Position numbers and translations under genes: made by a program
The notes under the pieces: generated by a model
The model's database searches: none
Told to the model about the DNA's origin: nothing
The model's input: only the letters and a program-made list of their open reading frames with translations
Assembly: GCF_900091585.1 (NCBI RefSeq)
Contig: NZ_FMHT01000003.1
Location: 1,116,001 to 1,180,000 of the forward strand
Source: Micromonospora nigra
Lineage (GTDB): Bacteria; Actinomycetota; Actinomycetes; Mycobacteriales; Micromonosporaceae
Direction: 5' to 3'
DNA: 64,000 nt
In this document: positions 1-64,000 of the stretch, piece after piece
How positions within the stretch are numbered: position 1 is the first letter of the stretch
How the letters are laid out: every line of letters starts with the position of its first letter

Positions 1-182
1 TCGCCGACGGGCCGGGAGTCGGCGGCCCACATGGCGGTGGCCATGACCGCGGCGGCGCAGAACACCGCCACCCAGGACAGCACCGGGGGGCGGGTCGGGC
101 CCTGCCCCCAGCAGGTCACGGCCCCGACCAGGCGGGGCAAGAGACGCTGGTCCAACTGCCGCAGCAGATCGCCGGCGCGCAC
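1..182 (-). CDS. Truncated membrane protein, N-terminal 60 residues
   Basis: A minus-strand reading frame begins at a GTG (182-180) behind a good ribosome site, GACGAGGAG, and is still open at the window edge. The visible 60 residues start VRAGDLLRQLDQRLLPR, an amphipathic segment, followed by a hydrophobic stretch around residues 36-54 that looks like a membrane segment. It lies 43 bp after the rluD-type gene on the same strand and may belong to the same transcription unit. I do not recognise the family. The function is unknown. Confidence 0.6.
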   Translation of the reverse strand, partial: MRAGDLLRQLDQRLLPRLVGAVTCWGQGPTRPPVLSWVAVFCAAAVMATAMWAADSRPVG

Positions 183-225
183 GGGCGGACTCCTCGTCAC
201 CGTCGGGGTCGGACGGGCCGCCGCG

Positions 226-1152
226 CTAGTCGCGGAGGATCTCCAGCGCGCGTCCCAGGTCGTCAGGGTAGTCGCTGACGAAGCGGACCTCGTCCCCCGT
301 TCGGGGGTGCGCGAAGCTCAACTCGCGGGCGTGCAGCCACTGTCGGCCGAGTGTCAACCGGGCCGCCAGGGTGGGGTCCGCGCCGTAGGTGAGGTCGCCC
401 ACGCAGGGATGGCGCAGGGTCGACAGGTGCACCCGGATCTGGTGGGTACGCCCGGTCTCCAGCCGGACGTCCAGCAGGCTCGCGGCGGGGAACGCCTCCA
501 GCGTGTCGTAGTGGGTGATGCTCGGCTTGCCGCCGGAGACCACCGCCCAGCGGTAGTCGTGGTGCGGGTGCCGGTCGATCGGGGCGTCGATGGTGCCGCG
601 CAGCGGGTCGAGGTGGCCCTGCACCACGGCGTGGTAACGCTTCTCCACCTCGCGGTACTTGAAGGCCCGCTTCAACACCGTGTACGCCTGCTCGCTCTTG
701 GCGACCACCATGATCCCGGTGGTGCCCACGTCGAGCCGGTGCACCACGCCCTGCCGCTCGGCGGCACCGCTGGTGGAGATCCGGTGCCCGACCGCCGCCA
801 GGCCGCCGATCACCGTCGGGCCGGTCCAGCCGGGGCTGGGGTGCGCGGCGACGCCGACCGGCTTGTCGACCACCACGATGTCGTCGTCGGCATGGATCAC
901 CCGCAGGCCGGGCACGGCCTGCGGCACCACGGTGGGCGGGGCCACCGGCGCGGGCAGGGTGACCTCGAGCCAGGAACCCGCCTTGACCTTGTGGGAGTTC
1001 GCCCGGGCCGCGCCGTCGACCAGGGCGTCACCGGCGTCGACGAGCGCGGCGGCGGCGGTGCGGGACAACCCGAACAGGCGCGAGACGGCCTGGTCGAGGC
1101 GCATCCCGTCGAGGCCGTCGGGCACCGGCAGGGACCGCTGGTCGCCGCTCAC
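226..1152 (-). CDS. rluD: RluA/RluD-family 23S rRNA pseudouridine synthase
   Basis: A 308-residue RluA-family pseudouridine synthase. An S4-like RNA-binding segment covers roughly residues 10-75 ([16 protein letters not shown]...). It is followed by the catalytic domain with the signature [16 protein letters not shown], whose Asp is the catalytic residue of the family. The enzyme should isomerise uridines in 23S rRNA; the exact site cannot be read from sequence, so rluD is the class name. The GTG start overlaps the lspA stop (GTGA), which implies translational coupling. The lspA-rluA/rluD pairing is common in bacteria. Length matches the family. Confidence 0.9.
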
Positions 1153-1748
1153 GCCGTCTCCTTCTGTCCGGCGGGGTCGTCGACCGGCGAGTCGGCACCG
1201 GACCCGACGCGACCGCCCTCGCGCCGCCGGCCGGTCAGTTCCAGACCGACGGCCAGCACCACACCGCAGAACAGGGCGCTGTCGGCCAGGTTGAACACCG
1301 GGAAGGTCCGGCCGTACGGCTCGAGGACGCTCACCATGTCCACCACGTGGCCGACGAACACGCCGGGGGCGCGGAAGATCCGGTCGGCCAGGTTGCCCAG
1401 CGCACCGCCGAGAACCAGGCCGAGCGAGAGCGCCCAGGGTAGTGACCGCAGGGTCCGGGCCATCCAGACGATCCAGCCGACCACCCCGAGGGTGATCAGC
1501 GGGAAGACCCACGTGTAGTCCGAGCCGAGGCCCCACGCGGCACCACTGTTACGCACCAGCGAGAACCAGACCAGGCCGCCGAGCACCCGCACCGGTTCGC
1601 GGCCCTCCAGGTTGACCAGCGCCAGGTGCTTGGTGAGCAGGTCGAGCGCCAGCAGCAGTGCCGCGATGGTGAACAGGATCGTGACGGCCCGTCCCCGGGA
1701 TCCATCCCGGGTGGCGGGCCCGGCGACGCCGGGCGGTGCTGCGCTCAT
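1149..1748 (-). CDS. lspA: Lipoprotein signal peptidase (signal peptidase II)
   Basis: Signal peptidase II, which cleaves prolipoprotein signal peptides in the membrane after lipid attachment. From the ATG at 1748 it has 199 residues. Four membrane segments are visible. The conserved aspartates sit in GNLADR and in [11 protein letters not shown], matching the two catalytic Asp motifs of the A8 peptidase family. The conserved [11 protein letters not shown] box is present. The ATG follows GGGGAG by only 3 nt. An in-frame GTG at 1784 would add 12 residues and is a real alternative, as the SD spacing is not decisive. The gene lies downstream of the DksA/TraR gene and overlaps the pseudouridine synthase. 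Confidence 0.92.
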
Positions 1749-1814
1749 GTGCTCCCCATCGACACTCGCGGCGGTGTGAGACACCGCCCCTTCACGGCCG
1801 CCGGGGAGCGGACC

Positions 1815-2234
1815 TCAGCGCCGCTCCTCCAGCTGCTTGCACGTCACGCAGAGGGTGGCCGACGGGAAGGCGGCGAGCCGCTCCACCGGGATGGGGTTGC
1901 CGCACCGCTCGCACCAGCCGTAACCACCCTCGTCGAGCCGCTCCAACGCGCGCTCGACCTGCGTGATCCGTTCCAGGATGTTGTTGGCGAGAGAGATCTC
2001 CTGCTCCCGCTCGAGCGTCTTGCTGCCGGTGTCGGCCTGGTCGTCCCCGGCCGAGTCGGTCAGCCGGTCGCGCTGCAGCTCGGTGATCTCGCTCAGCGTC
2101 TGATCGTACTCGGCACGCAGTTCGTCTCGCCGCGCCGCCAGGGCCGCCCGGATCTTCTCCGTCTCCGCGGCGCTACGGGTGGCCTTCGCCGCCGGTTTGC
2201 GGCCGGCGGTCCTGGTCTCGGCTGGCTTCGCCAT
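1815..2234 (-). CDS. DksA/TraR-family zinc-finger protein
   Basis: A 139-residue protein. A basic, Ala-rich N-terminus (residues 1-25) leads into a long coiled-coil hairpin (about 25-100). A C-terminal Cys4 zinc finger follows, CERCGNP...CVTCK, as in DksA/TraR proteins that reach into the RNA polymerase secondary channel. A regulatory role at RNA polymerase is inferred from the family. The ATG has GAGGGAG 5 nt upstream, and a good promoter lies about 120 nt upstream (2359-2387). It heads the lspA-rluD unit. In other actinomycetes a gene of this kind also sits beside lspA and divIVA. Confidence 0.88.
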   Translation of the reverse strand: MAKPAETRTAGRKPAAKATRSAAETEKIRAALAARRDELRAEYDQTLSEITELQRDRLTDSAGDDQADTGSKTLEREQEISLANNILERITQVERALERLDEGGYGWCERCGNPIPVERLAAFPSATLCVTCKQLEERR

Positions 2235-2358
2235 CGTCGCTCCCTCGGCCGCGGAGCCGCGGCGGTCCGCGGCACCTGGACAGGGGCCGCCGACATCGGC
2301 CGCCCCAGGTACGAAAAGGGGCGCACGGCGGGCACGCCGTGCACTCCGGAGGTTGGCA

Positions 2359-2387
2359 AGGATACGGAACGTACAGGCGTCCGACAA
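2359..2387 (-). promoter_or_regulatory. Sigma-70-type promoter for the dksA/traR-lspA-rluD unit
   Basis: Minus-strand TTGTCG (2387-2382) and TATCCT (2364-2359) are separated by 17 bp, close to the actinobacterial principal-sigma consensus. Transcription would start near 2352, giving a leader of about 117 nt. Confidence 0.6.
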
Positions 2388-2506
2388 TGTGGCGCACCGC
2401 CGGAGAGCGTCCCGACCCCGAGACCTGCCTTATCGGGGCAAAGGGAACGCTAGCAGATCATCGGGGCTGACCCCGTCGTACTCATCAAAAGCAGAAGGCC
2501 GTAGGC

Positions 2507-2524
2507 CCCCGGCGGCCGCCGGGG
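2507..2524 (-). terminator. Perfect 18-nt palindrome after the DUF167 gene
   Basis: CCCCGGCGGCCGCCGGGG is a perfect palindrome beginning 5 nt after the DUF167 stop codon on the minus strand. There is no clean T-run straight after it. It would be a hairpin-only terminator of the actinobacterial kind, separating the divIVA group from the dksA/traR promoter. This is inference from position and symmetry. Confidence 0.45.
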
Positions 2525-2528
2525 CCGG

Positions 2529-2828
2529 TCACCCGCCGCAACCGTCACGGAGCCGGGCCAGCACCGCCGCCAGCTGCGGACCCGCCGGGTCGACGTGGAA
2601 GAGCTTGTCCCGACTGGCCGCACCGCTCCGCAGGGACACGGCACCGGGCCGCACCCCCAGGGCCTCGGCCAGGGCACGCCGGGCAGCCTCGGTGGCCCGG
2701 CCGTCGACCGCGGGCGCGTTCACCGCGATCACCAGGGCGGGGCCGTTCGGGCCGTCGAAGCGGCCCCCGACCCGGGCCCGGGAGGAACCCGGCTTCACCC
2801 GGACCGCGACGGTGATCGCGTCGTCCAC
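2529..2828 (-). CDS. DUF167 (YggU-like) protein
   Basis: A 99-residue protein with the DUF167/YggU fold. It opens with the typical beta strand ITVAVRVKPGSSRARVGG. It then has the family's VNAPAVDGRATEAARRALAEALG segment, and ends with GAASRDKLFHV. The biochemical function of the family is unknown. The GTG start is 13 bp after the stop of the membrane protein gene upstream, so the two are probably cotranscribed with divIVA. In many bacteria yggU lies in the yggS-yggT neighbourhood, which agrees with this position. Confidence 0.85.
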   Translation of the reverse strand: MDDAITVAVRVKPGSSRARVGGRFDGPNGPALVIAVNAPAVDGRATEAARRALAEALGVRPGAVSLRSGAASRDKLFHVDPAGPQLAAVLARLRDGCGG

Positions 2829-2841
2829 CGGCGGGCCAGGC

Positions 2842-3468
2842 TCAGGAACGGCCGGCGTCGGCGAGCAGGGCGGTGGCCGGCGCGCAGTGGGCGCAGGGGG
2901 TGAAACCCAGTTCGACAGCCTCGGCGACCGGCAGCGCCTCCTGGGCGCGCCCGACGAGATGCGGGCAGGAGGCCAGGTGGAAACGGGGCCGACCGTCGAC
3001 CACCACGACCTCGACGGGCAGGTTCGCCAGCCGTGCCACCTCGGTGGTGGTGACGAGTTGGGCGGCCGGTTCGTCGTCACCCACGCCCACAGGGTCCGCG
3101 CTGACGGCAGACGGGTCCTCGCCCGGTGCCACAGCCGGGGAACCGGGAGGACCGGTCACCGGTGACCCAGGTGGTTGCCGCCACCCGGAGTCGCCGGTCT
3201 CGACCGTCGAAGGAACGTGCTGGGCCGGGATGCCCGGCCCGGTCGCCGCAGACGCCGGTCGGTCACCGGCACCGCGCCCCCGCGGAAAGGACTCGGCGCC
3301 GGACGCCGCCCGGACCGCAGCCGCCTGGCGGGCGCCCACGACCAATGCGACGGCCGCCAGCAGGCTGGCCGCGATGGAGACCACCAGCAGGCCGCTGGAG
3401 CCCTCGGCCAGGCCGAGGACCAGCAACACCACCGCGACGAGGATGAGCAGGATGCTCGCGACGATCAC
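2842..3468 (-). CDS. Membrane protein with C-terminal Cys/His domain, function unknown
   Basis: A 208-residue protein with GTG start and a near-ideal Shine-Dalgarno (GGAGGTGAGCC). Two hydrophobic helices (about residues 3-20 and 26-44) look like a membrane hairpin. A Pro/Gly/Ala-rich linker follows to about residue 135. The C-terminal domain has the spacing FHLASCPHL...GFTPCAHC, suggesting bound metal or a redox centre. It is reminiscent of small metal-binding repeats seen in other actinobacterial proteins, but I cannot name the family. It sits between divIVA and the DUF167 gene. Confidence 0.75.
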   Translation of the reverse strand: MIVASILLILVAVVLLVLGLAEGSSGLLVVSIAASLLAAVALVVGARQAAAVRAASGAESFPRGRGAGDRPASAATGPGIPAQHVPSTVETGDSGWRQPPGSPVTGPPGSPAVAPGEDPSAVSADPVGVGDDEPAAQLVTTTEVARLANLPVEVVVVDGRPRFHLASCPHLVGRAQEALPVAEAVELGFTPCAHCAPATALLADAGRS

Positions 3469-3542
3469 GGCTCACCTCCGCCTGGTCGTGTCGAAGAGGC
3501 GAGTCGGCGACCGGCGCGGCTGCGACGGTCGCCGACCGGAGA

Positions 3543-4337
3543 TCAGCGACCGGCTTCGAGCGCTCCGGAGCGACCGCCGCCGTAGGAACCGGCGAGGCCG
3601 GCAGCGGCGAGCCCGTTGCCACCCCGACCGCCCTCGCCCCGGGTCAGCTCGGCCTCCAGGCCCTGGCCACGCCCGTCGAGGTCCCGAAGCTGGCTCTCCA
3701 GGTAGGCCTTGAGACGGGTGCGGTACTCCCGCTCGAACTGCTTGAGCTCCTCGATGTGCTTCTGCAGCGCGGTGCGCTTGGCGTCCAGGCCGCCCATGGC
3801 CTCCTGGTGCCGCTGGCGCGCGTCCCGCTCGAGGGCGTCGGCCTTGGCCCGCGCCTCACGGGTGACCTCCTCGGCCTTGGAACGGGCCTCGGAGAGCAGC
3901 TGGTCGGCCTCGCGGCGGGCGTCGGAGACGTGGTCGTCGGCAGTGCGCTGGGCCATCATCAGCACCCGCAGCGCCTGCTGCTCGCCATCACCGCCCGGCA
4001 CCGGACCACCGGTGGTGCGGACCTGCTCCAGCTCCGCCTGCATGGCGCGGGCGGCCTGCTCGGCGGCGGCCTTGTCGCGCTGCACCCGGTCGAGCTGGGC
4101 CTTGACCTCGTTGAGTTCGGCCGCGAGGCGGGCGTCGCCCCCCGGACCGGCGGGAGCGCCGCCCCGGCCGCCGCGCTCCACCTGGGCACGCAGCTCGTTG
4201 TTCTCCTCGATCAGACGGGCGAGTTCGCGCTCGACCTCGTCCAGGAAGGCGTCGACCTCCTCCTCGTCGTAGCCCCGCTTGCCGATCGGCGGCTTCTTGA
4301 AGGCGACGTTGTGGACGTCGGCCGGGGTCAGCGGCAT
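3543..4337 (-). CDS. divIVA: DivIVA/Wag31 polar growth scaffold
   Basis: A 264-residue DivIVA homologue. The N-terminal lipid-binding module contains [30 protein letters not shown] split across residues 6-35. Coiled coil runs about 35-65 and 75-115, then a long charged coiled coil about 130-235. A Gly-rich tail ends the protein. DivIVA recognises negatively curved membrane and organises polar or apical wall growth in actinomycetes. ATG at 4337 follows CGAGGAG and fits the conserved [10 protein letters not shown] start. It closes the canonical sepF-yggT-divIVA trio. Confidence 0.95.
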
Positions 4338-4381
4338 CGAAACTCCTCGGGTCAGTTGCGGCCGCGATAGCGCGTCGGTCA

Positions 4382-4687
4382 TCAGGCGGTCCTGATGATC
4401 GCCGGCTCTAACACAAACCTCATCAGCACGAACAGGATAACCAGGAGCACAAGGGAGGCCAGGTCGATGCTCACGGTACCAATTCGCAGCGGAGGGATCA
4501 CACGCCTCAACGCCCAGAGAGGGGGATCAGTGACGCTCCACACGGATTCCAGTCCGGCCGACGCTCCGCGGCCAGGTTGCCAGCGTCGGCCGTACTGGAG
4601 AACAGCGCTGAGGACGAACCGGGCCAGAAGAAGGATCAGGAAGACATACAGGATCAGGTAGAGCACCTGGAGCACGATCGACAACAC
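4382..4687 (-). CDS. YggT-family integral membrane protein
   Basis: A protein of about 101 residues with two hydrophobic blocks (N-terminal [19 protein letters not shown] and C-terminal [14 protein letters not shown]) flanking the conserved loop [14 protein letters not shown]. This is the YggT layout. The start is uncertain. I chose GTG at 4687; a TTG at 4720 overlapping the sepF stop would add 11 residues. It is a standard neighbour of sepF and divIVA, and a role in membrane or division-site processes is inferred from that context only. Confidence 0.85.
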
Positions 4688-4716
4688 GGTAAGCGACGTC
4701 CCTCGGGTCGGGCGGG

Positions 4717-5406
4717 TCAACTCAGGCTGAAGAAACCGCCCTCAGCGATCTTGGCCTTGTCCTCAGCGGTGACCTGGACGTTTGCTGGTGAGAGCAGGAA
4801 CACCCGGTTGGTCACGCGCTCGATCGTACCGCGCAGCCCGAACGCCAGACCGGCGGCGAAGTCCACCAGACGGCGGGCGTCCGCCTCATCCATCTCGGTG
4901 AGATTGATGATCACAGGGACACCGTCGCGGAAATGCTCGCCGATGGTGCGCGCCTCCCGGTAGGTGGTCGGGTGCAGCGTGGTGATCTGATAACGCTGCT
5001 CCTCCTCGGGCATCACCCGCTCGCGGGGCTGGACCTGCGGAGCCAGGGCGAGATTGTCCCGCGTGTGGTAGGTCAGCGCGCCCGACGTCTCACCCGAGGA
5101 CCGGGTGATCGACCGGACGCTGGACCGCTCGGGCCGCTCCGGGCGCTCGGGCTCCGCCCGCTCGGACTCGACGGTCCGACCACTCGACCGCTCGCCCAGA
5201 CGACCACGGTCGCCGAGCCGCGACCGGGGAGCCGGCGCCTCGTCGGCGTCGTCCTCCTCCTCGTCGGCGAACTCCTCGGCGTACCGACTCTGCCGGTACC
5301 GCGACTCCCGGTAGCCGCCCTTGTCGTAGCCGCCGTCGTCGTAGGCCCGCTCGTCGTCCTCCTCGACCAGGCCGAGCCAGACCCCCGCCTTGCGCAGTGC
5401 ACCCAT
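4717..5406 (-). CDS. sepF: SepF cell division protein
   Basis: A 229-residue SepF. The N-terminus [15 protein letters not shown] is the amphipathic membrane anchor. A long acidic and then Arg/Glu/Pro-rich linker follows (about 15-130). The C-terminal SepF domain contains [19 protein letters not shown] and ends EGGFFSLS. SepF tethers FtsZ to the membrane and is the main such anchor in actinobacteria, which lack FtsA. ATG at 5406 is chosen because the anchor helix begins there; GGAAGGG lies upstream. The 194-bp gap to yggS has an unusually AT-rich patch (5562-5588) that probably holds a promoter, though I could not fit clean boxes. Confidence 0.94.
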
Positions 5407-5600
5407 CCCGCGCCCTTCCCGTCCGCCGTGCGGCACACGCCCCCGATGCGTGTCGCCTGTCGCGAGTAGGCTTTTCCTGCCCACCGGACCGGACCGGCAA
5501 TCCCCTGGCGCACGATTCGCGTCGCACACCACGACCCCCGACGAGGGGATACCGGTTCCTCAAAACAACACTGATGTAATTTGCTTCTCCCGCGGCCAGG

Positions 5601-6347
5601 CTACCGCAGCGTGGGACGCATTCCGAGCAACGCGCTGCCGACGCGGACATGTGTCGCACCGAACCGGATGGCGACCTCCAGGTCGCCGCTCATTCCGGCG
5701 GACAGCGCGGTCGCCGCCGGATGGACGGCACGCACGGCCGTCGCGATCTCGGCGAGCCGGGCGAACGCGCGCTCCGGTTCCCAGCCCAGCGGAGCGACCG
5801 CCATCAGCCCGGTCAACCGCAGCGCGGCCGTGCCGGCCACCGCGTCGGTGACCGGGCCGAGCCCGGTGTCCGGGTCGGCCGAGTCCGGCACCGCGCCACC
5901 CCGCGCCGGGTCGCCGTCGATGCTGACCTGCACCAGCACGTCCAGCGGCCGGTCCCGGCCGCTGGCCGAGGCCGCGTCCAGGGCCCGGGCCAGCCGGACG
6001 CTGTCGACCGAGTGAACCACGTCGGCGTAGCGGACCACCGATCTGGCCTTGTTGCGCTGCAACTGGCCGACGAAGTGCCACCGGGGACTGACGCCCGCGG
6101 CGGCGACCTCGGCGGCCTTGCCGGCCGCCTCCTGGTCGCGGTTCTCCCCCACGTCGGCGACACCCAGCCCGGCCAGGGCCACCACGTCGCTGGCCGGGTA
6201 CGTCTTGGTCACCGCGATCATCGTGACCTCGGCGCGGTCCCGGTCCGCCGCCGCGCAGGCGTCGGCGATCCTGGACCTGACCCGGGCCAGACCGGCCGCG
6301 AGTTCGGCCCGCCGGTCGGGGCGGACAGTGGAGGGGCTGTCGACCAT
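5601..6347 (-). CDS. yggS: YggS/PLPBP pyridoxal-phosphate homeostasis protein
   Basis: A 248-residue member of the YggS/PLPBP family, an alanine-racemase-like TIM barrel without known catalysis. It carries PLP on the Lys of VTMIAVTKTYP (about residue 48). Other family marks are GENRDQEA, WHFVGQLQRNKAR, LTGLMAVAP, and the C-terminal SAGMSGDLEVAIRFGATHVRVGSAL split over about 215-240. It begins 8 bp after the ftsZ stop. In many actinomycetes a pgeF gene intervenes; here it does not. Confidence 0.94.
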   Translation of the reverse strand: MVDSPSTVRPDRRAELAAGLARVRSRIADACAAADRDRAEVTMIAVTKTYPASDVVALAGLGVADVGENRDQEAAGKAAEVAAAGVSPRWHFVGQLQRNKARSVVRYADVVHSVDSVRLARALDAASASGRDRPLDVLVQVSIDGDPARGGAVPDSADPDTGLGPVTDAVAGTAALRLTGLMAVAPLGWEPERAFARLAEIATAVRAVHPAATALSAGMSGDLEVAIRFGATHVRVGSALLGMRPTLR

Positions 6348-6355
6348 GGAGGCGC

Positions 6356-7471
6356 TCAGGATCCGTTCTTGAGGAAGTCGGGCACGTCCACGTCGTCGAA
6401 GAGCACGCGGCGCGGGGACTGCTGCGGGGCGGGCGGGGTGGCCGGCGGCGCCACCGGGACGCTGGGCTGCGCCGGCTGATTCTGGTTGGTCTTGCGGGCC
6501 GGCTCCGCGGCCTTGTACGCCGGGGCACCCCCGTCGAAGCCCGCCGCGATCACGGTCACCCGCACCTCGTCGCCGAGCGCGTCGTCGATGACCGCGCCGA
6601 AGATGATGTTCGCATCCGGGTGGGCCGCGTCGGTGACCAGCTGCGCCGCGTCGTTGATCTCGAACAGGCCCAGGTCGGAGCCGCCGGCGATGGACAGCAA
6701 CACGCCCCGCGCGCCGTCCATGCTCTGCTCCAGCAGCGGGCTGGAGATGGCCGCCTCGGCCGCCTCGACCGCGCGGTTCTCACCACGGGCGCTGCCGATG
6801 CCCATCAGCGCGCTGCCGGCGCCGCTCATGACGCTCTTGACGTCGGCGAAGTCCAGGTTGATCAGACCCGGGGTGGTGATCAGGTCGGTGATGCCCTGGA
6901 CACCGGAGAGAAGCACCTGGTCGGCGGTGCGGAACGCGTCCATCATGGAGATGTTGCGGTCGCCCAGCGCGAGCAGCCGGTCGTTCGGGATGACGATGAG
7001 GGTGTCGCACTGGTTGCGCAGCTCGTCTATCCCCGCCTCGGCCTGCACCTGGCGGCGCTTGCCCTCGAAGGAGAACGGTCGGGTCACCACACCGATGGTG
7101 AGCGCGCCGAGCTTACGGGCGATGTTCGCCACCACGGGCGCGCCGCCGGTGCCGGTGCCGCCGCCCTCGCCGCAGGTCACGAAGACCATGTCGGCGCCCT
7201 TGAGCACCTCCTCGATCTCGTCGCGGTGGTCCTCGGCGGCGTTCTTGCCGACGTCGGGGTTGGCACCCGCGCCCAGCCCCCGGGTCAGCTCGCGGCCGAC
7301 GTCGAGCTTGACGTCGGCGTCGCTCATCAGCAACGCCTGCGCGTCGGTGTTGATCGCGATGAACTCGACGCCCTTGAGCCCAACCTCGATCATCCGGTTG
7401 ACGGCGTTGACGCCGCCGCCCCCGATGCCGACGACCTTGATGACCGCCAGATAGTTGTGCGGAGGTGTCAT
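6356..7471 (-). CDS. ftsZ: FtsZ, tubulin-like division GTPase
   Basis: A 371-residue FtsZ. It has the GTPase start [13 protein letters not shown], the tubulin signature GGGTGTG at residues 104-110, and the T7 region [12 protein letters not shown] disordered linker rich in Pro/Gln leads to the conserved C-terminal peptide [13 protein letters not shown], which binds SepF and other partners. FtsZ polymerises into the Z-ring that directs septation. The ATG at 7471 follows AAAGGACCGGAG. The gene has its own promoter in the 252-bp gap behind ftsQ (7580-7608). It is followed closely by yggS. Confidence 0.97.
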
Positions 7472-7578
7472 CTCCGGTCCTTTCCCTTCGAGATTGGCTA
7501 CTCCCCGACCCGGTACGGCGTGGCCGGACCGGCGGTCGACGACAGCTGTCACCAGCGGGGCCGCGAGGCAAACCCTCA

Positions 7579-7608
7579 CCCTCTACTAGAGGGTTACGGT
7601 TATGTCAA
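7579..7608 (-). promoter_or_regulatory. ftsZ promoter with overlapping inverted repeats
   Basis: On the minus strand TTGACA (7608-7603) and TAGAGG (7585-7580) are 17 bp apart, a strong principal-sigma promoter about 100 nt before ftsZ. The -10 sits inside the inverted repeat CCCTCTACTAGAGGG (7579-7593). A second, overlapping repeat pairs AACCCTC (7571-7577) with GAGGGTT (7589-7595). The symmetry could be a repressor site or an initial hairpin in the transcript. Confidence 0.65.
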
Positions 7609-7723
7609 CCACCGATCCCCTTCGGGGCAACGTAAGCGCACCTGAGCGATGAGCCAAGGACCTGCCCGGCGTGTCGCCCACCGAGCGGAACAGGTCACGT
7701 CCGCGCCACCGCTGAGCCGCCAC

Positions 7724-8539
7724 TCATCGGAAGGTCACCACGTCGGGGGCGCTGACGTCGATCCGGGCGGCATCCCGACCGAGCAGCGCGGTGGCCACCC
7801 GCGCCTTCTCGGCGCCCCGGGTCGCGTCCCCCCAGAAGACCGTACGGTCGTCGCGCAGCCGCACGCTGATCCGGGCCAGGCTCTCGACGGTCACGTCCAC
7901 CAACTCCCCCCGCAGTTGCGGGGTGAGCGCGCCGAGCACCTCCAGCCCGGCGAGGGTGCCCGGATCCTGCGGCCCCGGCGCGGCGACCCGCAGCACGGGC
8001 AACGCCGCCGGCCGCTGCGGCACCGTCCGGAAGGCCACGCCGGCGGCGTCCACCAGCACGAACCGCTCCCCGCGCGGCACCGCCGCCACGGCGGTGCGCT
8101 CGGTCACCCGCACCACCAGCGTGTCCGGCCACTCCCGGGTCACCGAGGCCCGCTCCACCGGAGCCAGCGCCCCCACCCGGCGGGCCGTCTCGGCCAGGTC
8201 GATCCGGGCGAGTGGAGCCCCGTCGGGCACCCCCGCCGCGTCCCGGACCTGCACCCGGGTCACCAGTTCGGCACCCTCCACCCGTACCTCGCGCACCCCG
8301 AACAGCCCGGTGCCCAGCAGCGTCCAGGCGACCAGCCCGGCCACCGCGAGCAGCCCGCCGGCCACCGCCCACGGCAGCGCCGCGCGCATCCGGCGCTGCC
8401 GTGCCCGGGCCATGAACCGGCGGGTCGAGGCGGGCACCGCGTCGCTGCCGGCCCGCACCAGCTGCCAGCGGCGCACCGGCCCGCGCCGGCCGGAGCCGTC
8501 CGCGCCGCTGGTGCGGCCACGTGCCGGGCCGGGACTCAT
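7724..8539 (-). CDS. ftsQ: FtsQ/DivIB divisome membrane protein
   Basis: A 271-residue bitopic protein. A basic cytoplasmic N-terminus covers residues 1-50. One transmembrane helix follows (about 53-74, ALPWAVAGGLLAVAGLVAW). Then comes a POTRA domain (about 78-150) starting FGVREVRVEGAELV, and a beta domain ending APDVVTFR. FtsQ links early and late divisome proteins. ATG overlaps the murC stop (ATGA). The following 252 bp carry the ftsZ promoter. Confidence 0.93.
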   Translation of the reverse strand: MSPGPARGRTSGADGSGRRGPVRRWQLVRAGSDAVPASTRRFMARARQRRMRAALPWAVAGGLLAVAGLVAWTLLGTGLFGVREVRVEGAELVTRVQVRDAAGVPDGAPLARIDLAETARRVGALAPVERASVTREWPDTLVVRVTERTAVAAVPRGERFVLVDAAGVAFRTVPQRPAALPVLRVAAPGPQDPGTLAGLEVLGALTPQLRGELVDVTVESLARISVRLRDDRTVFWGDATRGAEKARVATALLGRDAARIDVSAPDVVTFR

Positions 8540-10158
8540 CCGACCGGGGAAGCCGGGCCGCCTCCGCCCGCGCTCGGCACGCCGGGCACCGTGCCGCCGA
8601 CACTCGGCGGCTCCCCGGCCACCGTGCCGCCGACACTCGGCGGCTCCCCGGCCACCGTGCCGCCGGCCTGCGGTGAGTCCCCGGCCACCGTGCCGGAGGC
8701 CACACCGTCGGAGGCCGCACCGTCGGGGGCCGCCGGATCTGCGGTACGCGCCGCCAGCGCGGCCAGCAGCTCGTCACCCATCAGCGAGATCGGCGGCGCA
8801 CCCATGGTCACCACCACGTCACCCGGGCGGGCCCGGCGGGCCACCTCGACCGGCGCGTCCTCCCAGGAGTCGACGAACACCTTCCGCCCCGCCGGCAGCG
8901 TCACCGCCTCCACCAGCGCCGCCGACCCCTCACCCGGGGCCCGCAGCTCACCCGGCCCGAAGACCTCCAGCAGCACCAACTCGTCGGCGATCGCCAGGGC
9001 CTCGGCGATCTCCGCCTGGAGATCGCGGGTGCGGTAGAGCCGGTACGGCTGGAAGACCACGATCAGCCGACCGTCACCGGCCACCTCGCGCAGCGTGCGC
9101 AGGGCCAGCGTCATCGACGTGGGGTGGTAGGCGTACTCGTCGTAGACCAGCACGTCGTCGACCACGCCCTTGCGCTCGAAGCGCCGGCGCACGCCCGGGA
9201 AGGTTCCCAGCGCGGCCTCGGCCGCCTCCAGCGGCAGCTCCAGCAGGTAGGCCGCCAGCACGGCCGAGGCGCTGTTGAGCCCCATGTGGCGGCCCGGCAC
9301 GGGCATCCGGAACTCGCCCAGCGAGCGGCCGTCGATCGCGGCCAGATAGCGCACCCCCCGCGCCGACGAGGCCATCTCGGTCAACCGCAGGTCGGCGTCG
9401 GCGGCCTCGCCGTAGGTCCACACCCGGCGACCCTCGGCGCGCAGCGTCGCCGCCAGCCGCCGGCCGCCCGGATCGTCGGCGCAGGTGATGACGAAACCGG
9501 CCGGGTCGGTCAGCCGCGCGAACTCGGCGAAGGTGGCCTCCAGCGTGGCCAGGTCCCCGTACGTGTTGAGGTGGTCGGCCTCGACGTTCGTGACGATCGA
9601 GACGAACGGGCGGTAGACCAGGAAGGACTTGTCGCTCTCGTCGGCCTCGACAACGAAGTACTCACCGGTGCCGTGGTGGGCGCCCGAGCCGCCCTCGGAG
9701 ATCTCCCCGCCGATGACGAAGGACGGATCCACCCCGGCCTGCTGGAGCACCATGGTGACCATCGAGGTGGTGGTGGTCTTGCCGTGGGTGCCGGCCACCG
9801 CGACCGTGCGTCGACCGGTCATGGCCGCCGCCAGCGCCTCGGACCGGTGCAGCACCCGCAGGCCCCGCCGGCGGGCCTCGACCATCTCCAGGTGGTCCTG
9901 CGGAATCGCCGAGGAGTAGACCACCGTGTCCACGCCGTCGAGGTTCGCCGCCTCGTGGGTCATGTGGATGGTGCCGCCCAGGGCGCGCATGCCCGCCAGG
10001 GACGGCCACTCCCGCAGCTCGCTGCCGGAGACCGGCAGCCCCCGGGTGAGGAACAGGCGGGCCAGGCCGCTCATGCCGACCCCGCCCACCCCGATCAGGT
10101 GGATGCGGCCGAGATCCTCGGCGGTCAGCGCGCCGGCCGGACTGAACCGGGTGGTCAT
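8536..10158 (-). CDS. murC: UDP-N-acetylmuramate--amino acid ligase (MurC), divergent C-terminal domain
   Basis: A 540-residue Mur ligase. It has the MurC N-terminal box IHLIGVGGVGMSGLA, the ATP loop GTHGKTT (123-129), EADESDKSF and VEADHLNTY. It should add residue 1 of the stem peptide. In classic Micromonospora wall chemistry that residue is glycine, not L-alanine (established for the genus; assumed here). Three C-terminal motifs differ from the usual family: DEYAYHPTS (340-348, usually DDYxHHPTE), FQPYRLYRT (369-377, usually FQPHRYSRT or similar) and GAPPIS (453-458, usually GAGDI/V). The last about 65 residues are 11-residue repeats. ATG overlaps the murG stop. Confidence 0.9.
   Translation of the reverse strand: MTTRFSPAGALTAEDLGRIHLIGVGGVGMSGLARLFLTRGLPVSGSELREWPSLAGMRALGGTIHMTHEAANLDGVDTVVYSSAIPQDHLEMVEARRRGLRVLHRSEALAAAMTGRRTVAVAGTHGKTTTTSMVTMVLQQAGVDPSFVIGGEISEGGSGAHHGTGEYFVVEADESDKSFLVYRPFVSIVTNVEADHLNTYGDLATLEATFAEFARLTDPAGFVITCADDPGGRRLAATLRAEGRRVWTYGEAADADLRLTEMASSARGVRYLAAIDGRSLGEFRMPVPGRHMGLNSASAVLAAYLLELPLEAAEAALGTFPGVRRRFERKGVVDDVLVYDEYAYHPTSMTLALRTLREVAGDGRLIVVFQPYRLYRTRDLQAEIAEALAIADELVLLEVFGPGELRAPGEGSAALVEAVTLPAGRKVFVDSWEDAPVEVARRARPGDVVVTMGAPPISLMGDELLAALAARTADPAAPDGAASDGVASGTVAGDSPQAGGTVAGEPPSVGGTVAGEPPSVGGTVPGVPSAGGGGPASPVG
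8587..8707 (-). repeat. 33-bp tandem repeats in the 3' end of murC
   Basis: Two identical 33-bp units (8587-8619, 8620-8652) are followed by a degenerate third (8653-8685) and a partial fourth. They encode the 11-residue motif GGTVAGEPPSV at the MurC C-terminus. The repeat keeps frame, so it lengthens a disordered tail without disturbing the ligase. Confidence 0.85.
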
Positions 10159-11261
10159 CGGGCCACCGCCTCGTAGACGAAGTTCAGCAGCGCCTCGTCG
10201 CCGTCGCGCCGCCCGTACGCGGACGCCGCCGCGCCCATCGCGTGCAGCCGCTGCGGGTCACGGACCAGCGGGATCACCGTCCGTTCGATCCAGTCGGGGG
10301 TCAGTTCGGCGTCGTCGACCAGCAGGCCGCCACCGGCCTCGACCACCGGCAGCGCGTTGCGCTTCTGCTCCTGGTTGCTGTGCGGGTACGGCACATAGAT
10401 CGTGGGCAGCCCGATCGCGGCGACCTCCGCGCAGGTCATCGCCCCACCCCGACCGACCATCAGGTCGGCGGCGGCGTAACCGGCGTCCATGTCGGACAGG
10501 TACGGCAGGGTCACGTAGGGCACCGGCAGGTCGGTGGGGATGGGCACCGGCTCGTTGCGGGCACCCATGACGTGCAGCACCTGGATGCCGTTGCGGGCCA
10601 GTTCCTTGGCGGCGCCGGCCACCGCGAGGTTGATCGAGCGGGCGCCCTGGGAACCACCGGCCACGAAGAGCACCGGCAGGTCGGGGCGGAGTCCGAAGTG
10701 GGCACGGGCCGCCCCCCGCATGGCCTGCCGGTCCAGCCCGGCGATGCCCCGACGCAGCGGCACGCCGACCACCCGGGCGTCGCGCAGCGCCTCGGACTGC
10801 GCCGGCTGGTGGGGGAAGCCGACAGCCACGTGCCGGGTGAACTTCATGCCGAGCCGGTTGGCCACCCCCGGCGGCACATTCACCTCGTGGATCACGATGG
10901 GCAGTTCCCGCCGCCACGCGGCCAGGTAGGCCGGCACCGAGACGTACCCGCCGAAGCCCACCACCACCTCGGCGCGCACCTCGTCGATGACCTTGCCCGC
11001 CGCGCGGGCGGCGGTCCACATCCGGCCCGGGGTGCGCACCAGGTTCATGTTGATCGACCGGGGCAGCTGATAGGCGGGAATCTGCCGCAGGTCGTAGCCG
11101 GCGGGCGGGATCAGCTCGTTCTCCAGGCCCTTCGGGGTGCCGAGGCAGGTGATCTTGACGCCGGGGTCGTGTCGGCGCAGGCAGTCGGCGAAGGCGAGCA
11201 GCGGGTAGATGTGCCCCCCGGTGCCACCTCCCGCGAGCACCACCGAACGCAGCGGACCCAT
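10155..11261 (-). CDS. murG: MurG, lipid II N-acetylglucosaminyltransferase
   Basis: A 368-residue GT28 glycosyltransferase. The N-terminal GGGTGGHIYPLLA loop binds the lipid I diphosphate. A hydrophobic patch follows in the first domain. The UDP-GlcNAc-binding C-domain has FVAGGSQGARSIN and GRGGAMTCAEVAAIGLPTIYVPY (about 270-292). It transfers GlcNAc to lipid I on the inner face of the membrane. The ATG at 11261 overlaps the ftsW stop by one base (TGATG) and has AGGAGA 6 nt upstream. Confidence 0.96.
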   Translation of the reverse strand: MGPLRSVVLAGGGTGGHIYPLLAFADCLRRHDPGVKITCLGTPKGLENELIPPAGYDLRQIPAYQLPRSINMNLVRTPGRMWTAARAAGKVIDEVRAEVVVGFGGYVSVPAYLAAWRRELPIVIHEVNVPPGVANRLGMKFTRHVAVGFPHQPAQSEALRDARVVGVPLRRGIAGLDRQAMRGAARAHFGLRPDLPVLFVAGGSQGARSINLAVAGAAKELARNGIQVLHVMGARNEPVPIPTDLPVPYVTLPYLSDMDAGYAAADLMVGRGGAMTCAEVAAIGLPTIYVPYPHSNQEQKRNALPVVEAGGGLLVDDAELTPDWIERTVIPLVRDPQRLHAMGAAASAYGRRDGDEALLNFVYEAVAR

Positions 11262-12907
11262 CAACGTCTCCTCTCGTCCGCCGACCTGTCGCGCGCCCGG
11301 TTCCCCCGGGCGCCGCGCGGTGCGGCCTGGTCGTCCCTGCGCCGCTCCCGGGCTCTGGGCACGGACCCCCGGGCAGCCGGCGGCGCCGTCGGGCGGCGCC
11401 GCCGCCCGGGAAGCGGCGGCAACGGAGCCCACACTAGTCGGACCCATCGGGCCGGCGGACGGGCATGCAGCGCTCTGGCCGCATCGGGTTCGGCGCGGGC
11501 GAACGAGGCGAGCATGCCGACGGCGGCGAGGGTGACGACCAGGGCGCTGCCGCCGTCGGAGATGAACGGCAGCGGTACGCCGGTCAGCGGCAGCAGACCG
11601 ACCACCCCCCCGATGTTGATCATCGCCTGGCCGACCAGCCAGGCGGTCACCCCGGCGGCGGCGAGCCGCCGGAACGGGTCCTCGACCCGCCGGGCGATCC
11701 GCAACCCGGTGTACGCGAGCACGGCGAACAGCGTCACCACCACCACGCAGCCGACCACGCCCAACTCCTCGGCGATGACGGCGAAGATGAAGTCGTTCTC
11801 CGCCGCCGGCAGCCAGGCCCACTTGGAGCGCCCCTGCCCCAGCCCGGTGCCGAACCAGCCGCCGTTCTCGATGGCGTACCGGGCCTGGGCGATCTGCCAG
11901 CAGTCGGTCTCCTTGCACTGCTGCGGCGGCGGCGGGTTGACGAAGTTGGTCAGCCGGGCCAGGCGGTAGTTCTCCTGGCCCGCGACCCCGGAGCCGGCAC
12001 CGAGGGAGGCCACCGCGACCAGCAGGCCGATGCCCATCAGGCCGACCGCGCTGAGGGCGGCGAACACCCGCTTGCGCACCCCGGCCGCCCACAACAGGCC
12101 CACCACCAGCGCCAACAGGCAGAGCATGGTGCCCAGGTCGTTGTAGCCGACCAGGACGAACAGCAGCCCGACCACGGGAAACAGCGGCGTCGCCAGCTCC
12201 CGCCACCAACCCAGCGCCGCACCCTTGCGGGCGATCACGTGCGCGCCCCACAGCACCAGGGCGAACTTCGCCAGTTCGGACGGCTGTAGCTGGAGGCCGC
12301 CGACGAACAGCCAGAGCAGCTCGGCCTCCAGCGGGCCGATCCGGGCGGGACCGTTGGTGAGCAGTCCGTAGGCGACCAGCAGGTTGAGCACCAGCAGCAG
12401 CACCACGGCGACGAGCAGCAGCGGCCGGCCCAGCACCCGGTAGGTGCGGGCGGGCAGCCGCTGGCAGGCCCAGAAGGCGACGATGCCGATCACCGCGAAG
12501 ATCGCCTGTTTGGTCAGCGAGGCCGACGCGTTGCCGTCCACGGCGTAGTCGCGCACGCTGGTCGCCGAGAAGACCATGGTCAGGCCGATCAGCAGCAGCA
12601 GGCCGGCACTGGAGATCAGCAGGTAGTAGGAGGCCAGCGGGCGCTCCAGCAGGCCACGCAGGGCGGCCAGGCCACCGGCGGCGTCCATGCCGCGCCACGC
12701 GCCGTCCGCCTCCGGGAGGCCACCGGCCGACGCGGGGCCGACCGGTCGCGTCGCCGTGGCCGCACCGCCGGTAGCCGGTCCGTGCCCCGCCGGCCCCCGC
12801 CCGGTTCGCGAACCGCCCGCCGCCCGGCGGGTGCCCGGATCGGTGCCGCCCTCGGTTCCAGATGCCTCCCCCACCCCGCCATCATCGCGGGTGGCGCGGG
12901 TCGGCAC
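11261..12907 (-). CDS. ftsW: FtsW, septal peptidoglycan polymerase (SEDS)
   Basis: A 548-residue SEDS glycosyltransferase that polymerises lipid II with FtsI. About 80 disordered N-terminal residues precede roughly ten membrane helices (about 92-475) and a basic tail. The likely catalytic Asp is D372 in ENDFIFAVIAEELG. The extracellular loop before it carries two cysteines (C331 and C336, CKETDC) that could form a disulfide. The usual ISYGGS motif reads ISDGGS (about 449-454). The GTG start at 12907 has only a weak ribosome site and is uncertain. murD, normally just upstream, is absent. Confidence 0.93.
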   Translation of the reverse strand: MPTRATRDDGGVGEASGTEGGTDPGTRRAAGGSRTGRGPAGHGPATGGAATATRPVGPASAGGLPEADGAWRGMDAAGGLAALRGLLERPLASYYLLISSAGLLLLIGLTMVFSATSVRDYAVDGNASASLTKQAIFAVIGIVAFWACQRLPARTYRVLGRPLLLVAVVLLLVLNLLVAYGLLTNGPARIGPLEAELLWLFVGGLQLQPSELAKFALVLWGAHVIARKGAALGWWRELATPLFPVVGLLFVLVGYNDLGTMLCLLALVVGLLWAAGVRKRVFAALSAVGLMGIGLLVAVASLGAGSGVAGQENYRLARLTNFVNPPPPQQCKETDCWQIAQARYAIENGGWFGTGLGQGRSKWAWLPAAENDFIFAVIAEELGVVGCVVVVTLFAVLAYTGLRIARRVEDPFRRLAAAGVTAWLVGQAMINIGGVVGLLPLTGVPLPFISDGGSALVVTLAAVGMLASFARAEPDAARALHARPPARWVRLVWAPLPPLPGRRRRPTAPPAARGSVPRARERRRDDQAAPRGARGNRARDRSADERRR

Positions 12908-13084
12908 CGGCGCAACGGGCCCGTCGGCGTGTCGTGCTTGCGCCGGTCACCCCACGCCGTCACGCGGACACGCTCGGCCTATCCGCGCCGGCAGGGGAGT
13001 CGCCGCCCGCCCGCCGCCCGGGCAGGAGAGTCGCCGCCCACCGCCCGGGCAGGAGGGTCGTCCCGCCCGGGCAGGGTGGCGCAC
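12908..13084 (-). repeat. mraY-ftsW gap with degenerate GGGCAGG repeats, no murD
   Basis: This 177-bp stretch holds no recognisable gene. From 12990 to 13080 a core GGGCAGG(A/G)G(A/G)GTCG recurs four times at 30, 27 and 22 bp spacing (from 12990, 13020, 13047 and 13069), mixed with GCCCGGGC palindromes. In most actinomycetes murD sits exactly here. Confidence 0.75.
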
Positions 13085-14218
13085 TCAGCCCATGTTGGCC
13101 AGGAAGTCGCTGTAGAACAGGCCCAGCGCGATCGCCACGCCGATACCGGCGATGATCCAGAAGCGGACCACGATGTTGACCTCGCTCCAGCCGGCCAACT
13201 CGAAGTGGTGCTGGAGCGGCGACATCCGGAACACCCGCTTACCGGTGGTCTTGAACGAGATGATCTGGATCACCACGGACATGGTGATGATCACGAACAG
13301 GCCGCCGATGATCGGCAGCAGCATGATGGTGCGGGTGGACATCGCCATGCCGGCGATCAGGCCGCCGAGGCCGAGCGCGCCGGTGTCGCCCATGAAGATC
13401 CGGGCCGGCGAGGTGTTCCACCACAGGAAGCCCACGCAGGCGCCGGCGGCGGCGCCCGCGATCAGCGCGATCTCCAGCGGATCCCGGACCGTGTAGCAGT
13501 AGTTCTCCGGGTTGGCGGTGTACGAGGGGTCCGCGCACCAGTGCCGGTACTGCCAGAACGCGATCAGGGCGTACGCCGCGAGAACCATCACCGAGGCCCC
13601 GGTGGCCAGGCCGTCGAGACCGTCGGTGAGGTTGACGCCGTTGGTCGCCGCCATCACCACGAAGATGAAGATGATCACCGCGCCGACCTTGGTGAGCTCC
13701 AGCGCCGGGATGTCCCGGATGAAGCTCAGCGTCGTGCTGCCGACGGTCTCGGTGTTGGTCACCGCGCCGGAGGCGTCGGTCATGGTCGACGGGAACCAGA
13801 GGGCGACCACCCCGAACACCGCACCGACCAGGATCTGCCCGAGCAGCTTGCCGCGAGCGCTCAGGCCGCCGCTGTGCCGCTTGCGGACCTTGAGGAAGTC
13901 GTCGATGAAGCCGACGGCTCCGGAGAAGACCATCAGGCCCAGCAGCACCAGCGCGGTGATCGTCGGCTCGACCTGGGCGATCTGGGCGTCCGGCAGCGTG
14001 GTCAACGCGAGGTGACCCGCCACGTACGCGATGACCGTGGCCAGGATGAACACCACGCCGCCCATCGTCGGCGTGCCCTTCTTGCCCTGGTGCATCTGCG
14101 GACCCTCGGCCCGGATGGGCTGCCCGGCCTTGAGCCGGGTGAACACCTTGATCGCGATCGGGGTGCAGAACAGCGAAACCAGGAAGGCCACCCCGATGGC
14201 CACGATGACCGCCCTCAC
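13085..14218 (-). CDS. mraY: MraY, phospho-MurNAc-pentapeptide translocase
   Basis: A 377-residue polytopic transferase that moves phospho-MurNAc-pentapeptide to undecaprenyl phosphate, making lipid I. Family motifs are present: [22 protein letters not shown] (split, about 33-54), [27 protein letters not shown] with its catalytic Asp residues, and [12 protein letters not shown] followed later by SPLQHHFEL. About ten membrane segments are visible. The GTG start overlaps the murF stop (GTGA). Confidence 0.96.
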
Positions 14219-15753
14219 GCGGTGCCGTCCTCGGTCGCGGCTGCGGGGCTCGCAAGCTCACTCCTCGCACTCCCCGTGCCGTCCTCGGTCGCGGCTGCGG
14301 GGCTCGCAAGCTCACTCCTCGCACTCCCCGTGCCGCCCTCGGTCGCGGCTGCGGGGCCCGCCTCGCCCGCGACGACGGCCCCGGCGCGCAGCGCGTCGGC
14401 CACCTCCCAGGTCCGGTACCGGGAGCCCTTCACCAGGACGACGTCGCCCGGCCCTAACTCGTCCCGCAGCACCTCGACGGCCGCCGCCTGATCGGTGAGC
14501 AGCACCGACTCTCCTCCCCAGTCACCTACCGATGTCGCGCCCCCGTGGATCGGGGCCGCCGGCTCGCCCACCACGAGCAGCCGGTCCACGCCCAGTTCGG
14601 CCGCGAGCCGACCCACCTCGGCGTGCCCCTCGGCCTCGTACGACCCCAGCTCGGCCATGTAGCCCAGCACCGCGACGGTGCGCCGCCCCCGCCCGATCCC
14701 GGCCAGCGCACGCAGCGCCACCGCCATCGAGGCCGGGTTGGCGTTGTACGAGTCGTCGATCACGGTCACCCCGTCGGGGCGTTCGAAGACGTCCATCCGA
14801 CGGGTCGAGACCAGTCCGAGCCCGCCGAGCGCCGTGGCCAGCTCGGCCAGCGGCATGCCCAGCTCCCGGGCCACCGCCGCGGCGGCGAGCGAGTTCGACA
14901 CCTGGTGCCGCCCGGTCAGGCCCAACCGCACCGGCGCGTCGCCCTCCGGCGTCACCAGCGTGTACGCGGGCCGCCCCCGCTCGTCGAGGGTCACGTCCTC
15001 GGCGCGAACGTCGGCGTGCGCGGCCTCGCCGTAGCGGATGACGCGGGCCACCGTACGGGTGGCCATCGCGTCGACCAGCGGGTCGTCGGCGTTGAGCACC
15101 GCCAGGCCGTCGGCCGGCAGCGCCTCCACCAGTTCCCCCTTGGCCACCGCGATCATCTCCCGGGAGCCGAACTCGCCGATGTGCGCCACCCCGACGTTGA
15201 GCACCACGGAGATCCGGGGCGGCACCACGTCGCACAGGTAACGCACGTGCCCCACCCCCCGCGCGCCCTTCTCCATCACCAGGTAGCGGGTGTCCGGCCC
15301 GGCCTGCAACGCCGTGTACGGGTGCCCCAGCTCGTTGTTGAACGATCCGGGCGGCGCCACCGTGGGGCCGAGCCGCGCGGTCAACTGGGCGATCAGGTCC
15401 TTCGTGGTGGTCTTTCCGGAGGAGCCGGTCAGCCCGATCACCGTCAGGTCGGGCAGCCGGTCCACCACGGCCCGGGCCAGCCGGCCCATCGCCGCGAGGG
15501 CGTCGTCCACCAGCACCATGGGCACCCCGGGCACCTCGCGGGTGCCCAGCACCGCCACGGCACCGGCGGCCACCGCCGCGGCGGCGTAGTCGTGGCCGTC
15601 GACCTTCTCGCCGGGGAAGGCGACGAACAGGCACCCCGGGGCGACCTTGCGGGAGTCGAACTCCACGCTGCCGCTCACCCGCACGTGCGGGTCGGCGGCG
15701 ACCAGCCGCCCGTCGACCACCTGGGCGACCTCGGCCAGGCGCAGCGGGATCAC
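14215..15753 (-). CDS. murF: MurF, D-Ala-D-Ala-adding ligase
   Basis: A 512-residue Mur ligase that adds D-Ala-D-Ala to the UDP-MurNAc-tripeptide. Visible are the N-terminal domain with [19 protein letters not shown], the ATP loop [13 protein letters not shown] (107-119), [12 protein letters not shown], the [11 protein letters not shown] box and the C-terminal VLVKGSR. The last about 45 residues are an 18-residue repeat encoded by a 54-bp DNA repeat (14223-14357), an in-frame insertion outside the family core. Start overlaps the murE stop. Confidence 0.95.
14223..14357 (-). repeat. 54-bp tandem repeat, REP-like, inside the murF 3' end
   Basis: Two near-identical 54-bp units (14223-14276, 14277-14330) and a partial third (14331-14357). 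On the coding strand each unit carries GCGAGGAGTGAGCTTGCGAG followed by a CCCCGCAGCCGCGACC-type segment. It resembles a dispersed element I associate with Micromonosporaceae genomes (from memory, not searched). It translates as an 18-residue repeat at the MurF tail. Confidence 0.8.
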
Positions 15754-17345
15754 TGCCGACCCGCCGGGTCGCCGAAGCGGGCCCGCAGGGCGGTGGCCAG
15801 TTCGACGCGGTCGTCGAACGGATGCACCTGCCCGGCCACCTCCTGCCCCTGCTCGTGTCCCTTGCCCAGCAGCGCCACCACGTCGCCGGGTTCGGCCAGC
15901 CGGACCGCCTCGCCGATGGCCGCCCGCCGGCCGGCCACCTCCAGGATCCGGGCCGACGCGCCCGCGGCGTACGCGCCGGCGAGCACCTCGGCGCGGATCA
16001 CCGCCGGATCAGCCGTACGGGGATTGTCGTCGGTCACCAGCACCAGGTCGGCCCCCCGCGCCGCCGCGGCACCCATGTGCGGGCGCTTGCCCCGGTCCCG
16101 GTCGCCACCGGCACCGATCACGCAGATCAGCCGGCCGCTGCTCAACTCCCGGAGGGCGGCCAGCGCCGCCACGATGGCGTCGGTCTTGTGCGCGTAGTCG
16201 ACGACACCGCGCACCGGGCCGGGCGCGTCGACCAGTTCCAGCCGGCCGGGCACCCCGCCGCAGGCGGCCACCCCGTCGACGGCCGTCTTCGGGTCCACCC
16301 CGGCACCGACCAGCATCGCCACGGCCAGCAGGGCGTTCGCCACGTTGTGCCGGCCGGGCAGCGCCACCCCGGCGGGCAGGGTGAGCCCGTCCGGGCCGTG
16401 CAGGGTGAACCGCTGCGCGTACCCCGCGCCGTCGACGCCGTCGGCCCACCAGGTCGCCGACCGGTCACCGGCCGCCGAGTAGGTCACCGTGCGGGCCTTG
16501 TACAGGGGCCGCAGGGCCGGGTCGTCGTGGTTGAGCACCTCGACGTCGCAGCGACCGTCGAACAGCCGGGCCTTGGCCGCGAAGTAGTCCTCGACGTCGG
16601 CGTGGAAGTCCAGGTGGTCGGAGCCGAAGTTGGTGTAGCCGCCCACGGTGAACCGCACCCCGCCGACCCGGCCCATCGCCAGCGCGTGGCTGGAGACCTC
16701 CATGACCAGCGCGGTCACCCCGCGCTCGCGCGCGGCGGCCAGCATCGCGTGCAGGTCGGTGGCCTCCGGGGTGGTCCGCACGCTGTCGACGACCAGGTCG
16801 CCCAGGCGGGTCTCCACGGTGCCGATCAGCCCGGTGGTGTGACCGGCGGCCCGCAGGCCCGACTCGACCAGGTACGCCGTGGAGGTCTTGCCGGCGGTGC
16901 CGGTCACCCCGACCACGGTCAGCGTCGACGTCGGATCGCCGTACACGGTCGAGGCGAGTACGCCGAGCACCGCGCGGGGGTCGGGCACGACCAGCGCCGG
17001 CAGGCCCGCGGCGGCGGCGAGTTCCGCACCGGCCGGGTCGGTCAGCAGCGCGACCGCGCCGGCCGCCGCGGCGTCGGCGGCGAACTCCGCGCCGTGCCGG
17101 CGGGCACCGGGCAGGGCCGCGTACAGGTCGCCGGGGTGGACCTCCGCACTGGCGTGCGTCACACCGGTGACCAGCGGGTCCGCACCTGACGGGGCCGCCA
17201 CGGCGAGCCGGGCGGCGAGGTCGCCGAGCGGGGTTCCGGTCAGGGTACGGGGACGAGGATTGCCGGGCACGGCGTCAGACCCTACCCGGTCGTCCGGTTC
17301 CGGCCGCACAGCCGCCCCGGTGGTTCGTCCGCACTCACCGATCAT
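15750..17345 (-). CDS. murE: MurE, meso-diaminopimelate-adding ligase
   Basis: A 531-residue Mur ligase from the ATG at 17345. The ATP loop is VTGTAGKTST (about 150). The conserved GGYTNFGSDHLDFH segment is present. The DNPR motif, which marks specificity for meso-diaminopimelate over lysine, is at about residue 426, and KGHEQGQEV near the end. The start is ambiguous. ATG 17345 lies 16 bp after ftsI, while an in-frame GTG at 17270 would give a more typical 506-residue protein beginning PGNPRPRTLTG. GTGA-type overlap joins its end to murF. Confidence 0.94.
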   Translation of the reverse strand: MIGECGRTTGAAVRPEPDDRVGSDAVPGNPRPRTLTGTPLGDLAARLAVAAPSGADPLVTGVTHASAEVHPGDLYAALPGARRHGAEFAADAAAAGAVALLTDPAGAELAAAAGLPALVVPDPRAVLGVLASTVYGDPTSTLTVVGVTGTAGKTSTAYLVESGLRAAGHTTGLIGTVETRLGDLVVDSVRTTPEATDLHAMLAAARERGVTALVMEVSSHALAMGRVGGVRFTVGGYTNFGSDHLDFHADVEDYFAAKARLFDGRCDVEVLNHDDPALRPLYKARTVTYSAAGDRSATWWADGVDGAGYAQRFTLHGPDGLTLPAGVALPGRHNVANALLAVAMLVGAGVDPKTAVDGVAACGGVPGRLELVDAPGPVRGVVDYAHKTDAIVAALAALRELSSGRLICVIGAGGDRDRGKRPHMGAAAARGADLVLVTDDNPRTADPAVIRAEVLAGAYAAGASARILEVAGRRAAIGEAVRLAEPGDVVALLGKGHEQGQEVAGQVHPFDDRVELATALRARFGDPAGRQ

Positions 17346-17361
17346 GTCCCGCCGTGACTGG

Positions 17362-19578
17362 TCAGCGTGGATAGACCACGAACTTCGGGGCCGTCCCGGC
17401 ACCCGACGGGGGCACCCGGTCGTGCCGCAGCGCGAACTGCATCATCTCCCGGAACGCGGGCGCGGCGATGTCACCGCCGCCACCGCCGGGGGTGTGCGCG
17501 AACACCGCGATGACGTAGCGGGGCTTCTCGGCGGGTGCCATCCCGATGAAGGACGCGACCTCGCCCGGCTGCTTCTGCCCGTTCACCAGCCGCCAGCCGG
17601 TGCCGGTCTTGCCGGCGACCCGGTAGCCGGGAACGGCCGCGGCCCGACCGGTGGCGCCCTCGACGGTGGTCACCGCCTCCAGGATGGTGCGCAGCGCGGC
17701 GGCGTTGTCGGGGCTCAGCACCGGACGGGTGACCGGCGGCTCGGCGGGCACCCGGGTGCCGTCCGGCTCGATGATCTCCTTGACCAGGTGCGGCTGCACG
17801 TAGGTGCCGTCGTTGGCGATGGCGGCGTACGCCGCGGCCATCTGCAACGGGGTGGCGTCGACGCTGTGCCCGATGGGCACCGACCCGTACGACGAGTCGC
17901 TCCACTCCTGTGCGGGCAGCAGCCGGCCGCTGGCCTCCCCCGGCATGCCCACCCCGGTCGCCCGGCCCAGCCCGAAGCGGCCCTGGTAGTCGATCAGTCG
18001 TTCCTGGCCGAGCTTGTCGGCGATCTGGATGGTGCCGACGTTCGACGAGTACGCCATCATCCCCGCCAGGCTCATCCGCCGCCCGTTCGCCTGGTGGGTG
18101 TCGGAGAACCAGGTGTCGCCCTTGCGGATGCCGTTGGCCACCGGGAACGACGTGTCGGGGGTGATCACGCCCTCCTGCAACGCCGCCCCGAAGGTGATCG
18201 CCTTGTGCACCGAGCCGGGATCGACCACGAAGCTGGTGGCCGCGTCCTCCCGGTCGGAGGGTCGGCTGGCCTCCGGCCGGGCCGCGTTGTACGTCGGGTG
18301 GCTGGCCTGGGCCAGCACCTCCCCGCTCGGGATCTCGATGACCACGGCGGCGCCGGTGCTGCCCTTCACCTCGGCCATCCGCTCGCTGAGGATGCGCTGC
18401 ACCATGAACTGCAGGTCACGGTCGATGGTCAGCCGCACCGAGCTGCCCGGCTCGGCCGGCGTGGTGCGGCTGTAGCCGCCGGGGATCGGCGCGGCCAGAT
18501 CACCGAGGCCGACCTCGAACACCCGCTGACCGTCCTCGCCGTGCAGCAGGTCGTCGTAGCGGGCCTCCAGCCCCTCCAGGCCGACCATGTCGGGGCTGGT
18601 GAAGCCGAGCAGGTTGGCCGCCAGGTCACCGCCGGGCACCTCCCGCCGCTCGTCGCGGTGGGTGTTGATGCCCGGCAGCTCCAGTGCCATGATCTGGCGG
18701 GCCCGACCGATCTCCACCCCCCGTGCGAGGTACTCGAACTGGGAGTCGACGCCGTTGATCCGCTTGCGTGGCTGCATCTTCTCCGCCAGCTCCGAGGCGG
18801 GCACGCCGAGCAGCGGGGACAGCGCCTTCGCGGTGGCCGCGATGTCCTCCACCTGGGTCGGGTCGGCGTAGACGTAGCGGGCCTCGACGCTGTGTGCCAG
18901 CGGAGCGCCGTCCCGGTCGTAGATCGCCCCGCGCGGGGCGAGCAGTTGCACCGTCCGGGTGCGGTCGGAGAGCCCACCGTCGGCGTACGCCGGGGTCTCC
19001 ACGGTCTGCAGGTGCACCAGCCGGATGCCGACGGCGGCGAACAGGGCCAGGGTGAGCGCCGTGCCGAGACGCAGCCGGCGACCCGGATCGGCGAGCTTCG
19101 GCGGGCGTGGCGGTTTCCGGGACGGGCGGCGCGCGGCGGCCGGGCGGCGGCCCGGAGCCGGGGTGGTACGCCGACGCGGCGCGGGCGGCGGCCCGTCGTC
19201 GGTGGAACCCGGACCCCGCGGCGTGACCGTACGCACGACGGCGGTGGTCTCCCGCCGCCCGGAGCGGGCGGCGGCGCGGCCCCCGTCGAGCACCTGGAGG
19301 GCGGGGCGGAACGGATCGGCGGAACGGGTGCTGCCGCGCGGGGTGCGTCGCTGTTCGGCGCGGCCCGGACGGTCCTGTTGTTCGGCCCGGCCGGTGCCGG
19401 CCTGGCCGGCGCTCTCCTCACGGATCGTGCGGCCCCGGGGGGTGTACGCGCGGGCGCCGGAGATCCCACCGGCCGCCTCGCCACCGCGTGCCCCCGCGGC
19501 CCGGCCGCCCGTGGCACGCGACGAGCCGCGCCGGGAGCCTGTGGCGTCCCGGCGCGGTTCCTCGGATCTCGGTGGCAC
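17362..19578 (-). CDS. ftsI: FtsI/PBP3, septal transpeptidase (class B PBP)
   Basis: A 738-residue class B penicillin-binding protein. About 165 disordered, Arg/Pro-rich cytoplasmic residues precede one membrane helix (about 171-189). A dimerisation domain follows, then the transpeptidase domain with SVHK (S456, K459), SSN (511-513) and KTG (657-659). It crosslinks septal peptidoglycan in partnership with FtsW. The GTG start is preceded by GGAGGGG, which overlaps the ftsL-like stop region. Only 3 bp separate the two genes. Confidence 0.96.
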   Translation of the reverse strand: MPPRSEEPRRDATGSRRGSSRATGGRAAGARGGEAAGGISGARAYTPRGRTIREESAGQAGTGRAEQQDRPGRAEQRRTPRGSTRSADPFRPALQVLDGGRAAARSGRRETTAVVRTVTPRGPGSTDDGPPPAPRRRTTPAPGRRPAAARRPSRKPPRPPKLADPGRRLRLGTALTLALFAAVGIRLVHLQTVETPAYADGGLSDRTRTVQLLAPRGAIYDRDGAPLAHSVEARYVYADPTQVEDIAATAKALSPLLGVPASELAEKMQPRKRINGVDSQFEYLARGVEIGRARQIMALELPGINTHRDERREVPGGDLAANLLGFTSPDMVGLEGLEARYDDLLHGEDGQRVFEVGLGDLAAPIPGGYSRTTPAEPGSSVRLTIDRDLQFMVQRILSERMAEVKGSTGAAVVIEIPSGEVLAQASHPTYNAARPEASRPSDREDAATSFVVDPGSVHKAITFGAALQEGVITPDTSFPVANGIRKGDTWFSDTHQANGRRMSLAGMMAYSSNVGTIQIADKLGQERLIDYQGRFGLGRATGVGMPGEASGRLLPAQEWSDSSYGSVPIGHSVDATPLQMAAAYAAIANDGTYVQPHLVKEIIEPDGTRVPAEPPVTRPVLSPDNAAALRTILEAVTTVEGATGRAAAVPGYRVAGKTGTGWRLVNGQKQPGEVASFIGMAPAEKPRYVIAVFAHTPGGGGGDIAAPAFREMMQFALRHDRVPPSGAGTAPKFVVYPR

Positions 19579-19581
19579 GGC

Positions 19582-20187
19582 CTACCCCTCCGCGCCCTGC
19601 TGGCTGGTGACCGACGGCTGCCCGTCGGCCGGCTGCGGCACGCCGATGACCTTGCCGTCGGGCAGCCGGATGTACGCCGGCTCCCCGGACTCGACCAGGC
19701 CCAGCCTGCGGGCCTCGGCGGCCAGGTTGCCCGGTGCCTCCGCCTCGGCGATCTGCTTCTTCAGCTGCTGCTGCTCGACGTCGAGCCTGGCCTGCTGCTG
19801 CTGGAGCTTCTCCAACCGGAAGGCGTTCTCGTTGATCTTCGTGTTGACCGCGAGGATGCCCAGCACCCCGCCGACGACCAGCACCACGACGAGCGCCGCG
19901 AACGGTGCCCGGGGTGCCTTCACCGGCGGCGGCGGCGCGACCCGCAGACGCGGCGGGTTCGCCTGCTCGGCGGCGCCGGCCTTCTCGACCGGACGCAGCG
20001 CGGCGCTGCCCTGGGTGAGGTACTCGTGCGCCCCCCGGGCACGAGTCTCCTCCAGCCGGTTCATCCGGTCCGCGTGCGGTGTGCCGCCCCCGGCCCGCGT
20101 GGTCCGCTGCGCCGCGGTCCGGCCCCCCGACCGCGGTGCGCGCGGCACGCCGGCGAACTCCCGGCGCTCACGCTTGTTGACGTCCAT
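19582..20187 (-). CDS. ftsL: FtsL-like septum formation initiator protein
   Basis: A 201-residue bitopic protein in the ftsL position. A basic cytoplasmic N-terminus (1-95) precedes one membrane helix (about 96-113, [18 protein letters not shown]). A short coiled coil rich in Gln/Leu ([18 protein letters not shown]) follows, then [18 protein letters not shown], typical of FtsL/DivIC-like proteins. It likely binds FtsQ and FtsI/FtsW. Its ATG lies 20 bp inside the end of rsmH. The symbol is given by position and architecture, since FtsL proteins diverge strongly. Confidence 0.85.
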
Positions 20188-21295
20188 ATCCCTCCCCCTC
20201 TTCGTCCGTCCCTGTCCCGTCCCTCGGCATCCGCCGTGACCCCCGTGCGGGTGTCACGGCCGATCCCGCCCCCGGTTCCTGCGTCGTCGTGGCCCTGCGG
20301 CGGTACCGTTCGCGGTCGGCCCGCCCCTGCTGCCGTTCCTCCGGGTCGAGGCGCTCCGCGGCCCGCAACCGCACGGAGGCGGCCCGCGGGTTCGCGGCGA
20401 CCTCCGCCTCCCCGGCCAGCTCCGCGCCCCGGCTCAGCAGCCGGAACGTCGGACCCGAGCCGGGCAGCTCGACCGGGAGGTCGACCGGGCCCTTGCTGCG
20501 GACCCGGTCGGCGAGCGCCTGCTTGGTGAGCCGGTCCTCCAGCGAGTGGTAGGACAGGACCACCAGGCGACCGCCCACCGTGAGCGCGTCGAGGGCAGCC
20601 GGCAGTGCCGTCTCCAGCACCGCCAGTTCCCTGTTTACCTCGATCCGTAAAGCCTGAAACGTTCTCTTTGCCGGGTGACCGCCCGTTCGTCGGGCCGGTG
20701 CCGGAATAGCCTCCCGGACCAGCTCGGCCAGTCGCGCCGACGAGGTGATCCGGACCCGTTCCCGGTCCCGGATGATCGCCGAGGCGATCCGCCCGGCGAA
20801 CTTCTCCTCGCCGTACACCCGCAGCACCCGGGCCAGCTCCGGGTGGCCGTAGGTGTTGACCACCTCCTCGGCGGTCACCCCCCGGGTCTGGTCCATCCGC
20901 ATGTCCAGCGGGGCGTCCTGCGCGTACGCGAACCCGCGATCGGGCGCGTCGAGCTGCAACGAGGAGACCCCCAGGTCGAACAGGATCCCGTCGATGCCGG
21001 GGTAACCCAGCCGGGCGAGCACATCCGGCAACTCGTCGTAGACGGCGTGCTCCAGGTGGACCCGGTCGGCGAAGCGGGCCAGCCGGACCCGCGCGTGCGC
21101 GAGGGCCTCGGTGTCCCGATCCAGGCCGATCAACAGGGTGCTCGGGTGCCGTTCCAGCACCGCCTCGGCGTGCCCGGCCAACCCCAGCGTCGCGTCGACG
21201 TGGACTGTCCGGTCACCCCTGCCCAGCGCGGGGGCGAGCAGCTCGAGACACCGCTCGAGCAGCACCGGCACGTGCGTGCCGCGAAGCTCCCCCAT
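20168..21295 (-). CDS. rsmH: RsmH (MraW), 16S rRNA m4C1402 methyltransferase
   Basis: A 375-residue SAM-dependent methyltransferase. Family start [18 protein letters not shown] loop [32 protein letters not shown], the [14 protein letters not shown] helix and [11 protein letters not shown] are all visible. It N4-methylates C1402 of 16S rRNA. The ATG at 21295 matches the conserved [12 protein letters not shown] start and has GTGGGGGT upstream. It lies 211 bp after mraZ; that gap contains a run of GAAC motifs on the coding strand but no gene. Confidence 0.96.
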
Positions 21296-21506
21296 GTCGA
21301 CCCCCACTGGTTGCGCCTGTTCTTCTCGTTCCGCGTTCTGTTCGTCGGACGACGCCGTGCCGCCGTACCGCCAGATCCCCATCCGCTCCCGCCCGCCCGC
21401 CGGGCCACGGCCCACCGTGACGGATCGTGCGCCTGGCACCGGGGAAGGGATGCCAGGAACTCGAAAGCGGCTGGAGATCTCGCAGTACGCCGGACGTCGT
21501 CACGCC

Positions 21507-21938
21507 CTACAGACCGCCGGGCAACACCCCCTCGGAGATGTCGGCGAAGTCGTCTTCGCTCTCCGCGAGGTAGTTGTCCCAGGCCGCCCTGTCCCAGATC
21601 TCCACCCGGGTGCTCGCCCCGATGACCACCAGCTCCCGCTCGAGGGCCGCGTACGTGCGCAGGTGTGCCGGGATAGTCACCCGGCCCTGCTTGTCGGGCA
21701 CCTCGTCGTGGGCGCTGGCGAAGAAGACCCGGCTGTAGGCCCGGGCCGCCTTGTGCGTCATCGGCTGCGCGCGCAACTGCTCCGCGATCCGTTGGAACTC
21801 GGGCGTCGGGAAGACGTACAGGCAGCGCTCCTGCCCTTTGGTGATCACGACACCCCCCGCCAACTCGTCCCGGAACTTCGCCGGAAGGATCAACCGGCCC
21901 TTGTCGTCCAGGCGTGGGGTGTGGGTGCCGAGGAACAT
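21507..21938 (-). CDS. mraZ: MraZ, transcriptional regulator of the dcw cluster
   Basis: A 143-residue protein with two AbrB-like repeats: [20 protein letters not shown] at the start and [17 protein letters not shown] in the second half. MraZ binds short direct repeats upstream of its own operon and autoregulates dcw expression. Matching boxes overlap the promoter (22023-22054). The ATG at 21938 sits 9 nt after GAGGGGG, with a leader of about 80 nt. Confidence 0.96.
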
Positions 21939-22022
21939 CGGCCCAACCCCCTCGCCCTTGTAGCGGCGTTCGCGCGCCGCTGACCCCCCGGGCCGGTGGG
22001 CCCTCCCGGCCTCACCAATGCG

Positions 22023-22054
22023 CCCCACTCTACTCCACTTCCCTCCACCCGCAA
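22023..22054 (-). promoter_or_regulatory. mraZ promoter overlapped by three MraZ boxes
   Basis: On the minus strand GTGGAG, GTGGAG and GTGGGG begin at 22048, 22038 and 22028, exactly 10 bp apart, which is the spacing of MraZ operators (TGGNG-N5). TAGAGT (22032-22027) is a good -10 and TTGCGG (22054-22049) a plausible -35 with a 16-bp spacer. The boxes therefore fill the spacer and -10, a layout for repression. Confidence 0.75.
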
Positions 22055-22071
22055 CCAGATTCGGCCCCACG

Positions 22072-22126
22072 GCGCGCCGTCTCGGCGCGCAAAACCGCAC
22101 GTCAACACGGGTGGAGCGGAGTGGAG
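22072..22126. promoter_or_regulatory. Hairpin and second pair of GTGGAG boxes upstream of mraZ
   Basis: GCGCGCCG-TCT-CGGCGCGC (22072-22090) is a perfect 8-bp inverted repeat. At 22111-22116 and 22121-22126 the plus strand has GTGGAG twice at 10-bp spacing, the same box and period as the mraZ operator but in opposite orientation. It could be an auxiliary MraZ site facing murT. Confidence 0.4.
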
Positions 22127-22250
22127 GGCCCCGGCGCCCCCGCCGGGTCCGCTTTCCGACATCGATCGACCCACGCCGTCCCGGGTCATCGTGCGGCAGG
22201 CCCGGACGGGCCCGTCGGCGGCGCGTCGGCGGGCGCGTCGGCGGGGCGTC

Positions 22251-22269
22251 GCAGCATGCGGCATGCTGC
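22251..22269. promoter_or_regulatory. Perfect 19-nt palindrome between mraZ and murT
   Basis: GCAGCATGC-G-GCATGCTGC is symmetric around position 22260. It is less GC-rich than its surroundings, which is typical of a binding site for a dimeric regulator. TATCCA at 22272-22277 next to it could be a -10 for a plus-strand transcript. Confidence 0.45.
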
Positions 22270-22326
22270 GCTATCCAGAGCTGAAGATGCGCCGACTTGC
22301 CGCAAGACCCGCCCACCCCCGCACCG

Positions 22327-22499
22327 GCCACGTCCGCCCGGGCGGACCGCACAGCCACGTCGGCCCGAGCGGACCGCACGGCCACGTCCGCCCCGGCGGA
22401 CCGCACAGCCACGTCCGCCCGAGCGGACCGCACAGCCATGTCCGCCCCGGCGGACGGAACGCCCTCGGCCCCGGCGGACGGAACGCCCTCGGCCCCGGT
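22327..22499. repeat. 27-bp tandem repeats followed by 24-bp repeats upstream of murT
   Basis: Four units of 27 bp (22327-22353, 22354-22380, 22381-22407, 22408-22434) starting GCCACGTCCGCC, a degenerate fifth, then two 24-bp units ending about 22499. Each unit contains a small palindrome (GTCCGCCCGGGCGGAC in the first). The array is in frame with murT but lies before its likely start and promoter. Confidence 0.85.
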
Positions 22500-22520
22500 C
22501 TGGCGGGTGCCGGGGTCCGG

Positions 22521-22526
22521 TAACCT
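22521..22526 (+). promoter_or_regulatory. -10 element of murT, leaderless start
   Basis: TAACCT lies 7 nt before the GTG of murT, with no Shine-Dalgarno. The distance predicts transcription starting at or next to the start codon. No clear -35 is seen. Confidence 0.6.
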
Positions 22527-22533
22527 CGCTCGG

Positions 22534-23796
22534 GTGACGGACGCGAAGATGCCCCTGCGGGCGAAGGTGGCCAGCTCCGTGTCGCGGACCGCGGCGGCGC
22601 TGTCGCGGGCCGCCGGCCGTGGCGACGGCTCGGTGATCGGTGGTTGGATCGGCCTGAAGATCGATCCGGACCTGCTGGCCCATCTGGCTGCCGGTCGGGC
22701 CATCGCGCTGATCTCCGGCACCAACGGCAAGACCACGACCACCCGGCTCGCCGCCGCCGCCGTGGGGGTGCTCGGCCGGGTCGCCACCAACTCCTTCGGC
22801 GCCAACATGCCCACCGGCCACACCTCGGCGCTCGCCAAGGCCGGCAGCACCCCCTACGCCGTGCTGGAGGTCGACGAGCACTACCTCGCGCAGGTGTTGG
22901 AGGCGACCGAACCGCACGTGGTCGCGCTGCTCAACCTCTCCCGCGACCAGCTCGACCGCGCCAAGGAGGTCGCCATGATGGCGCAGCTCTGGCGCGCGGC
23001 CCTGGTCCGCCACCCCGACGTGCGCGTCATCGCCAACGCCGACGACCCGATGGTGGTCTGGGCGGCCAGCCCACCACCGGCCCACGACCACCGGATCACC
23101 CCACCCCAGGTGGTGTGGTTCTCCGCCGGTCAACGCTGGCACGACGACTCGTGGGTCTGCCCCGAGTGCGGTTCGACGATCCAGCGCGCCGAGGGACAGT
23201 GGTGGTGCACCGGGTGCCCGCTGCGCCGCCCCGAGCCGCAGTGGACGGTGGAGGACGACGGCGTGGTCGACCCGACCGGCGCCTGGCACCGGGTCAAGCT
23301 CCAGCTCCCGGGCAAGGTCAACCTGGGTAACGCGGCGACCGCGCTGGCCGTGGCCGCCGAGTTCGGCGTCCGCCCGGTGGACGCCTCGCTCAAGCTCAAG
23401 GACGTCACCTCCGTCGCCGGCCGCTACGCCCAGGTGGAGCGGGACGGGCGCAACATCCGGCTGCTGCTGGCCAAGAATCCGGCCAGTTGGCTGGAGGCGT
23501 TCGACATGGCCGACGAGGCGCCGACACTGCTGTCCATCAACGCCCGCGACCCCGACGGGCTGGACACCTCCTGGCTCTTCGACGTCGACTTCGCCCCGCT
23601 GCGCGGCCGGCACGTGCTGATCACCGGCGACCGGGCGTACGACCTCGCCGTCCGTCTCGACGTCAACGACGTGCCGTTCCAGCACGTACGCACGTTCGAC
23701 GAAGCCGTCCGGGCGGTGCCTCCGGGGCGCCTGGAGGTCATCGCGAACTACACCGCGTTCCAGGACATCCGAGCGGAGTTGGACCGTGTCAACTGA
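22534..23796 (+). CDS. murT: MurT, lipid II isoglutaminyl synthase ligase subunit
   Basis: A 420-residue Mur-ligase-like subunit. With GatD it amidates the D-glutamate of lipid II to D-isoglutamine, using glutamine and ATP. ATP loop [10 protein letters not shown] is at 61-70. The MurT-specific Cys4 zinc ribbon has C209, C212, C225 and C228 (CPECG...CTGC). The C-terminal DUF1727 domain follows from about residue 290. I chose GTG 22534 over earlier in-frame starts because upstream codons are tandem repeat and the -10 lies 7 nt away. It overlaps gatD by 11 bp. Confidence 0.93.
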
Positions 23797-24508
23797 GAGC
23801 CTGCGTATCGTCTGGGTCTACCCCGACCTGCTGTCCACCTACGGCGACCGGGGCAACGCGCTGATCCTCGCCCGGCGGGCGCAGCAGCGCGGCTTCCCCG
23901 TCGAGGTGCTGGAGGTCCGCTCCGACCAGCGGCTGCCCGCGTCGGCCGACATCTACCTGATCGGCGGGGGCGAGGACGGCCCGCAGGCGCTGGGCGCGCA
24001 GCGGCTGATCACCGACGGTGGCCTGCACCGCGCCGTCGCGCAGGGCTCCGTGGTGTTCGGGGTGTGCGCCGGCTACCAGTTGCTCGGCGTGTCCTTCTTC
24101 GCCAAGGGCACCCGGTGCGCCGGGCTGGAACTGCTCGACATCAGCTCCGACCGCGGGCCCAGCCGGGCGGTCGGCGAGCTGGCCGGCGACGTCGACCCGC
24201 GGCTGGGCCTGCCGCCGCTGACCGGCTTCGAGAATCACGGCGGCCGCACCCACCTCGGCCCCGGTGCCGCACCGCTGGCACGGGTCACCGCCGGGGTGGG
24301 CAACGACGGGGCGACCGAGGGCGCGTGGCGGGGCAAGCTGCTCGGCACGTACTCGCACGGGCCGGCGCTGGCCCGCAACCCGGCCCTGGCCGACCTGCTG
24401 CTGCGCTGGGCCACCGGCGTCCACCAGCTTCCGCCGCTGGACGACACCTGGTCCGACCGGCTCCGGTCCGAGCGCCGCGCCGCGGTGGCCGCCGCCGACC
24501 GGGCATGA
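23786..24508 (+). CDS. gatD: GatD, lipid II isoglutaminyl synthase glutaminase subunit
   Basis: A 240-residue class I glutamine amidotransferase (CobB/CobQ-like). The nucleophile is C94 in FGVCAGYQLLG. The second catalytic residue is probably H191 in GTYSHGPAL, at positions close to those in Staphylococcus GatD. It supplies ammonia to MurT for amidating lipid II. Its GTG start is inside the last codons of murT and its stop overlaps the next start (ATGA), so the three genes form one operon. Confidence 0.93.
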   Translation: MSTESLRIVWVYPDLLSTYGDRGNALILARRAQQRGFPVEVLEVRSDQRLPASADIYLIGGGEDGPQALGAQRLITDGGLHRAVAQGSVVFGVCAGYQLLGVSFFAKGTRCAGLELLDISSDRGPSRAVGELAGDVDPRLGLPPLTGFENHGGRTHLGPGAAPLARVTAGVGNDGATEGAWRGKLLGTYSHGPALARNPALADLLLRWATGVHQLPPLDDTWSDRLRSERRAAVAAADRA

Positions 24509-25185
24509 TCCCCGCCGTCCGGCGGCTGCTGCGGCAGCCGTCGGCCGTGCGTTTCGCCGGGCTGCTGCTCCTGCTCGCGATCCTCACCCCGGTGGCGCTG
24601 CTGGCGCCCCGGCCGGAGCTGTCGGAGCTGCCGGAGCGGGCCGACCAGCTCGGCGGGTACGCCCCGATGGCCGCGATCGTCGGCGGGGCGCTGTTGCTGG
24701 TGGCGCTGGTGCCCCGCACGTTCGTCACACTCGCCTCGGGGGCCATCTTCGGCGCGTGGGAGGGGGCCGCGTACGCCCTGGGGGCCGCGCTGCTCGCGGC
24801 GGCGCTGGGCTTCGCGGTGGGCCGGTTGCTCGGGCGCGAGTTCGTGGCCGAGCGGGTCCGGGGGCGGCTGGCCCGGCTGGACGGCTGGTTCGCCCGGCAG
24901 AGCGTGCTCGGGGTGATCACCGTGCGGCTGCTGCCGATCTCCGGTTTCGGCATGGTCAGCTACGGCTACGGCACCACCGGGGCGCGGCTGCTGCCGTTCC
25001 TCGCCGGCAGCGTGATCGCCTCCGCCCCCACCGCCTTCGGGTACGCGGCGGTGGGGGCGGCGGTCACCACGTCGGGTGACGTCAACTGGTTCGCCGCCGC
25101 CCCCGCCGGCCTCGGCGTGATCGCCAGCGCCGTGCTCGTCCACCGCTGGTGGCGCGCCGAGCGCCGCCGCCCCACCCCCACCTGA
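24505..25185 (+). CDS. VTT-domain (TVP38/TMEM64, DedA-like) membrane protein
   Basis: A 226-residue membrane protein. It has an N-terminal helix, then the VTT core with VALVPRTFVTLASGAIFGAW and GRLLGREFVAERVRGRL, re-entrant-type hydrophobic segments and RLLPISGFGMVSYGYG. Members of this superfamily are lipid scramblases or undecaprenyl-phosphate recyclers in several bacteria. Placement after murT-gatD would suit a cell-envelope lipid role, but this is inference. ATG overlaps the gatD stop. The gene converges on leuS with only 31 bp between stops. Confidence 0.85.
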   Translation: MIPAVRRLLRQPSAVRFAGLLLLLAILTPVALLAPRPELSELPERADQLGGYAPMAAIVGGALLLVALVPRTFVTLASGAIFGAWEGAAYALGAALLAAALGFAVGRLLGREFVAERVRGRLARLDGWFARQSVLGVITVRLLPISGFGMVSYGYGTTGARLLPFLAGSVIASAPTAFGYAAVGAAVTTSGDVNWFAAAPAGLGVIASAVLVHRWWRAERRRPTPT

Positions 25186-25216
25186 CGCGTACCGTCCTTC
25201 GTCTTCGACCCGGCGG

Positions 25217-28045
25217 TCAGGCGACGACCGAGACCATCCGGCCCGGGACCACGATCACCTTGCGGGGTTCCCGGCCGGCCAGGACGGCGGCGACCGCCTC
25301 CAGGGCCGCCGCGCGGACGTCGGCCTCGGCGGCGTCGGCGGGCATCTCGACCCGACCCCGGACCTTGCCGTTGACCTGCACCGGGTACGTCACCGACTCG
25401 GCCACCAGCAGCGCCGGGTCGGCGGTCGGGAAGTCCACGTACGTCAGCGAGGTGTCGTGCCCCAGCCGGTGCCACAGTTCCTCGGCGACGTGCGGGGCGA
25501 ACGGCGCCAGCATCAGCACCAGCGGTTCGGCCACCTCGCGCGGGGTCTGCGACAGCCGGGTCAGCCCGTTGGTCAGCTCGATCAGCTTGGCGATCGCGGT
25601 GTTGAACCGGATCGCCTCCATGTCGGCGCGGACCCCGTCGACGACCTTGTGCAGCAGCCGCCGGGTGGCCTCGTCGGCCGGCGCGTCGGTGACCCGCGGC
25701 GCGCCGGTCGACTCGTCGACGATCGCCCGCCACACCCGTTGCAGGAACCGGTACGAGCCGACGACCGCCCGGGTCTCCCAGGGGCGGGACACCTCCAGCG
25801 GGCCCATCGACATCTCGTACACCCGGAAGGTGTCGGCGCCGTACGCGGCGCACATCTCGTCGGGGGTGACGACGTTCTTCAGCGACTTGCCCATCTTGCC
25901 GTACTCGCGGCTGACCTGCGTGTCGCCCAGGTAGTAGCCGCCGTCACGCTCGACGACCTCCTCGGCGGGCACGTACGCGCCGCGTTCGTCGGTGTAGGCG
26001 TACGCCTGGATGTAGCCCTGGTTGAACAGCTTGCGGAACGGCTCGAACGACGAGACGTGGCCCAGGTCGTACAGGACCTTGTGCCAGAACCGGGCGTACA
26101 GCAGGTGCAGCACGGCGTGTTCGGCGCCGCCGACGTACAGGTCGGTCCCGCCGCAGTCGCCCTCGCCGCGCGGCCCCATCCAGTACGCCTCGTTCTCGGC
26201 GTCGACGAACCGGTCCGGGTTGGTCGGGTCCAGGTAGCGCAGCTCGTACCAGCACGAACCGGCCCACTGCGGCATCACGTTGGTCTCGCGGGTGTAGCGC
26301 TTCGGCCCGTCGCCCAGGTCCAGCTCCACCTCGACCCAGTCGCGGCGGCGCGACAGCGGGGTCTCCGGGTTGCTGTCGGCGTCGTCCGGTTCGAACGTCT
26401 TCGGCGAGAAGTCGGCCACCTCGGGCAGCTCGACGGGCAGCATCGACTCGGGCAGCGCGATCGCCGCTCCGGTCTCGTCGTACACGATGGGGAACGGCTC
26501 GCCCCAGTAGCGCTGCCGGGAGAACAGCCAGTCCCGCAGCCGGTAGGTGACCGCCCCGCTGCCGTGTCCCTCGGCCTCCAGCCACCCGATGATGCGGGCC
26601 TTCGCGTCGGCCACCTCCAGGCCGTCCAGGTTCAGGCCGCGCTCGGGTGCGGCGCTGTTGACCGCCGGGCCGTCACCGGTGTACGCCTTGCCGGCGAAGC
26701 CCTCCGGCGGCTGCACCGTGCGCACGATGGGCAGGTCGAACACCTCGGCGAAGGCCCAGTCCCGCTCGTCCTGTGCCGGCACCGCCATGATCGCGCCGGT
26801 GCCGTAGCCGGCCAGCACGTAGTCGGCGATGAAGATCGGGATCTCGGTGTCGGTGACCGGGTTGACGGCGTACGCGCCGATGAAGACGCCGGTCTTGTCC
26901 TTCGTGTCGGCCTGCCGCTCGACGTCGGTCTTGGCCGCCGCCGCCTTGCGGTACGCCTCCACCGCCGCCCGCGGGCTGGCGTGCCCGCCGGTCCAGGCGT
27001 CCCGCGTACCGTCCGGCCAGGCCGCCGGCACCAGCGCGTCGACCAGCTCGTGTTCGGGAGCCAGCACCATGTAGGTGGCGCCGAAGATCGTGTCGGGGCG
27101 GGTGGTGAACACCCGGACGGGGGCGACGCTCGTCGCGAAGTCGATGTGCGCGCCCTGCGAACGGCCGATCCAGTTGCGCTGCATCAGCTTGATCGGTTCC
27201 GGCCAGTCCAGGGTGTCCAGGTCGTCCAGCAGCCGGTCCGCGTACGCGGTGATCCGCATCATCCACTGCTTCAGGTTCCGCTTGAAGACGGGGAAGTTGC
27301 CCCGCTCCGAACGGCCGTCGGCGGTGACCTCCTCGTTGGCCAGCACGGTGCCCAGCCCCGGGCACCAGTTCACCGGGGCCTGCGAGACGTACGCCAGCCG
27401 GTGGTCGTCGACGACCGCCCGGCGCTCGGCGACGGTCAGCGCGGCCCAGGGGCGGCCGTCGGGGGTGGGCCGGTTCCCGCCCTCGAACTCGGCGATCAGC
27501 TCGGCGATCGGCCGGGCCCGCTTCGCGTCCGGGTCGTACCACGAGTTGAACACCTGCAGGAAGACCCACTGGGTCCAGCGGTAGAAGTCGGTGTCGATGG
27601 TGGCCACCGAACGGCGCTCGTCGTGGGCCAGGCCCAGCCGGCGCAGCTGCTCCCGGTACCGGCCGATGTTCGCCTCGGTGGTGGTGCGCGGGTGGGTGCC
27701 GGTCTGCACCGCGTACTGCTCGGCGGGCAGGCCGAACGCGTCGAAGCCCATCGCGTGCAGCACGTTGCGGCCCGCCATCCGCTGGTAGCGGGCGAAGCAG
27801 TCGGTGCCGATGTAGCCCAGCGGGTGCCCGACGTGCAGGCCGGCGCCCGACGGATAGGGGAACATGTCCAGCACGTACAGCTTCTCCGCGCCGGCGCGCG
27901 GGTGACCGGGGTCGGCCAGCGGGCCGGTCGGGTTCGGGGCGTGGAAGGTGCCCTCGCGTTCCCAGGTGTCCTGCCAGCGGCGTTCGATCTCGTCGGCCAT
28001 CGCCGCCGTGTAGCGGTACGGGGGAATCTCGCTCTGCTCGCTCAT
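25217..28045 (-). CDS. leuS: Leucyl-tRNA synthetase
   Basis: A 942-residue class I synthetase. HIGH-type motif is [17 protein letters not shown], the KMSKS-type motif [10 protein letters not shown]. The CP1 editing domain contains [14 protein letters not shown], and the zinc/leucine-specific insertions match bacterial LeuS. It charges tRNA-Leu. The ATG at 28045 follows GGAGCGCCGGC, and its first 18 nt duplicate a segment 80 bp upstream. An upstream leader peptide with three Leu codons and a terminator (28214-28314) predicts control by leucyl-tRNA supply. Confidence 0.96.
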
Positions 28046-28125
28046 GCCGGCGCTCCGCTGCGCTCCGCGCCGACATGAGGCACCACCGCACTGATCCTGA
28101 TGATTCGCTCGCTCTGCTCGCTCAT
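28028..28125 (-). repeat. Duplicated 18-bp start segment at leuS, with possible upstream ORF
   Basis: The 18 nt at the leuS start (28045-28028, ATGAGCGAGCAGAGCGAG) recur exactly at 28125-28108, 80 bp upstream. The upstream copy has its own ribosome site (GCGAGGAGAGGCC). It opens a 27-codon frame whose TGA overlaps the leuS ATG, so it could couple translation. It has no Leu codons. The segment looks like a copy of a dispersed repeat rather than a conserved peptide. Confidence 0.55.
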
Positions 28126-28213
28126 GGCCTCTCCTCGCGTGGCTCGGCGGAGTCTCTCGCTGGCTGGTCCCGTGCTCACCGCCCGGCGGGGCGGACGACC
28201 ACCCGCGGGCACG

Positions 28214-28238
28214 AAAAAGCCCCTCACGCATGAGGGGC
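28214..28238 (-). terminator. Rho-independent terminator in the leuS leader
   Basis: Minus-strand GCCCCTCA-TGCG-TGAGGGGC is a perfect 8-bp hairpin followed directly by TTTTT (28218-28214). It lies about 170 nt before leuS and after the leader peptide. It can act as the attenuator of leuS and as the end of the mrp operon. Confidence 0.88.
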
Positions 28239-28239
28239 C

Positions 28240-28272
28240 GCCGTGCTGTCGCGCTCAGCGCATCAGCACGGC
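28240..28272 (-). other. Long leader hairpin overlapping the leader-peptide stop
   Basis: GCCGTGCTG (28272-28264) pairs perfectly with CAGCACGGC (28248-28240). The loop contains a second stem, GCGC-TGA-GCGC. The 5' arm includes the last codons and stop of the leader peptide, so a ribosome stalled on the Leu codons would block it. CGCTGAG (28260-28254) could then pair with CTCATGCG (28233-28227, one bulge) in the terminator, forming an antiterminator. The mechanism is inferred. Confidence 0.6.
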
Positions 28273-28301
28273 CCGGTAAGAAGCAGGAAGACTCCGGCCA
28301 T
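28263..28301 (-). CDS. Leader peptide of the leuS attenuator (12 residues, Leu-Leu-Leu)
   Basis: The frame ATG to TGA encodes [12 protein letters not shown]. Its three consecutive Leu codons are CTG CTT CTT; CTT is rare in this very GC-rich sequence. It is too short for most gene finders. A -10 (TACACT, 28314-28309) ends 7 nt before the ATG, so the peptide would be made from a leaderless mRNA, as is common for actinobacterial attenuator peptides. It is followed by the hairpin and terminator upstream of leuS. Confidence 0.7.
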
Positions 28302-28308
28302 GCACGGC

Positions 28309-28314
28309 AGTGTA
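28309..28314 (-). promoter_or_regulatory. -10 element of the leuS leader
   Basis: Minus-strand TACACT lies 7 nt before the leader-peptide ATG. A -35 is not clear; GACATC about 18 bp upstream is the best candidate. Confidence 0.55.
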
Positions 28315-28345
28315 CCGTGCCGGCGGCTTGCGGATGTCGCCACCG

Positions 28346-28729
28346 TCAGGTGGGACGGTCGGGGCGGCCCGGCCGGTCCCCTCCCCCGGCGACCGGCGGC
28401 CCGTCGTGGTCGTGGTCGTGGTCGTGGAACAGGGTGCCGGCCGCCAGCGGGGCACCCGCCCGGTACGCCGCCCGGGCCAGGGCGTAGCCGCCGACCGGGG
28501 CGGTGAACAGTTGCAGCCCGACGGCCACCAGCACCACCACGGCGGTGCGTACCCCCGGCATCAGCAGCAGCACCCCGAGCAGCACGCAGACCAGGCCCAG
28601 GCTCGCCGCCTTCGCCACGGCGTTCATCCTGTTGTAGACGTCCGGCAGCCGGACCAGGCCCACGGCGCTGATGGCCACCAGCAGCACGCCGACCCCCAGC
28701 AGGGCCGTCCCCGCCACGACCCGGATCAC
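28346..28729 (-). CDS. mrpG: Mrp antiporter subunit G (MnhG)
   Basis: A 127-residue subunit of the Mrp multi-component monovalent cation/H+ antiporter. Three membrane helices are visible. The family motif VRLPDVYNRMNAVAKAASLG falls between helices 1 and 2. The cytoplasmic tail has an unusual HDHDHDHDG stretch, a possible metal-binding addition. GTG overlaps the mrpF stop (GTGA). It is the last gene of the operon. Confidence 0.9.
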   Translation of the reverse strand: MIRVVAGTALLGVGVLLVAISAVGLVRLPDVYNRMNAVAKAASLGLVCVLLGVLLLMPGVRTAVVVLVAVGLQLFTAPVGGYALARAAYRAGAPLAAGTLFHDHDHDHDGPPVAGGGDRPGRPDRPT

Positions 28730-28986
28730 CGCTGCTCCCGGTGCACGAGCCGGGCCAGGGCGACCGTGGCCAGGAAGCTGACCAGTGTGCCGGTGAGCAC
28801 GAGGTCGAGCAGGTTCGGCTGGTCCAACCGGACGGCGAGCACCGCCACGGCCGCCAGGAAGACGAAGAAGCCGAGGTCGAGGGCCGCCGCCCGGTCGGCG
28901 TCGGTCGGACCGGCCACCAGTCGGCCGACGACCACCACCATGGCGGACGCGAGCACCAGCAGCGCCACGTCGAGCAGGATCGTCAT
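28726..28986 (-). CDS. mrpF: Mrp antiporter subunit F (MnhF)
   Basis: An 86-residue subunit with three membrane helices and the conserved GPTDADRAAALD segment, typical of MrpF/MnhF. ATG overlaps the mrpE stop and its own stop overlaps the mrpG start. It is part of the membrane complex that exchanges Na+ for protons. Confidence 0.9.
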   Translation of the reverse strand: MTILLDVALLVLASAMVVVVGRLVAGPTDADRAAALDLGFFVFLAAVAVLAVRLDQPNLLDLVLTGTLVSFLATVALARLVHREQR

Positions 28987-29393
28987 CGTTCACCTCCATT
29001 ACGGTTCGCGCCGCCGATAGGGTGCGCGCCGCCGACGGGGCGCAACGCCGCCAACAGGTACCCCTCCAACTCGGCCAACTGCCGGCGGAACGTCTCCGCG
29101 TCGCCGGCGTGCATGCCGTGCACGGACAACGCAGGCGGATCCCGGTGCACCCCCACGGTCAGGGTGCCGGGGGTGAGGCTCACCGCCAGGGCCATGGCCG
29201 CCACCTCGGTGTCCGTCCCGGCGCGCAGCGGCACCCGCACGATCGCCGGGCACAGCGCGTGGCCGGGGGTCAGGATCTCCCGCGCCACCACCAGATTCGC
29301 CTGCACCAGCCGGACGGTGAAGAAGCCGGCGAAGCGCAGGATCCGCCCGGTTCGCCACACCACCCGCCGGGGCAGCCCGGCCCGAGGGCTCAT
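28983..29393 (-). CDS. mrpE: Mrp antiporter subunit E (MnhE)
   Basis: A 136-residue MrpE. It has a short N-terminal membrane region (FAGFFTVRLVQANLVVA), the conserved PAIVRVPLRAGTDTEVAAMA and LAVSLTPGTLTV segments, and a soluble C-terminus. The ATG overlaps the mrpD stop (ATGA). MrpE is needed for assembly or activity of the complex in characterised systems. Only part of the usual double membrane hairpin is present, so the protein is a little short. Confidence 0.88.
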   Translation of the reverse strand: MSPRAGLPRRVVWRTGRILRFAGFFTVRLVQANLVVAREILTPGHALCPAIVRVPLRAGTDTEVAAMALAVSLTPGTLTVGVHRDPPALSVHGMHAGDAETFRRQLAELEGYLLAALRPVGGAHPIGGANRNGGER

Positions 29394-30856
29394 CGTCCCG
29401 TCACCGCCCGTACGTAGCCGTCCGGGTCGAGCAGGCCGGCCGCCGCCGCGTCGGCCACGTCCAGCAGCGGCTGCGCGACCAGCCCCGCGACCAACGACAG
29501 TCCGGCCAACACCAGCGGCGCGACCACCAGCCGCTGCCCGGTCCACTCCGCCGACGTCGGCGCCTCGGGCGGGTCACCGGCGAACAAGGCGCTCCAGATC
29601 TTGAGCATGGACAGCAGGGTGATGAGGCTGACCAGCACCGCCACCGTCACGGCGAGCCACTGCCCGGCCTCGGTGGCAGCCCGCAGCAGCACGAACTTGG
29701 CCAGGAAACCGCTGTACGGGGGCAGACCGGCCAGGGACAGGGCCGCCCAGGCGAACGCCAGGGCCAGCATGGGCCGGGCCACGTAGAGCCCACCCGGCCC
29801 GTCGAGCCGGTCGGAGCCCCGGGAGGCCCGCACCGCCGCCGCGCACAGGAACAGCGCGGCCTTCACCACGATGTACTGGGCCAGGTAGTACACGGCCGCC
29901 GCCAGGCTCGCGGCGGTGAACAGGGCGAGCCCGAGCAGCACGTACCCGATCTGGCTGACCATGTGGAACGACAGGATGCGGCGCATCGAGTTCTCGCCGA
30001 CCGCGCCGAGCACACCCACCACCATGGAGGTCAACGCCACCGCGCCGAGCAGCACGTGGTAGGTGGGGTCGCCGTCGTAGACCACCGCGAAGATCCGGAT
30101 GACCGCGTACAGGCCGACCTTGGTGAGCAGGCCGGAGAACAGCGCCACCACCACCGGCGAGGCGGCCGGATAGGTGCGGGGCAGCCAGTCGTGCAGCGGC
30201 ACGAACGCACTCTTGATCGCCAGGGCCACCAGGACCACACCGCCGGCCGCCGCGACCATCGGGTCGTCCCGGGCCGCACCGGCGAGATCCCCCAGGCCGA
30301 CCACTCCGGTCACCCCGTAGACCAGGCCCACGCCGGCCAGCAGGATCGTGGAGCCGAGCAGGTTCGTGGCGACGTACACCCGGCCGGCGGACGTGCGCCG
30401 CGTCCCGCCGGCCAGGCCGAGCAGCACGTACGACGGCACCAGCATGACCTCGATCAGCACGAACAGGTTGAACAGGTCGGTGGTGAGGAACGCGCCGTAC
30501 GCCCCGGCGGAGAGCACCAGCGCCAGCGGGAGCAGGTACGGCTGGCGGTCCTCCCCGGTGGCGGCGGCCGAGACGAGGCAGCCGAGCACCACCAGCGCGG
30601 CCACCGTGACCAGCAGGGCGCTGAGCGGATCGGCGGCCAGGCTGATGGCGACGACAGGCGGCCACCCGCCGGCCCGGAGCACCGGCACGGCACCGCCACG
30701 GGTGGCCGCCAGGAGCACCCCACCCGTGACCAGCACCGCGATCGTCACGGTGGAGGCGGCCACCCGGTGCAGCACCGGCCGACGCGGCGCCGCGAGCAGG
30801 ACGCCGGCGGCCAGCAGTGGCCCGGCCACCGGCAGCAGCAGGACCAACGCGATCAC
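29390..30856 (-). CDS. mrpD: Mrp antiporter subunit D (MnhD)
   Basis: A 488-residue NuoM/NuoN-like proton-channel subunit with about 14 membrane helices. Key residues of the family are visible: the Glu in LFVLIEVMLVPSYVLLG and the lysines in KSAFVPLHDWLP and LLTKVGLYAVIR. GTG at 30856 follows GGAGGT. With MrpA it forms the ion-translocating core. Confidence 0.93.
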   Translation of the reverse strand: MIALVLLLPVAGPLLAAGVLLAAPRRPVLHRVAASTVTIAVLVTGGVLLAATRGGAVPVLRAGGWPPVVAISLAADPLSALLVTVAALVVLGCLVSAAATGEDRQPYLLPLALVLSAGAYGAFLTTDLFNLFVLIEVMLVPSYVLLGLAGGTRRTSAGRVYVATNLLGSTILLAGVGLVYGVTGVVGLGDLAGAARDDPMVAAAGGVVLVALAIKSAFVPLHDWLPRTYPAASPVVVALFSGLLTKVGLYAVIRIFAVVYDGDPTYHVLLGAVALTSMVVGVLGAVGENSMRRILSFHMVSQIGYVLLGLALFTAASLAAAVYYLAQYIVVKAALFLCAAAVRASRGSDRLDGPGGLYVARPMLALAFAWAALSLAGLPPYSGFLAKFVLLRAATEAGQWLAVTVAVLVSLITLLSMLKIWSALFAGDPPEAPTSAEWTGQRLVVAPLVLAGLSLVAGLVAQPLLDVADAAAAGLLDPDGYVRAVTGR

Positions 30857-31380
30857 GGTCGACCTCCGCCGGTTCCCGCGTCGGTCCCGTCGTGACGAGA
30901 CGCGGGGCCCGGTTCGGGGCCACCACCAGCGGCGGTCCGGGGGGCACCGTCCGCGGCAGGGGGCGCCCCGGTCCCCGGCCCCCGGGGACTGTCGGCGTCG
31001 GACCCCGGCCCCCGGGGACTGTCGGCGTCGGGTCCCGGTCCTCGCGGGCGGCCGGCGCTCGGCCCCGGTCCTCCGGGACCGTCGGCGTGCGGCCCGGGGG
31101 CCGCTGGATCACGGCGGAGGAGCCCGAGCAGGTGCACGGTGATCCCGAAGGTGATCACGATCGCGGTCAGCACGAACGCCTGCGGCAGTGGATCCGCCGC
31201 GTCCGGCGCCGGCCCCTCCAGCGCGGACGTCCGCCGCTGGAGTCCGCCCGCCGCCAGCAGCAGCACGTTGACGGCGTGCCCGAGCAGGACGAAGCCGAGC
31301 ACCACCCGCAACTGCCCGGGCCGCAGCAGCAGGAAGACACCGGCGGCCACGAGGACGCCCGTGACCAGGGCGGCGCTCAT
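30853..31380 (-). CDS. mrpC: Mrp antiporter subunit C (MnhC) with repeat-rich tail
   Basis: A 175-residue NuoK-like subunit. Residues 1-105 contain three membrane helices and the motif FVLLGHAVNVLLLAAGGL, with DPLPQAFVLTAIVI. The last about 65 residues are a Pro/Gly/Asp-rich tail encoded by 30-bp repeats, absent from usual MrpC proteins of about 110-120 residues. ATG overlaps the mrpA stop. Confidence 0.9.
   Translation of the reverse strand: MSAALVTGVLVAAGVFLLLRPGQLRVVLGFVLLGHAVNVLLLAAGGLQRRTSALEGPAPDAADPLPQAFVLTAIVITFGITVHLLGLLRRDPAAPGPHADGPGGPGPSAGRPRGPGPDADSPRGPGSDADSPRGPGTGAPPAADGAPRTAAGGGPEPGPASRHDGTDAGTGGGRP
30972..31091 (-). repeat. 30-bp tandem repeats in the mrpC 3' end
   Basis: Four 30-bp units (from 30972, 31002, 31032 and 31062), the first two nearly identical. 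They encode ten-residue blocks such as DADSPRGPGS in the MrpC cytoplasmic tail and stay in frame. Confidence 0.8.
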
Positions 31381-34124
31381 CGTACGACCTCCGGATCCGG
31401 CAGCCGCCCGCCCGGCGTACCGGCCAGGCGCCGGACCGCCGCCACCACCAGGGCCAGCACCATCAGGTAGACACCCAGGTCGAACAGCAGCGAGGAGGAC
31501 ACCGACGGAACCGGGGCCGGCAGGCTGACCGTGACGGGGGTGAGCAGGGGCCGGCCGGCCACGGCCGGCGCGACTCCGACGCCGACGGCCACCAGCAGTC
31601 CGACGGCCAGCAGCGGCACCGCCCGCAGCCGGCCCAGCAGCGGTGTCCCGCCGGGGTGGGCGAGCTGACCCAGCCCCACGGCGGTGCCGGCGAGCAGTGC
31701 GCCGATGAAACCGCCACCGGTCTGCTCGTGTCCCCGCAGGAACAGCACCACCGAGGCGGCCAGCATGACCGGCGCGAGCACCCGGTGGGCCAGGGTCAGC
31801 ACCACGTCCCCGCCGATGGCCTCCACCCCGCCCGGCCCGGCCGGACGGGCGACGTCCCGGCCGAGGCGGACCAGTCCCAGTGCCACCGCCGCGAGCACCA
31901 CCGCCTCGCCGAGGGTGTCCAGGGCACGGAAGTCCACCAGGATGGTGTTGACGGTGTTCGCGCCGCCGGTCAACTCCTCGGCCCGGTCGAGATACCAGCG
32001 GCCCGCCGCCGACAGCTCGCGGCGCCCGGCCGAGGCGGCGGTGACCGCGGTGGCGGCGACGCCCGCCGCCACCGCGAGCAGTGCGCTGGCGGCCACCCCG
32101 ACCGGCCGGCCGACGGAGGCCAGCCGGGCCGGCTGCTGCCGCAGCACGAGCATGACCACGACGACGGTCAGCACCTCCACCAGCATCAGGGTCAGTGCGA
32201 CGTCCGGTGCCCCGGCCGTCAGGAACCACGCCGACAGCAGCAGCCCGACGACCCCGGTCAGCCCGATCGCGGCCAGTGCCGAGCGGGTCAGCACCAGGGC
32301 GCCCAGGATGCCGACGAGCAGGGCCAGCAGCAGCCAGTCGCCCCACCGGTCGGGGTCGCCGGCCGGGGCCGGCAGCCGGCCGCTGGTCCCCACCGCGACC
32401 GCCGCGAGCACGACCAGGGCCAGCACCGGCCGGGCCAGGTACGGGGCCGGCTCCGGCGGGTGGGCCGGCCGGGCCACCAGGGCGCCGAGGCGCAGCAGCC
32501 CCGCTCTGGCACGCTCCCACGATTCGGCGAAGGGCCGGGTGGTCGGCACGGCCCGCACGATCCGGTCGGTCCGGGCGCGGAACGCGAACAGCAGTACGCC
32601 GAGCAGCACGGTGAGCGCGGAGAGCCCGAGTGCCGGGGTGAAGCCGTGCCAGAACGCGAGGTACGGCGGAACGCCCTGCGGGCGGGCGTCGTCGGCGGCC
32701 CGCTGCACCAGCGGGCTGAGCACGCCCACGGTCGGCCCCAGCACCGTCGCGATCACCGCCGCCACGGCCGCCGGGGCGAGGAACGACCAGGACGGCTCCC
32801 GCAACTGCCGCTGCTGGACCGCGCCGGCGTAGATCCCGTGGACGAGGCGGGCGGCGTACGCGAAGGTGAGCACCGAGGCGAGGACGCCGAGAGCGGCTGC
32901 GGACCAGCCCAGCAGGGGGGCACCCTGCGCGCCGGACAGCGACTCGAAGATCGCCTCCTTGCCGACGAATCCGATCGTGGGTGGCAGCCCGGCCATGGAC
33001 ATCGCGGCCAACGCGGTGAGCCCGACCGTCACCGGCATGACCTGGCGCAGGCCGGACAGTCTTCGCAGATCCCGGCTGCCGGCCTGGCGGTCGATGATCC
33101 CCACCAGCATGAACAGGGTCGCCTTGAACAGCGCGTGGGCGACGGTGTAGAGGATCGCCGCCGCGTCGGAGGCCGGGGTGCCCACGCCGACCACCCCGAC
33201 CAGCAGGCCGAGCTGACTGATAGTCGAGTACGCCAGCAGCGCCTTGAGGTCGTACTGGCGCAACGCGATCAGTGCACCGACGACGGCGGTGAGCAGCCCG
33301 ACCACGATCAGGGTCACGTCCCAGGGCCATCGGCCACCGAACATCGCCGAGAACCGCATCAGCAGGTAGATGCCGGCCTTGACCATCGTCGCGGCGTGCA
33401 GGTAGGCGCTGACCGGGGTGATGGCCACCATCGCGCCGGGCAGCCAGAAGTGGAACGGCACCTGGGCCGACTTGGTGAACGCCGCGACGACGATCAGGGC
33501 GCCGGCTGCCAGGGCGGGCCCGCCGGTCAGCCGTTGCGGGTCGGCCAGGATGGCGTCGAGGTCGCTGGTGCCGAGGTGCACCGTCAGCACCACGACACCG
33601 GCCAGCAGGGCGAGCCCACCGGCGACGGTGACGAGCAGGGCCCGGACGGCGGGGCCGGTGGCGTCGGGCCGGCCGCCCAGCCCGATCAGCACGAACGACA
33701 GGATCGAGGTCGTCTCCCAGAAGACGAGCAGCACGACCAGTTCGTTGGCGAGCACCACGCCCAGCATCGAGGTGGCGAAGAGGGTCATCGTGGCGTACAA
33801 CCCGCCGTGCCGGACGTCGGCGCTGAGATAGCGCGGGCAGTAGGCCATGATGAACGCCCCGACACCGAGCGCGAGCAGGGCGAAGACCATGCTGAGGGCG
33901 TCCATCCGCAGCGCGGCGCTGACCTCCAGCGAGGGCAGCCACCGCCAGGAGACCGCCACGGCCCGGTCGTCGAGGATCACCGGTAGCCGGGTGAGCAGCA
34001 GCCCCGCGGCGATCAGGTAGCCGACGGCCAACACGTAGCCCGCGTTCCGGCCGAGCCACCGGGTGAGCAGCGGGGAGATGACGGCCAGGGCGGTCTGCCA
34101 GCCGAGCACGACGGCGAGGATCAC
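31377..34124 (-). CDS. mrpA: Mrp antiporter subunit A, fused to B-type domain
   Basis: A 915-residue polytopic protein. The NuoL-like N-terminal two thirds has the functional Glu in ELVVLLVFWETTSILSFVLIG (split, about 120-140) and Lys in FTKSAQVPFHFWLP and ATMVKAGIYLLMRF. The C-terminal third carries the MrpA-specific DUF4040-type region with FRALDTLGEAVVLAAVALG, then an MnhB-like module (GHEQTGGGFIGALLAGTAVGL). The A-B fusion is usual in actinobacteria and explains the lack of a separate mrpB. GTG 34124 fits the first helix, but lacks a good ribosome site; earlier codons run into repeats. Confidence 0.92.
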   Translation of the reverse strand: MILAVVLGWQTALAVISPLLTRWLGRNAGYVLAVGYLIAAGLLLTRLPVILDDRAVAVSWRWLPSLEVSAALRMDALSMVFALLALGVGAFIMAYCPRYLSADVRHGGLYATMTLFATSMLGVVLANELVVLLVFWETTSILSFVLIGLGGRPDATGPAVRALLVTVAGGLALLAGVVVLTVHLGTSDLDAILADPQRLTGGPALAAGALIVVAAFTKSAQVPFHFWLPGAMVAITPVSAYLHAATMVKAGIYLLMRFSAMFGGRWPWDVTLIVVGLLTAVVGALIALRQYDLKALLAYSTISQLGLLVGVVGVGTPASDAAAILYTVAHALFKATLFMLVGIIDRQAGSRDLRRLSGLRQVMPVTVGLTALAAMSMAGLPPTIGFVGKEAIFESLSGAQGAPLLGWSAAALGVLASVLTFAYAARLVHGIYAGAVQQRQLREPSWSFLAPAAVAAVIATVLGPTVGVLSPLVQRAADDARPQGVPPYLAFWHGFTPALGLSALTVLLGVLLFAFRARTDRIVRAVPTTRPFAESWERARAGLLRLGALVARPAHPPEPAPYLARPVLALVVLAAVAVGTSGRLPAPAGDPDRWGDWLLLALLVGILGALVLTRSALAAIGLTGVVGLLLSAWFLTAGAPDVALTLMLVEVLTVVVVMLVLRQQPARLASVGRPVGVAASALLAVAAGVAATAVTAASAGRRELSAAGRWYLDRAEELTGGANTVNTILVDFRALDTLGEAVVLAAVALGLVRLGRDVARPAGPGGVEAIGGDVVLTLAHRVLAPVMLAASVVLFLRGHEQTGGGFIGALLAGTAVGLGQLAHPGGTPLLGRLRAVPLLAVGLLVAVGVGVAPAVAGRPLLTPVTVSLPAPVPSVSSSLLFDLGVYLMVLALVVAAVRRLAGTPGGRLPDPEVVR

Positions 34125-34192
34125 GGCCGGCGCCCGGGTTCCGGTCGGCGCGAGCCGGGATGGTCCGGCGCACGGTGCGAGGAACAACTGAC

Positions 34193-34273
34193 CTGGGCGC
34201 GACGCGGGGAAGCACGGGCCTGGGCGCGACGCGGGGAAGCACGGACCTGGGCGCGACGCGGGGAAGCACGGTC
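34193..34273. repeat. 27-bp tandem repeats upstream of mrpA
   Basis: Three nearly identical 27-bp units (34193-34219, 34220-34246, 34247-34273), each beginning CTGGGCGCGACGCGGGGAAG. They lie in the putative leader of the mrp operon, between the small gene at 34340 and mrpA. Confidence 0.85.
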
Positions 34274-34339
34274 CGGCACGCGTCGCGGGCCGGGCCGCGA
34301 CGGTTGCGGCCGCAGTGGGCGAGCAGCCATCGGGCGGCT

Positions 34340-34480
34340 CTAGGAACCGGGCGCGGCGGCGTCGCCCCGCAGGTAGGCAGCCGACACCCGCAGGTCCGGC
34401 CCGGCGCGGCGCGGCACCGCCGGCCACCGGATCGCGAGCAGCCACGAGCCCGGGTTGATCGGCGGGCTCGACTCGCTCAT
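34340..34480 (-). CDS. Small protein of 46 residues, function unknown
   Basis: ATG at 34480 has an excellent Shine-Dalgarno (CGGAGGACC). The short protein begins MSESSPPINPGSWLLAIRW and contains LRVSAAYLRGDAA. It has one mildly hydrophobic segment and no family I recognise. It would be the first gene of the mrp operon. Support is the ribosome site and position only. Confidence 0.45.
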   Translation of the reverse strand: MSESSPPINPGSWLLAIRWPAVPRRAGPDLRVSAAYLRGDAAAPGS

Positions 34481-34541
34481 GGTCCTCCGTCCGAGGGCGC
34501 GGGGCTGGCGGCGCTTACCCCGACGAACCGGGAGCATGCGT

Positions 34542-34574
34542 TGCGTGACCGGTGAATCACTGCGTAACCGGTCA
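34542..34574. promoter_or_regulatory. Operator-like repeats between the mrp operon and moxR
   Basis: TGCGTGACCGGT (34542-34553) and TGCGTAACCGGT (34561-34572) are direct repeats 19 bp apart. TGACCGGT (34546-34553) and ACCGGTCA (34567-34574) also form a perfect inverted repeat, around a small GTGA-A-TCAC palindrome. Position suggests a binding site serving one or both divergent units. Confidence 0.5.
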
Positions 34575-34726
34575 AACACCTGCGGCTGTCGGCGTTGACG
34601 ACAAACATGGTTAGCCTGAGAGGCCAGTGAGATTGCTGCGGCAGACGAGGCTCGCACGTCGCGAACCCAACGGCGGGTCCAGGTGCTCTATACAGAGCTG
34701 CCGTGACGGCGACGAGGAGGAGGCCC

Positions 34727-35781
34727 GTGACACAACAGACCTGGGACGAGGTGGGCGGTCTGCTGCCGCACGACGAGTTCCGCGCCGCCAGTGACGCCAT
34801 CGTGAGCAACATCGAGCAGGTGATCGAGGGCAAGACCGCCACCGTACGGCTGGCCCTGGCCGTGCTGCTCGCCGAGGGCCACCTGCTCATCGAGGACGTA
34901 CCGGGCGTCGGGAAGACGAAGTTGGCCAAGGCCCTGGCCCGGTCGATCGACTGCTCGGTGCGCCGCATCCAGTTCACGCCCGATCTGCTGCCCAGCGATG
35001 TCACCGGAGTCAGCGTCTACAACCAGGAGACCCACGACTTCGAGTTCCGCCCCGGTGCCGTCTTCGCCAACCTGGTGGTCGGCGACGAGATCAACCGGGC
35101 CTCGCCGAAGACCCAGTCGGCGCTGCTGGAGTGCATGGAGGAACGGCAGGTCACCGTCGACGGGGTGACCTACCAGTTGCAGACGCCGTTCATGGTGATC
35201 GCGACCCAGAACCCGATCGAGATGGAGGGCACGTACCCGCTGCCGGAGGCGCAGCGCGACCGGTTCACCGCCCGGATCGCGATGGGCTACCCGGACGTGG
35301 GCGCGGAACTGGCCATGCTCGACGCCCACGGCAAGGTCGACCCCCTCGCCGGCCTGCGGGCGGTCTCCGACGCCGACACCGTGCGCCAGCTGATCGGCCA
35401 CGTCCGGCAGGTGCACGTGGCCGACGCGGTCAAGCAGTACGCCATCGACCTGGTCACCGCCACCCGCGAGTCACCGGACCTGCGGCTGGGGGCCTCCCCC
35501 GGGCCACCCTCCAGTTGCTGCGCACCGCCCGCGCGGTGGCCGCCCTGGAGGGCCGCGACTACGTGCTCCCCGACGACCTGCAGGTGCTGGCGGTGCCGGT
35601 GCTGGCGCACCGGATCATCCCCACCGCCGACGCGCAGCTCGCCCGGCGCACCACCGACGCGATCGTCGCCGAGCTGGTGCACCGGCTGCCACTGCCGCAC
35701 GACCGGCACCGTTCGCCGTACGACACCCGGCCGCCGGCACCCAGCAACGGCCGCGCGCCGTACGAGCCGCGGAGGCCGTGA
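34727..35781 (+). pseudogene. moxR: MoxR-family AAA+ ATPase gene with one-base frameshift
   Basis: GTG at 34727 follows GAGGAGGAGGCCC. The AAA+ core is intact: Walker A EDVPGVGKTKLAKAL, Walker B region VVGDEINRASPKTQSALLE, sensor ATQNPIEMEGTYPLPEAQRDRF (split). After LRLGASP the frame breaks in a run of five C (35496-35500). Adding one C restores PRATLQLLRTARAVAALEG and the normal C-terminus, ending TGA 35779-35781 (351 residues). Unrepaired, the frame runs straight into the DUF58 gene as a 784-codon chimera. A sequencing error in a C6 tract is as likely as a real mutation. MoxR proteins act as chaperone-like ATPases for DUF58/VWA partners. Confidence 0.85.
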
Positions 35782-35782
35782 C

Positions 35783-37078
35783 GTGCGCGACGGGCTGCGG
35801 GGGCTGACCACCCGGGGCCGCTCATTCCTGGCCGCGGCGGTCGCCGCGGGTGTCTCGGCGGGCATCCTCGGCGAGAAGGACCTGCTCCGGGTGGCCGTGC
35901 TGCTCGCCATCCTGCCGCTGCTCGCCGCGCTCTACGTCGGGCGCAGCCGTTACAAGCTGGCCTGCACGCGGTCGCTGGAGCCGCCCCGGGTTCCGGCCGG
36001 TGCCAGCGCCCGGGTGATGTTGCGCCTGCAGAACCTGTCCCGGCTGCCCACCGGCACCCTGCTGCTGGAGGACCGGCTGCCCTACGCCCTGGGCAGCCGA
36101 CCCCGCGTGGTGCTGGAGCGGCTGGGTGCCCACCAGGCCAGTTCGGTGGCGTACACCGTGCGGGCGGACGTGCGCGGGCGCTACGAGGTCGGTCCGCTGG
36201 TGGTTCGGCTGACCGACCCGTTCGGCCTGTGCGAACTGAGCCGGGCCTTCCCGAGCACCGACCGGCTCACGGTGATCCCGCAGGTCACCCCGCTGCCGCC
36301 GGTCCGGCTTCCCGGGGAGTACGCGGGCAGCGGCGACAGCCGGGCCCGTTCCGTGGCGGTGCACGGCGAGGACGACGCGGCGACTCGGGAGTACCGGCGC
36401 GGCGACGACCTGCGCCGGGTGCACTGGAAGTCGACGGCGCGCACCGGCGAGTTGATGGTGCGCCGGGAGGAGCAGCCCTGGGAGAGCCGGGCGACGGTCC
36501 TGCTGGACACCCGCGCGTTCGGGCACCAGGGTGAGGGACCGACGGCCAGCTTCGAGTGGGCCGTGTCGGCCGCCGCCAGTGTCGCCGTGCACCTGCGCCA
36601 GGCCGGCTACAAGCTGCGCCTGGTCACCGGCTCGGGCACCGACGTCGACGCCACCGAGGCGGCCGGCGAGGGGCTGCTGCTCGACCATCTGGCGGAGGTC
36701 CACCTGGACCAGCGGGTCGAGATCACCGACCTGGTGCAGCGGGTCCGGCAGCGGGCCGACGGCGGCCTGATCATCGCCCTGCTCGGGTCGTTGAGCACCG
36801 CCGAGGCCGAACTCCTGGCCGGTCTGCGCGGCAACGGGGCGACCTGCGTGGCCTTCCTGCTGGACTCCGCCGCCTGGCTCAACCTGCCCGCAAAGGCTCG
36901 GGTCGAGGCCGACCAGGCCCACGACGCCGCCGCGCTGGCGCTGTTGCAGAGCGGCTGGCGGGTCGTCGGGGTCGACCACGGCGGCCGGCTGCCCGCGCTG
37001 TGGCCCCAGGCGGGCCGCGGTTCGCAGGGCTTCGCGCTGCGGGCGGCGATGGCCGAGACAGTTGCCGGCGCGCGATGA
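35783..37078 (+). CDS. DUF58 protein, MoxR partner
   Basis: A 431-residue protein. Two N-terminal membrane helices (about 12-50) precede a beta-rich region and the DUF58 signature YRRGDDLRRVHWKSTARTGE (about 208-227) in a VWA-like fold. The GTG start is 1 bp after the moxR stop and has GGAGGCC upstream. MoxR-DUF58-transglutaminase triplets are widespread and usually linked to envelope biogenesis; the actual activity is not established. Confidence 0.9.
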   Translation: MRDGLRGLTTRGRSFLAAAVAAGVSAGILGEKDLLRVAVLLAILPLLAALYVGRSRYKLACTRSLEPPRVPAGASARVMLRLQNLSRLPTGTLLLEDRLPYALGSRPRVVLERLGAHQASSVAYTVRADVRGRYEVGPLVVRLTDPFGLCELSRAFPSTDRLTVIPQVTPLPPVRLPGEYAGSGDSRARSVAVHGEDDAATREYRRGDDLRRVHWKSTARTGELMVRREEQPWESRATVLLDTRAFGHQGEGPTASFEWAVSAAASVAVHLRQAGYKLRLVTGSGTDVDATEAAGEGLLLDHLAEVHLDQRVEITDLVQRVRQRADGGLIIALLGSLSTAEAELLAGLRGNGATCVAFLLDSAAWLNLPAKARVEADQAHDAAALALLQSGWRVVGVDHGGRLPALWPQAGRGSQGFALRAAMAETVAGAR

Positions 37079-37094
37079 ACGGAAGGGTCCCCTC

Positions 37095-39566
37095 ATGACC
37101 GCCCACCGGAACCTGGGCCTCGTCGCGGCGGCGGCGACGTTGCTGGCCGCCGCGCCGCTGTCGGCCATCTTCGACCGCTGGACGTGGCTGGTGCAGTCGA
37201 TCATCGCGGTCGCCGCCGTCGCGGCGGCGGCGGCGCTGGCCCGGATGCTGCGGGCCCCGCTGTGGGCCCAGGTGCTGGCCATGGCGGCCGGGCTCACCCT
37301 CGCCCTGACCTGGCTGTTCCCGAGTGGCGGGGAGCTGCTCGCCGTGCTGCCCACCCCGGACACGTTCGCGCACTTCGCCGCCCTGCTCGGCGACTCGGTA
37401 CGGGACATGCGCTCGTACGGCGTCGAGGTGCCGGACACCGATCCGCTGCTGTTCATCACGGTTCTCGGCGTCGGCGGGGTGGCCGTGGTGGTGGACGTGG
37501 TCGCGGTGGGGCTGCGCCGCCCGGCGCTGGCCGGCCTGCCCATGCTGGCCATCTACTCGGTGCCGGTGGCGGTGTACGTCGACAGCGTCCCGCCGGTGCC
37601 GTTCGCCATCGGCGCCGCCGGCTACCTGTGGCTGCTGGTCACCGACAACGTCGACCGGGTACGCCGGTTCGGTCGGCGGTTCACCGGGGACGGCCGGGAC
37701 GTCGACGTCTGGGAGGCTTCGCCGCTGGCCGCCGCGGGGCGCCGCCTGGCGGTGGTCGGGGTGGCGCTGGCCGTGATGCTGCCGCTGGCCGTGCCGGGCA
37801 TGACCGGCGGCCTGCTGACCACGCTCGGCGGCGGCGCCGGCACCGGCACCGGTGGCCCGGGGCTGGGCGGTGTCCCCGGCCGGGTCGACCTGTTCGCGGC
37901 CCTCAGCGGGCAGCTCAACCAGAGCGAGGTCACCGACCTGGTCAAGGTCACCACCACCGAGTCCGAGCCGTTCTACCTGCGCTTCGGGGTCGCCGACGAG
38001 CTGACCACGGACGGCTTCCGGGTGCGCAGCCCCACCGGTTCCCCCGTCACCCGGGAGCTGCCCGAACCGTCGGGGCGCGACCTGGCGGGCGTGGACCGGG
38101 CCCGACACCGGGCGGTCGTCGAGGTGACCCGCAGCCTCGCCATGCCGCTGATGCCCGTGTACGCCGAGCCGGTGCGTACCAGCGACCTCAACGGCAACTG
38201 GCTGTACGACCCCAACCTCCAGATCATCTTCTCGAATCGGGAGAACTCCCGCGGCAAGCGGTACGAGTTCGACTACGTGCGTTCCACGTACAGCCCGGCG
38301 GTGCTGCGGACGGCCGGCCCCCTGTCGGCGGAGAGCCCGCTGCGCCGACAGCAGACCCGCACCCCGGACGTGCCCGAGGTGGAGGCCCTCGTGGAGACGC
38401 TCACCCGGGGCGAGCGCACCGAGTACGACAAGGTCCGGGCGATCTACGACTACTTCTCGGCGGAGAACGGCTTCAGCTACCGGCTGAGCACGGAGGAGGG
38501 CACCAGCGGGCAGCAGATCCTCGACTTCCTCGGCAACAAGGTGGGCTACTGCCAGCAGTACGCCGCGGCGATGGCGTGGATGGTCCGCGACGCGGGCATC
38601 CCCGCCCGGGTGGCGTTCGGCTTCACCAACGGCAGCAACCGGGACGGGGACACGCGCACCCTGACCAACCGCAACCTGCACGCGTGGACCGAGGTCTACT
38701 TCGACCGGATCGGCTGGGTGCCGTTCGACGCCACCCCGGCGTACGGGGTGCAGGGTTCCACCCGTTCGGCCTGGGCGCCCGACACCGACGCGCCTGAGAC
38801 GGTGACGCCGTCCGCCGGCGCGACGGACGGCCCGGACGGTGCCGACCCGTCCGCCGGGCCGCAGCGGCCCAACCAGTTCGAGGAGTCGCTGGATCCGGGC
38901 GTCGCCGCCGGCTCGGACACCCCGGCCGGGGGGATGCCGGTGTGGCCGCTGTGGGTGGCCGGGATCCTGGGGTTGCTCCTGCTGCTGGCCGTACCCGCGT
39001 TGCGGCGAATGGCGCTGCGGCGCCGGCGGGGCGGTCGGTTCGCCACGGCCCGGCCGGCGGTCGCGGCCGGCGGCGGCCCGGAGGCTGTCGCGGGGCGGCC
39101 GTCCGTGGTGGTCGCCGTGGATCCGGACCGGGCCCGGGCGGACGCGCACGCCGCCTGGGACGAGCTGATCGACACGCTCGTCGACTACCGGGTGCCGGTG
39201 GACCGGACCGAGACGCCGCGGGCCACCGCCGACCGGCTGGTCCGTGACGCGCTCGTCGACGACGCCGAGGCGGATTCGGCGGTACGGCTGCTCGGCCGCG
39301 CCGAGGAACGCGCCCGGTACGCCCGCGACCCGCTGACCGGCGAGCCCCTGCTGCCGGCCCTGCGCACGGTACGCGGCGTGCTCGCCAGGAAGGCCGGTCG
39401 GCGTACCCGACTGGTGGCCGCCGTGCTGCCGCCGTCGGTGCTCCAGCGGTGGCGTACGGGCACCGCGGACGCCTCCTCGCGCGCCGTGGTGAGGGTCGGC
39501 GAACTGCGGGAGCGGCTGCTGCGCTGGAGTCCGCGCCGGCTGCTCGCGGGCCGGGCGGCCCGCTGA
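37095..39566 (+). CDS. TgpA-type membrane transglutaminase-like protein
   Basis: An 823-residue protein. Seven or so N-terminal membrane helices (to about 240) precede an extracytoplasmic region. The transglutaminase core has Cys at about 486 (VGYCQQYAAAMAW), His at about 528 (NRNLHAWTEVYFD) and Asp at about 543 (VPFDATP). A Thr/Pro/Asp-rich linker follows, then another membrane helix near 620 and a cytoplasmic DUF4129-like tail. All three catalytic residues are present, so it may be an active amidase or transamidase outside the membrane. ATG follows GGAAGGG. Confidence 0.9.
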   Translation: MTAHRNLGLVAAAATLLAAAPLSAIFDRWTWLVQSIIAVAAVAAAAALARMLRAPLWAQVLAMAAGLTLALTWLFPSGGELLAVLPTPDTFAHFAALLGDSVRDMRSYGVEVPDTDPLLFITVLGVGGVAVVVDVVAVGLRRPALAGLPMLAIYSVPVAVYVDSVPPVPFAIGAAGYLWLLVTDNVDRVRRFGRRFTGDGRDVDVWEASPLAAAGRRLAVVGVALAVMLPLAVPGMTGGLLTTLGGGAGTGTGGPGLGGVPGRVDLFAALSGQLNQSEVTDLVKVTTTESEPFYLRFGVADELTTDGFRVRSPTGSPVTRELPEPSGRDLAGVDRARHRAVVEVTRSLAMPLMPVYAEPVRTSDLNGNWLYDPNLQIIFSNRENSRGKRYEFDYVRSTYSPAVLRTAGPLSAESPLRRQQTRTPDVPEVEALVETLTRGERTEYDKVRAIYDYFSAENGFSYRLSTEEGTSGQQILDFLGNKVGYCQQYAAAMAWMVRDAGIPARVAFGFTNGSNRDGDTRTLTNRNLHAWTEVYFDRIGWVPFDATPAYGVQGSTRSAWAPDTDAPETVTPSAGATDGPDGADPSAGPQRPNQFEESLDPGVAAGSDTPAGGMPVWPLWVAGILGLLLLLAVPALRRMALRRRRGGRFATARPAVAAGGGPEAVAGRPSVVVAVDPDRARADAHAAWDELIDTLVDYRVPVDRTETPRATADRLVRDALVDDAEADSAVRLLGRAEERARYARDPLTGEPLLPALRTVRGVLARKAGRRTRLVAAVLPPSVLQRWRTGTADASSRAVVRVGELRERLLRWSPRRLLAGRAAR

Positions 39567-39921
39567 CCTCCCGTCCGACCTGAGCCCACGCCGGCCCCGG
39601 GCGCGCTGGTGCCGGGCGCGCTGGTGCCGGGCGCGAGATGCGGCATACCGGCCCAACGAGCAGTGCGGATACCGCCGGATGCCGCATCTCGCGTGCAGCC
39701 CGGGCCGGACCACCCACCTCGGGCGGGTACCCGGGCGGCGGGACCGGCGGTCCGAACCCGCCGGGACCGCCGGGACCGCCGAACCCGCCGGGACCGCCGG
39801 GGCGGTCCGAGCCCGCCGGGGCCGGCGAGCCCGCCGACCTCCGAACACGGCGGAGGCCGCCGAGCATCAGCTCGACGGCCTGACCGTCAGATGTGCGCCC
39901 CGCCTCAGCGGCGGGACAGCG
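39567..39921. other. Convergent intergenic region, hairpin and low-complexity repeats
   Basis: No gene is supported in these 355 bp between the convergent transglutaminase and DUF3040 genes. A perfect 15-bp inverted repeat (CGCGAGATGCGGCAT at 39632-39646, reverse complement at 39679-39693) could terminate both. Just before it a 16-bp unit GCTGGTGCCGGGCGCG repeats. From about 39740 to 39840 a 9-bp CCGGGACCG-type unit repeats many times and gives Pro/Gly-rich frames on both strands. Confidence 0.65.
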
Positions 39922-40320
39922 TCAGCGGTGCCCCTCCGGGCGCTGCCGCCACCGGTCCTCCATCCGATCCAGGAAAGACGGCCGCCGGCCCGCCGCGCGG
40001 CTGCGGGTGCGCCGACGACTCGTCGTGCCCCCCACCACGTGCAGGTCGGGTGACTGCGCCCGTCGGTGCGACTGCACCGCGAACGCGGCCGAGGCCAGCA
40101 TGACAACGAATCCCGCCACTGCCAGTGGCGGAGTCTTGATCACCGCGCCATAGACCAACAACGCCAGGCCAGCGATGATCACGCCGGCAGCGACGAGCAG
40201 GCGACGCCGCGTGTGTAAACGCGGATCGCTGGCGCGCACGGCCGAGGCGAATTTGGGGTCCTCGGCAAGCGACCGCTCGATCTGCTCGAACAGCCGCTGC
40301 TCGTGCTCCGAGAGCGGCAC
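39922..40320 (-). CDS. DUF3040 membrane protein
   Basis: A 132-residue actinobacterial DUF3040 protein. It starts with the family signature PLSEHEQRLFEQIERSL, where SEHEQ is strongly conserved, then DPKFAS. Two membrane helices follow (about 41-60 and 63-83), then a basic tail. GTG has GGAGGAGTGCC upstream. Function is unknown. In other actinomycetes it is common near dcw and dinB genes. Confidence 0.92.
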   Translation of the reverse strand: MPLSEHEQRLFEQIERSLAEDPKFASAVRASDPRLHTRRRLLVAAGVIIAGLALLVYGAVIKTPPLAVAGFVVMLASAAFAVQSHRRAQSPDLHVVGGTTSRRRTRSRAAGRRPSFLDRMEDRWRQRPEGHR

Positions 40321-40435
40321 GGCACTCCTCCCCGGTCACGTTGGTCGGCCCGGTCGGACCGACAGACCGTGGCAGCCATCCGGCTGCTTACCCGCAAGTC
40401 TACGAGGGCCTCCGCGTGTCGGAAAGCGGGACGAC

Positions 40436-41695
40436 CTACGGCCGGGTCGGATTTTCGTTCCGGCGGGGGTCCCGGGCCCCGAGCAGACTCGCCGGACCTA
40501 TGACGGACCGCCCGAAACGGGCAGCCGCCGCGTCGGCGGCGGCCTCCGCCTCACGCCAGCCACGCTCGGGCGCGCCGAGGGTGAGCTGTCGGGGCGTGTC
40601 GCCCACCCCGGACAGCCCCTCCACCCGTACGCCGACCAGCCGGACCGGTTCACCCGGGTCGAGCGCGGTGTAGAGGGCCCAGACCGTGTCGAAGATCTCC
40701 CGGGCGACGTCCGTGGACACGTCGAGGGTGCGGGATCGGGTGACCGTGCGGAAGTCGGTGAACCGCACCTTCACCGACACCGTCCGCCCCACCTGACCGC
40801 TCCGCCGCAACCGCGCTCCCACCTTCTCGGCGAGACCCAGCACCGCACGACGGATCTCGCCGGGGTCGACGACGTCCACGTCGAACGTCAGCTCCGCGCC
40901 GATCGACTTCTCCACCTGCTCCGGGGTGACCCGCCGCGGATCCCGCCCCGAGGCCAGCTCGTGCAGGTGGGCCGCCGCCGTGTCGCCGACGGCCCGGCGC
41001 AGCAGGCCGACCGGGGCCGCCGCCAGGTCGCCGACCGTGGTGAGACCCAGCCTGCGCAGCGTCTCGGCGGACCGCTCCCCCACCCCCCACAACGCGGCGA
41101 CCGGTAGCGGGTGGAGGAAGTCGAGCACCCGACCCGCCGGCACCACCAGCATCCCGTCGGGCTTGGCGCGGGTGGAGCCCAGCTTGGCCACGAACTTGCT
41201 CGGCGCGACCCCCACCGAGCAGGTCAGCCTCTGCTCCGCCTCGACCCGTTCGCGGATGCGGCGGGCGATCGTCGCCGGCGAGCCGAACAACCGCCGCGCC
41301 CCGGCCACGTCGAGGAACGCCTCGTCGAGCGACAACGGCTCGACCAGGGGCGTGACGTCACGGAAGATCTGCATGACCGCGCGGGAGGCCGCCGTGTACC
41401 GCGCGAAGTCGGGCGGCAGGTACACCGCGTGCGGGCACAACGCGCGGGCGCGGGCGGTCGGCATGGCGCTGCGGACGCCGTACCGCCGGGCTTCGTAGCT
41501 GGCCGAGCTGACCACCCCGCGCGGGCCGACCCCGCCGACCACGACGGCCCTGCCGCGCAGCTCCGGCCGCTGACGCACCTCGACCGAGGCGAAGAAGGCG
41601 TCCATGTCGACGTGCAGGATCGGGCAGCCGGTGTCGTCGGCGTCCGGCCCGAACCGGGGGTCGTCACCCCGGGGCAACGACTGGCTGCGGCCCAT
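40436..41695 (-). CDS. dinB: DNA polymerase IV (DinB)
   Basis: A 419-residue Y-family polymerase. Catalytic acids are in LHVDMDAFFASVE and LSLDEAFLDVAG. The SYEARRYGVRSAMP finger segment, the SVGVAPSKFVAKLGS palm segment and helix-hairpin-helix (ALWGVGERSAETLRRLGL) are present. The C-terminal little finger runs to about 360. It carries out translesion synthesis with low fidelity. A -10 (TACGCT) ends 6 nt before the ATG, so the mRNA is probably leaderless. I see no LexA box here. Confidence 0.95.
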   Translation of the reverse strand: MGRSQSLPRGDDPRFGPDADDTGCPILHVDMDAFFASVEVRQRPELRGRAVVVGGVGPRGVVSSASYEARRYGVRSAMPTARARALCPHAVYLPPDFARYTAASRAVMQIFRDVTPLVEPLSLDEAFLDVAGARRLFGSPATIARRIRERVEAEQRLTCSVGVAPSKFVAKLGSTRAKPDGMLVVPAGRVLDFLHPLPVAALWGVGERSAETLRRLGLTTVGDLAAAPVGLLRRAVGDTAAAHLHELASGRDPRRVTPEQVEKSIGAELTFDVDVVDPGEIRRAVLGLAEKVGARLRRSGQVGRTVSVKVRFTDFRTVTRSRTLDVSTDVAREIFDTVWALYTALDPGEPVRLVGVRVEGLSGVGDTPRQLTLGAPERGWREAEAAADAAAARFGRSVIGPASLLGARDPRRNENPTRP

Positions 41696-41701
41696 TCCGG
41701 C

Positions 41702-41707
41702 AGCGTA
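41702..41707 (-). promoter_or_regulatory. -10 element of dinB, leaderless start
   Basis: Minus-strand TACGCT is separated from the dinB ATG by 6 nt, and there is no Shine-Dalgarno. Confidence 0.5.
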
Positions 41708-41733
41708 GCCACCGGCCCCGACAATCGGCCCGG

Positions 41734-42918
41734 TCAGCCCCGCACGACCAGCAGCGGGATCGTCATCTCGGCGGCGGTGTCCGCGCCGTGGAAGGCCACC
41801 AGGCGCGACACCACGGGTGGCTCGGAGCGGCTGGCCAGCACCGCGTACGTGTCGTTGCAGACCACCACGACGTCCCCCACGCGACGCAGGTGCTCCTCGG
41901 GCACCGGACCGAACCAGCCGGTCGCCACCGCCTCCGCCCGGGTCAACACCCGCGCGGCGTCACCGAGCACCGCCGACCAGGCGGCCACCACGTCACCGTC
42001 GGCACCGGGCGCGACGTGCAGGTAACGCACCCGCGGCTCACCGGCGACGACCCGCACCCCGGCCCGCAGCCGGGGATCGGTGTCCAGGTCGAACCGGTGC
42101 CCGGCGGGCACGTCGAGCTGCCCGTGGTCGGCGGTGACCAGCAGCGCCGCGTCGGGCGGCAGCCCGTCCACCAGCCGCGTCAGCAGCGCGTCGACCTCGG
42201 TGGCGGCGGCCCGCCACGGTGCCGAGTCGACGCCGCTGAGGTGCCCGTGCCGGTCCAGGTCGGGGTGGTAGCCGGAGACCAGGGTCGGGCCGTCACCGGC
42301 GGACAGGGCCGTCAGCATCGTGGTGACCAGCGCGTCGACGCCGGCCGCCCCGCGGTAGTCGCCGCCCCGGTTCGCCGCCACGGTCAGCCCGCTGCCGCCG
42401 AACTCCGGGCGGCTGACCACGGTCACCGCGATCCCCGCCGCCCGTGCCTGTTCCAGCCGGGTCGGGACCGGCTGCCAGCGCAGCGGCTCCGGATCGGCCG
42501 CCCATTCGATGTGGTTGACCACCCGGTCGGTGCCCGGCACCCGCAGGGTGAACCCGAGCACCCCGTGCGTGCCCGGCGGCACACCGGTGCCCAGGGTGAC
42601 CAGGCTGGTGGGGGTGGTGGAGGGGAAACCAGAGGTCAGCGGTCGACCCACGGTGGCGGCCAGCCCGGCCAGGGTCGGCGCGTGGGGCGCGGCCGTGGGG
42701 ATCTGGTACCAGCCCAGCCCGTCGACGAGCAGCACCGCGACCCGGCGCACCCCGGCCAGGTCGGCGGCGAGCCCGAGCGGGTCCGCGACACCCGGCACGC
42801 CGAGCACGGCCAGGGCGCTGGGCAGCACGTCGGCGAGGCTCCCGCCGCCGTAGCGGGGCGCCACCGGCGCCAGCGGGTCGACAGCCGGCGGACCGACGCC
42901 GGGACCGGTGACGGTCAT
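41734..42918 (-). CDS. Alkaline-phosphatase-superfamily phosphodiesterase
   Basis: A 394-residue member of the nucleotide pyrophosphatase/phosphodiesterase type. The first metal Asp is in VLLVDGLGWYQ and the nucleophile Thr in FPSTTPTSLVTLGTG. Later metal ligands are DLDRHGHLSG and TADHGQLDV. The substrate is unknown; these enzymes cleave phosphodiesters or phosphoanhydrides. No signal peptide is seen, so it is probably cytoplasmic. ATG overlaps the stop of the methyltransferase gene (ATGA), so the pair may act together. Confidence 0.88.
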   Translation of the reverse strand: MTVTGPGVGPPAVDPLAPVAPRYGGGSLADVLPSALAVLGVPGVADPLGLAADLAGVRRVAVLLVDGLGWYQIPTAAPHAPTLAGLAATVGRPLTSGFPSTTPTSLVTLGTGVPPGTHGVLGFTLRVPGTDRVVNHIEWAADPEPLRWQPVPTRLEQARAAGIAVTVVSRPEFGGSGLTVAANRGGDYRGAAGVDALVTTMLTALSAGDGPTLVSGYHPDLDRHGHLSGVDSAPWRAAATEVDALLTRLVDGLPPDAALLVTADHGQLDVPAGHRFDLDTDPRLRAGVRVVAGEPRVRYLHVAPGADGDVVAAWSAVLGDAARVLTRAEAVATGWFGPVPEEHLRRVGDVVVVCNDTYAVLASRSEPPVVSRLVAFHGADTAAEMTIPLLVVRG

Positions 42919-43679
42919 GCCGGACGGCGGGCGAACAGGTGCAGCTGCGCCGCGAGGTCCCGCCAGGGCGGCCGGGCGGCGAGGGCCCGCTCCAGCTCCA
43001 CCAGGGTCGCGGGCTGACCGTCGGCGACCGCGGCGGGCAGCAGGTCGGCGAGCACGCGTACCCCGTGGATCTCCTCCACCACGAGCCCGGCGGCGGCCAG
43101 CAGCGCGGCGGCGCCCTCGACGTCGTAGCGCCGGCGCAGATTGTCCCGGGGCCCGGCGGTGCCGTGCGGGTCGTCGGCCAACGCGGCGGCCGTGTCGAGG
43201 TGGCCGTTGACGGCCCGGCCGAGCACCGCGGCGGCCCGGCCGGCCACCAGCACACTTGCCGCGCCGCCCGGTCGCAACGCGCCGGCCACGGCGGACACCA
43301 CCGGCACCGGGTCGTCGACGACCTCCAGCACGGCGTGGCACAGCACCAGATCGGCCGTCGCGGGCTCGACCAGCCCGGCGAGCGCGTCACCGTCGCCCTG
43401 CACGGCGCGGACCCGCTCGGCGACCCCGGCCTCGGCGGCCCGACGGGTCAGCGCCGCGAGCGCGTCGGGACTGGCGTCGACCACCGTGACCCGGTGCCCT
43501 GCCCGGGCCAGCGGCACGGCGAACCCGCCGGTGCCACCACCCACGTCGACGACGGTCAGCTCGGCCCCCGGCCGGCGCTCCAACTCGGCGCGCAGCACCG
43601 ACCAGATGACAGCGGTACGGGGGGTCAGCGGCGGCCCGGCGAGGCCTCGGGTCTGCTCCACCTGGCTGAGCCTAGTCAC
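42915..43679 (-). CDS. SAM-dependent class I methyltransferase
   Basis: A 254-residue methyltransferase from the GTG at 43679 (start VTRLSQVEQTRGLAG). SAM loop VVDVGGGTGGFAVPLARAGH, acidic loop VTVVDASPDAL, and the post-motif VLCHAVLEVVDDPV are clear. The layout resembles SmtA/CmoM-like enzymes, but the substrate cannot be told. It overlaps the downstream phosphodiesterase. Longer in-frame starts exist in the repeat region upstream, but these codons are low-complexity. Confidence 0.85.
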   Translation of the reverse strand: MTRLSQVEQTRGLAGPPLTPRTAVIWSVLRAELERRPGAELTVVDVGGGTGGFAVPLARAGHRVTVVDASPDALAALTRRAAEAGVAERVRAVQGDGDALAGLVEPATADLVLCHAVLEVVDDPVPVVSAVAGALRPGGAASVLVAGRAAAVLGRAVNGHLDTAAALADDPHGTAGPRDNLRRRYDVEGAAALLAAAGLVVEEIHGVRVLADLLPAAVADGQPATLVELERALAARPPWRDLAAQLHLFARRPA

Positions 43680-43798
43680 CCGGTCCACCCGGCCCCCGCC
43701 ACCGGGGCCGCCGTCGCACGACGACCGGCCCCTCGACCGGCGCGCGGGGCGCCGCCGGGCCGCTCCCGCAGCCCGCGCCGCCCCCGAGCGCTCCCCCG

Positions 43799-43890
43799 CG
43801 GCAGTGCCCCGAGCGCTCCCGCGGCAGTGCCCCGAACCGCTCCCCGCGGCAGTGGCCCCGAACCGCTTCCTCACGGCAGTGACCCGGCGG
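43799..43890 (-). repeat. Imperfect 23-27 bp tandem repeats
   Basis: CGGCAGTG begins units at 43799, 43822, 43847 and 43874, each continuing with a CCCCGA(G/A)CGCT-type block. They fill the 220-bp gap between the small gene at 43899 and the methyltransferase. An overlapping frame through them encodes Gly-His-Cys-Arg repeats, which I take to be non-coding. Confidence 0.7.
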
Positions 43891-43898
43891 TGCCCCGG

Positions 43899-44072
43899 TC
43901 ATGCCCCGCCGGCCTGCTCCTCCTCGGCCCGGGACCGCCGCACGTTGGCGACCGGACCGTCGGTGACCTGGTACTCCCGGGTCTCAGGGTGGTGGGTTGG
44001 CGCCCACCCCGCGCCGAGCCGCGTGCGACGGGCGTTGGCCACCGCACCGAAGGACGTCTGCTTTCCGCTCAC
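43899..44072 (-). CDS. Small conserved-looking protein, 57 residues
   Basis: GTG at 44072 lies downstream of GGAGGGATGAGCA. The product begins VSGKQTSFGAVANARRTRLG and contains the segments HHPETREYQVTDGPV and ANVRRSRAEEEQ. The two ANxRR motifs (about residues 12 and 43) look like an internal duplication. It is hydrophilic and basic, without membrane segments. I do not recognise the family. The coding character is good: GC-rich third positions and a natural stop before the repeat array. Confidence 0.6.
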   Translation of the reverse strand: MSGKQTSFGAVANARRTRLGAGWAPTHHPETREYQVTDGPVANVRRSRAEEEQAGGA

Positions 44073-44176
44073 TGCTCATCCCTCCCCGCGCGGGCCGCTC
44101 TGCCCACGCGTGCCGGAATTCTCCCCCGTCCGGGTCGGACAAACAGTGAGCTGAGCCACTGCCGACCAGTGGTGAT

Positions 44177-47100
44177 TCAGCGGAAGTCGCGGGAGGGCGG
44201 ACTGACCGGTGGTTCGATCGGGTCGAGCCGGTCGGCGGTCAGGCTGGTGACCCCCTCGTGCCGGTGCAACCGGCCCCGCACCACCAGCGCGGGGCTGCTG
44301 CGGGCCACCCGCCGGTAGCGCTGCCACAGCCCTGGCGAGCAGGTGACGTTGAGCATGCCCGTCTCGTCCTCCAGGTTGAGGAAGGTGACCCCGCCGGCGG
44401 TCGCCGGGCGCTGCCGGTGGGTGACGATGCCGCCGACCCGGATCCGCCGGCCCGGCTCCACCCGACCCAACCGGTCGATCGGCACCACGTCGAGGGCGTC
44501 GAACTGCGGGCGGAGGAACCGTGCCGGATGGCTCTCCGGGGACAGCCCGGTGGCCCACACGTCGGCGACGAGACGGTCCACCGCCTCCAGGCCCGGCAGG
44601 GTCGGCGCGGTCGTACCGGTGACGGTGCCGGGCAGCCGGCCCGGCCGGTCCTGGGCCGCCGCGCCGGCAGCCCAGAGGGCCTGCCGCCGGGTCAGGCCGA
44701 AACAGGCGAAGGCGTCCGCGGTGGCCAGCGCCTCCAGCTGCGCGGCGGTGAGGCCCACCCGCCGCGCCAGATCCGGCATGTCACGGTACGGCCCGGCCGC
44801 CGTCCGCTCCGCCTCGATCCGCTCGGCCACCGCGTCGCCGAGGGTACGCACGCTGCCCAACCCGAGCCGCACGGCCGGCCCGCCCAGCCCCCAGGCGTGC
44901 GGCGGCTCTCCCGGCACGCTGCCCCACCGGGTGTCCGGGGTGGACTCCAGCACCGCCGCCGCACCGCTGGCGTTGACGTCCGGCCGGCGGACCTCCACGC
45001 CGTGCCGGCGGGCGTCGTCGACCAGGGTCTGCGGCGAGTAGAACCCCATCGGCTGCGCGTTGAGCAGGGCGGCCAGGAACGGGCCCGGGTGGTAGCGCTT
45101 GAGCCAGGAGCTGGCGTACACCAGGTAGGCGAAACTCATCGCGTGGCTCTCCGGGAAGCCGTAGCTGGCGAACGCGGTGAGCTTGCGGTAGACGTCGTCG
45201 GCCAGTTCCCCGGTGATGCCGCGAGCCGCCATCCCCGCGTACAGCCGGTCGGCGATCTGCGCCATCCGCTCCACCGACCGTTTAGCCCCCATCGCCCGGC
45301 GCAACTGGTCGGCCCCGGCGGCGTCGAAGCCGGCCAGGTCGATGGCGAGCTGCATCAGCTGCTCCTGGAACAGCGGCACCCCGAGGGTCTTCTCCAGCGC
45401 GTTGCGCATCAGCGGGTGCGCGTACGTCACCGGTTCCTGGCCGTTCTTACGCCGGATGTACGGGTGCACCGAGCCACCCTGGATGGGGCCCGGACGGATC
45501 AACGCCACCTCGACCACCAGGTCGTAGAAGCACCGCGGCTTCAGCCGGGGCAGCGTGGCCATCTGGGCGCGGCTCTCCACCTGGAACACCCCGACCGAGT
45601 CGGCCCGGCACAGCATGTCGTACACCTCGGGATCGTCGAGCGTCATGTCGCCCAGGTCGAGACTGGCACCGATCATGTCGTAGCCGTAGTGCAGCGCGGA
45701 GAGCATGCCGAGACCGAGCAGGTCGAACTTCACCAGCCCCACGGCGGCGCAGTCGTCCTTGTCCCACTGGAGCACGCTGCGGCCGGGCATCCGCCCCCAC
45801 TCCACCGGGCACACCTCGATCACCGGCCGGTCGCAGATCACCATGCCGCCGGAGTGGATGCCCAGGTGTCGGGGGAACGTCTGCACCTCGTTGGCGTACG
45901 CCACCACCTGCTCGGGGATGTCCGGCACGTCCACGGTGGCCACCTCGCCCCACCGGTCGATCTGCTTGCTCCAGGCGTCCTGCTGGCCGGGGGAGAAACC
46001 GAACGCCCTGGCCACGTCCCGCACCGCCGAACGCGGCCGGTACGAGATGACGTTGGCGACCTGGGCGGTGTGCTCCCGGCCGTACCGGGCGTAGACGTGC
46101 TGGATCACCTCCTCCCGGCGGTCGGACTCGATGTCCACGTCGATGTCGGGCGGGCCGTCGCGTTCGGGGGCGAGGAACCGCTCGAACAGCAGCCGGTGCC
46201 GGACCGCGTCCACGTTGGTGATCCGCAGCGCGTAGCAGACCGCCGAGTTCGCCGCCGAGCCCCGCCCCTGGCAGTAGATGTCCTGCTGGCGGCAGAAGGT
46301 GACGATGTCGTAGACCACCAGGAAGTAGCCGGGGAAGTCCAACGCCTCGATCATGTCCAGTTCGTGGTCGAGCTGCGCGTACGCCTGCGGGTGCGCCTCA
46401 CGCGGGCCGTAGCGTTCCCGCGCGCCGTCCATGGTGAGCCGGCGCAGCCAGCTCATCTCGGTGTGCCCTGGCGGCACCGGGTACGCCGGCAACCGCGGCG
46501 CCACCAGTTGGAGGTCGAAGGCCAGCTCGGCGCCGAACGCGGCGGCCCGGGCCACCGACCCCGGGTACGCGGCGAACCGGGCCGCCATCTCCGCCCCGCT
46601 GCGCAGGTGCGCGGTGCCGGCCGCGGGCAGCCAGCCGTCGATCTCGTCCAGGCTGCGCCGGGCCCGCACCGCGGCCAGGGTGGTGGCCAGCCGGCGCCGC
46701 CCCGGGGTCGCGTAGTGCACATTGTTGGTGGCCACCGTGGGCAGCCCGGCTGAGGCGGCCAGCTCGGCCAGGGCGTCGTTGCGGTCGGCGTCGACGGGGT
46801 GCCCGTGGTCGGTCAGTTCCACCGCCACGGTTTCCGCGCCGAACAGGACGGTGAGCCGGTCCAACTCGCGGGCCGCCGCGTCGACCCCCTCGGTGAGCAG
46901 TGCCGACGGCACGTGCCCCTTGCGGCAGCCGGTCAGCACCAGCACGTGGTCGCGCAGGTCGGCCGCGACCTCCTCCAGCGTGCCGTAGACCGGACGGCCC
47001 TTCTCCCCGCCCCGCAGGTGGGCGCGGGCGATGGTGGTGGCAAGCCGGGCGTACCCCTCGTGGCCGTGGGCGAGCAGCAGCAGGTGCGTGCCGTGCGGGT

Positions 47101-47602
47101 CGGGTTCACCGTTCTGTGGCCCCGGCAGCCCGAGGGACAGCTCCGCGCCGAACACCGTCGGCAGGTGGAGCGCGCGGGCCGCCTCGGCGAAGCGCACCAC
47201 CCCGTAGAAGCCGTCGTGGTCGGTGACGGCCAGGGCGGTGAGCCCCAGCCGGGCGGCCTCCTCGGCCAGTTCCTCGGGGTGGCTGGCCCCGTCGAGGAAG
47301 CTGAAGTTGGTGTGCGTGTGCAGCTCCGCGTAGGGCACCGGGTCGTCCGGGCGGGGCAGGTCGGGCGGCCGGTAGTGCTGTCGCCGGCGACTCCAGGCCG
47401 GCGCGTCGCCCCCGTCGGCGTCGACGGCCAGCGGGTCCACCACGTGCAGGTGCCGCTCCGCGCGCCCCCGCGCACCACCCCCGGCCGGGCCCGGCCCAGC
47501 CCCGGCGGGGTGGGCGTCGGCGGGTCGGCCGCCTTCCCCGGACCGGCCGGAGAGCACCCGCTCCAACTCGGACCACGGCAGCTCCGGATTGTGGAAGCTC
47601 AC
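44177..47602 (-). CDS. dnaE2: DnaE2, error-prone DNA polymerase III alpha
   Basis: A 1141-residue C-family polymerase. After a variable N-terminus of about 80 residues comes the PHP domain (YAELHTHTNFSFLDGAS, ALAVTDHDGFYGVV). The polymerase core has GRGSAANSAVCYALRI and the catalytic PDIDVDIESDRRE. HhH and OB-fold modules follow (GGIVTHRQRP...NLEDETGMLNV). DnaE2 works with ImuA/ImuB in damage-induced mutagenesis. GTG 47602 follows GGGGGAG. It is the last gene of the SOS operon, 75 bp after imuB. Confidence 0.95.
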   Translation of the reverse strand: MSFHNPELPWSELERVLSGRSGEGGRPADAHPAGAGPGPAGGGARGRAERHLHVVDPLAVDADGGDAPAWSRRRQHYRPPDLPRPDDPVPYAELHTHTNFSFLDGASHPEELAEEAARLGLTALAVTDHDGFYGVVRFAEAARALHLPTVFGAELSLGLPGPQNGEPDPHGTHLLLLAHGHEGYARLATTIARAHLRGGEKGRPVYGTLEEVAADLRDHVLVLTGCRKGHVPSALLTEGVDAAARELDRLTVLFGAETVAVELTDHGHPVDADRNDALAELAASAGLPTVATNNVHYATPGRRRLATTLAAVRARRSLDEIDGWLPAAGTAHLRSGAEMAARFAAYPGSVARAAAFGAELAFDLQLVAPRLPAYPVPPGHTEMSWLRRLTMDGARERYGPREAHPQAYAQLDHELDMIEALDFPGYFLVVYDIVTFCRQQDIYCQGRGSAANSAVCYALRITNVDAVRHRLLFERFLAPERDGPPDIDVDIESDRREEVIQHVYARYGREHTAQVANVISYRPRSAVRDVARAFGFSPGQQDAWSKQIDRWGEVATVDVPDIPEQVVAYANEVQTFPRHLGIHSGGMVICDRPVIEVCPVEWGRMPGRSVLQWDKDDCAAVGLVKFDLLGLGMLSALHYGYDMIGASLDLGDMTLDDPEVYDMLCRADSVGVFQVESRAQMATLPRLKPRCFYDLVVEVALIRPGPIQGGSVHPYIRRKNGQEPVTYAHPLMRNALEKTLGVPLFQEQLMQLAIDLAGFDAAGADQLRRAMGAKRSVERMAQIADRLYAGMAARGITGELADDVYRKLTAFASYGFPESHAMSFAYLVYASSWLKRYHPGPFLAALLNAQPMGFYSPQTLVDDARRHGVEVRRPDVNASGAAAVLESTPDTRWGSVPGEPPHAWGLGGPAVRLGLGSVRTLGDAVAERIEAERTAAGPYRDMPDLARRVGLTAAQLEALATADAFACFGLTRRQALWAAGAAAQDRPGRLPGTVTGTTAPTLPGLEAVDRLVADVWATGLSPESHPARFLRPQFDALDVVPIDRLGRVEPGRRIRVGGIVTHRQRPATAGGVTFLNLEDETGMLNVTCSPGLWQRYRRVARSSPALVVRGRLHRHEGVTSLTADRLDPIEPPVSPPSRDFR

Positions 47603-47677
47603 CGTGCCACTCCCCCACCGTGGACGACGCACGCGCCGGGTCGGTCGGGCGCGTGGATGACAGCCGCGCCCCGGTGG

Positions 47678-49354
47678 TCAGTCATAGATCGCCTCCACCA
47701 GCCACCGGCCCGACTCGACCGCGAGCAGCAGGGCTCCCCCGTCGGCGAGGCAGACCTGGAAGCGGGCCCGACGGCACGCCTCGGCCGGCGACCACCAGCG
47801 CTCGTCGACCGGCCAGGGACCGACCCAGCCGACGATCTCCACCGGCCGGCCGCCGTCGACGGCCAGCCGGGCGGGTGGGGCGCTGAGCTGGAGCCGGGCG
47901 CTCACCCCGACCGGCCCTCCGGTGGCGTCCTGGACGACCGCCGCCACCGGCACGGGCAGCACCACGGCGGGCGAGGGCGGCGGCAGCCGGCCGGGCCACG
48001 GCGGTCCGCCCGCCCCACCAAGGACCCCCGCCCGCCCGGCCGCAGTCTCCCCGGCCGCCACCACCGTTTGCGCGGACACCGCCGCAGACGGTGTCGGGGC
48101 CCCCGGTCGCGCCGGGAGCCGTTCGTCGCCCCACGGCACCAGATGCGTCTGGTCGGCCGGGGACCGCCCGCCACCGAGCACCGCCGTGACCACCGACTCG
48201 GGGCCGAGGATGCCCTGGACCCGGCTCAGCGCCCGTTGCGCCCGCTCCCGTTCCTCGCCGACCTCCCCCCACAGGCCCGGTTGCAGGCTCGCCCTGGCCA
48301 CCACCCCGTCGGGCACCAGCCGCAGCCGGACGATGCCCGACGTCGGTCGGGCCGGCCGGGCACCGGCCCGACCGGTGGCACCGGAGAGCCACCCGTCGAG
48401 CTGCCACCGCACCCGGTCGGCGATGGCCGACGCGGTGAGCAGGCCGTCGTGCCGCCATACCCGGTGCAGCTCCGCCCCGTGCGCGGTGACCGCCTCGATG
48501 CCGAGCCGGGTGCAGGCCAGTCCGTGCGCGGCGAGCCGCTCGTGCAGCCGCTCGGCCAACGCCCGAGCGGCGAACGCCGCGGCGTCGACCCGGTCGAGCG
48601 GCTCGTCGTGGTCGGCGGTGACCGTCAGGTCGGCCGGGGGTCGCCGCGCGGCGGGCAGGCGATGGTCCCGCCCGGTCGCGAGCCGATGGGCCAACGCGCC
48701 GTCGAAGCCGAACCGGGCCAGCACGTCGCCGGGCGGCAACGCGGCGAAGTCGCCCAGGGTCCGCACGCCGAGCCGGCGCAGCAGGTCGGCCAGCGCCGGA
48801 CGGCTGAGCGCCTCGACCGGCAGGTCGGCGAGGAACCGGGGGCTGTTCCCGGCCGGGACCACCCGTCCGGTGCGGGCGGCCAGCCCGGCGGCGAACATGC
48901 CGTCGGCCACCCCGATCTGGCCCTCCACCGCGCACGTCTGCGCCACGTGTTCGACGATCCGCTCCGCGGCCGCCTCCTCGCCGCCGAGATGCCGGCTCGG
49001 ACCCCGGGCGGACATCGCGCAGGCGCCGGGACGCACCACCTCGACACCGGCGACCAGTTCCTCCACGGCCGCGACCACCGGCTCGAACGCCCGGGCGTCC
49101 CGCCCAGGGTCGTACTCGACGACGGTGAGCTGCGGACACCGGCCCTGGGCGTCCCGCTTGCGCAGACCCCGGTGCACCCCCTCGGCGCGGGCCCGCGCCG
49201 AGCAGGCGACCACCCGGTTGGCGTGCAGGACGGCCACCGGACCGGTGGCGGGCACCCCGTCGACGATCTCGGCGGCGATCACCGGCCAGTCCGGGCACCA
49301 CAGCAGCATCGTGCGCACCGGCCCGTCCGGTCGGCGGGGGGCGGTTCCGGTCAT
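47678..49354 (-). CDS. imuB: ImuB, inactive Y-family polymerase homologue
   Basis: A 558-residue Y-family-like protein. It keeps the fold (TMLLWCPDWPVIAAE, ARAEGVHRGLRKRDAQ, GVADGMFAAGLAAR, LRRLGVRTLGDFAALP), but the first catalytic Asp position reads WCPDW rather than VDMD and the second acidic motif is lost, as in ImuB. The C-terminal region (from about 340) is long and Pro/Gly-rich and would hold the clamp-binding and ImuA/DnaE2-interaction sites. ATG overlaps the imuA stop (ATGA). Confidence 0.9.
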   Translation of the reverse strand: MTGTAPRRPDGPVRTMLLWCPDWPVIAAEIVDGVPATGPVAVLHANRVVACSARARAEGVHRGLRKRDAQGRCPQLTVVEYDPGRDARAFEPVVAAVEELVAGVEVVRPGACAMSARGPSRHLGGEEAAAERIVEHVAQTCAVEGQIGVADGMFAAGLAARTGRVVPAGNSPRFLADLPVEALSRPALADLLRRLGVRTLGDFAALPPGDVLARFGFDGALAHRLATGRDHRLPAARRPPADLTVTADHDEPLDRVDAAAFAARALAERLHERLAAHGLACTRLGIEAVTAHGAELHRVWRHDGLLTASAIADRVRWQLDGWLSGATGRAGARPARPTSGIVRLRLVPDGVVARASLQPGLWGEVGEERERAQRALSRVQGILGPESVVTAVLGGGRSPADQTHLVPWGDERLPARPGAPTPSAAVSAQTVVAAGETAAGRAGVLGGAGGPPWPGRLPPPSPAVVLPVPVAAVVQDATGGPVGVSARLQLSAPPARLAVDGGRPVEIVGWVGPWPVDERWWSPAEACRRARFQVCLADGGALLLAVESGRWLVEAIYD

Positions 49355-50136
49355 GCCGGCCCCATCACGGCGAACGCGGGACGGAAGGGGCTGGGCGCGG
49401 CGGCGGGAAGTGCACGGAGGCGGCCCGCCGTCGACCGGCCGGTGGCCGAGGCGACCGCCGTCGGGGCGGGGGCCGGGATCACCCGGGTGAGCCCGTCACC
49501 GGGTAGCCACACCGTGGCCTCCCGGGGGCGCGCGGCGGCACCGCGCCCCCGCGCGGAGATGGTGACCGCCCGGCGGCGCAGCCGGCCCCGCCCCGGCCCG
49601 AGGCCCTCCCATGCCCCCCGGACCACCCGCAGGGTGACGTCGGCGCCGTCCCACCGGCCGTACGGGACCAGGACGCTGCCCCGCTGGCGGGCCCGGGCGG
49701 CCAACCGGGCGGTGACCGAGGCGGAGACGGTGCCCGGCACCGCGGTCACCACGACGTCCATGCCGTCGATCAGGGCGGCGACGACGGTGGCCCACTCCGG
49801 CCCGGGATGCGGCACCAGGGCGAGCCGGTCGAGGGCGATGCCCAGCTCGGCGGCTGCGCCCGCCCCGAAGGTGGGCACCCCCACCACGGCGCACCACGAC
49901 CCGGCCCGGGACGCCTCGGCGAGCAGGGCCAGCACCAGGGAGGTGGTGCCGCTGCCCGGGGACTGGGCCGCGGCGACCGCGACGGTGCTGCCCCGGCGCA
50001 GCCCCCGGCCCGGCAGGAGGGCGGTCAGTTCCGGGGCGACCGGCAGGACGCGGTGACCGCCTGCCGGGTCGGGTGCGCTCGCCGGGCGCACCAACTCGGC
50101 CAGTGCGGCGGAGCCGACCATCATCCGGCCCGCCAT
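49351..50136 (-). CDS. imuA: ImuA-like, RecA-related mutasome protein
   Basis: A 261-residue RecA/SulA-like protein in the ImuA position. The core RRGSTVAVAAAQSPGSGTTSLVLALLAEA corresponds to the RecA P-loop region (residues about 46-75), but the loop reads SPGSGTTS rather than GxxxxGKT, so ATP binding may be weak. VVGVPTFGAGAAAELG and MDVVVTAVP follow. ATG 50136 follows GGGGGTAGG. It lies 154 bp after the HEPN gene. Confidence 0.82.
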   Translation of the reverse strand: MAGRMMVGSAALAELVRPASAPDPAGGHRVLPVAPELTALLPGRGLRRGSTVAVAAAQSPGSGTTSLVLALLAEASRAGSWCAVVGVPTFGAGAAAELGIALDRLALVPHPGPEWATVVAALIDGMDVVVTAVPGTVSASVTARLAARARQRGSVLVPYGRWDGADVTLRVVRGAWEGLGPGRGRLRRRAVTISARGRGAAARPREATVWLPGDGLTRVIPAPAPTAVASATGRSTAGRLRALPAAAPSPFRPAFAVMGPA

Positions 50137-50290
50137 CGGACCTACCCCCTGTCGTGTGTGCCACGGGTTCCGGCCCGCGGCTGGTGCTGTGTTCGGTCGG
50201 CGCGCCGAGGAGTTGGCTGGCTCACCGAGGACGCGCCGGACGGCGTCCGGCCACCGCTGGGTCCCGCCGGTGGTGGCCGGACGCCGTGTC

Positions 50291-50740
50291 TCAGGCGGCG
50301 AGACCGTCGAGCTGTGGCTGGTGGACCAGGCCGAGAGCGGTCTCCACCACCGCGACGAACTGCTCGGCGGCGCGGAGCAGGTCGTCGGCCTCCCGGGCGG
50401 TGACGACGCGGGGGATGCCGGCCTCGGCGGCGGCCCGTTTACCGGCGCCGGCGGCGAAGAACCGGGCCCACTCGTCGAGCTCGGGGGCGACGGTGCAGAG
50501 CAGGACCCAGACGCTGGTGACCCGGTGCCGCCGGGTCGGCGCGGGACGGGCCCGGGCGGCGAGCAGGGCGGCGGCGGCACGCAGCGCGGCGAGGTGGGCG
50601 GCGGCGTAACGGAGACCGTCGGGGCGGGTCTGGGCAGCCTCGGCCAGCCCGCGCCGGGAGACCGCGAGGAGCTGGGCGGGGGTGCGGTGCGGCAGCACGT
50701 GCGCCGGCACCGTCGGCGCCTGAACCGGATTGGTCGGCAT
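50291..50740 (-). CDS. SAV_6107-type HEPN-domain protein, head of SOS operon
   Basis: A 149-residue all-helical protein resembling the SAV_6107 HEPN family found next to imuA in actinomycetes. The HEPN RNase-type motif R-x4-H is present as RYAAAH (about residue 45). ATG 50740 follows GGAGGAG. It stands first in the imuA-imuB-dnaE2 operon, with a leader of about 300 nt upstream. Whether it cleaves RNA, binds nucleotides or regulates the mutasome is unknown. Confidence 0.82.
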   Translation of the reverse strand: MPTNPVQAPTVPAHVLPHRTPAQLLAVSRRGLAEAAQTRPDGLRYAAAHLAALRAAAALLAARARPAPTRRHRVTSVWVLLCTVAPELDEWARFFAAGAGKRAAAEAGIPRVVTAREADDLLRAAEQFVAVVETALGLVHQPQLDGLAA

Positions 50741-50842
50741 GGGCTGTCTCCTCCACGTGGCCGAGGCGCCACCCCGCGCGGACAGGCCGCCGGCGGGGCG
50801 CCGGGTCGGGTGGGTGCGGAGGAAGACGCACCGCTTGTGGGG

Positions 50843-50933
50843 GCCGGCCGGGTGCGGAGCTTCCCCACACCACACCCGGCCGGCGTACCGGCGGGTTCGT
50901 CGGCCGCCGCCCGGGGGTCGTGGGCGGCGGCCG
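50843..50933 (-). other. Two perfect 12-bp hairpins in the SOS operon leader
   Basis: GCCGGCCGGGTG (50843-50854) pairs with 50873-50884, and CGGCCGCCGCCC (50901-50912) pairs with 50922-50933. Both are perfect. They lie between the LexA boxes and the HEPN start codon. Neither is followed by a T-run on the minus strand. They may structure the leader RNA. Confidence 0.7.
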
Positions 50934-51041
50934 ACGCTCCTGCCTGACGGGACCGGACTCGCGACTGCCCGGAACCCCTGGCGCGGCCCGCGGTGCCGCA
51001 CCGCCCGGGACCGGTGCCGCGAAACACCGTCCCGGGGTGGT

Positions 51042-51078
51042 TGGAACGAACGTTCGAGGCAATCGAACACTCGTTCTA
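51042..51078. promoter_or_regulatory. Two tandem LexA (SOS) boxes
   Basis: TGGAACGAACGTTCGA (51042-51057) and TCGAACACTCGTTCTA (51063-51078) both fit the actinobacterial LexA site TCGAAC-N4-GTTCGA, with 14-15 of the defined positions matching. On the minus strand TTGCAC (51120-51115) and TGTACT (51097-51092), 17 bp apart, lie just upstream, so LexA would block the mutasome operon promoter. ybaK, divergent, starts 160 bp away. Confidence 0.85.
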
Positions 51079-51226
51079 ACTACTGCTGACAGTACACCCT
51101 CCCCCGGACGAAAGTGCAACGTGTGACGCGCGCGGCGGGGCATCCGCTCCGGCACCCCTGCGCTGATCACGGCACCGGGCGGGACGCGGCGGCGTGGCCG
51201 GTCGAGCCCCGCACGGACGTACCGGG

Positions 51227-51232
51227 AACAAT
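51227..51232 (+). promoter_or_regulatory. Possible -10 element of ybaK-carotenoid operon
   Basis: AACAAT ends 6 nt before the ATG at 51239. The match to TANNNT is imperfect, but spacing and lack of a ribosome site fit a leaderless start. Confidence 0.35.
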
Positions 51233-51238
51233 GGCGGC

Positions 51239-51727
51239 ATGCAGTCACACCCGAACGTCCGAGCAGTGCAGGACGCGCTCTCTGGCGCCGGCGCGCGGGA
51301 CGGCTCCGGCGCACCCAGCGCGGTGCGTCTGCTGCCCGAGGCGGTGCACACCGCCGCGGCAGCCGCGCAGGCGCTCGGCGTCGAGGTCGGCGCGATCGCC
51401 AACTCGCTCGTCTTCGACGCCGACGGCACGCCGCTGCTGGTGCTCACCTCCGGCGCGCACCGGGTGGACACCACCGCCCTGGCCGCCGCCGTCGGGGTCA
51501 CCCGGCTGCGCCGGGCCGCCCCGGACTTCGTCCGCGAACACACCGGCCAGGTGATCGGCGGAGTCGCCCCCGTGGGTCACCCACGGACACTGCGCACCCT
51601 GGTGGACACCGCCCTGGCCACGTACGCCGAGGTGTGGGCCGCCGGTGGCGTCCCCCGGGCGGTCTTCCCCACCACGTACGCGGAGCTGCTGCGGCTCACC
51701 GCCGGCACCCCGGCCGACGTGGCGTGA
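51239..51727 (+). CDS. YbaK/EbsC-type (ProX-like) tRNA-editing domain protein
   Basis: A 162-residue YbaK/EbsC domain protein. Typical elements are AAAAAQALGVEVGAIANSLVF, the LLVLTSGAHRVD strand with its nucleotide-binding Ser/Gly, VRRAAPDFVREHTG and the GGVAPVGHP loop. Family members hydrolyse mischarged aminoacyl-tRNA, such as Cys-tRNA-Pro. Its stop overlaps the start of the CrtA-like gene (GTGA), which places it, unusually, at the head of the carotenoid operon. Confidence 0.88.
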   Translation: MQSHPNVRAVQDALSGAGARDGSGAPSAVRLLPEAVHTAAAAAQALGVEVGAIANSLVFDADGTPLLVLTSGAHRVDTTALAAAVGVTRLRRAAPDFVREHTGQVIGGVAPVGHPRTLRTLVDTALATYAEVWAAGGVPRAVFPTTYAELLRLTAGTPADVA

Positions 51728-52458
51728 ACACCGTCCCCGACCTCGTCACCCTGCACGTGTGGCAGGTCCCCCGGACAGCGCTGCCCCGCGTGCTGACCCG
51801 GATGGCGCTGGATCCGCGCCGGCTGCGCGCCCTGCCCGGCGTCCGGTTCGCCAAACTGCTCGGCACCGGCACGGGAACCGGCTTCGGGCCGGGCGACGCC
51901 GACCCGACCCGGTGGGCGGCGCTGACCGTGTGGGACTCTCCCGCCGCGGCGGCGGGCTTCGACGCCTCACCGGTGGGTCGCGCCTGGGCCCGGCTCGCCC
52001 GCGCGGCGGTCCGGGTCGACCTGCGCCCGGTGACCAGCCGGGGCGAATGGTCCGGCCGGCGGCCGTTCGGCGACCCGGCCGGCGGGCGGGTGGCCGGGCC
52101 GGTGCTGGCCCTGACCCGGGCCCGGCTGCGGCTGCGCCGGGCGGCCACCTTCTGGCGGGCGGTCCCGCCGGTGGCCGCCGCCCTGCACGCCGCACCCGGG
52201 CTGCTGGCCCGCTTCGGCGTCGGCGAGGCACCCCTGGGCTGGCAGGGCACCGTCAGCGTGTGGCGTGACCAGGCGGACCTGGTGGCCTTCGCGTACCGTC
52301 GCCCGGAGCACCGCGCCGCGATCACGCGGACCCCGACCGAGGGGTGGTACGCGGAGGAACTCTTCGCGCGGTTCGAGGTGCGTGACGTGGTCGGCGACCG
52401 GACGGTGCTGGGCTGGGTCGCCGACGGCGACACGATCGCGGAGGATGGGCGGGTATGA
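51724..52458 (+). CDS. CrtA-like (spheroidene monooxygenase family) protein
   Basis: A 244-residue protein matching the CrtA family. It has FAKLLGTGTGTGFGPGDADP near residue 40, WAALTVWDSPAAAAGF, the RGEWSGRRPFGDPA segment, and the C-terminal FAYRRPEHRAAI...GWYAEELFARFEV. CrtA enzymes oxidise the C-2 end of acyclic carotenoids, giving keto groups in purple bacteria. In this operon the substrate would be an acyclic or monocyclic C40 carotenoid. GTG overlaps the ybaK stop. Confidence 0.82.
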   Translation: MNTVPDLVTLHVWQVPRTALPRVLTRMALDPRRLRALPGVRFAKLLGTGTGTGFGPGDADPTRWAALTVWDSPAAAAGFDASPVGRAWARLARAAVRVDLRPVTSRGEWSGRRPFGDPAGGRVAGPVLALTRARLRLRRAATFWRAVPPVAAALHAAPGLLARFGVGEAPLGWQGTVSVWRDQADLVAFAYRRPEHRAAITRTPTEGWYAEELFARFEVRDVVGDRTVLGWVADGDTIAEDGRV

Positions 52459-53045
52459 GGCTGGTGCGGTGGACGCCGGACGATCTCGTCCGCCGGCTGG
52501 ACGACGTGGTGGCCGTCTACGGCGAGGCGATGGGATACCGTGCCGAGCTGCTCCAGGCCCGGCGCGGTTACATCGCCACCCACGTCCGCCGGCCCGGCTT
52601 CCGTGCCGTGGCCAGCCTCACCAGCGAGGGCCACCTGGCCGGTTTCGGGTACGGCTATCTCGGCGCCCCCGGTCAGTGGTGGCACGACCAGGTGTGGCGG
52701 GCGTTGTCCCCGGAGGCCCGGCAGCGCTGGCTGACCGACTGCTTCGAGGTGGTCGAGTTGCACGTGCGGCCCCCCGCACAGGGGCACGGCCTGGGTGCCG
52801 GTCAACTGCGTGCCCTGCTCACCATGGCGGAGGGTACGACCACCCTGCTGTCCACCCCCGAGGCCGACGAGGGCACCTCACGGGCCTGGCGGTTGTACCG
52901 CCGGTTCGGCTTCCTCGACGTGCTGCGCGACTTCCACTTCCCCGGCGACGAGCGCCCCTTCGGGGTGCTCGGCCGGAGCCTGCCGCTGCCCGCGCCCGGC
53001 CCCGCGCCGGCCACCCCGGCGCCTCCCGGACCGGCCGCCCGGTGA
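52455..53045 (+). CDS. GNAT-family N-acetyltransferase
   Basis: A 196-residue GNAT protein. The acetyl-CoA loop region reads VELHVRPPAQGHGLGAGQLRALL, slightly looser than the usual Q/RxxGxG/A. The C-terminal RAWRLYRRFGFLDVLRDF matches GNAT motif B. The substrate is unknown. Its ATG and stop overlap both neighbours, so it is part of the carotenoid operon and could acylate a carotenoid glycoside or an unrelated metabolite. That is inference from location. Confidence 0.85.
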   Translation: MRLVRWTPDDLVRRLDDVVAVYGEAMGYRAELLQARRGYIATHVRRPGFRAVASLTSEGHLAGFGYGYLGAPGQWWHDQVWRALSPEARQRWLTDCFEVVELHVRPPAQGHGLGAGQLRALLTMAEGTTTLLSTPEADEGTSRAWRLYRRFGFLDVLRDFHFPGDERPFGVLGRSLPLPAPGPAPATPAPPGPAAR

Positions 53046-53941
53046 CCGGCCACACCGGCTCCGGCCACCCCGGCCACCGGCTGACCGCCCGGCTGCCCTG
53101 GGCCCTGCTGGCGGTCCTGGTGCTGGCCCAGATCTGCTACCCGCTGACCGGCGGGCAGACCCGGGCGGAGCTGACCGTGGCCACGGTCGTGCTGGGCTAC
53201 CTGCTCTCGGTCGGCCACGCGCTGCTCACCCGCGGGCCCCGGGCGGCGGCGGCACTGGTCGCGGTGGCCACCGGCGGCGGCTTCGCCATCGAGGCCCTCG
53301 GCGTGGCCACCGGCTTCCCGTTCGGCAGCTACGACTACTCGGGCCAGCTCGGGCCGAAGCTCGCCGGAGTGCCGCTGATCATCCCCCTCGCCTGGACCTG
53401 GATGGCCTGGCCGGCCTGGCTGGCGGCGACCCGGCTGACCGGTGGGGGCCGGCCGGGTCGGGGGGCCGCACCGGGGCGGCCCGCCTGGTCGCGCCGGCTG
53501 CACCTGCCCCGCATCGCGCTGGCCACGCTCGGCCTGACCACCTGGGACCTCTTCCTCGACCCGCAGATGGTGGCCGAGGGCCACTGGACCTGGCGGGACG
53601 CCACCCCGGCCCTGCCCGGCCTGCCCGGCATCCCGATCAGCAACTACCTGGGCTGGCTGCTGTTCGCGGTGCTGATGATGACCGCCCTGCGTCCCCTCGC
53701 CGGGTCGACCGTCGCCGCCACCGACGCCCGGGACCGGCCGATGTACGCCCTCTACCTGTGGACGTACTTCTCCAGCGTGCTGGCCCACGCGGTCTTCCTC
53801 GGCCTGCCGGCGTCGGCGGTGTGGGGGGCGGGCGCCATGTCGGTGGTCGCGGTGCCGCTGGCGGTGACGCTGCTGCGGGGCCGACGACGGGCCGACGACG
53901 GCGACCGCCCCCGACCCACCCGGGTCGACGTGCCGGCATGA
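53042..53941 (+). CDS. cruF: CruF-like carotenoid 1',2'-hydratase
   Basis: A 299-residue polytopic membrane protein of the carotenoid biosynthesis DUF422/CruF family. Seven or eight membrane helices are visible. Conserved stretches are GVATGFPFGSYDYSGQLGPK, DLFLDPQMVAEGHWTW and PGIPISNYLGWLLF. CruF hydrates the psi end of a carotenoid to a tertiary 1'-hydroxyl, the site then glycosylated by CruG-like enzymes. GTG overlaps the GNAT stop and its stop overlaps the glycosyltransferase start. Confidence 0.88.
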   Translation: MTGHTGSGHPGHRLTARLPWALLAVLVLAQICYPLTGGQTRAELTVATVVLGYLLSVGHALLTRGPRAAAALVAVATGGGFAIEALGVATGFPFGSYDYSGQLGPKLAGVPLIIPLAWTWMAWPAWLAATRLTGGGRPGRGAAPGRPAWSRRLHLPRIALATLGLTTWDLFLDPQMVAEGHWTWRDATPALPGLPGIPISNYLGWLLFAVLMMTALRPLAGSTVAATDARDRPMYALYLWTYFSSVLAHAVFLGLPASAVWGAGAMSVVAVPLAVTLLRGRRRADDGDRPRPTRVDVPA

Positions 53942-55065
53942 CCGGCGCGCTCGCCCTGCTGCTCGGCGTCGCCGTGCTGACCGGGCACGCCCTGGTCAAC
54001 GCCGGGCGCTGGCTGCGCCGGCCCGCCGACCGGCCGGCTGAGGTCACCGAGACCGTGGCGGTGCTGCTGCCGCTGCGCGACGAGGCCGACCGCGTCACCC
54101 CCTGCCTGCGGGCCCTGCTCGCCCAGCGGGGCGTGCCGGGGCTGCGAATCGTGGTGCTCGACGACGGGTCGACCGACGGCACCGCCGAGGTGGTCCGCGC
54201 CGTGGCCGGCGACGACCCCCGGGTCACCCTGCTGACCGGGGTGGCCCCACCGCCGGGCTGGCTGGGCAAGCCGCACGCCTGCTGGCAGCTGGCCACCCGG
54301 GCTGATCCGGCGGCCACCGCACTGGTCTTCGTCGACGCGGACGTGGTGCTGCGCCCCCACGCGGTGGCGGCCGCCGTCGGCGAGCTGCGCGCCGCGCGGG
54401 TGACGCTGCTGTCGCCGTACCCCCGGATCCTGGTGGCGACGGCGGCCGACCGGCTGGTCCAGCCGCTGTTGCAGTGGTTGTGGCTGACCTTCCTGCCGCT
54501 GCGGGCGATGGAACGCTCGCCTCGGCCGTCGCTGGCCGCGGCCGGCGGGCAGTTCCTGGTGCTCGACCGGGCCGGCTACGTCGCCACCGGCGGGCACGCC
54601 GCGGTGTCCGACAAGGTGCTGGAGGACGTGGAGCTGGCGCGGGCCGTCAAACGCGCCGGCGGGCGGGTCGCCCTCGCGGACGGCTCGCGGCTGGCCGCCT
54701 GCCGGATGTACGACACCTGGCCGCAGCTGCGCGACGGGTACTCCAAGTCGCTGTGGGCCTCGTTCGGGCACCCCGGCGCGGCGGCGGCCGTGGTGGCGCT
54801 GCTGCTGACGCTCTACACCGCTCCCCCGCTGGTGGCCGTGGGTGCGGCTCTGGCCGGCGCGCCGGCGGTCGCCGGCCTGGCGTCGGCCGCGTACGCGGCG
54901 GGCGTGGCCGGGCGCGTGGTGGCCGCCCGGGCCACCGGCGGGCGGTGGTGGCCCGACGCGCTGGCCCACCCCGTGTCGGTCGTGGTGCTCGGCTGGCTGA
55001 CCGCGCGGTCGTACCATCTGCGGAAGCGGCGGCGCCTGTCCTGGCGTGGCCGGCCGGTCACCTAG
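53938..55065 (+). CDS. GT2 glycosyltransferase, CruG-like
   Basis: A 375-residue membrane-associated family 2 glycosyltransferase. The N-terminal helix is followed by VAVLLPLRDEADRV, VVLDDGSTDGTAEVV, the DAD metal motif in LVFVDADVVLRP, and a C-terminal group of hydrophobic helices. The position after cruF suggests that it glycosylates the 1'-hydroxyl of the carotenoid. The TAG stop lies inside CCTAGGAGG, the ribosome site of the next gene. Confidence 0.85.
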   Translation: MTGALALLLGVAVLTGHALVNAGRWLRRPADRPAEVTETVAVLLPLRDEADRVTPCLRALLAQRGVPGLRIVVLDDGSTDGTAEVVRAVAGDDPRVTLLTGVAPPPGWLGKPHACWQLATRADPAATALVFVDADVVLRPHAVAAAVGELRAARVTLLSPYPRILVATAADRLVQPLLQWLWLTFLPLRAMERSPRPSLAAAGGQFLVLDRAGYVATGGHAAVSDKVLEDVELARAVKRAGGRVALADGSRLAACRMYDTWPQLRDGYSKSLWASFGHPGAAAAVVALLLTLYTAPPLVAVGAALAGAPAVAGLASAAYAAGVAGRVVAARATGGRWWPDALAHPVSVVVLGWLTARSYHLRKRRRLSWRGRPVT

Positions 55066-55076
55066 GAGGGCGCGGC

Positions 55077-56561
55077 ATGGCGCGGATCGTGGTCGTGGGC
55101 GCCGGGGTCGGCGGGCTGGCCGCCGCCGCCCGGCTGGCCGTCACCGGGCACGAGGTGACCGTCTTCGAACGGGCCGACACCGTCGGGGGCAAGCTCGGCC
55201 GGCACACGCACGACACCCCCGAGGGGACGTTCCACTTCGACACCGGGCCGAGCCTGCTGACCCTGCCGCAGGTCTTCCACGACCTGTTCGAGGCGACCGG
55301 CGCGAAGCTCGACGAGTATCTCGACCTGGCCCCCCTGGACCCGATCGTGCGGCACGTCTTCGGCTCCGGCGAACCGCTGGACTCCTGCGCCGACCCGGAC
55401 GAGTTCGCCGCCCGCATCGGGGCGGTGCTCGGCGGCCGGGCCGCCGCCGACTGGCAGCGGTTGTGGCGGCGCGCCGGCCGGGTCTGGGCGGCGTCCGAAC
55501 GGGACATCCTGCGCCGGCGGGTCGACTCCCCGCGTGACCTGGCGTCGCTGGCGTGGCGGCTGGGCGACCTGGCCGCCATCGCTCCCGGCCGCACCCTGCG
55601 CGGGCTGGGTCGCAGCCACCTGTCGGACCCCCGGCTGCGGATGCTGCTGGACCGGTACGCCACGTACACGGGCGCGGACCCGCGCCGCGCCCCGGCGGCG
55701 CTGGTCGCCGTGCCGTACGCGGAGCTGACCTTCGGCGGCTGGTATCTGCGCGGCGGGCTGGGCACCCTCGCCGACGCGCTGCTGTCGCGCTGCCTCGACC
55801 TGGGCGTGGTCGTGCAGACCGGCGCCACGGTCACCGGCATCGACGCCGTGGGCGGTCGGGTGCACGGGGTACGCCTCGCCGGCGCGACCGCGCCCGTCCC
55901 CGCCGACGTGGTGGTGGCCAACGTCGACGCGCTCACCGTCTACCGGGACCTGCTGCCCACCCCGCGCCGGCTGGCCACCCTCACCGACCGCAGCCTCGCC
56001 GGTTTCGTACTGCTCCTGGGGGTGCGCGGCGACTCCGGGCTGGCCCACCACAACGTCTTCTTCCCGCGCGACTACGACGCCGAGTTCGATGCCGTCTTCG
56101 GCGATCCGGGGCGGGGCCTGCGGGCCCGGCCGGCCGTCGACCCGACGGTCTTCGTGACGGTCGCCGACGACCCGACGGTCCGGCCGGCCGGGCACGAGGC
56201 GTGGTTCGTGCTGGTCAACGCCGCGCGGCAGGGCACCGCGCCCGGTGCTGTGGACTGGCGTCGGCCGGGGTTGGCGCAGGCGTACGCCGACCGGGTCCTC
56301 GACGTGCTCGCCGAACGCGGCGTGGACGTGCGCGACCGGCTGCTGTTCCGCCAGGTCCGCACCCCCGCCGACCTGGACGCGGCGACCGGCGCACCGGGCG
56401 GGGCGATCTACGGCACCGCGGGCGGCCTGCTGCGCCCCGCCAACCGTGGCCCGGCGCGCGGACTGTGGCTGGTCGGCGGGTCCAGCCACCCCGGCGGTGG
56501 CCTGCCGATGGTGGCCCTGTCGGCCCAGATCGTCGCCGAGGAGATCGGCCCCGCCTGGTGA
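55077..56561 (+). CDS. CrtI/CrtD-type carotenoid desaturase
   Basis: A 494-residue FAD-dependent amine-oxidase-fold enzyme. Dinucleotide motif VVVGAGVGGLAAAARLAVTG at the start, then VFERADTVGGKLG, TGPSLLTLPQVF, and the C-terminal FAD segment GLWLVGGSSHPGGGLPMV match phytoene desaturase relatives. Beside cruF and a glycosyltransferase it is probably a CrtD-type 3',4'-desaturase rather than the main CrtI, but sequence alone does not settle this. ATG follows TAGGAGGG. Confidence 0.88.
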   Translation: MARIVVVGAGVGGLAAAARLAVTGHEVTVFERADTVGGKLGRHTHDTPEGTFHFDTGPSLLTLPQVFHDLFEATGAKLDEYLDLAPLDPIVRHVFGSGEPLDSCADPDEFAARIGAVLGGRAAADWQRLWRRAGRVWAASERDILRRRVDSPRDLASLAWRLGDLAAIAPGRTLRGLGRSHLSDPRLRMLLDRYATYTGADPRRAPAALVAVPYAELTFGGWYLRGGLGTLADALLSRCLDLGVVVQTGATVTGIDAVGGRVHGVRLAGATAPVPADVVVANVDALTVYRDLLPTPRRLATLTDRSLAGFVLLLGVRGDSGLAHHNVFFPRDYDAEFDAVFGDPGRGLRARPAVDPTVFVTVADDPTVRPAGHEAWFVLVNAARQGTAPGAVDWRRPGLAQAYADRVLDVLAERGVDVRDRLLFRQVRTPADLDAATGAPGGAIYGTAGGLLRPANRGPARGLWLVGGSSHPGGGLPMVALSAQIVAEEIGPAW

Positions 56562-56655
56562 CCGGCGACCGTCGCCGCGCGGTGCCCGACCGGCACGGGC
56601 GGTGGTGACCCGGCCCGGGTGGGCGGTGGTGACCCGGCCCGTCCGGCCGGGGCGG

Positions 56656-57345
56656 TCAGCCGGCGTCGATCAGCGCCCGGCGGACGGCCGAGAGCAGCTG
56701 GCCGAGGCCGAACGCGGCCAACAGCACCCAGACGGCCGTCGCCATGGTGATCGTGCCGGCGGCGAGGTCGGTCTCGACCAGACCTGTCAGGCCCGCCAGC
56801 AGCAGCCCGACCAGGGCCACCGAGACGCGGGTGGGTCGTTCCCCCACCGTGACCGCGCCGAGTTCCCGCATCCCGGCCGAAACCGCGCGGGCCCGCACGT
56901 ACTCGTGCAGCCAGGACAGCGCCCCACCGGCGACGACCAGCGCGCCCGGCGCACCGACCAGCCAGAACGCGACCAGCCAGGCGACCTCGCCGAGCCGGTC
57001 GGCCACCGAGTCGTAGACGTACCCGAGTCGGCTGGTGCGGCCCGTGGCCACCGCCACGGCACCGTCGACGCTGTCGGCGACGGCGGCCAGCAGCACGAAC
57101 AGCGCCCCGAGGAACGGCCCGTCCCCGGGCCGGACCGCCAGCAGCGGAACGCAGAAGCAGAGCAGCACCCCGGCCACGGTGACGGCGGTCGGGGCGACCC
57201 GGAGCCGACCCAGCACGTACCCGACGTGGTAGGCGAGACGCAGCCAGCCGCGTACCACCGGCGTCGCGGCGCGCGGGTCGAAGCCCCCGTGCAGCCGCGC
57301 CCACGCCGTGGCGTACTCGTTCCAGTTCAGCTGTGTGCCCACCAC
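56656..57345 (-). CDS. CDP-alcohol phosphatidyltransferase-family protein
   Basis: A 229-residue membrane protein of the CDP-alcohol phosphotransferase family. The signature DSVDGAVAVATGRTSRLG...DSVADRLGE follows D-x2-DG-x2-AR-x8-G-x3-D-x3-D, but the Arg of AR is Val here. All four metal Asp residues are kept. Six or so membrane helices are present. It would transfer a phosphoalcohol to or from CDP; the acceptor is unknown. GTG GTG gives two possible starts (57345 or 57342). It follows metF by 44 bp. Confidence 0.85.
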   Translation of the reverse strand: MVGTQLNWNEYATAWARLHGGFDPRAATPVVRGWLRLAYHVGYVLGRLRVAPTAVTVAGVLLCFCVPLLAVRPGDGPFLGALFVLLAAVADSVDGAVAVATGRTSRLGYVYDSVADRLGEVAWLVAFWLVGAPGALVVAGGALSWLHEYVRARAVSAGMRELGAVTVGERPTRVSVALVGLLLAGLTGLVETDLAAGTITMATAVWVLLAAFGLGQLLSAVRRALIDAG

Positions 57346-57389
57346 GGCTCAACCGTCTCGGCGGCGCTCAGGTGTCGCGACGCCCACTG

Positions 57390-58307
57390 TCACGTCCGGG
57401 CGCCGACCTGGAGGTTCTGCCAGACCTCGCGGGTGGCCGTGGAGCGGTTGAGGGTGATGAAGTGGATGCCCGGAACGCCCTCGGCCAGCAGGCGGGCGCA
57501 CATCTCGCTGGCCTGCTCCACGCCGAGTCGACGCACCGCCTCCGGGTCGTCGGCGACCCGCTCGAACCGCGCGGCCAGCGCCGCCGGGAACGGCGCGCCG
57601 GACAGTTGCACCGACCGGGCGATCGTGCCGATCTGGGTCACCGGCATCACGCCGGGCAGGATCGGGGTGTCGCAGCCGGCGGCGGCGACCCGGTCGCGCA
57701 GCCGCAGGTAGTCGTCGGCGTCGAAGAACATCTGGGTGATGGCGAACTCCGCGCCGGCCCGGCACTTGCGCACGAAGTACGCGGTGTCGGAGTCGATGTC
57801 GGGCGAGCGGGGGTGCTTGTACGGGAAGGCGGCCACCCCGACGCTGAAGTCCCCGGCGGCCCTGACCAGCCGCACCAGATCCTCGGCGTAGAGCACCCCC
57901 TGCGGGTGCGGGAGCCACTCGGCGGTCGGGTCACCCGGCGGGTCGCCCCGCACGGCCAGCACGTTGCGCACCCCGGCGGCGGCCAGCCGGCCGACGACGT
58001 TGCGCAGCTCGGCCACGGAGTGGTTGACCGCGGTCAGGTGGGCCATCGGCAGCAGGGTGGTCTCCGTGGCGATCCGCTCGGTCAGCGCCACCGTGGTGTC
58101 CCGGGTCGAGCCGCCCGCGCCGTAGGTGATCGAGACGAACGAGGGGCGTAGCGACTCCAGTTCGCGGATCGCCTGCCAGAGCAGCACCTCACCCGGGGCG
58201 GTCTTCGGCGGGAAGAACTCGAACGAGAAGGTCGGCCGGCAGTCACGGATCAGCTCCCCGATCGCTGGCTGCGGGTTGGGGAGGACCGAGGGAAGACCGA
58301 GCGCCAC
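57390..58307 (-). CDS. metF: Methylenetetrahydrofolate reductase
   Basis: A 305-residue MetF. TIM-barrel motifs are FSFEFFPPKT (catalytic Glu), FVSITYGAGGSTRD, LTAVNHS, VLAVRGDPPGD, FAITQMFFDADDYLRLRD and PGVMPVTQIGTI. The enzyme reduces 5,10-methylene-THF to 5-methyl-THF for methionine synthesis. The GTG at 58307 lies 6 nt after a good -10 (TAGAGT), so the mRNA is probably leaderless. Confidence 0.95.
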   Translation of the reverse strand: MALGLPSVLPNPQPAIGELIRDCRPTFSFEFFPPKTAPGEVLLWQAIRELESLRPSFVSITYGAGGSTRDTTVALTERIATETTLLPMAHLTAVNHSVAELRNVVGRLAAAGVRNVLAVRGDPPGDPTAEWLPHPQGVLYAEDLVRLVRAAGDFSVGVAAFPYKHPRSPDIDSDTAYFVRKCRAGAEFAITQMFFDADDYLRLRDRVAAAGCDTPILPGVMPVTQIGTIARSVQLSGAPFPAALAARFERVADDPEAVRRLGVEQASEMCARLLAEGVPGIHFITLNRSTATREVWQNLQVGART

Positions 58308-58313
58308 GCCCCG

Positions 58314-58319
58314 ACTCTA
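58314..58319 (-). promoter_or_regulatory. -10 element of metF, leaderless start
   Basis: Minus-strand TAGAGT, an excellent actinobacterial -10, ends 6 nt before the metF GTG. Confidence 0.6.
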
Positions 58320-58512
58320 GCCGCACGACGCGCGGGCACCCCAGCGGCTTCCCGTCGCGCGGGAAAACGTCGTACCGCGGGGATAGAAGTGGGGCGCGCG
58401 GGCGGGCCGCAGGGCGGTCCGCGGGGGCCCGCGCGGGGGTCAGCCGTCCACCGGCGGCACGCCGGTCGCATCCGGGTGTCGCCGGCACCGCCGACCCCTC
58501 GGGAGGCCCCGC

Positions 58513-59919
58513 ATGACCCCGTCCCTGACCGGGCCGACGATCGCCCGGCTCCGCCTGGCGAAGGGCTGGAGCCAGTCCCGGCTCGCCGCCGAGCTGTGCG
58601 CCGCGGCGGGCGTGCCGACGCTCAGCCGGCACGAGGTTTCCCGCTGGGAACGGCAGGCGCGCGTCCCCGGCGCCTTCTGGCGGGGGTGGCTGGCGGTCGT
58701 CCTCGACGCTCCGGCCGGGCGGCTCGACGAGGCCGCCGCCCACGCCCGACGCCTGGCCGTCCCGACCGTGCGGGGCACCGGGGCGCGCTCCCGCGCCGCG
58801 CTGCTGGCCCTGGCCCACCGCTTCGCCACCACAGCGGACACGCCGCTGCCGATGACCGCCGGTCCGGCGTACGTCCCTCCCCGGGGCGTCGCCGGTGCCC
58901 CGGCCGGGCCCCGGGGGGCCGGTGACCCCGGCGGTGCCGGGCCCCGGGGGGTCGGCGGTCCACCCGGGGAGGTCCCGGCCGACGGCCCGCCGGAAGCGGC
59001 GCTGGCCGAGCTGCGCCGGATGGACGACCTGTGCGGCGGCGTCGACCTGGTCGGGCTCGGGCGGGCCCGGTGGGGTCGGGCGGTCCGGGCGCTCACCGGG
59101 GCCGGCCCGGTCGGGCGCCGCCGGCTGCTGCCGGTGGTGGCCGAGTCCGCCCAGCTCGCCGGGTGGCTGGCCGCCGACGCCGGTGACCCGGAAGCCGGGC
59201 TGGACGCCTACCGCCTCGCCCTGCGCGCCGCGAGCGCCGCCGGTGACCCGGCGCTGGCGGGGCACGTCCTCGGCTGCGCCAGCCACCTGCTCGCCGGCCT
59301 CGGCGACCCGGCGGGCGCACTGCTGCTCGCCACGGCGGGGCACACGGGCGCCGGCCGCCGGGCCGGTCCGGGGCTGCGGGCCCTGCTGCTGCACCGGGTG
59401 GCGCTGGCCGCGGCGCTCGCCGGTCGGGTCGCCGCCGCCGGGCGGGCCCTCGACGCGGCACGCCGGGTCACCGAGGAACCGGCCGTCGAACGGGAACCGG
59501 GCTGGCTCTACTGGCTCGACGGCCACGAGCTGGCCCGGCTGACGGGCCGGACGCTGGTCGCGCTGGGCCGGCCCCGCGCCGCCGAGATGCTGCTGGTCGC
59601 CGGTCACCGTCGGGGCGGCCCGCGCGACCGCGCCGTCTACGGCACCTGGCTGGCCCGCTGCCACCTGGAGGTGGGCGAGGTCGAGCAGGCGTGCGCGGCG
59701 GCCGGCGCGGCGCTGCTCGAGGCGATCCGTGCCGGGTCGCCCCGGGCGGTGCGCCCACTCGCCGCGCTGCGCCGCCGGCTCGCCCCGCACCACGAGCTAC
59801 CGGCGGTACGTCGCTACGCCGCGCTCCTCGCCGCGACCGGCCCCTACCTGCCCCGGGGGCCGGGCGCGCCGTGGCCGGGGCCGACCCCCGGTTGGTCCGG
59901 CGCGTCGTGGTGGTGCTGA
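58513..59919 (+). CDS. XRE-family regulator with TPR-like C-terminus
   Basis: A 468-residue protein. The N-terminal helix-turn-helix (about 8-60) reads IARLRLAKGWSQSRLAAEL...LSRHEVSRWER. A Gly/Pro-rich linker (about 110-160) follows, then Ala/Leu-rich TPR-like helices to the end. This plan is common in actinomycete regulators that sense small ligands or peptides. No ligand can be proposed. ATG follows GGGAGGCCCCGC. It is transcribed divergently from metF and just upstream of the polyprenyl synthase gene. Confidence 0.82.
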   Translation: MTPSLTGPTIARLRLAKGWSQSRLAAELCAAAGVPTLSRHEVSRWERQARVPGAFWRGWLAVVLDAPAGRLDEAAAHARRLAVPTVRGTGARSRAALLALAHRFATTADTPLPMTAGPAYVPPRGVAGAPAGPRGAGDPGGAGPRGVGGPPGEVPADGPPEAALAELRRMDDLCGGVDLVGLGRARWGRAVRALTGAGPVGRRRLLPVVAESAQLAGWLAADAGDPEAGLDAYRLALRAASAAGDPALAGHVLGCASHLLAGLGDPAGALLLATAGHTGAGRRAGPGLRALLLHRVALAAALAGRVAAAGRALDAARRVTEEPAVEREPGWLYWLDGHELARLTGRTLVALGRPRAAEMLLVAGHRRGGPRDRAVYGTWLARCHLEVGEVEQACAAAGAALLEAIRAGSPRAVRPLAALRRRLAPHHELPAVRRYAALLAATGPYLPRGPGAPWPGPTPGWSGASWWC

Positions 59920-59944
59920 GGCGGCGGGCCCCACCCCGACCGGC

Positions 59945-59950
59945 TAGCGT
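59945..59950 (+). promoter_or_regulatory. -10 element of the polyprenyl synthase gene, leaderless start
   Basis: TAGCGT ends 6 nt before GTG 59957; no ribosome site is present between them. Confidence 0.55.
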
Positions 59951-59956
59951 CGAGGC

Positions 59957-61039
59957 GTGACCCACGCTGCTCCCGTCTCCCCCGTCGACCGCGCCGACCT
60001 GCGCCAGCGGGTCGACAAGTCCCTCACCGAGTTCCTCGCCGCCCGCCGCGCCTGGATGGCCGGCGTCGACGACGCCCTGGTTCCGGTGGCCGAGGCGATC
60101 GAGGCGTTCGTGCTGGGCGGCGGCAAGCGGCTGCGGCCGGCCTTCGCCTACTGGGGGTTCCGGGGTGCCGGTGGGGTCGACACCGACCCGGTGGTGACCG
60201 CGCTGGCGGCGCTTGAGTTCGTCCAGGCCAGCGCCCTCATCCACGACGACCTGATGGATCGCTCGGACACCCGGCGCGGCGAGCCGGCGGTGCACCGGCG
60301 GTTCGCCGCCCGGCACCGGGCGCAGGGCTGGGGCGGCGACGCGGACGGCTTCGGCGACTCCGCCGCCATCCTGCTGGGCGACCTGTGCCTGGTCTGGTCG
60401 GACGAGCTGCTGCACTCCGCCGGCCTGGATCCGCGCACCGTGGCCCGGGCCCGGCCCGACTTCGACGACATGCGCAGCGAGGTCACCGTGGGGCAGTACC
60501 TGGACGTGCTGACCCAGGCCACCGGGGACACGTCCCTGGAGCGGGCCGGGAAGGTGGCCCGGTACAAGTCGGCGAAGTACACGGTCGAGCGGCCGCTGCT
60601 GCTGGGCGCGGCGCTGGCCGACGCCCCCGCCGACGTCCGGTTGGCGTACTCGGCGTACGGGCTGCCGCTGGGTGAGGCCTTCCAGTTGCGCGACGACGTG
60701 CTCGGCGTGTTCGGCGACCCGGCGCAGACCGGCAAGCCGGCCGGCGACGACCTGCGCGAAGGCAAGCGGACCTACCTGGTGGCGGCGGCCCTGGAGGCGG
60801 CGGACGACGCCGGCCGCGCGCTGTTGCTGGGCGCGTTGGGCGACCCGGGGCTGGACGAGCCGGGCGTCGCCCGGCTACGGGATCTGATCACCTCGACCGG
60901 CGCGCTGGCGCGCACCGAGCAGCGGATCGGCACACTGACGGACACGGCCCTGGCCGCGCTGGGCGCCGTCGACCTCGACACCGAGGCCCGGCAGGCCCTG
61001 GTCGACCTGGCCATCGCCGCCACCCGTCGCGCCGACTGA
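59957..61039 (+). CDS. idsA: Polyprenyl (geranylgeranyl-type) diphosphate synthase
   Basis: A 360-residue trans-isoprenyl diphosphate synthase. First Asp-rich motif DDLMDRSDTRRGEP has D97, D98 and D101. The second is LRDDVLGVFGDP. GGGKRLRPAF binds the diphosphate. It condenses IPP with allylic diphosphates; product length is not readable with certainty, but the residues before DDLMD (VQASALIH) suit a C15-C20 product. It may feed the carotenoid and menaquinone pathways. GTG start is leaderless by spacing. Confidence 0.9.
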   Translation: MTHAAPVSPVDRADLRQRVDKSLTEFLAARRAWMAGVDDALVPVAEAIEAFVLGGGKRLRPAFAYWGFRGAGGVDTDPVVTALAALEFVQASALIHDDLMDRSDTRRGEPAVHRRFAARHRAQGWGGDADGFGDSAAILLGDLCLVWSDELLHSAGLDPRTVARARPDFDDMRSEVTVGQYLDVLTQATGDTSLERAGKVARYKSAKYTVERPLLLGAALADAPADVRLAYSAYGLPLGEAFQLRDDVLGVFGDPAQTGKPAGDDLREGKRTYLVAAALEAADDAGRALLLGALGDPGLDEPGVARLRDLITSTGALARTEQRIGTLTDTALAALGAVDLDTEARQALVDLAIAATRRAD

Positions 61040-61054
61040 CCCGGGCCGGTGGGG

Positions 61055-61444
61055 TCAGAAACCCAGGGCCTGGGCCCGGCGCTTGACCTCCCGGGCCTGG
61101 TCGCCTCCGAGAGCCGCGGCGGGGGTACCCCCGGGTAGCGTCTCGTCCTGCTCGTACAGCCAGCGCAGCGCCGCCTCGTCGTCGTAGCCGGCGTCGGCGA
61201 GCAGGTTCAGCACTCCGGGCAGGTGCTTGAGCACGGTGCCGTTGGCCACCAGGTCGGCGGGGATCCGGCGGACCCCGTCCCGGCGCACGGCGAGCAGCTC
61301 GCGCTCCCGGAGCATCTGGTGGACCTTGCTGATCGACACGTCGAGTCGCTCGGCCACGTCCGGCAGGGTCAGCCAGGCGGAGAGGTCGGCGGGGCCGGCG
61401 AGAGGGGCGTCGGACGCCCGGTCGGCGGGTACGGAGTCGGTCAC
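61055..61444 (-). CDS. Rv2175c-type DNA-binding protein
   Basis: A 129-residue protein. The winged helix (about 22-70) reads WLTLPDVAERLDVSISKVHQMLRERELLAVRRDG in pieces. The C-terminal helical part includes LPGVLNLLADAGYDDEAALRWL. Mycobacterial Rv2175c is a DNA-binding substrate of the kinase PknL, whose gene is its divergent neighbour. The same pairing is seen here, so control by phosphorylation is likely. GTG start follows AGGGTGG. Confidence 0.88.
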   Translation of the reverse strand: MTDSVPADRASDAPLAGPADLSAWLTLPDVAERLDVSISKVHQMLRERELLAVRRDGVRRIPADLVANGTVLKHLPGVLNLLADAGYDDEAALRWLYEQDETLPGGTPAAALGGDQAREVKRRAQALGF

Positions 61445-61572
61445 CCGACCACCCTGCCATGTCGCCCCCGGCCAGGGCCAAACGGCACCCCGCCGGACCG
61501 GGTACGCGCGGCGGGACGTGCCGTTGGCAGCACGGCGGTAGCATCCTGTGCAACATTCACCCCGCCGACACA

Positions 61573-61578
61573 TAGACT
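61573..61578 (+). promoter_or_regulatory. -10 element of the PASTA kinase gene
   Basis: TAGACT ends 8 nt before the ATG of the kinase gene, predicting a leaderless or nearly leaderless mRNA. Confidence 0.5.
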
Positions 61579-61586
61579 GCCTGCCG

Positions 61587-63578
61587 ATGGACACACAGGT
61601 CGCCGACACGTTGCCGGGCTCGCTGATCGACGGGCGCTACCGCATCCGCGGTCGCGTGGCCCGTGGCGGCATGGCGACCGTGTACACCGCCACCGACGAG
61701 CGCCTCGAACGCACCGTCGCTGTCAAGATCATTCATTCGAGTCAGGCGACCGGGGCGCGGGCCCGCCCGGCCGACTTCCTCGACCGGTTCACCGACGAGG
61801 CCAAGGCCATCGCCCGGCTGACCCACCCCAACGTGGTCGCCGTCTACGACCAGGGCACCCACGCCGGCCTGCCGTACCTGGTCATGGAGTACGTGCGGGG
61901 CCGGACCCTGCGCGAGGTCCTGTCGGAGCGGCGGCGTCTGAACCCCGACGAGTCCCTGGCCATCGCCGAGCAGATGCTCGCCGCGATCGCGGCCGCCCAC
62001 CGGGCGGGCCTGGTGCACCGAGACATCAAGCCGGAGAACGTCCTGGTCGCCGAGGCGCCCACCGGCGGCCCGGCCAACCTGGTCGACAGCGTGGTCAAGG
62101 TCGCCGACTTCGGGCTGGCCCGCGCGGTGGAGGCCAGCACCGACGAACAGGACGGCAGCCAGCTGATGGCCACCGTGGCGTACGTCGCGCCGGAGCTGGT
62201 CACCGACGGGCACGCCGACGCCCGTACCGACGTCTACTCGGCCGGCATCGTGCTGTTCGAGATGCTCACCGGCCGGGTCCCCTACGACGGCGACCGCCCC
62301 GTCGACGTCGCCTGGCAACACGTCGACCGGGACGTGCCCACGCCGTCGACCCTGGTGCCCGGCCTGCCCCGGGTGCTCGACGACCTGGTGGCCCGCGCCA
62401 CCCGGCGGGATCCGGGTGCGCGGCCGACCGACGCCGGCGCGTTGCTCGCCGAGGTGCAGGTCGCCCGGGACGACCTCGGCAACCCGAACACCCACACCGC
62501 CGTGCTGAGCCGGATCACCGACGAGTCGGCCGTGTCCCAGCCGACGATGGTGGTGGCCGCGGTCGCGCCGTCCCAGCGGCCGGCCTGGGCACGACTGCCC
62601 GAGGGCGGCGGTGGCAGCGGCCGGGGCCGCCGACGGGCCGCCCCGACCCGCGGCGGCGACCTGTGGTCCCGGCTGGCGGCCCTGCGTACGCAGGTCATGG
62701 GCAGCCCGCGCGGACGCCTCGCGGTCGCCGCGGCCGTGGTGGCGCTCGGCCTGGTGGCCGCCCTCGGCGGCTGGTGGTTCGGGGTGGGCCGCTACACCGT
62801 CGCGCCGCAGCTGGTGAGCATGAGCCAGGCCGACGCGGAGGCGCAGGCCGCCCGCGCCGGCTTCACCGTCGCCTACGACGAGCCACGACACGACGAGCAG
62901 ATCCCCCGCGACGGTGTGGTGGCGCAGAACCCGGCGCCGGCCGCTCGGATCCTCAAGGGCGACACGATCCGGCTCACCCTCTCGCTGGGTCCCGAACGGT
63001 TCCCGGTGCCCGACGTGGTCGGCAAGGAGTTCGAACTGGCCGAGGCCGACCTGACCAGCCTGCGGCTGGAGGTGGTCAAGGGCAACGCACGCTACGACGA
63101 CAACCTGCCCGAAGGCGTCGTGGTGGCCACCGACCCGGCGGTCGGTGCCGAGGTCAAGCCGGGCGACAAGGTGACCGTCGTCCTGAGCCGGGGACGGGCC
63201 CCCATCACGGTGCCGAACCTGGTCGGCAAGAACCTCAACGAGGCGCGGGCGACCATCGCCCAGCTGGGCCTGGTGCTGGTCGAGCCGACCTACAAGGATT
63301 CGGACAAACCCCGCGACGAGGTTCTCGGGCAGAGCCCCGCCGACGGCGCGGGAGTGGTGAAGGGCACCCAGGTGCGGCTGGAGGTCAGCAAGGGCCCGCC
63401 GCTGGTGGCGGTGCCCAAGGTCGTCGGCCTGCCCTGCCCACAGGCCAAGCAGGTGCTGGAGGCCCAGGGTCACCCGGTGACGGTGCAGTTCAACCCGAAC
63501 GGTGTGGCCCGGTTCCAGAACCCGGCCGAGAACACGCAGGTGAACCCGGGCAGCGCGGTCACCATCGGGTGCTTCTGA
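61587..63578 (+). CDS. pknL: PknL-like serine/threonine kinase with PASTA repeats
   Basis: A 663-residue transmembrane kinase. The Gly loop VARGGMATVYTA, catalytic Lys47 (VAVKII), HRDIKPEN (144-151) and DFG (174-176) are intact. One membrane helix lies near 372-394 (RLAVAAAVVALGLVAALGGWW). Four extracellular PASTA repeats follow and end in a CF tail. PASTA domains sense muropeptides or lipid II in related kinases, which ties it to wall growth. Mycobacterial PknL has no PASTA, so the name rests on the Rv2175c neighbour. Confidence 0.9.
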   Translation: MDTQVADTLPGSLIDGRYRIRGRVARGGMATVYTATDERLERTVAVKIIHSSQATGARARPADFLDRFTDEAKAIARLTHPNVVAVYDQGTHAGLPYLVMEYVRGRTLREVLSERRRLNPDESLAIAEQMLAAIAAAHRAGLVHRDIKPENVLVAEAPTGGPANLVDSVVKVADFGLARAVEASTDEQDGSQLMATVAYVAPELVTDGHADARTDVYSAGIVLFEMLTGRVPYDGDRPVDVAWQHVDRDVPTPSTLVPGLPRVLDDLVARATRRDPGARPTDAGALLAEVQVARDDLGNPNTHTAVLSRITDESAVSQPTMVVAAVAPSQRPAWARLPEGGGGSGRGRRRAAPTRGGDLWSRLAALRTQVMGSPRGRLAVAAAVVALGLVAALGGWWFGVGRYTVAPQLVSMSQADAEAQAARAGFTVAYDEPRHDEQIPRDGVVAQNPAPAARILKGDTIRLTLSLGPERFPVPDVVGKEFELAEADLTSLRLEVVKGNARYDDNLPEGVVVATDPAVGAEVKPGDKVTVVLSRGRAPITVPNLVGKNLNEARATIAQLGLVLVEPTYKDSDKPRDEVLGQSPADGAGVVKGTQVRLEVSKGPPLVAVPKVVGLPCPQAKQVLEAQGHPVTVQFNPNGVARFQNPAENTQVNPGSAVTIGCF

Positions 63579-64000
63579 TGCCCGCGCCGACCCCGGCGCA
63601 CCGCCCCGTCGGCGCGCACACCCCGACCGGGGGTGGGCTGGCGAGGGCCGCGCTGCCGTACCTCGACGCGGCCGGTGCGGAGGTGGTGCAGGTCTACGTG
63701 TCCAACTCGCGGGGCTGGGCGCTACCGGAGGGCGACCCGGCCCAGGACGCGCTGTTCCGCGACGGCTGCGCGCACCGCGGCCTGCCGGTCTTCGTGCACG
63801 CCTCCCTGCTGGTCAACGTGGGTTCCCCGACGGCTGCCACGGTCGAGAGGTCGGTGGCGACCCTGGCGCACGCCCTGCGCCGGGGCGCGGCGATCGGGGC
63901 CCGTGGAGTCGTGTTCCACGCCGGCAGCTCCGTCGACGCGGGGCACGCCGAAGCCGCTGTGCGGCAGGTACGCGAGACGCTGCTGCCGCTGCTCGACTCG
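63578..64000 (+). CDS. nfo: Endonuclease IV (Nfo), truncated at window end
   Basis: The first 141 residues of an AP-endonuclease TIM barrel: PVGAHTPTGGGLARAALPYL, AEVVQVYVSNSRGW, VFVHASLLVNVGSP and GVVFHAGSSVDAGH. The last two contain His residues of the zinc cluster. It cuts at abasic sites in base-excision repair. The ATG overlaps the kinase stop by one base (TGATG). The gene continues beyond the window. Confidence 0.88.
   Translation, partial: MPAPTPAHRPVGAHTPTGGGLARAALPYLDAAGAEVVQVYVSNSRGWALPEGDPAQDALFRDGCAHRGLPVFVHASLLVNVGSPTAATVERSVATLAHALRRGAAIGARGVVFHAGSSVDAGHAEAAVRQVRETLLPLLDS

Follow-up and report, generated by a model that had tools for sequence, protein, structure and literature searches.

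The leucyl-tRNA synthetase gene, leuS, of Micromonospora nigra is very probably preceded by a leucine leader-peptide attenuator, found in a window of 64,000 nucleotides (contig NZ_FMHT01000003.1, positions 1,116,001 to 1,180,000) that is the whole stretch of DNA analysed. An earlier note on this DNA had proposed that leuS is controlled by transcription attenuation through the charging of Leu-tRNA, with CGCTGAG in a hairpin loop pairing with the terminator arm. Control by leader and terminator is strongly supported, on grounds of conservation, covariation, codon choice and precedent in Streptomyces, whereas the CGCTGAG switch is unsupported. From two Streptomyces, for which it was predicted in 2005, the leuS leader is hereby extended to nearly the whole of an actinomycete family, with evidence from covariation and from codons. 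The device is of an ordinary kind, well supported and widely conserved and, as far as folding can tell, its switch departs from the textbook scheme.

We infer that the leader starts, terminates and responds to leucine as proposed, and this holds for its translation, for termination in vivo and for the direction of the response. To judge from the spacing of the parts, transcription would start at or beside the ATG at 28301 and the peptide would be translated from a leaderless RNA. With Leu-tRNA ample the ribosome would pass CTG CTT CTT and transcription would stop near 28214, at the T tract; when Leu-tRNA is scarce, above all the CTC/CTT isoacceptor, the ribosome would stall on the Leu codons and more polymerase would read through into leuS.

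The leader, its relatives and its codons

Table 1. Features of the leuS leader region (window coordinates)
Feature	Position	Strand	Remark
−10 hexamer TACACT	28309..28314	minus	followed by 7 nt to the ATG; predicts start of transcription at the leader ATG (leaderless)
Leader peptide ORF, 12 codons and stop	28263..28301	minus	homologous peptides in 129/130 Micromonosporaceae upstream regions
Candidate regulatory Leu codons CTG CTT CTT	28278..28286	minus	codon choice in 145 leaders
P1 hairpin overlapping the peptide stop	28240..28272	minus	possibly a pause hairpin
Intrinsic terminator stem-loop GCCCCTCATGCGTGAGGGGC	28219..28238	minus	conserved across leaders
T5 tract of the terminator	28214..28218	minus	at least 5 T in the 9 nt past the stem in 141/145 leaders
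CGTGCCC right behind the T tract	28207..28213	minus	TGYCC there in 107/145 loci
27-codon uORF in an 80-bp genus-wide repeat	uORF 28042..28125, repeat 28046-28125	minus	TGA overlaps the leuS ATG
leuS, leucyl-tRNA synthetase, putative regulated gene	25217..28045	minus	TIGR00396, 889 bits (cut-off 548)

The −10, the 7-nt spacing, the ATG and the 12-codon peptide with Leu-Leu-Leu that the earlier note had described are borne out on the minus strand, the ATG being at 28301-28299, the stop at 28265-28263 and the codons ATG GCC GGA GTC TTC CTG CTT CTT ACC GGG CCG TGC TGA. The 9-bp hairpin it had placed at the peptide stop, here P1, has a lower stem in which 28272-28264 pairs with 28248-28240 at 9 of 9 positions and whose 5′ arm contains the first two bases of the stop; beyond one mismatch there is also a 5-bp inner helix. 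Equally sound is its 8-bp terminator ahead of leuS, where 28238-28231 pairs with 28226-28219 at 8 of 8 positions around the loop TGCG, with T5 at 28218-28214. P1 and terminator are mutually compatible and flush with each other. RNA from 28301 to 28208 folds to −49.1 kcal/mol (z −4.0, with 0 of 200 shuffles as good), and the leader terminator is the sole terminator-like site in 27900-28700, 0.1 being expected from shuffles. A simple scan of the same interval gave no sigma-70-type promoter with both hexamers, the −10 standing without a recognisable −35.

Each of 150 genomes searched in the same family has a leuS match, and the upstream DNA was examined for 130 (30 loci and 100 stretches). Peptide, P1 and terminator precede leuS in 129 of these 130 Micromonosporaceae regions, 127 of them recognised by script and two by eye (L131 with a long-looped terminator, L102 with a longer peptide). 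The sole exception, L091 (genome G030), retains the leuS terminator and the motif behind the Ts and has lost the leader peptide. In other families of the class the leader is present in 18 of 28 leuS upstream regions and absent from 10, one of which (L149) is without any upstream DNA; these 28 loci are the best-matching of 118 genomes, many of them with a distant LeuS. Of the 18 leaders, three (L143, L145 and L155) have no T tract and that of L136 is weak. In many genomes of the class the match to the window LeuS is partial, at about 50% identity, with open frames mostly of 800-900 amino acids, and on the sequence these matches look like a second, shorter type of LeuS.

Could such an arrangement come about by chance? 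A scan for a short ORF containing Leu-Leu, together with a terminator and a −10 lying 6-7 nt before the start codon, found a match in 83 of 158 leuS upstream regions; the 158 opposite strands and 3160 shuffles gave no match. When the −10 is dropped from the conditions, the corresponding figures are 84/158, 0/158 and 12/3160, the 84th match (L161) being spurious, and TANNNT lies 6-7 nt ahead of the peptide start codon in 83 of those 84; at L070, L127-L129 and L159 it precedes another start codon than the one listed. A second scan recovered 63 of the 75 regions missed by the first terminator finder and, because it required the −10, the −10 statistic rests on the first scan only. The position of the −10 in relatives, 6-7 nt before the start codon, would put the start of transcription at the leader and not well downstream of 28219.

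The 145 extracted leaders have a Leu run of 2-4 upstream of leuS; Leu-Leu was a condition of extraction, and weight is placed on the 129/130 prevalence and on the empty controls. The earlier note had looked to relatives for a conserved Leu run and conserved pairing, and the Leu run and both hairpins are indeed conserved in them. A motif scan of named genomes gave at least 120 stretches, leuS being at most 600 nt downstream in 113 and the other 7 ending too soon; among the matches listed all are from Actinobacteria (Streptomyces, Micromonospora, Catellatospora, Actinoplanes and kin). The motif CCCCTCMTGYGYGAGGGG has exactly one copy in each of 13 genomes of the same genus, the window's own included, and occurs in 1 of 8 others. 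By the N-terminal 300 residues of LeuS the nearest named locus among the matches listed is that of Micromonospora phytophila, at 92.9%.

The Leu codons of the leaders are of a particular kind. The last one of the run is CTT in 135 of the 145 leaders and CTC in 10, the penultimate one is CTC or CTT in 139, and in 131 the distance from the start of the last one to P1 is 8 nt. Across 54 complete leuS genes CTT accounts for 15 of 3903 Leu codons, with 46 genes having none. The rarity of CTT remarked on in the earlier note is real, since all 68 Leu codons of the window leuS are CTG and none is CTT; CTT occurs 1, 0 and 0 times in three other ORFs of the window. CTC and CTT are presumably read by a single Leu isoacceptor in this organism, and the CTT bias gives a simple prediction of which tRNA is sensed. 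That bias agrees with the selective-charging theory, in which regulatory codons are chosen for their sensitivity to starvation (available part of PMC1183508).

Pairing and the antiterminator question

For covariation, 57 deduplicated sequences, in an alignment spanning Micromonosporaceae and loci with the S. lividans peptide, were compared on five measures with 500 shuffles, which take no account of relatedness. The pairs of P1 and terminator hold in 95.1% of cells, against 91.3% in shuffled sequences, P1 itself being paired in 96.7%, and neither the covariation score nor the count of double-changed cells is equalled in any of the 500 shuffles. Compensatory change can be followed at one P1 pair, which is UA in 41 sequences, CG in 14, UG in 2 and broken in none. 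Less clear are the measures of pairs changed on both sides (22/500 shuffles as high) and of further pair types (6/500). Swapping the partner arm between loci costs 0.88 kcal/mol for P1 and 0.85 for the terminator (se 0.17 each, relatedness not corrected), and among 21 segment pairs tested only P1 and terminator clearly pair better with their own partner; for the start region with the post-terminator motif the own partner is better by 0.45 (se 0.22) kcal/mol, too weak to claim.

Is the switch the classical one? In a trp-type attenuator the stalled ribosome would free the P1 sequence to form an antiterminator with the terminator 5′ arm. We regard this as possible, if unlikely, for leuS. Peptide, P1 and terminator do resemble trp in architecture and spacing, and antiterminators have been reported earlier for Streptomyces leuS, going by the available part of PMC1262725. 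The pairing that the earlier note had offered as the switch, of CGCTGAG (28260-28254) with the terminator arm, finds no conserved support in a test on 145 leaders, and by eye in the window sequence CGCTGAG pairs with CTCATGCG only around a one-base bulge. For a ribosome whose edge is set 13 nt beyond the A-site codon, the test estimated how probable it is that the terminator 5′ arm has already found a partner while the 3′ arm is still to be transcribed. On E. coli trp it behaves as expected, at 0.62 on the Trp codons and 0.01 at the stop, whereas the mean of the 145 leuS leaders is 0.04 on the third-last Leu codon, 0.06 on the penultimate one, 0.18 on the last one and 0.33 at the stop, so that the arm is paired less on the last Leu codon than at the stop. 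With the ribosome edge at 12-16 nt the last Leu codon gives 0.17-0.30, never above the stop. The window alone differs slightly in the direction expected of a trp-type switch (0.14 with the ribosome on the last Leu codon against 0.09 with it at the stop, or 0.33 and 0.25 with the edge one base further). Against such a switch there is also the P1 loop, which avoids the terminator 5′ arm, its own pairing at −5.90 kcal/mol being worse than shuffled at −7.42, and which pairs with the terminator arm of its own locus no better than with that of another. A helix of loop and arm is absent among the conserved alternative helices.

A folding test that works on E. coli trp gives no conserved antiterminator in 145 leaders, and because none was found the classical switch is without support here. 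The folding indicates that the leaders lack a textbook antiterminator or, at the least, have not conserved one, and simple folding predicts a terminator free to form wherever the ribosome stands. Two other helices were considered and rejected, one joining the Leu codons to the terminator 3′ arm (7 bp, complementary in 95% of cells) and one joining the P1 5′ arm to the terminator loop, its complementarity being conserved. In both the own partner is no better than one from another locus, there is little or no covariation, and a stalled ribosome would mask the helix wholly or in part. For one of the two the covariation score is reached by 1 of 500 shuffles, with one double-changing pair and three cells, and this was not counted as enough.

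It is rather improbable, in our estimation, that the leucine attenuator dispenses with an antiterminator, the position of the ribosome on the Leu codons being read out through P1 alone, in an element unlisted in Rfam that is common to several actinobacterial families and senses mainly the CTC/CTT isoacceptor. P1 may act as a pause hairpin, delaying polymerase within the terminator loop so that the ribosome can catch up; in an attenuator without antiterminator, the state of P1, formed or melted, as polymerase moves on from the pause would decide termination. A terminator can do with any loop sequence, yet here the loop is CTGYGY in 108 of 145 leaders, across families (ATGCGT in the window, 28226-28231, minus strand), and contains TGYG in 135, P1 ending 12 nt before TGY/G in 99 of these 135. 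In the geometry of hairpin-stabilised pauses, a matter of the spacing from hairpin to pause site, the distance from the end of P1 to TGY/G would suit, confounded as it is by the fixed position of the terminator. Zengel and Lindahl reportedly found in 1996 that attenuation control in the E. coli S10 operon needs an upstream hairpin. The apparent lack of a conserved antiterminator makes the switching of such leaders directly testable in laboratory Streptomyces or Micromonospora.

Neighbouring genes and known leaders

The earlier note had contrasted the proposed attenuator with the T-boxes for which aminoacyl-tRNA synthetases of actinobacteria are better known. The contrast holds for ileS, which is preceded by T-boxes in several Actinobacteria, but classical attenuators were already predicted in 2005 before leuS of Streptomyces avermitilis and S. 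coelicolor, and attenuators before trpS in Streptomyces (Seliverstov et al., available part of PMC1262725). That the present leader is a T-box, or binds tRNA or another ligand in some other way, is exceedingly improbable. The T-box covariance model has no match to the leader, and in the window and 16 related loci no Rfam family matches it at gathering score and none is credible below, four matches at E<=5 around the leader all being far below gathering score and none a T-box; the leader, at about 90 nt, is built of a peptide ORF and two hairpins. Scarcely any credence attaches to the idea that the terminator is that of the mrp/mnh antiporter operon upstream, with the Leu-rich ORF there by chance. 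In its favour, mnhG, which in the window lies among genes for other antiporter subunits, is on the same strand and has its end at 28346, some 30 nt ahead of the −10. Synteny contradicts it: of 142 leader loci for which 900 nt or more of upstream DNA were available, just 9 have mnhG there, and the 133 without an mnhG match keep peptide, P1 and terminator, so that the leader is independent of the upstream gene.

By homology of sequence the leucine attenuator appears to be of the Streptomyces leuL2 type, a Leu-run peptide, a hairpin and a U-run terminator before leuS. In S. lividans TK24 leuL2 consists of the peptide MRAVRLLLSEPR, leaderless according to transcriptome data, a hairpin and a uridine stretch (available part of PMC8079986); the exact peptide and homologous RNA recur among the loci of this analysis. 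With leuL2 and the Streptomyces leuS attenuators the present leader shares the gene, the short, presumably leaderless Leu-run peptide, the hairpin and the U-run terminator. Of the features of amino-acid leader-peptide transcription attenuators, the Leu-run short ORF (predicted) and an intrinsic terminator between ORF and gene are found, the classical antiterminator is not. The peptide ends mostly in PC in Micromonosporaceae as against PR in Streptomyces, P1 is mostly GTGC:GCAC as against GCGC:GCGC, and P1 loops are often shorter in Micromonosporaceae. The antiterminator reported for Streptomyces leuS, as described in the accessible text, was not recovered in the present leaders.

The LEU element of leuA likewise has a Leu-run leader peptide in Actinobacteria, but it folds as a pseudoknot by base pairing between the Leu codons and the Shine-Dalgarno sequence (PMC1262725, in the part available), whereas the present leader has an intrinsic terminator; in S. 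lividans the leuA leader is, in the accessible portion of PMC8079986, without a typical one. Identity with the LEU element was rejected, the gene here being leuS and a terminator being present. Counting against the Leu-codon attenuator is the similar-looking leader of S. coelicolor ilvB, where, as the available part of PMC1262725 has it, codon changes were without effect on regulation. Mycobacterium tuberculosis ilvB1 is described, in the accessible part of PMC13236596, as having a branched-chain amino acid attenuator with terminator and antiterminator. E. coli trp shares with the leuS leader the control codons, the first hairpin overlapping the end of the peptide, the terminator and a presumed read-through that depends on stalling. 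It differs in having a 2:3 antiterminator, where the leuS leaders have no conserved one in the same test, and the leuS leader has a predicted leaderless start and would control a synthetase, not a biosynthetic operon. Our literature searches gave no report of a leuS attenuator from Micromonospora or Salinispora, and among the papers listed those on Streptomyces named above were the only ones to bear on leuS leaders, though the 2010 survey of Lopatovskaya et al. (Mol Biol 44:128, cited in PMC8269248) may already cover other actinobacteria.

An 80-bp repeat at the start of leuS

From terminator to leuS the distance is 169 nt in the window and 77-117 nt in ten of the closest relatives (L008-L017). 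An 80-bp repeat stands in between in the window, where GAGGAG precedes its uORF and not leuS directly, and the distance from terminator to leuS is lengthened. The unit starts with ATGAGCGAGC, and the gene's own ATGAGCGAGC follows. Each of 13 genomes of the same genus contains 1-52 matches to the repeat and 8 from other genera contain none, and there is no relevant literature report of it among the 10 matches listed of 101. Of 26 loci examined (window, L002, L004, L285-L307), 25 gave 28 units and L302 gave none; 27 of the 28 are exactly 80 bp, extraction having required ATGAG at both ends. The units sit exactly at gene starts, duplicating the ATGAGC start, and tandem copies occur. All 28 have a uORF of 26-27 codons, in two frame variants, with a TGA that overlaps the next ATG (stop-start coupled), and with peptides such as MSERSERIVRLSAVVPHGGTERSGVPA or MSERQRANHR... 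Behind a unit the next frame runs open for 131 codons or more, in many cases as far as the stretch extends, except that three units have a further unit behind them and one a 9-codon stub.
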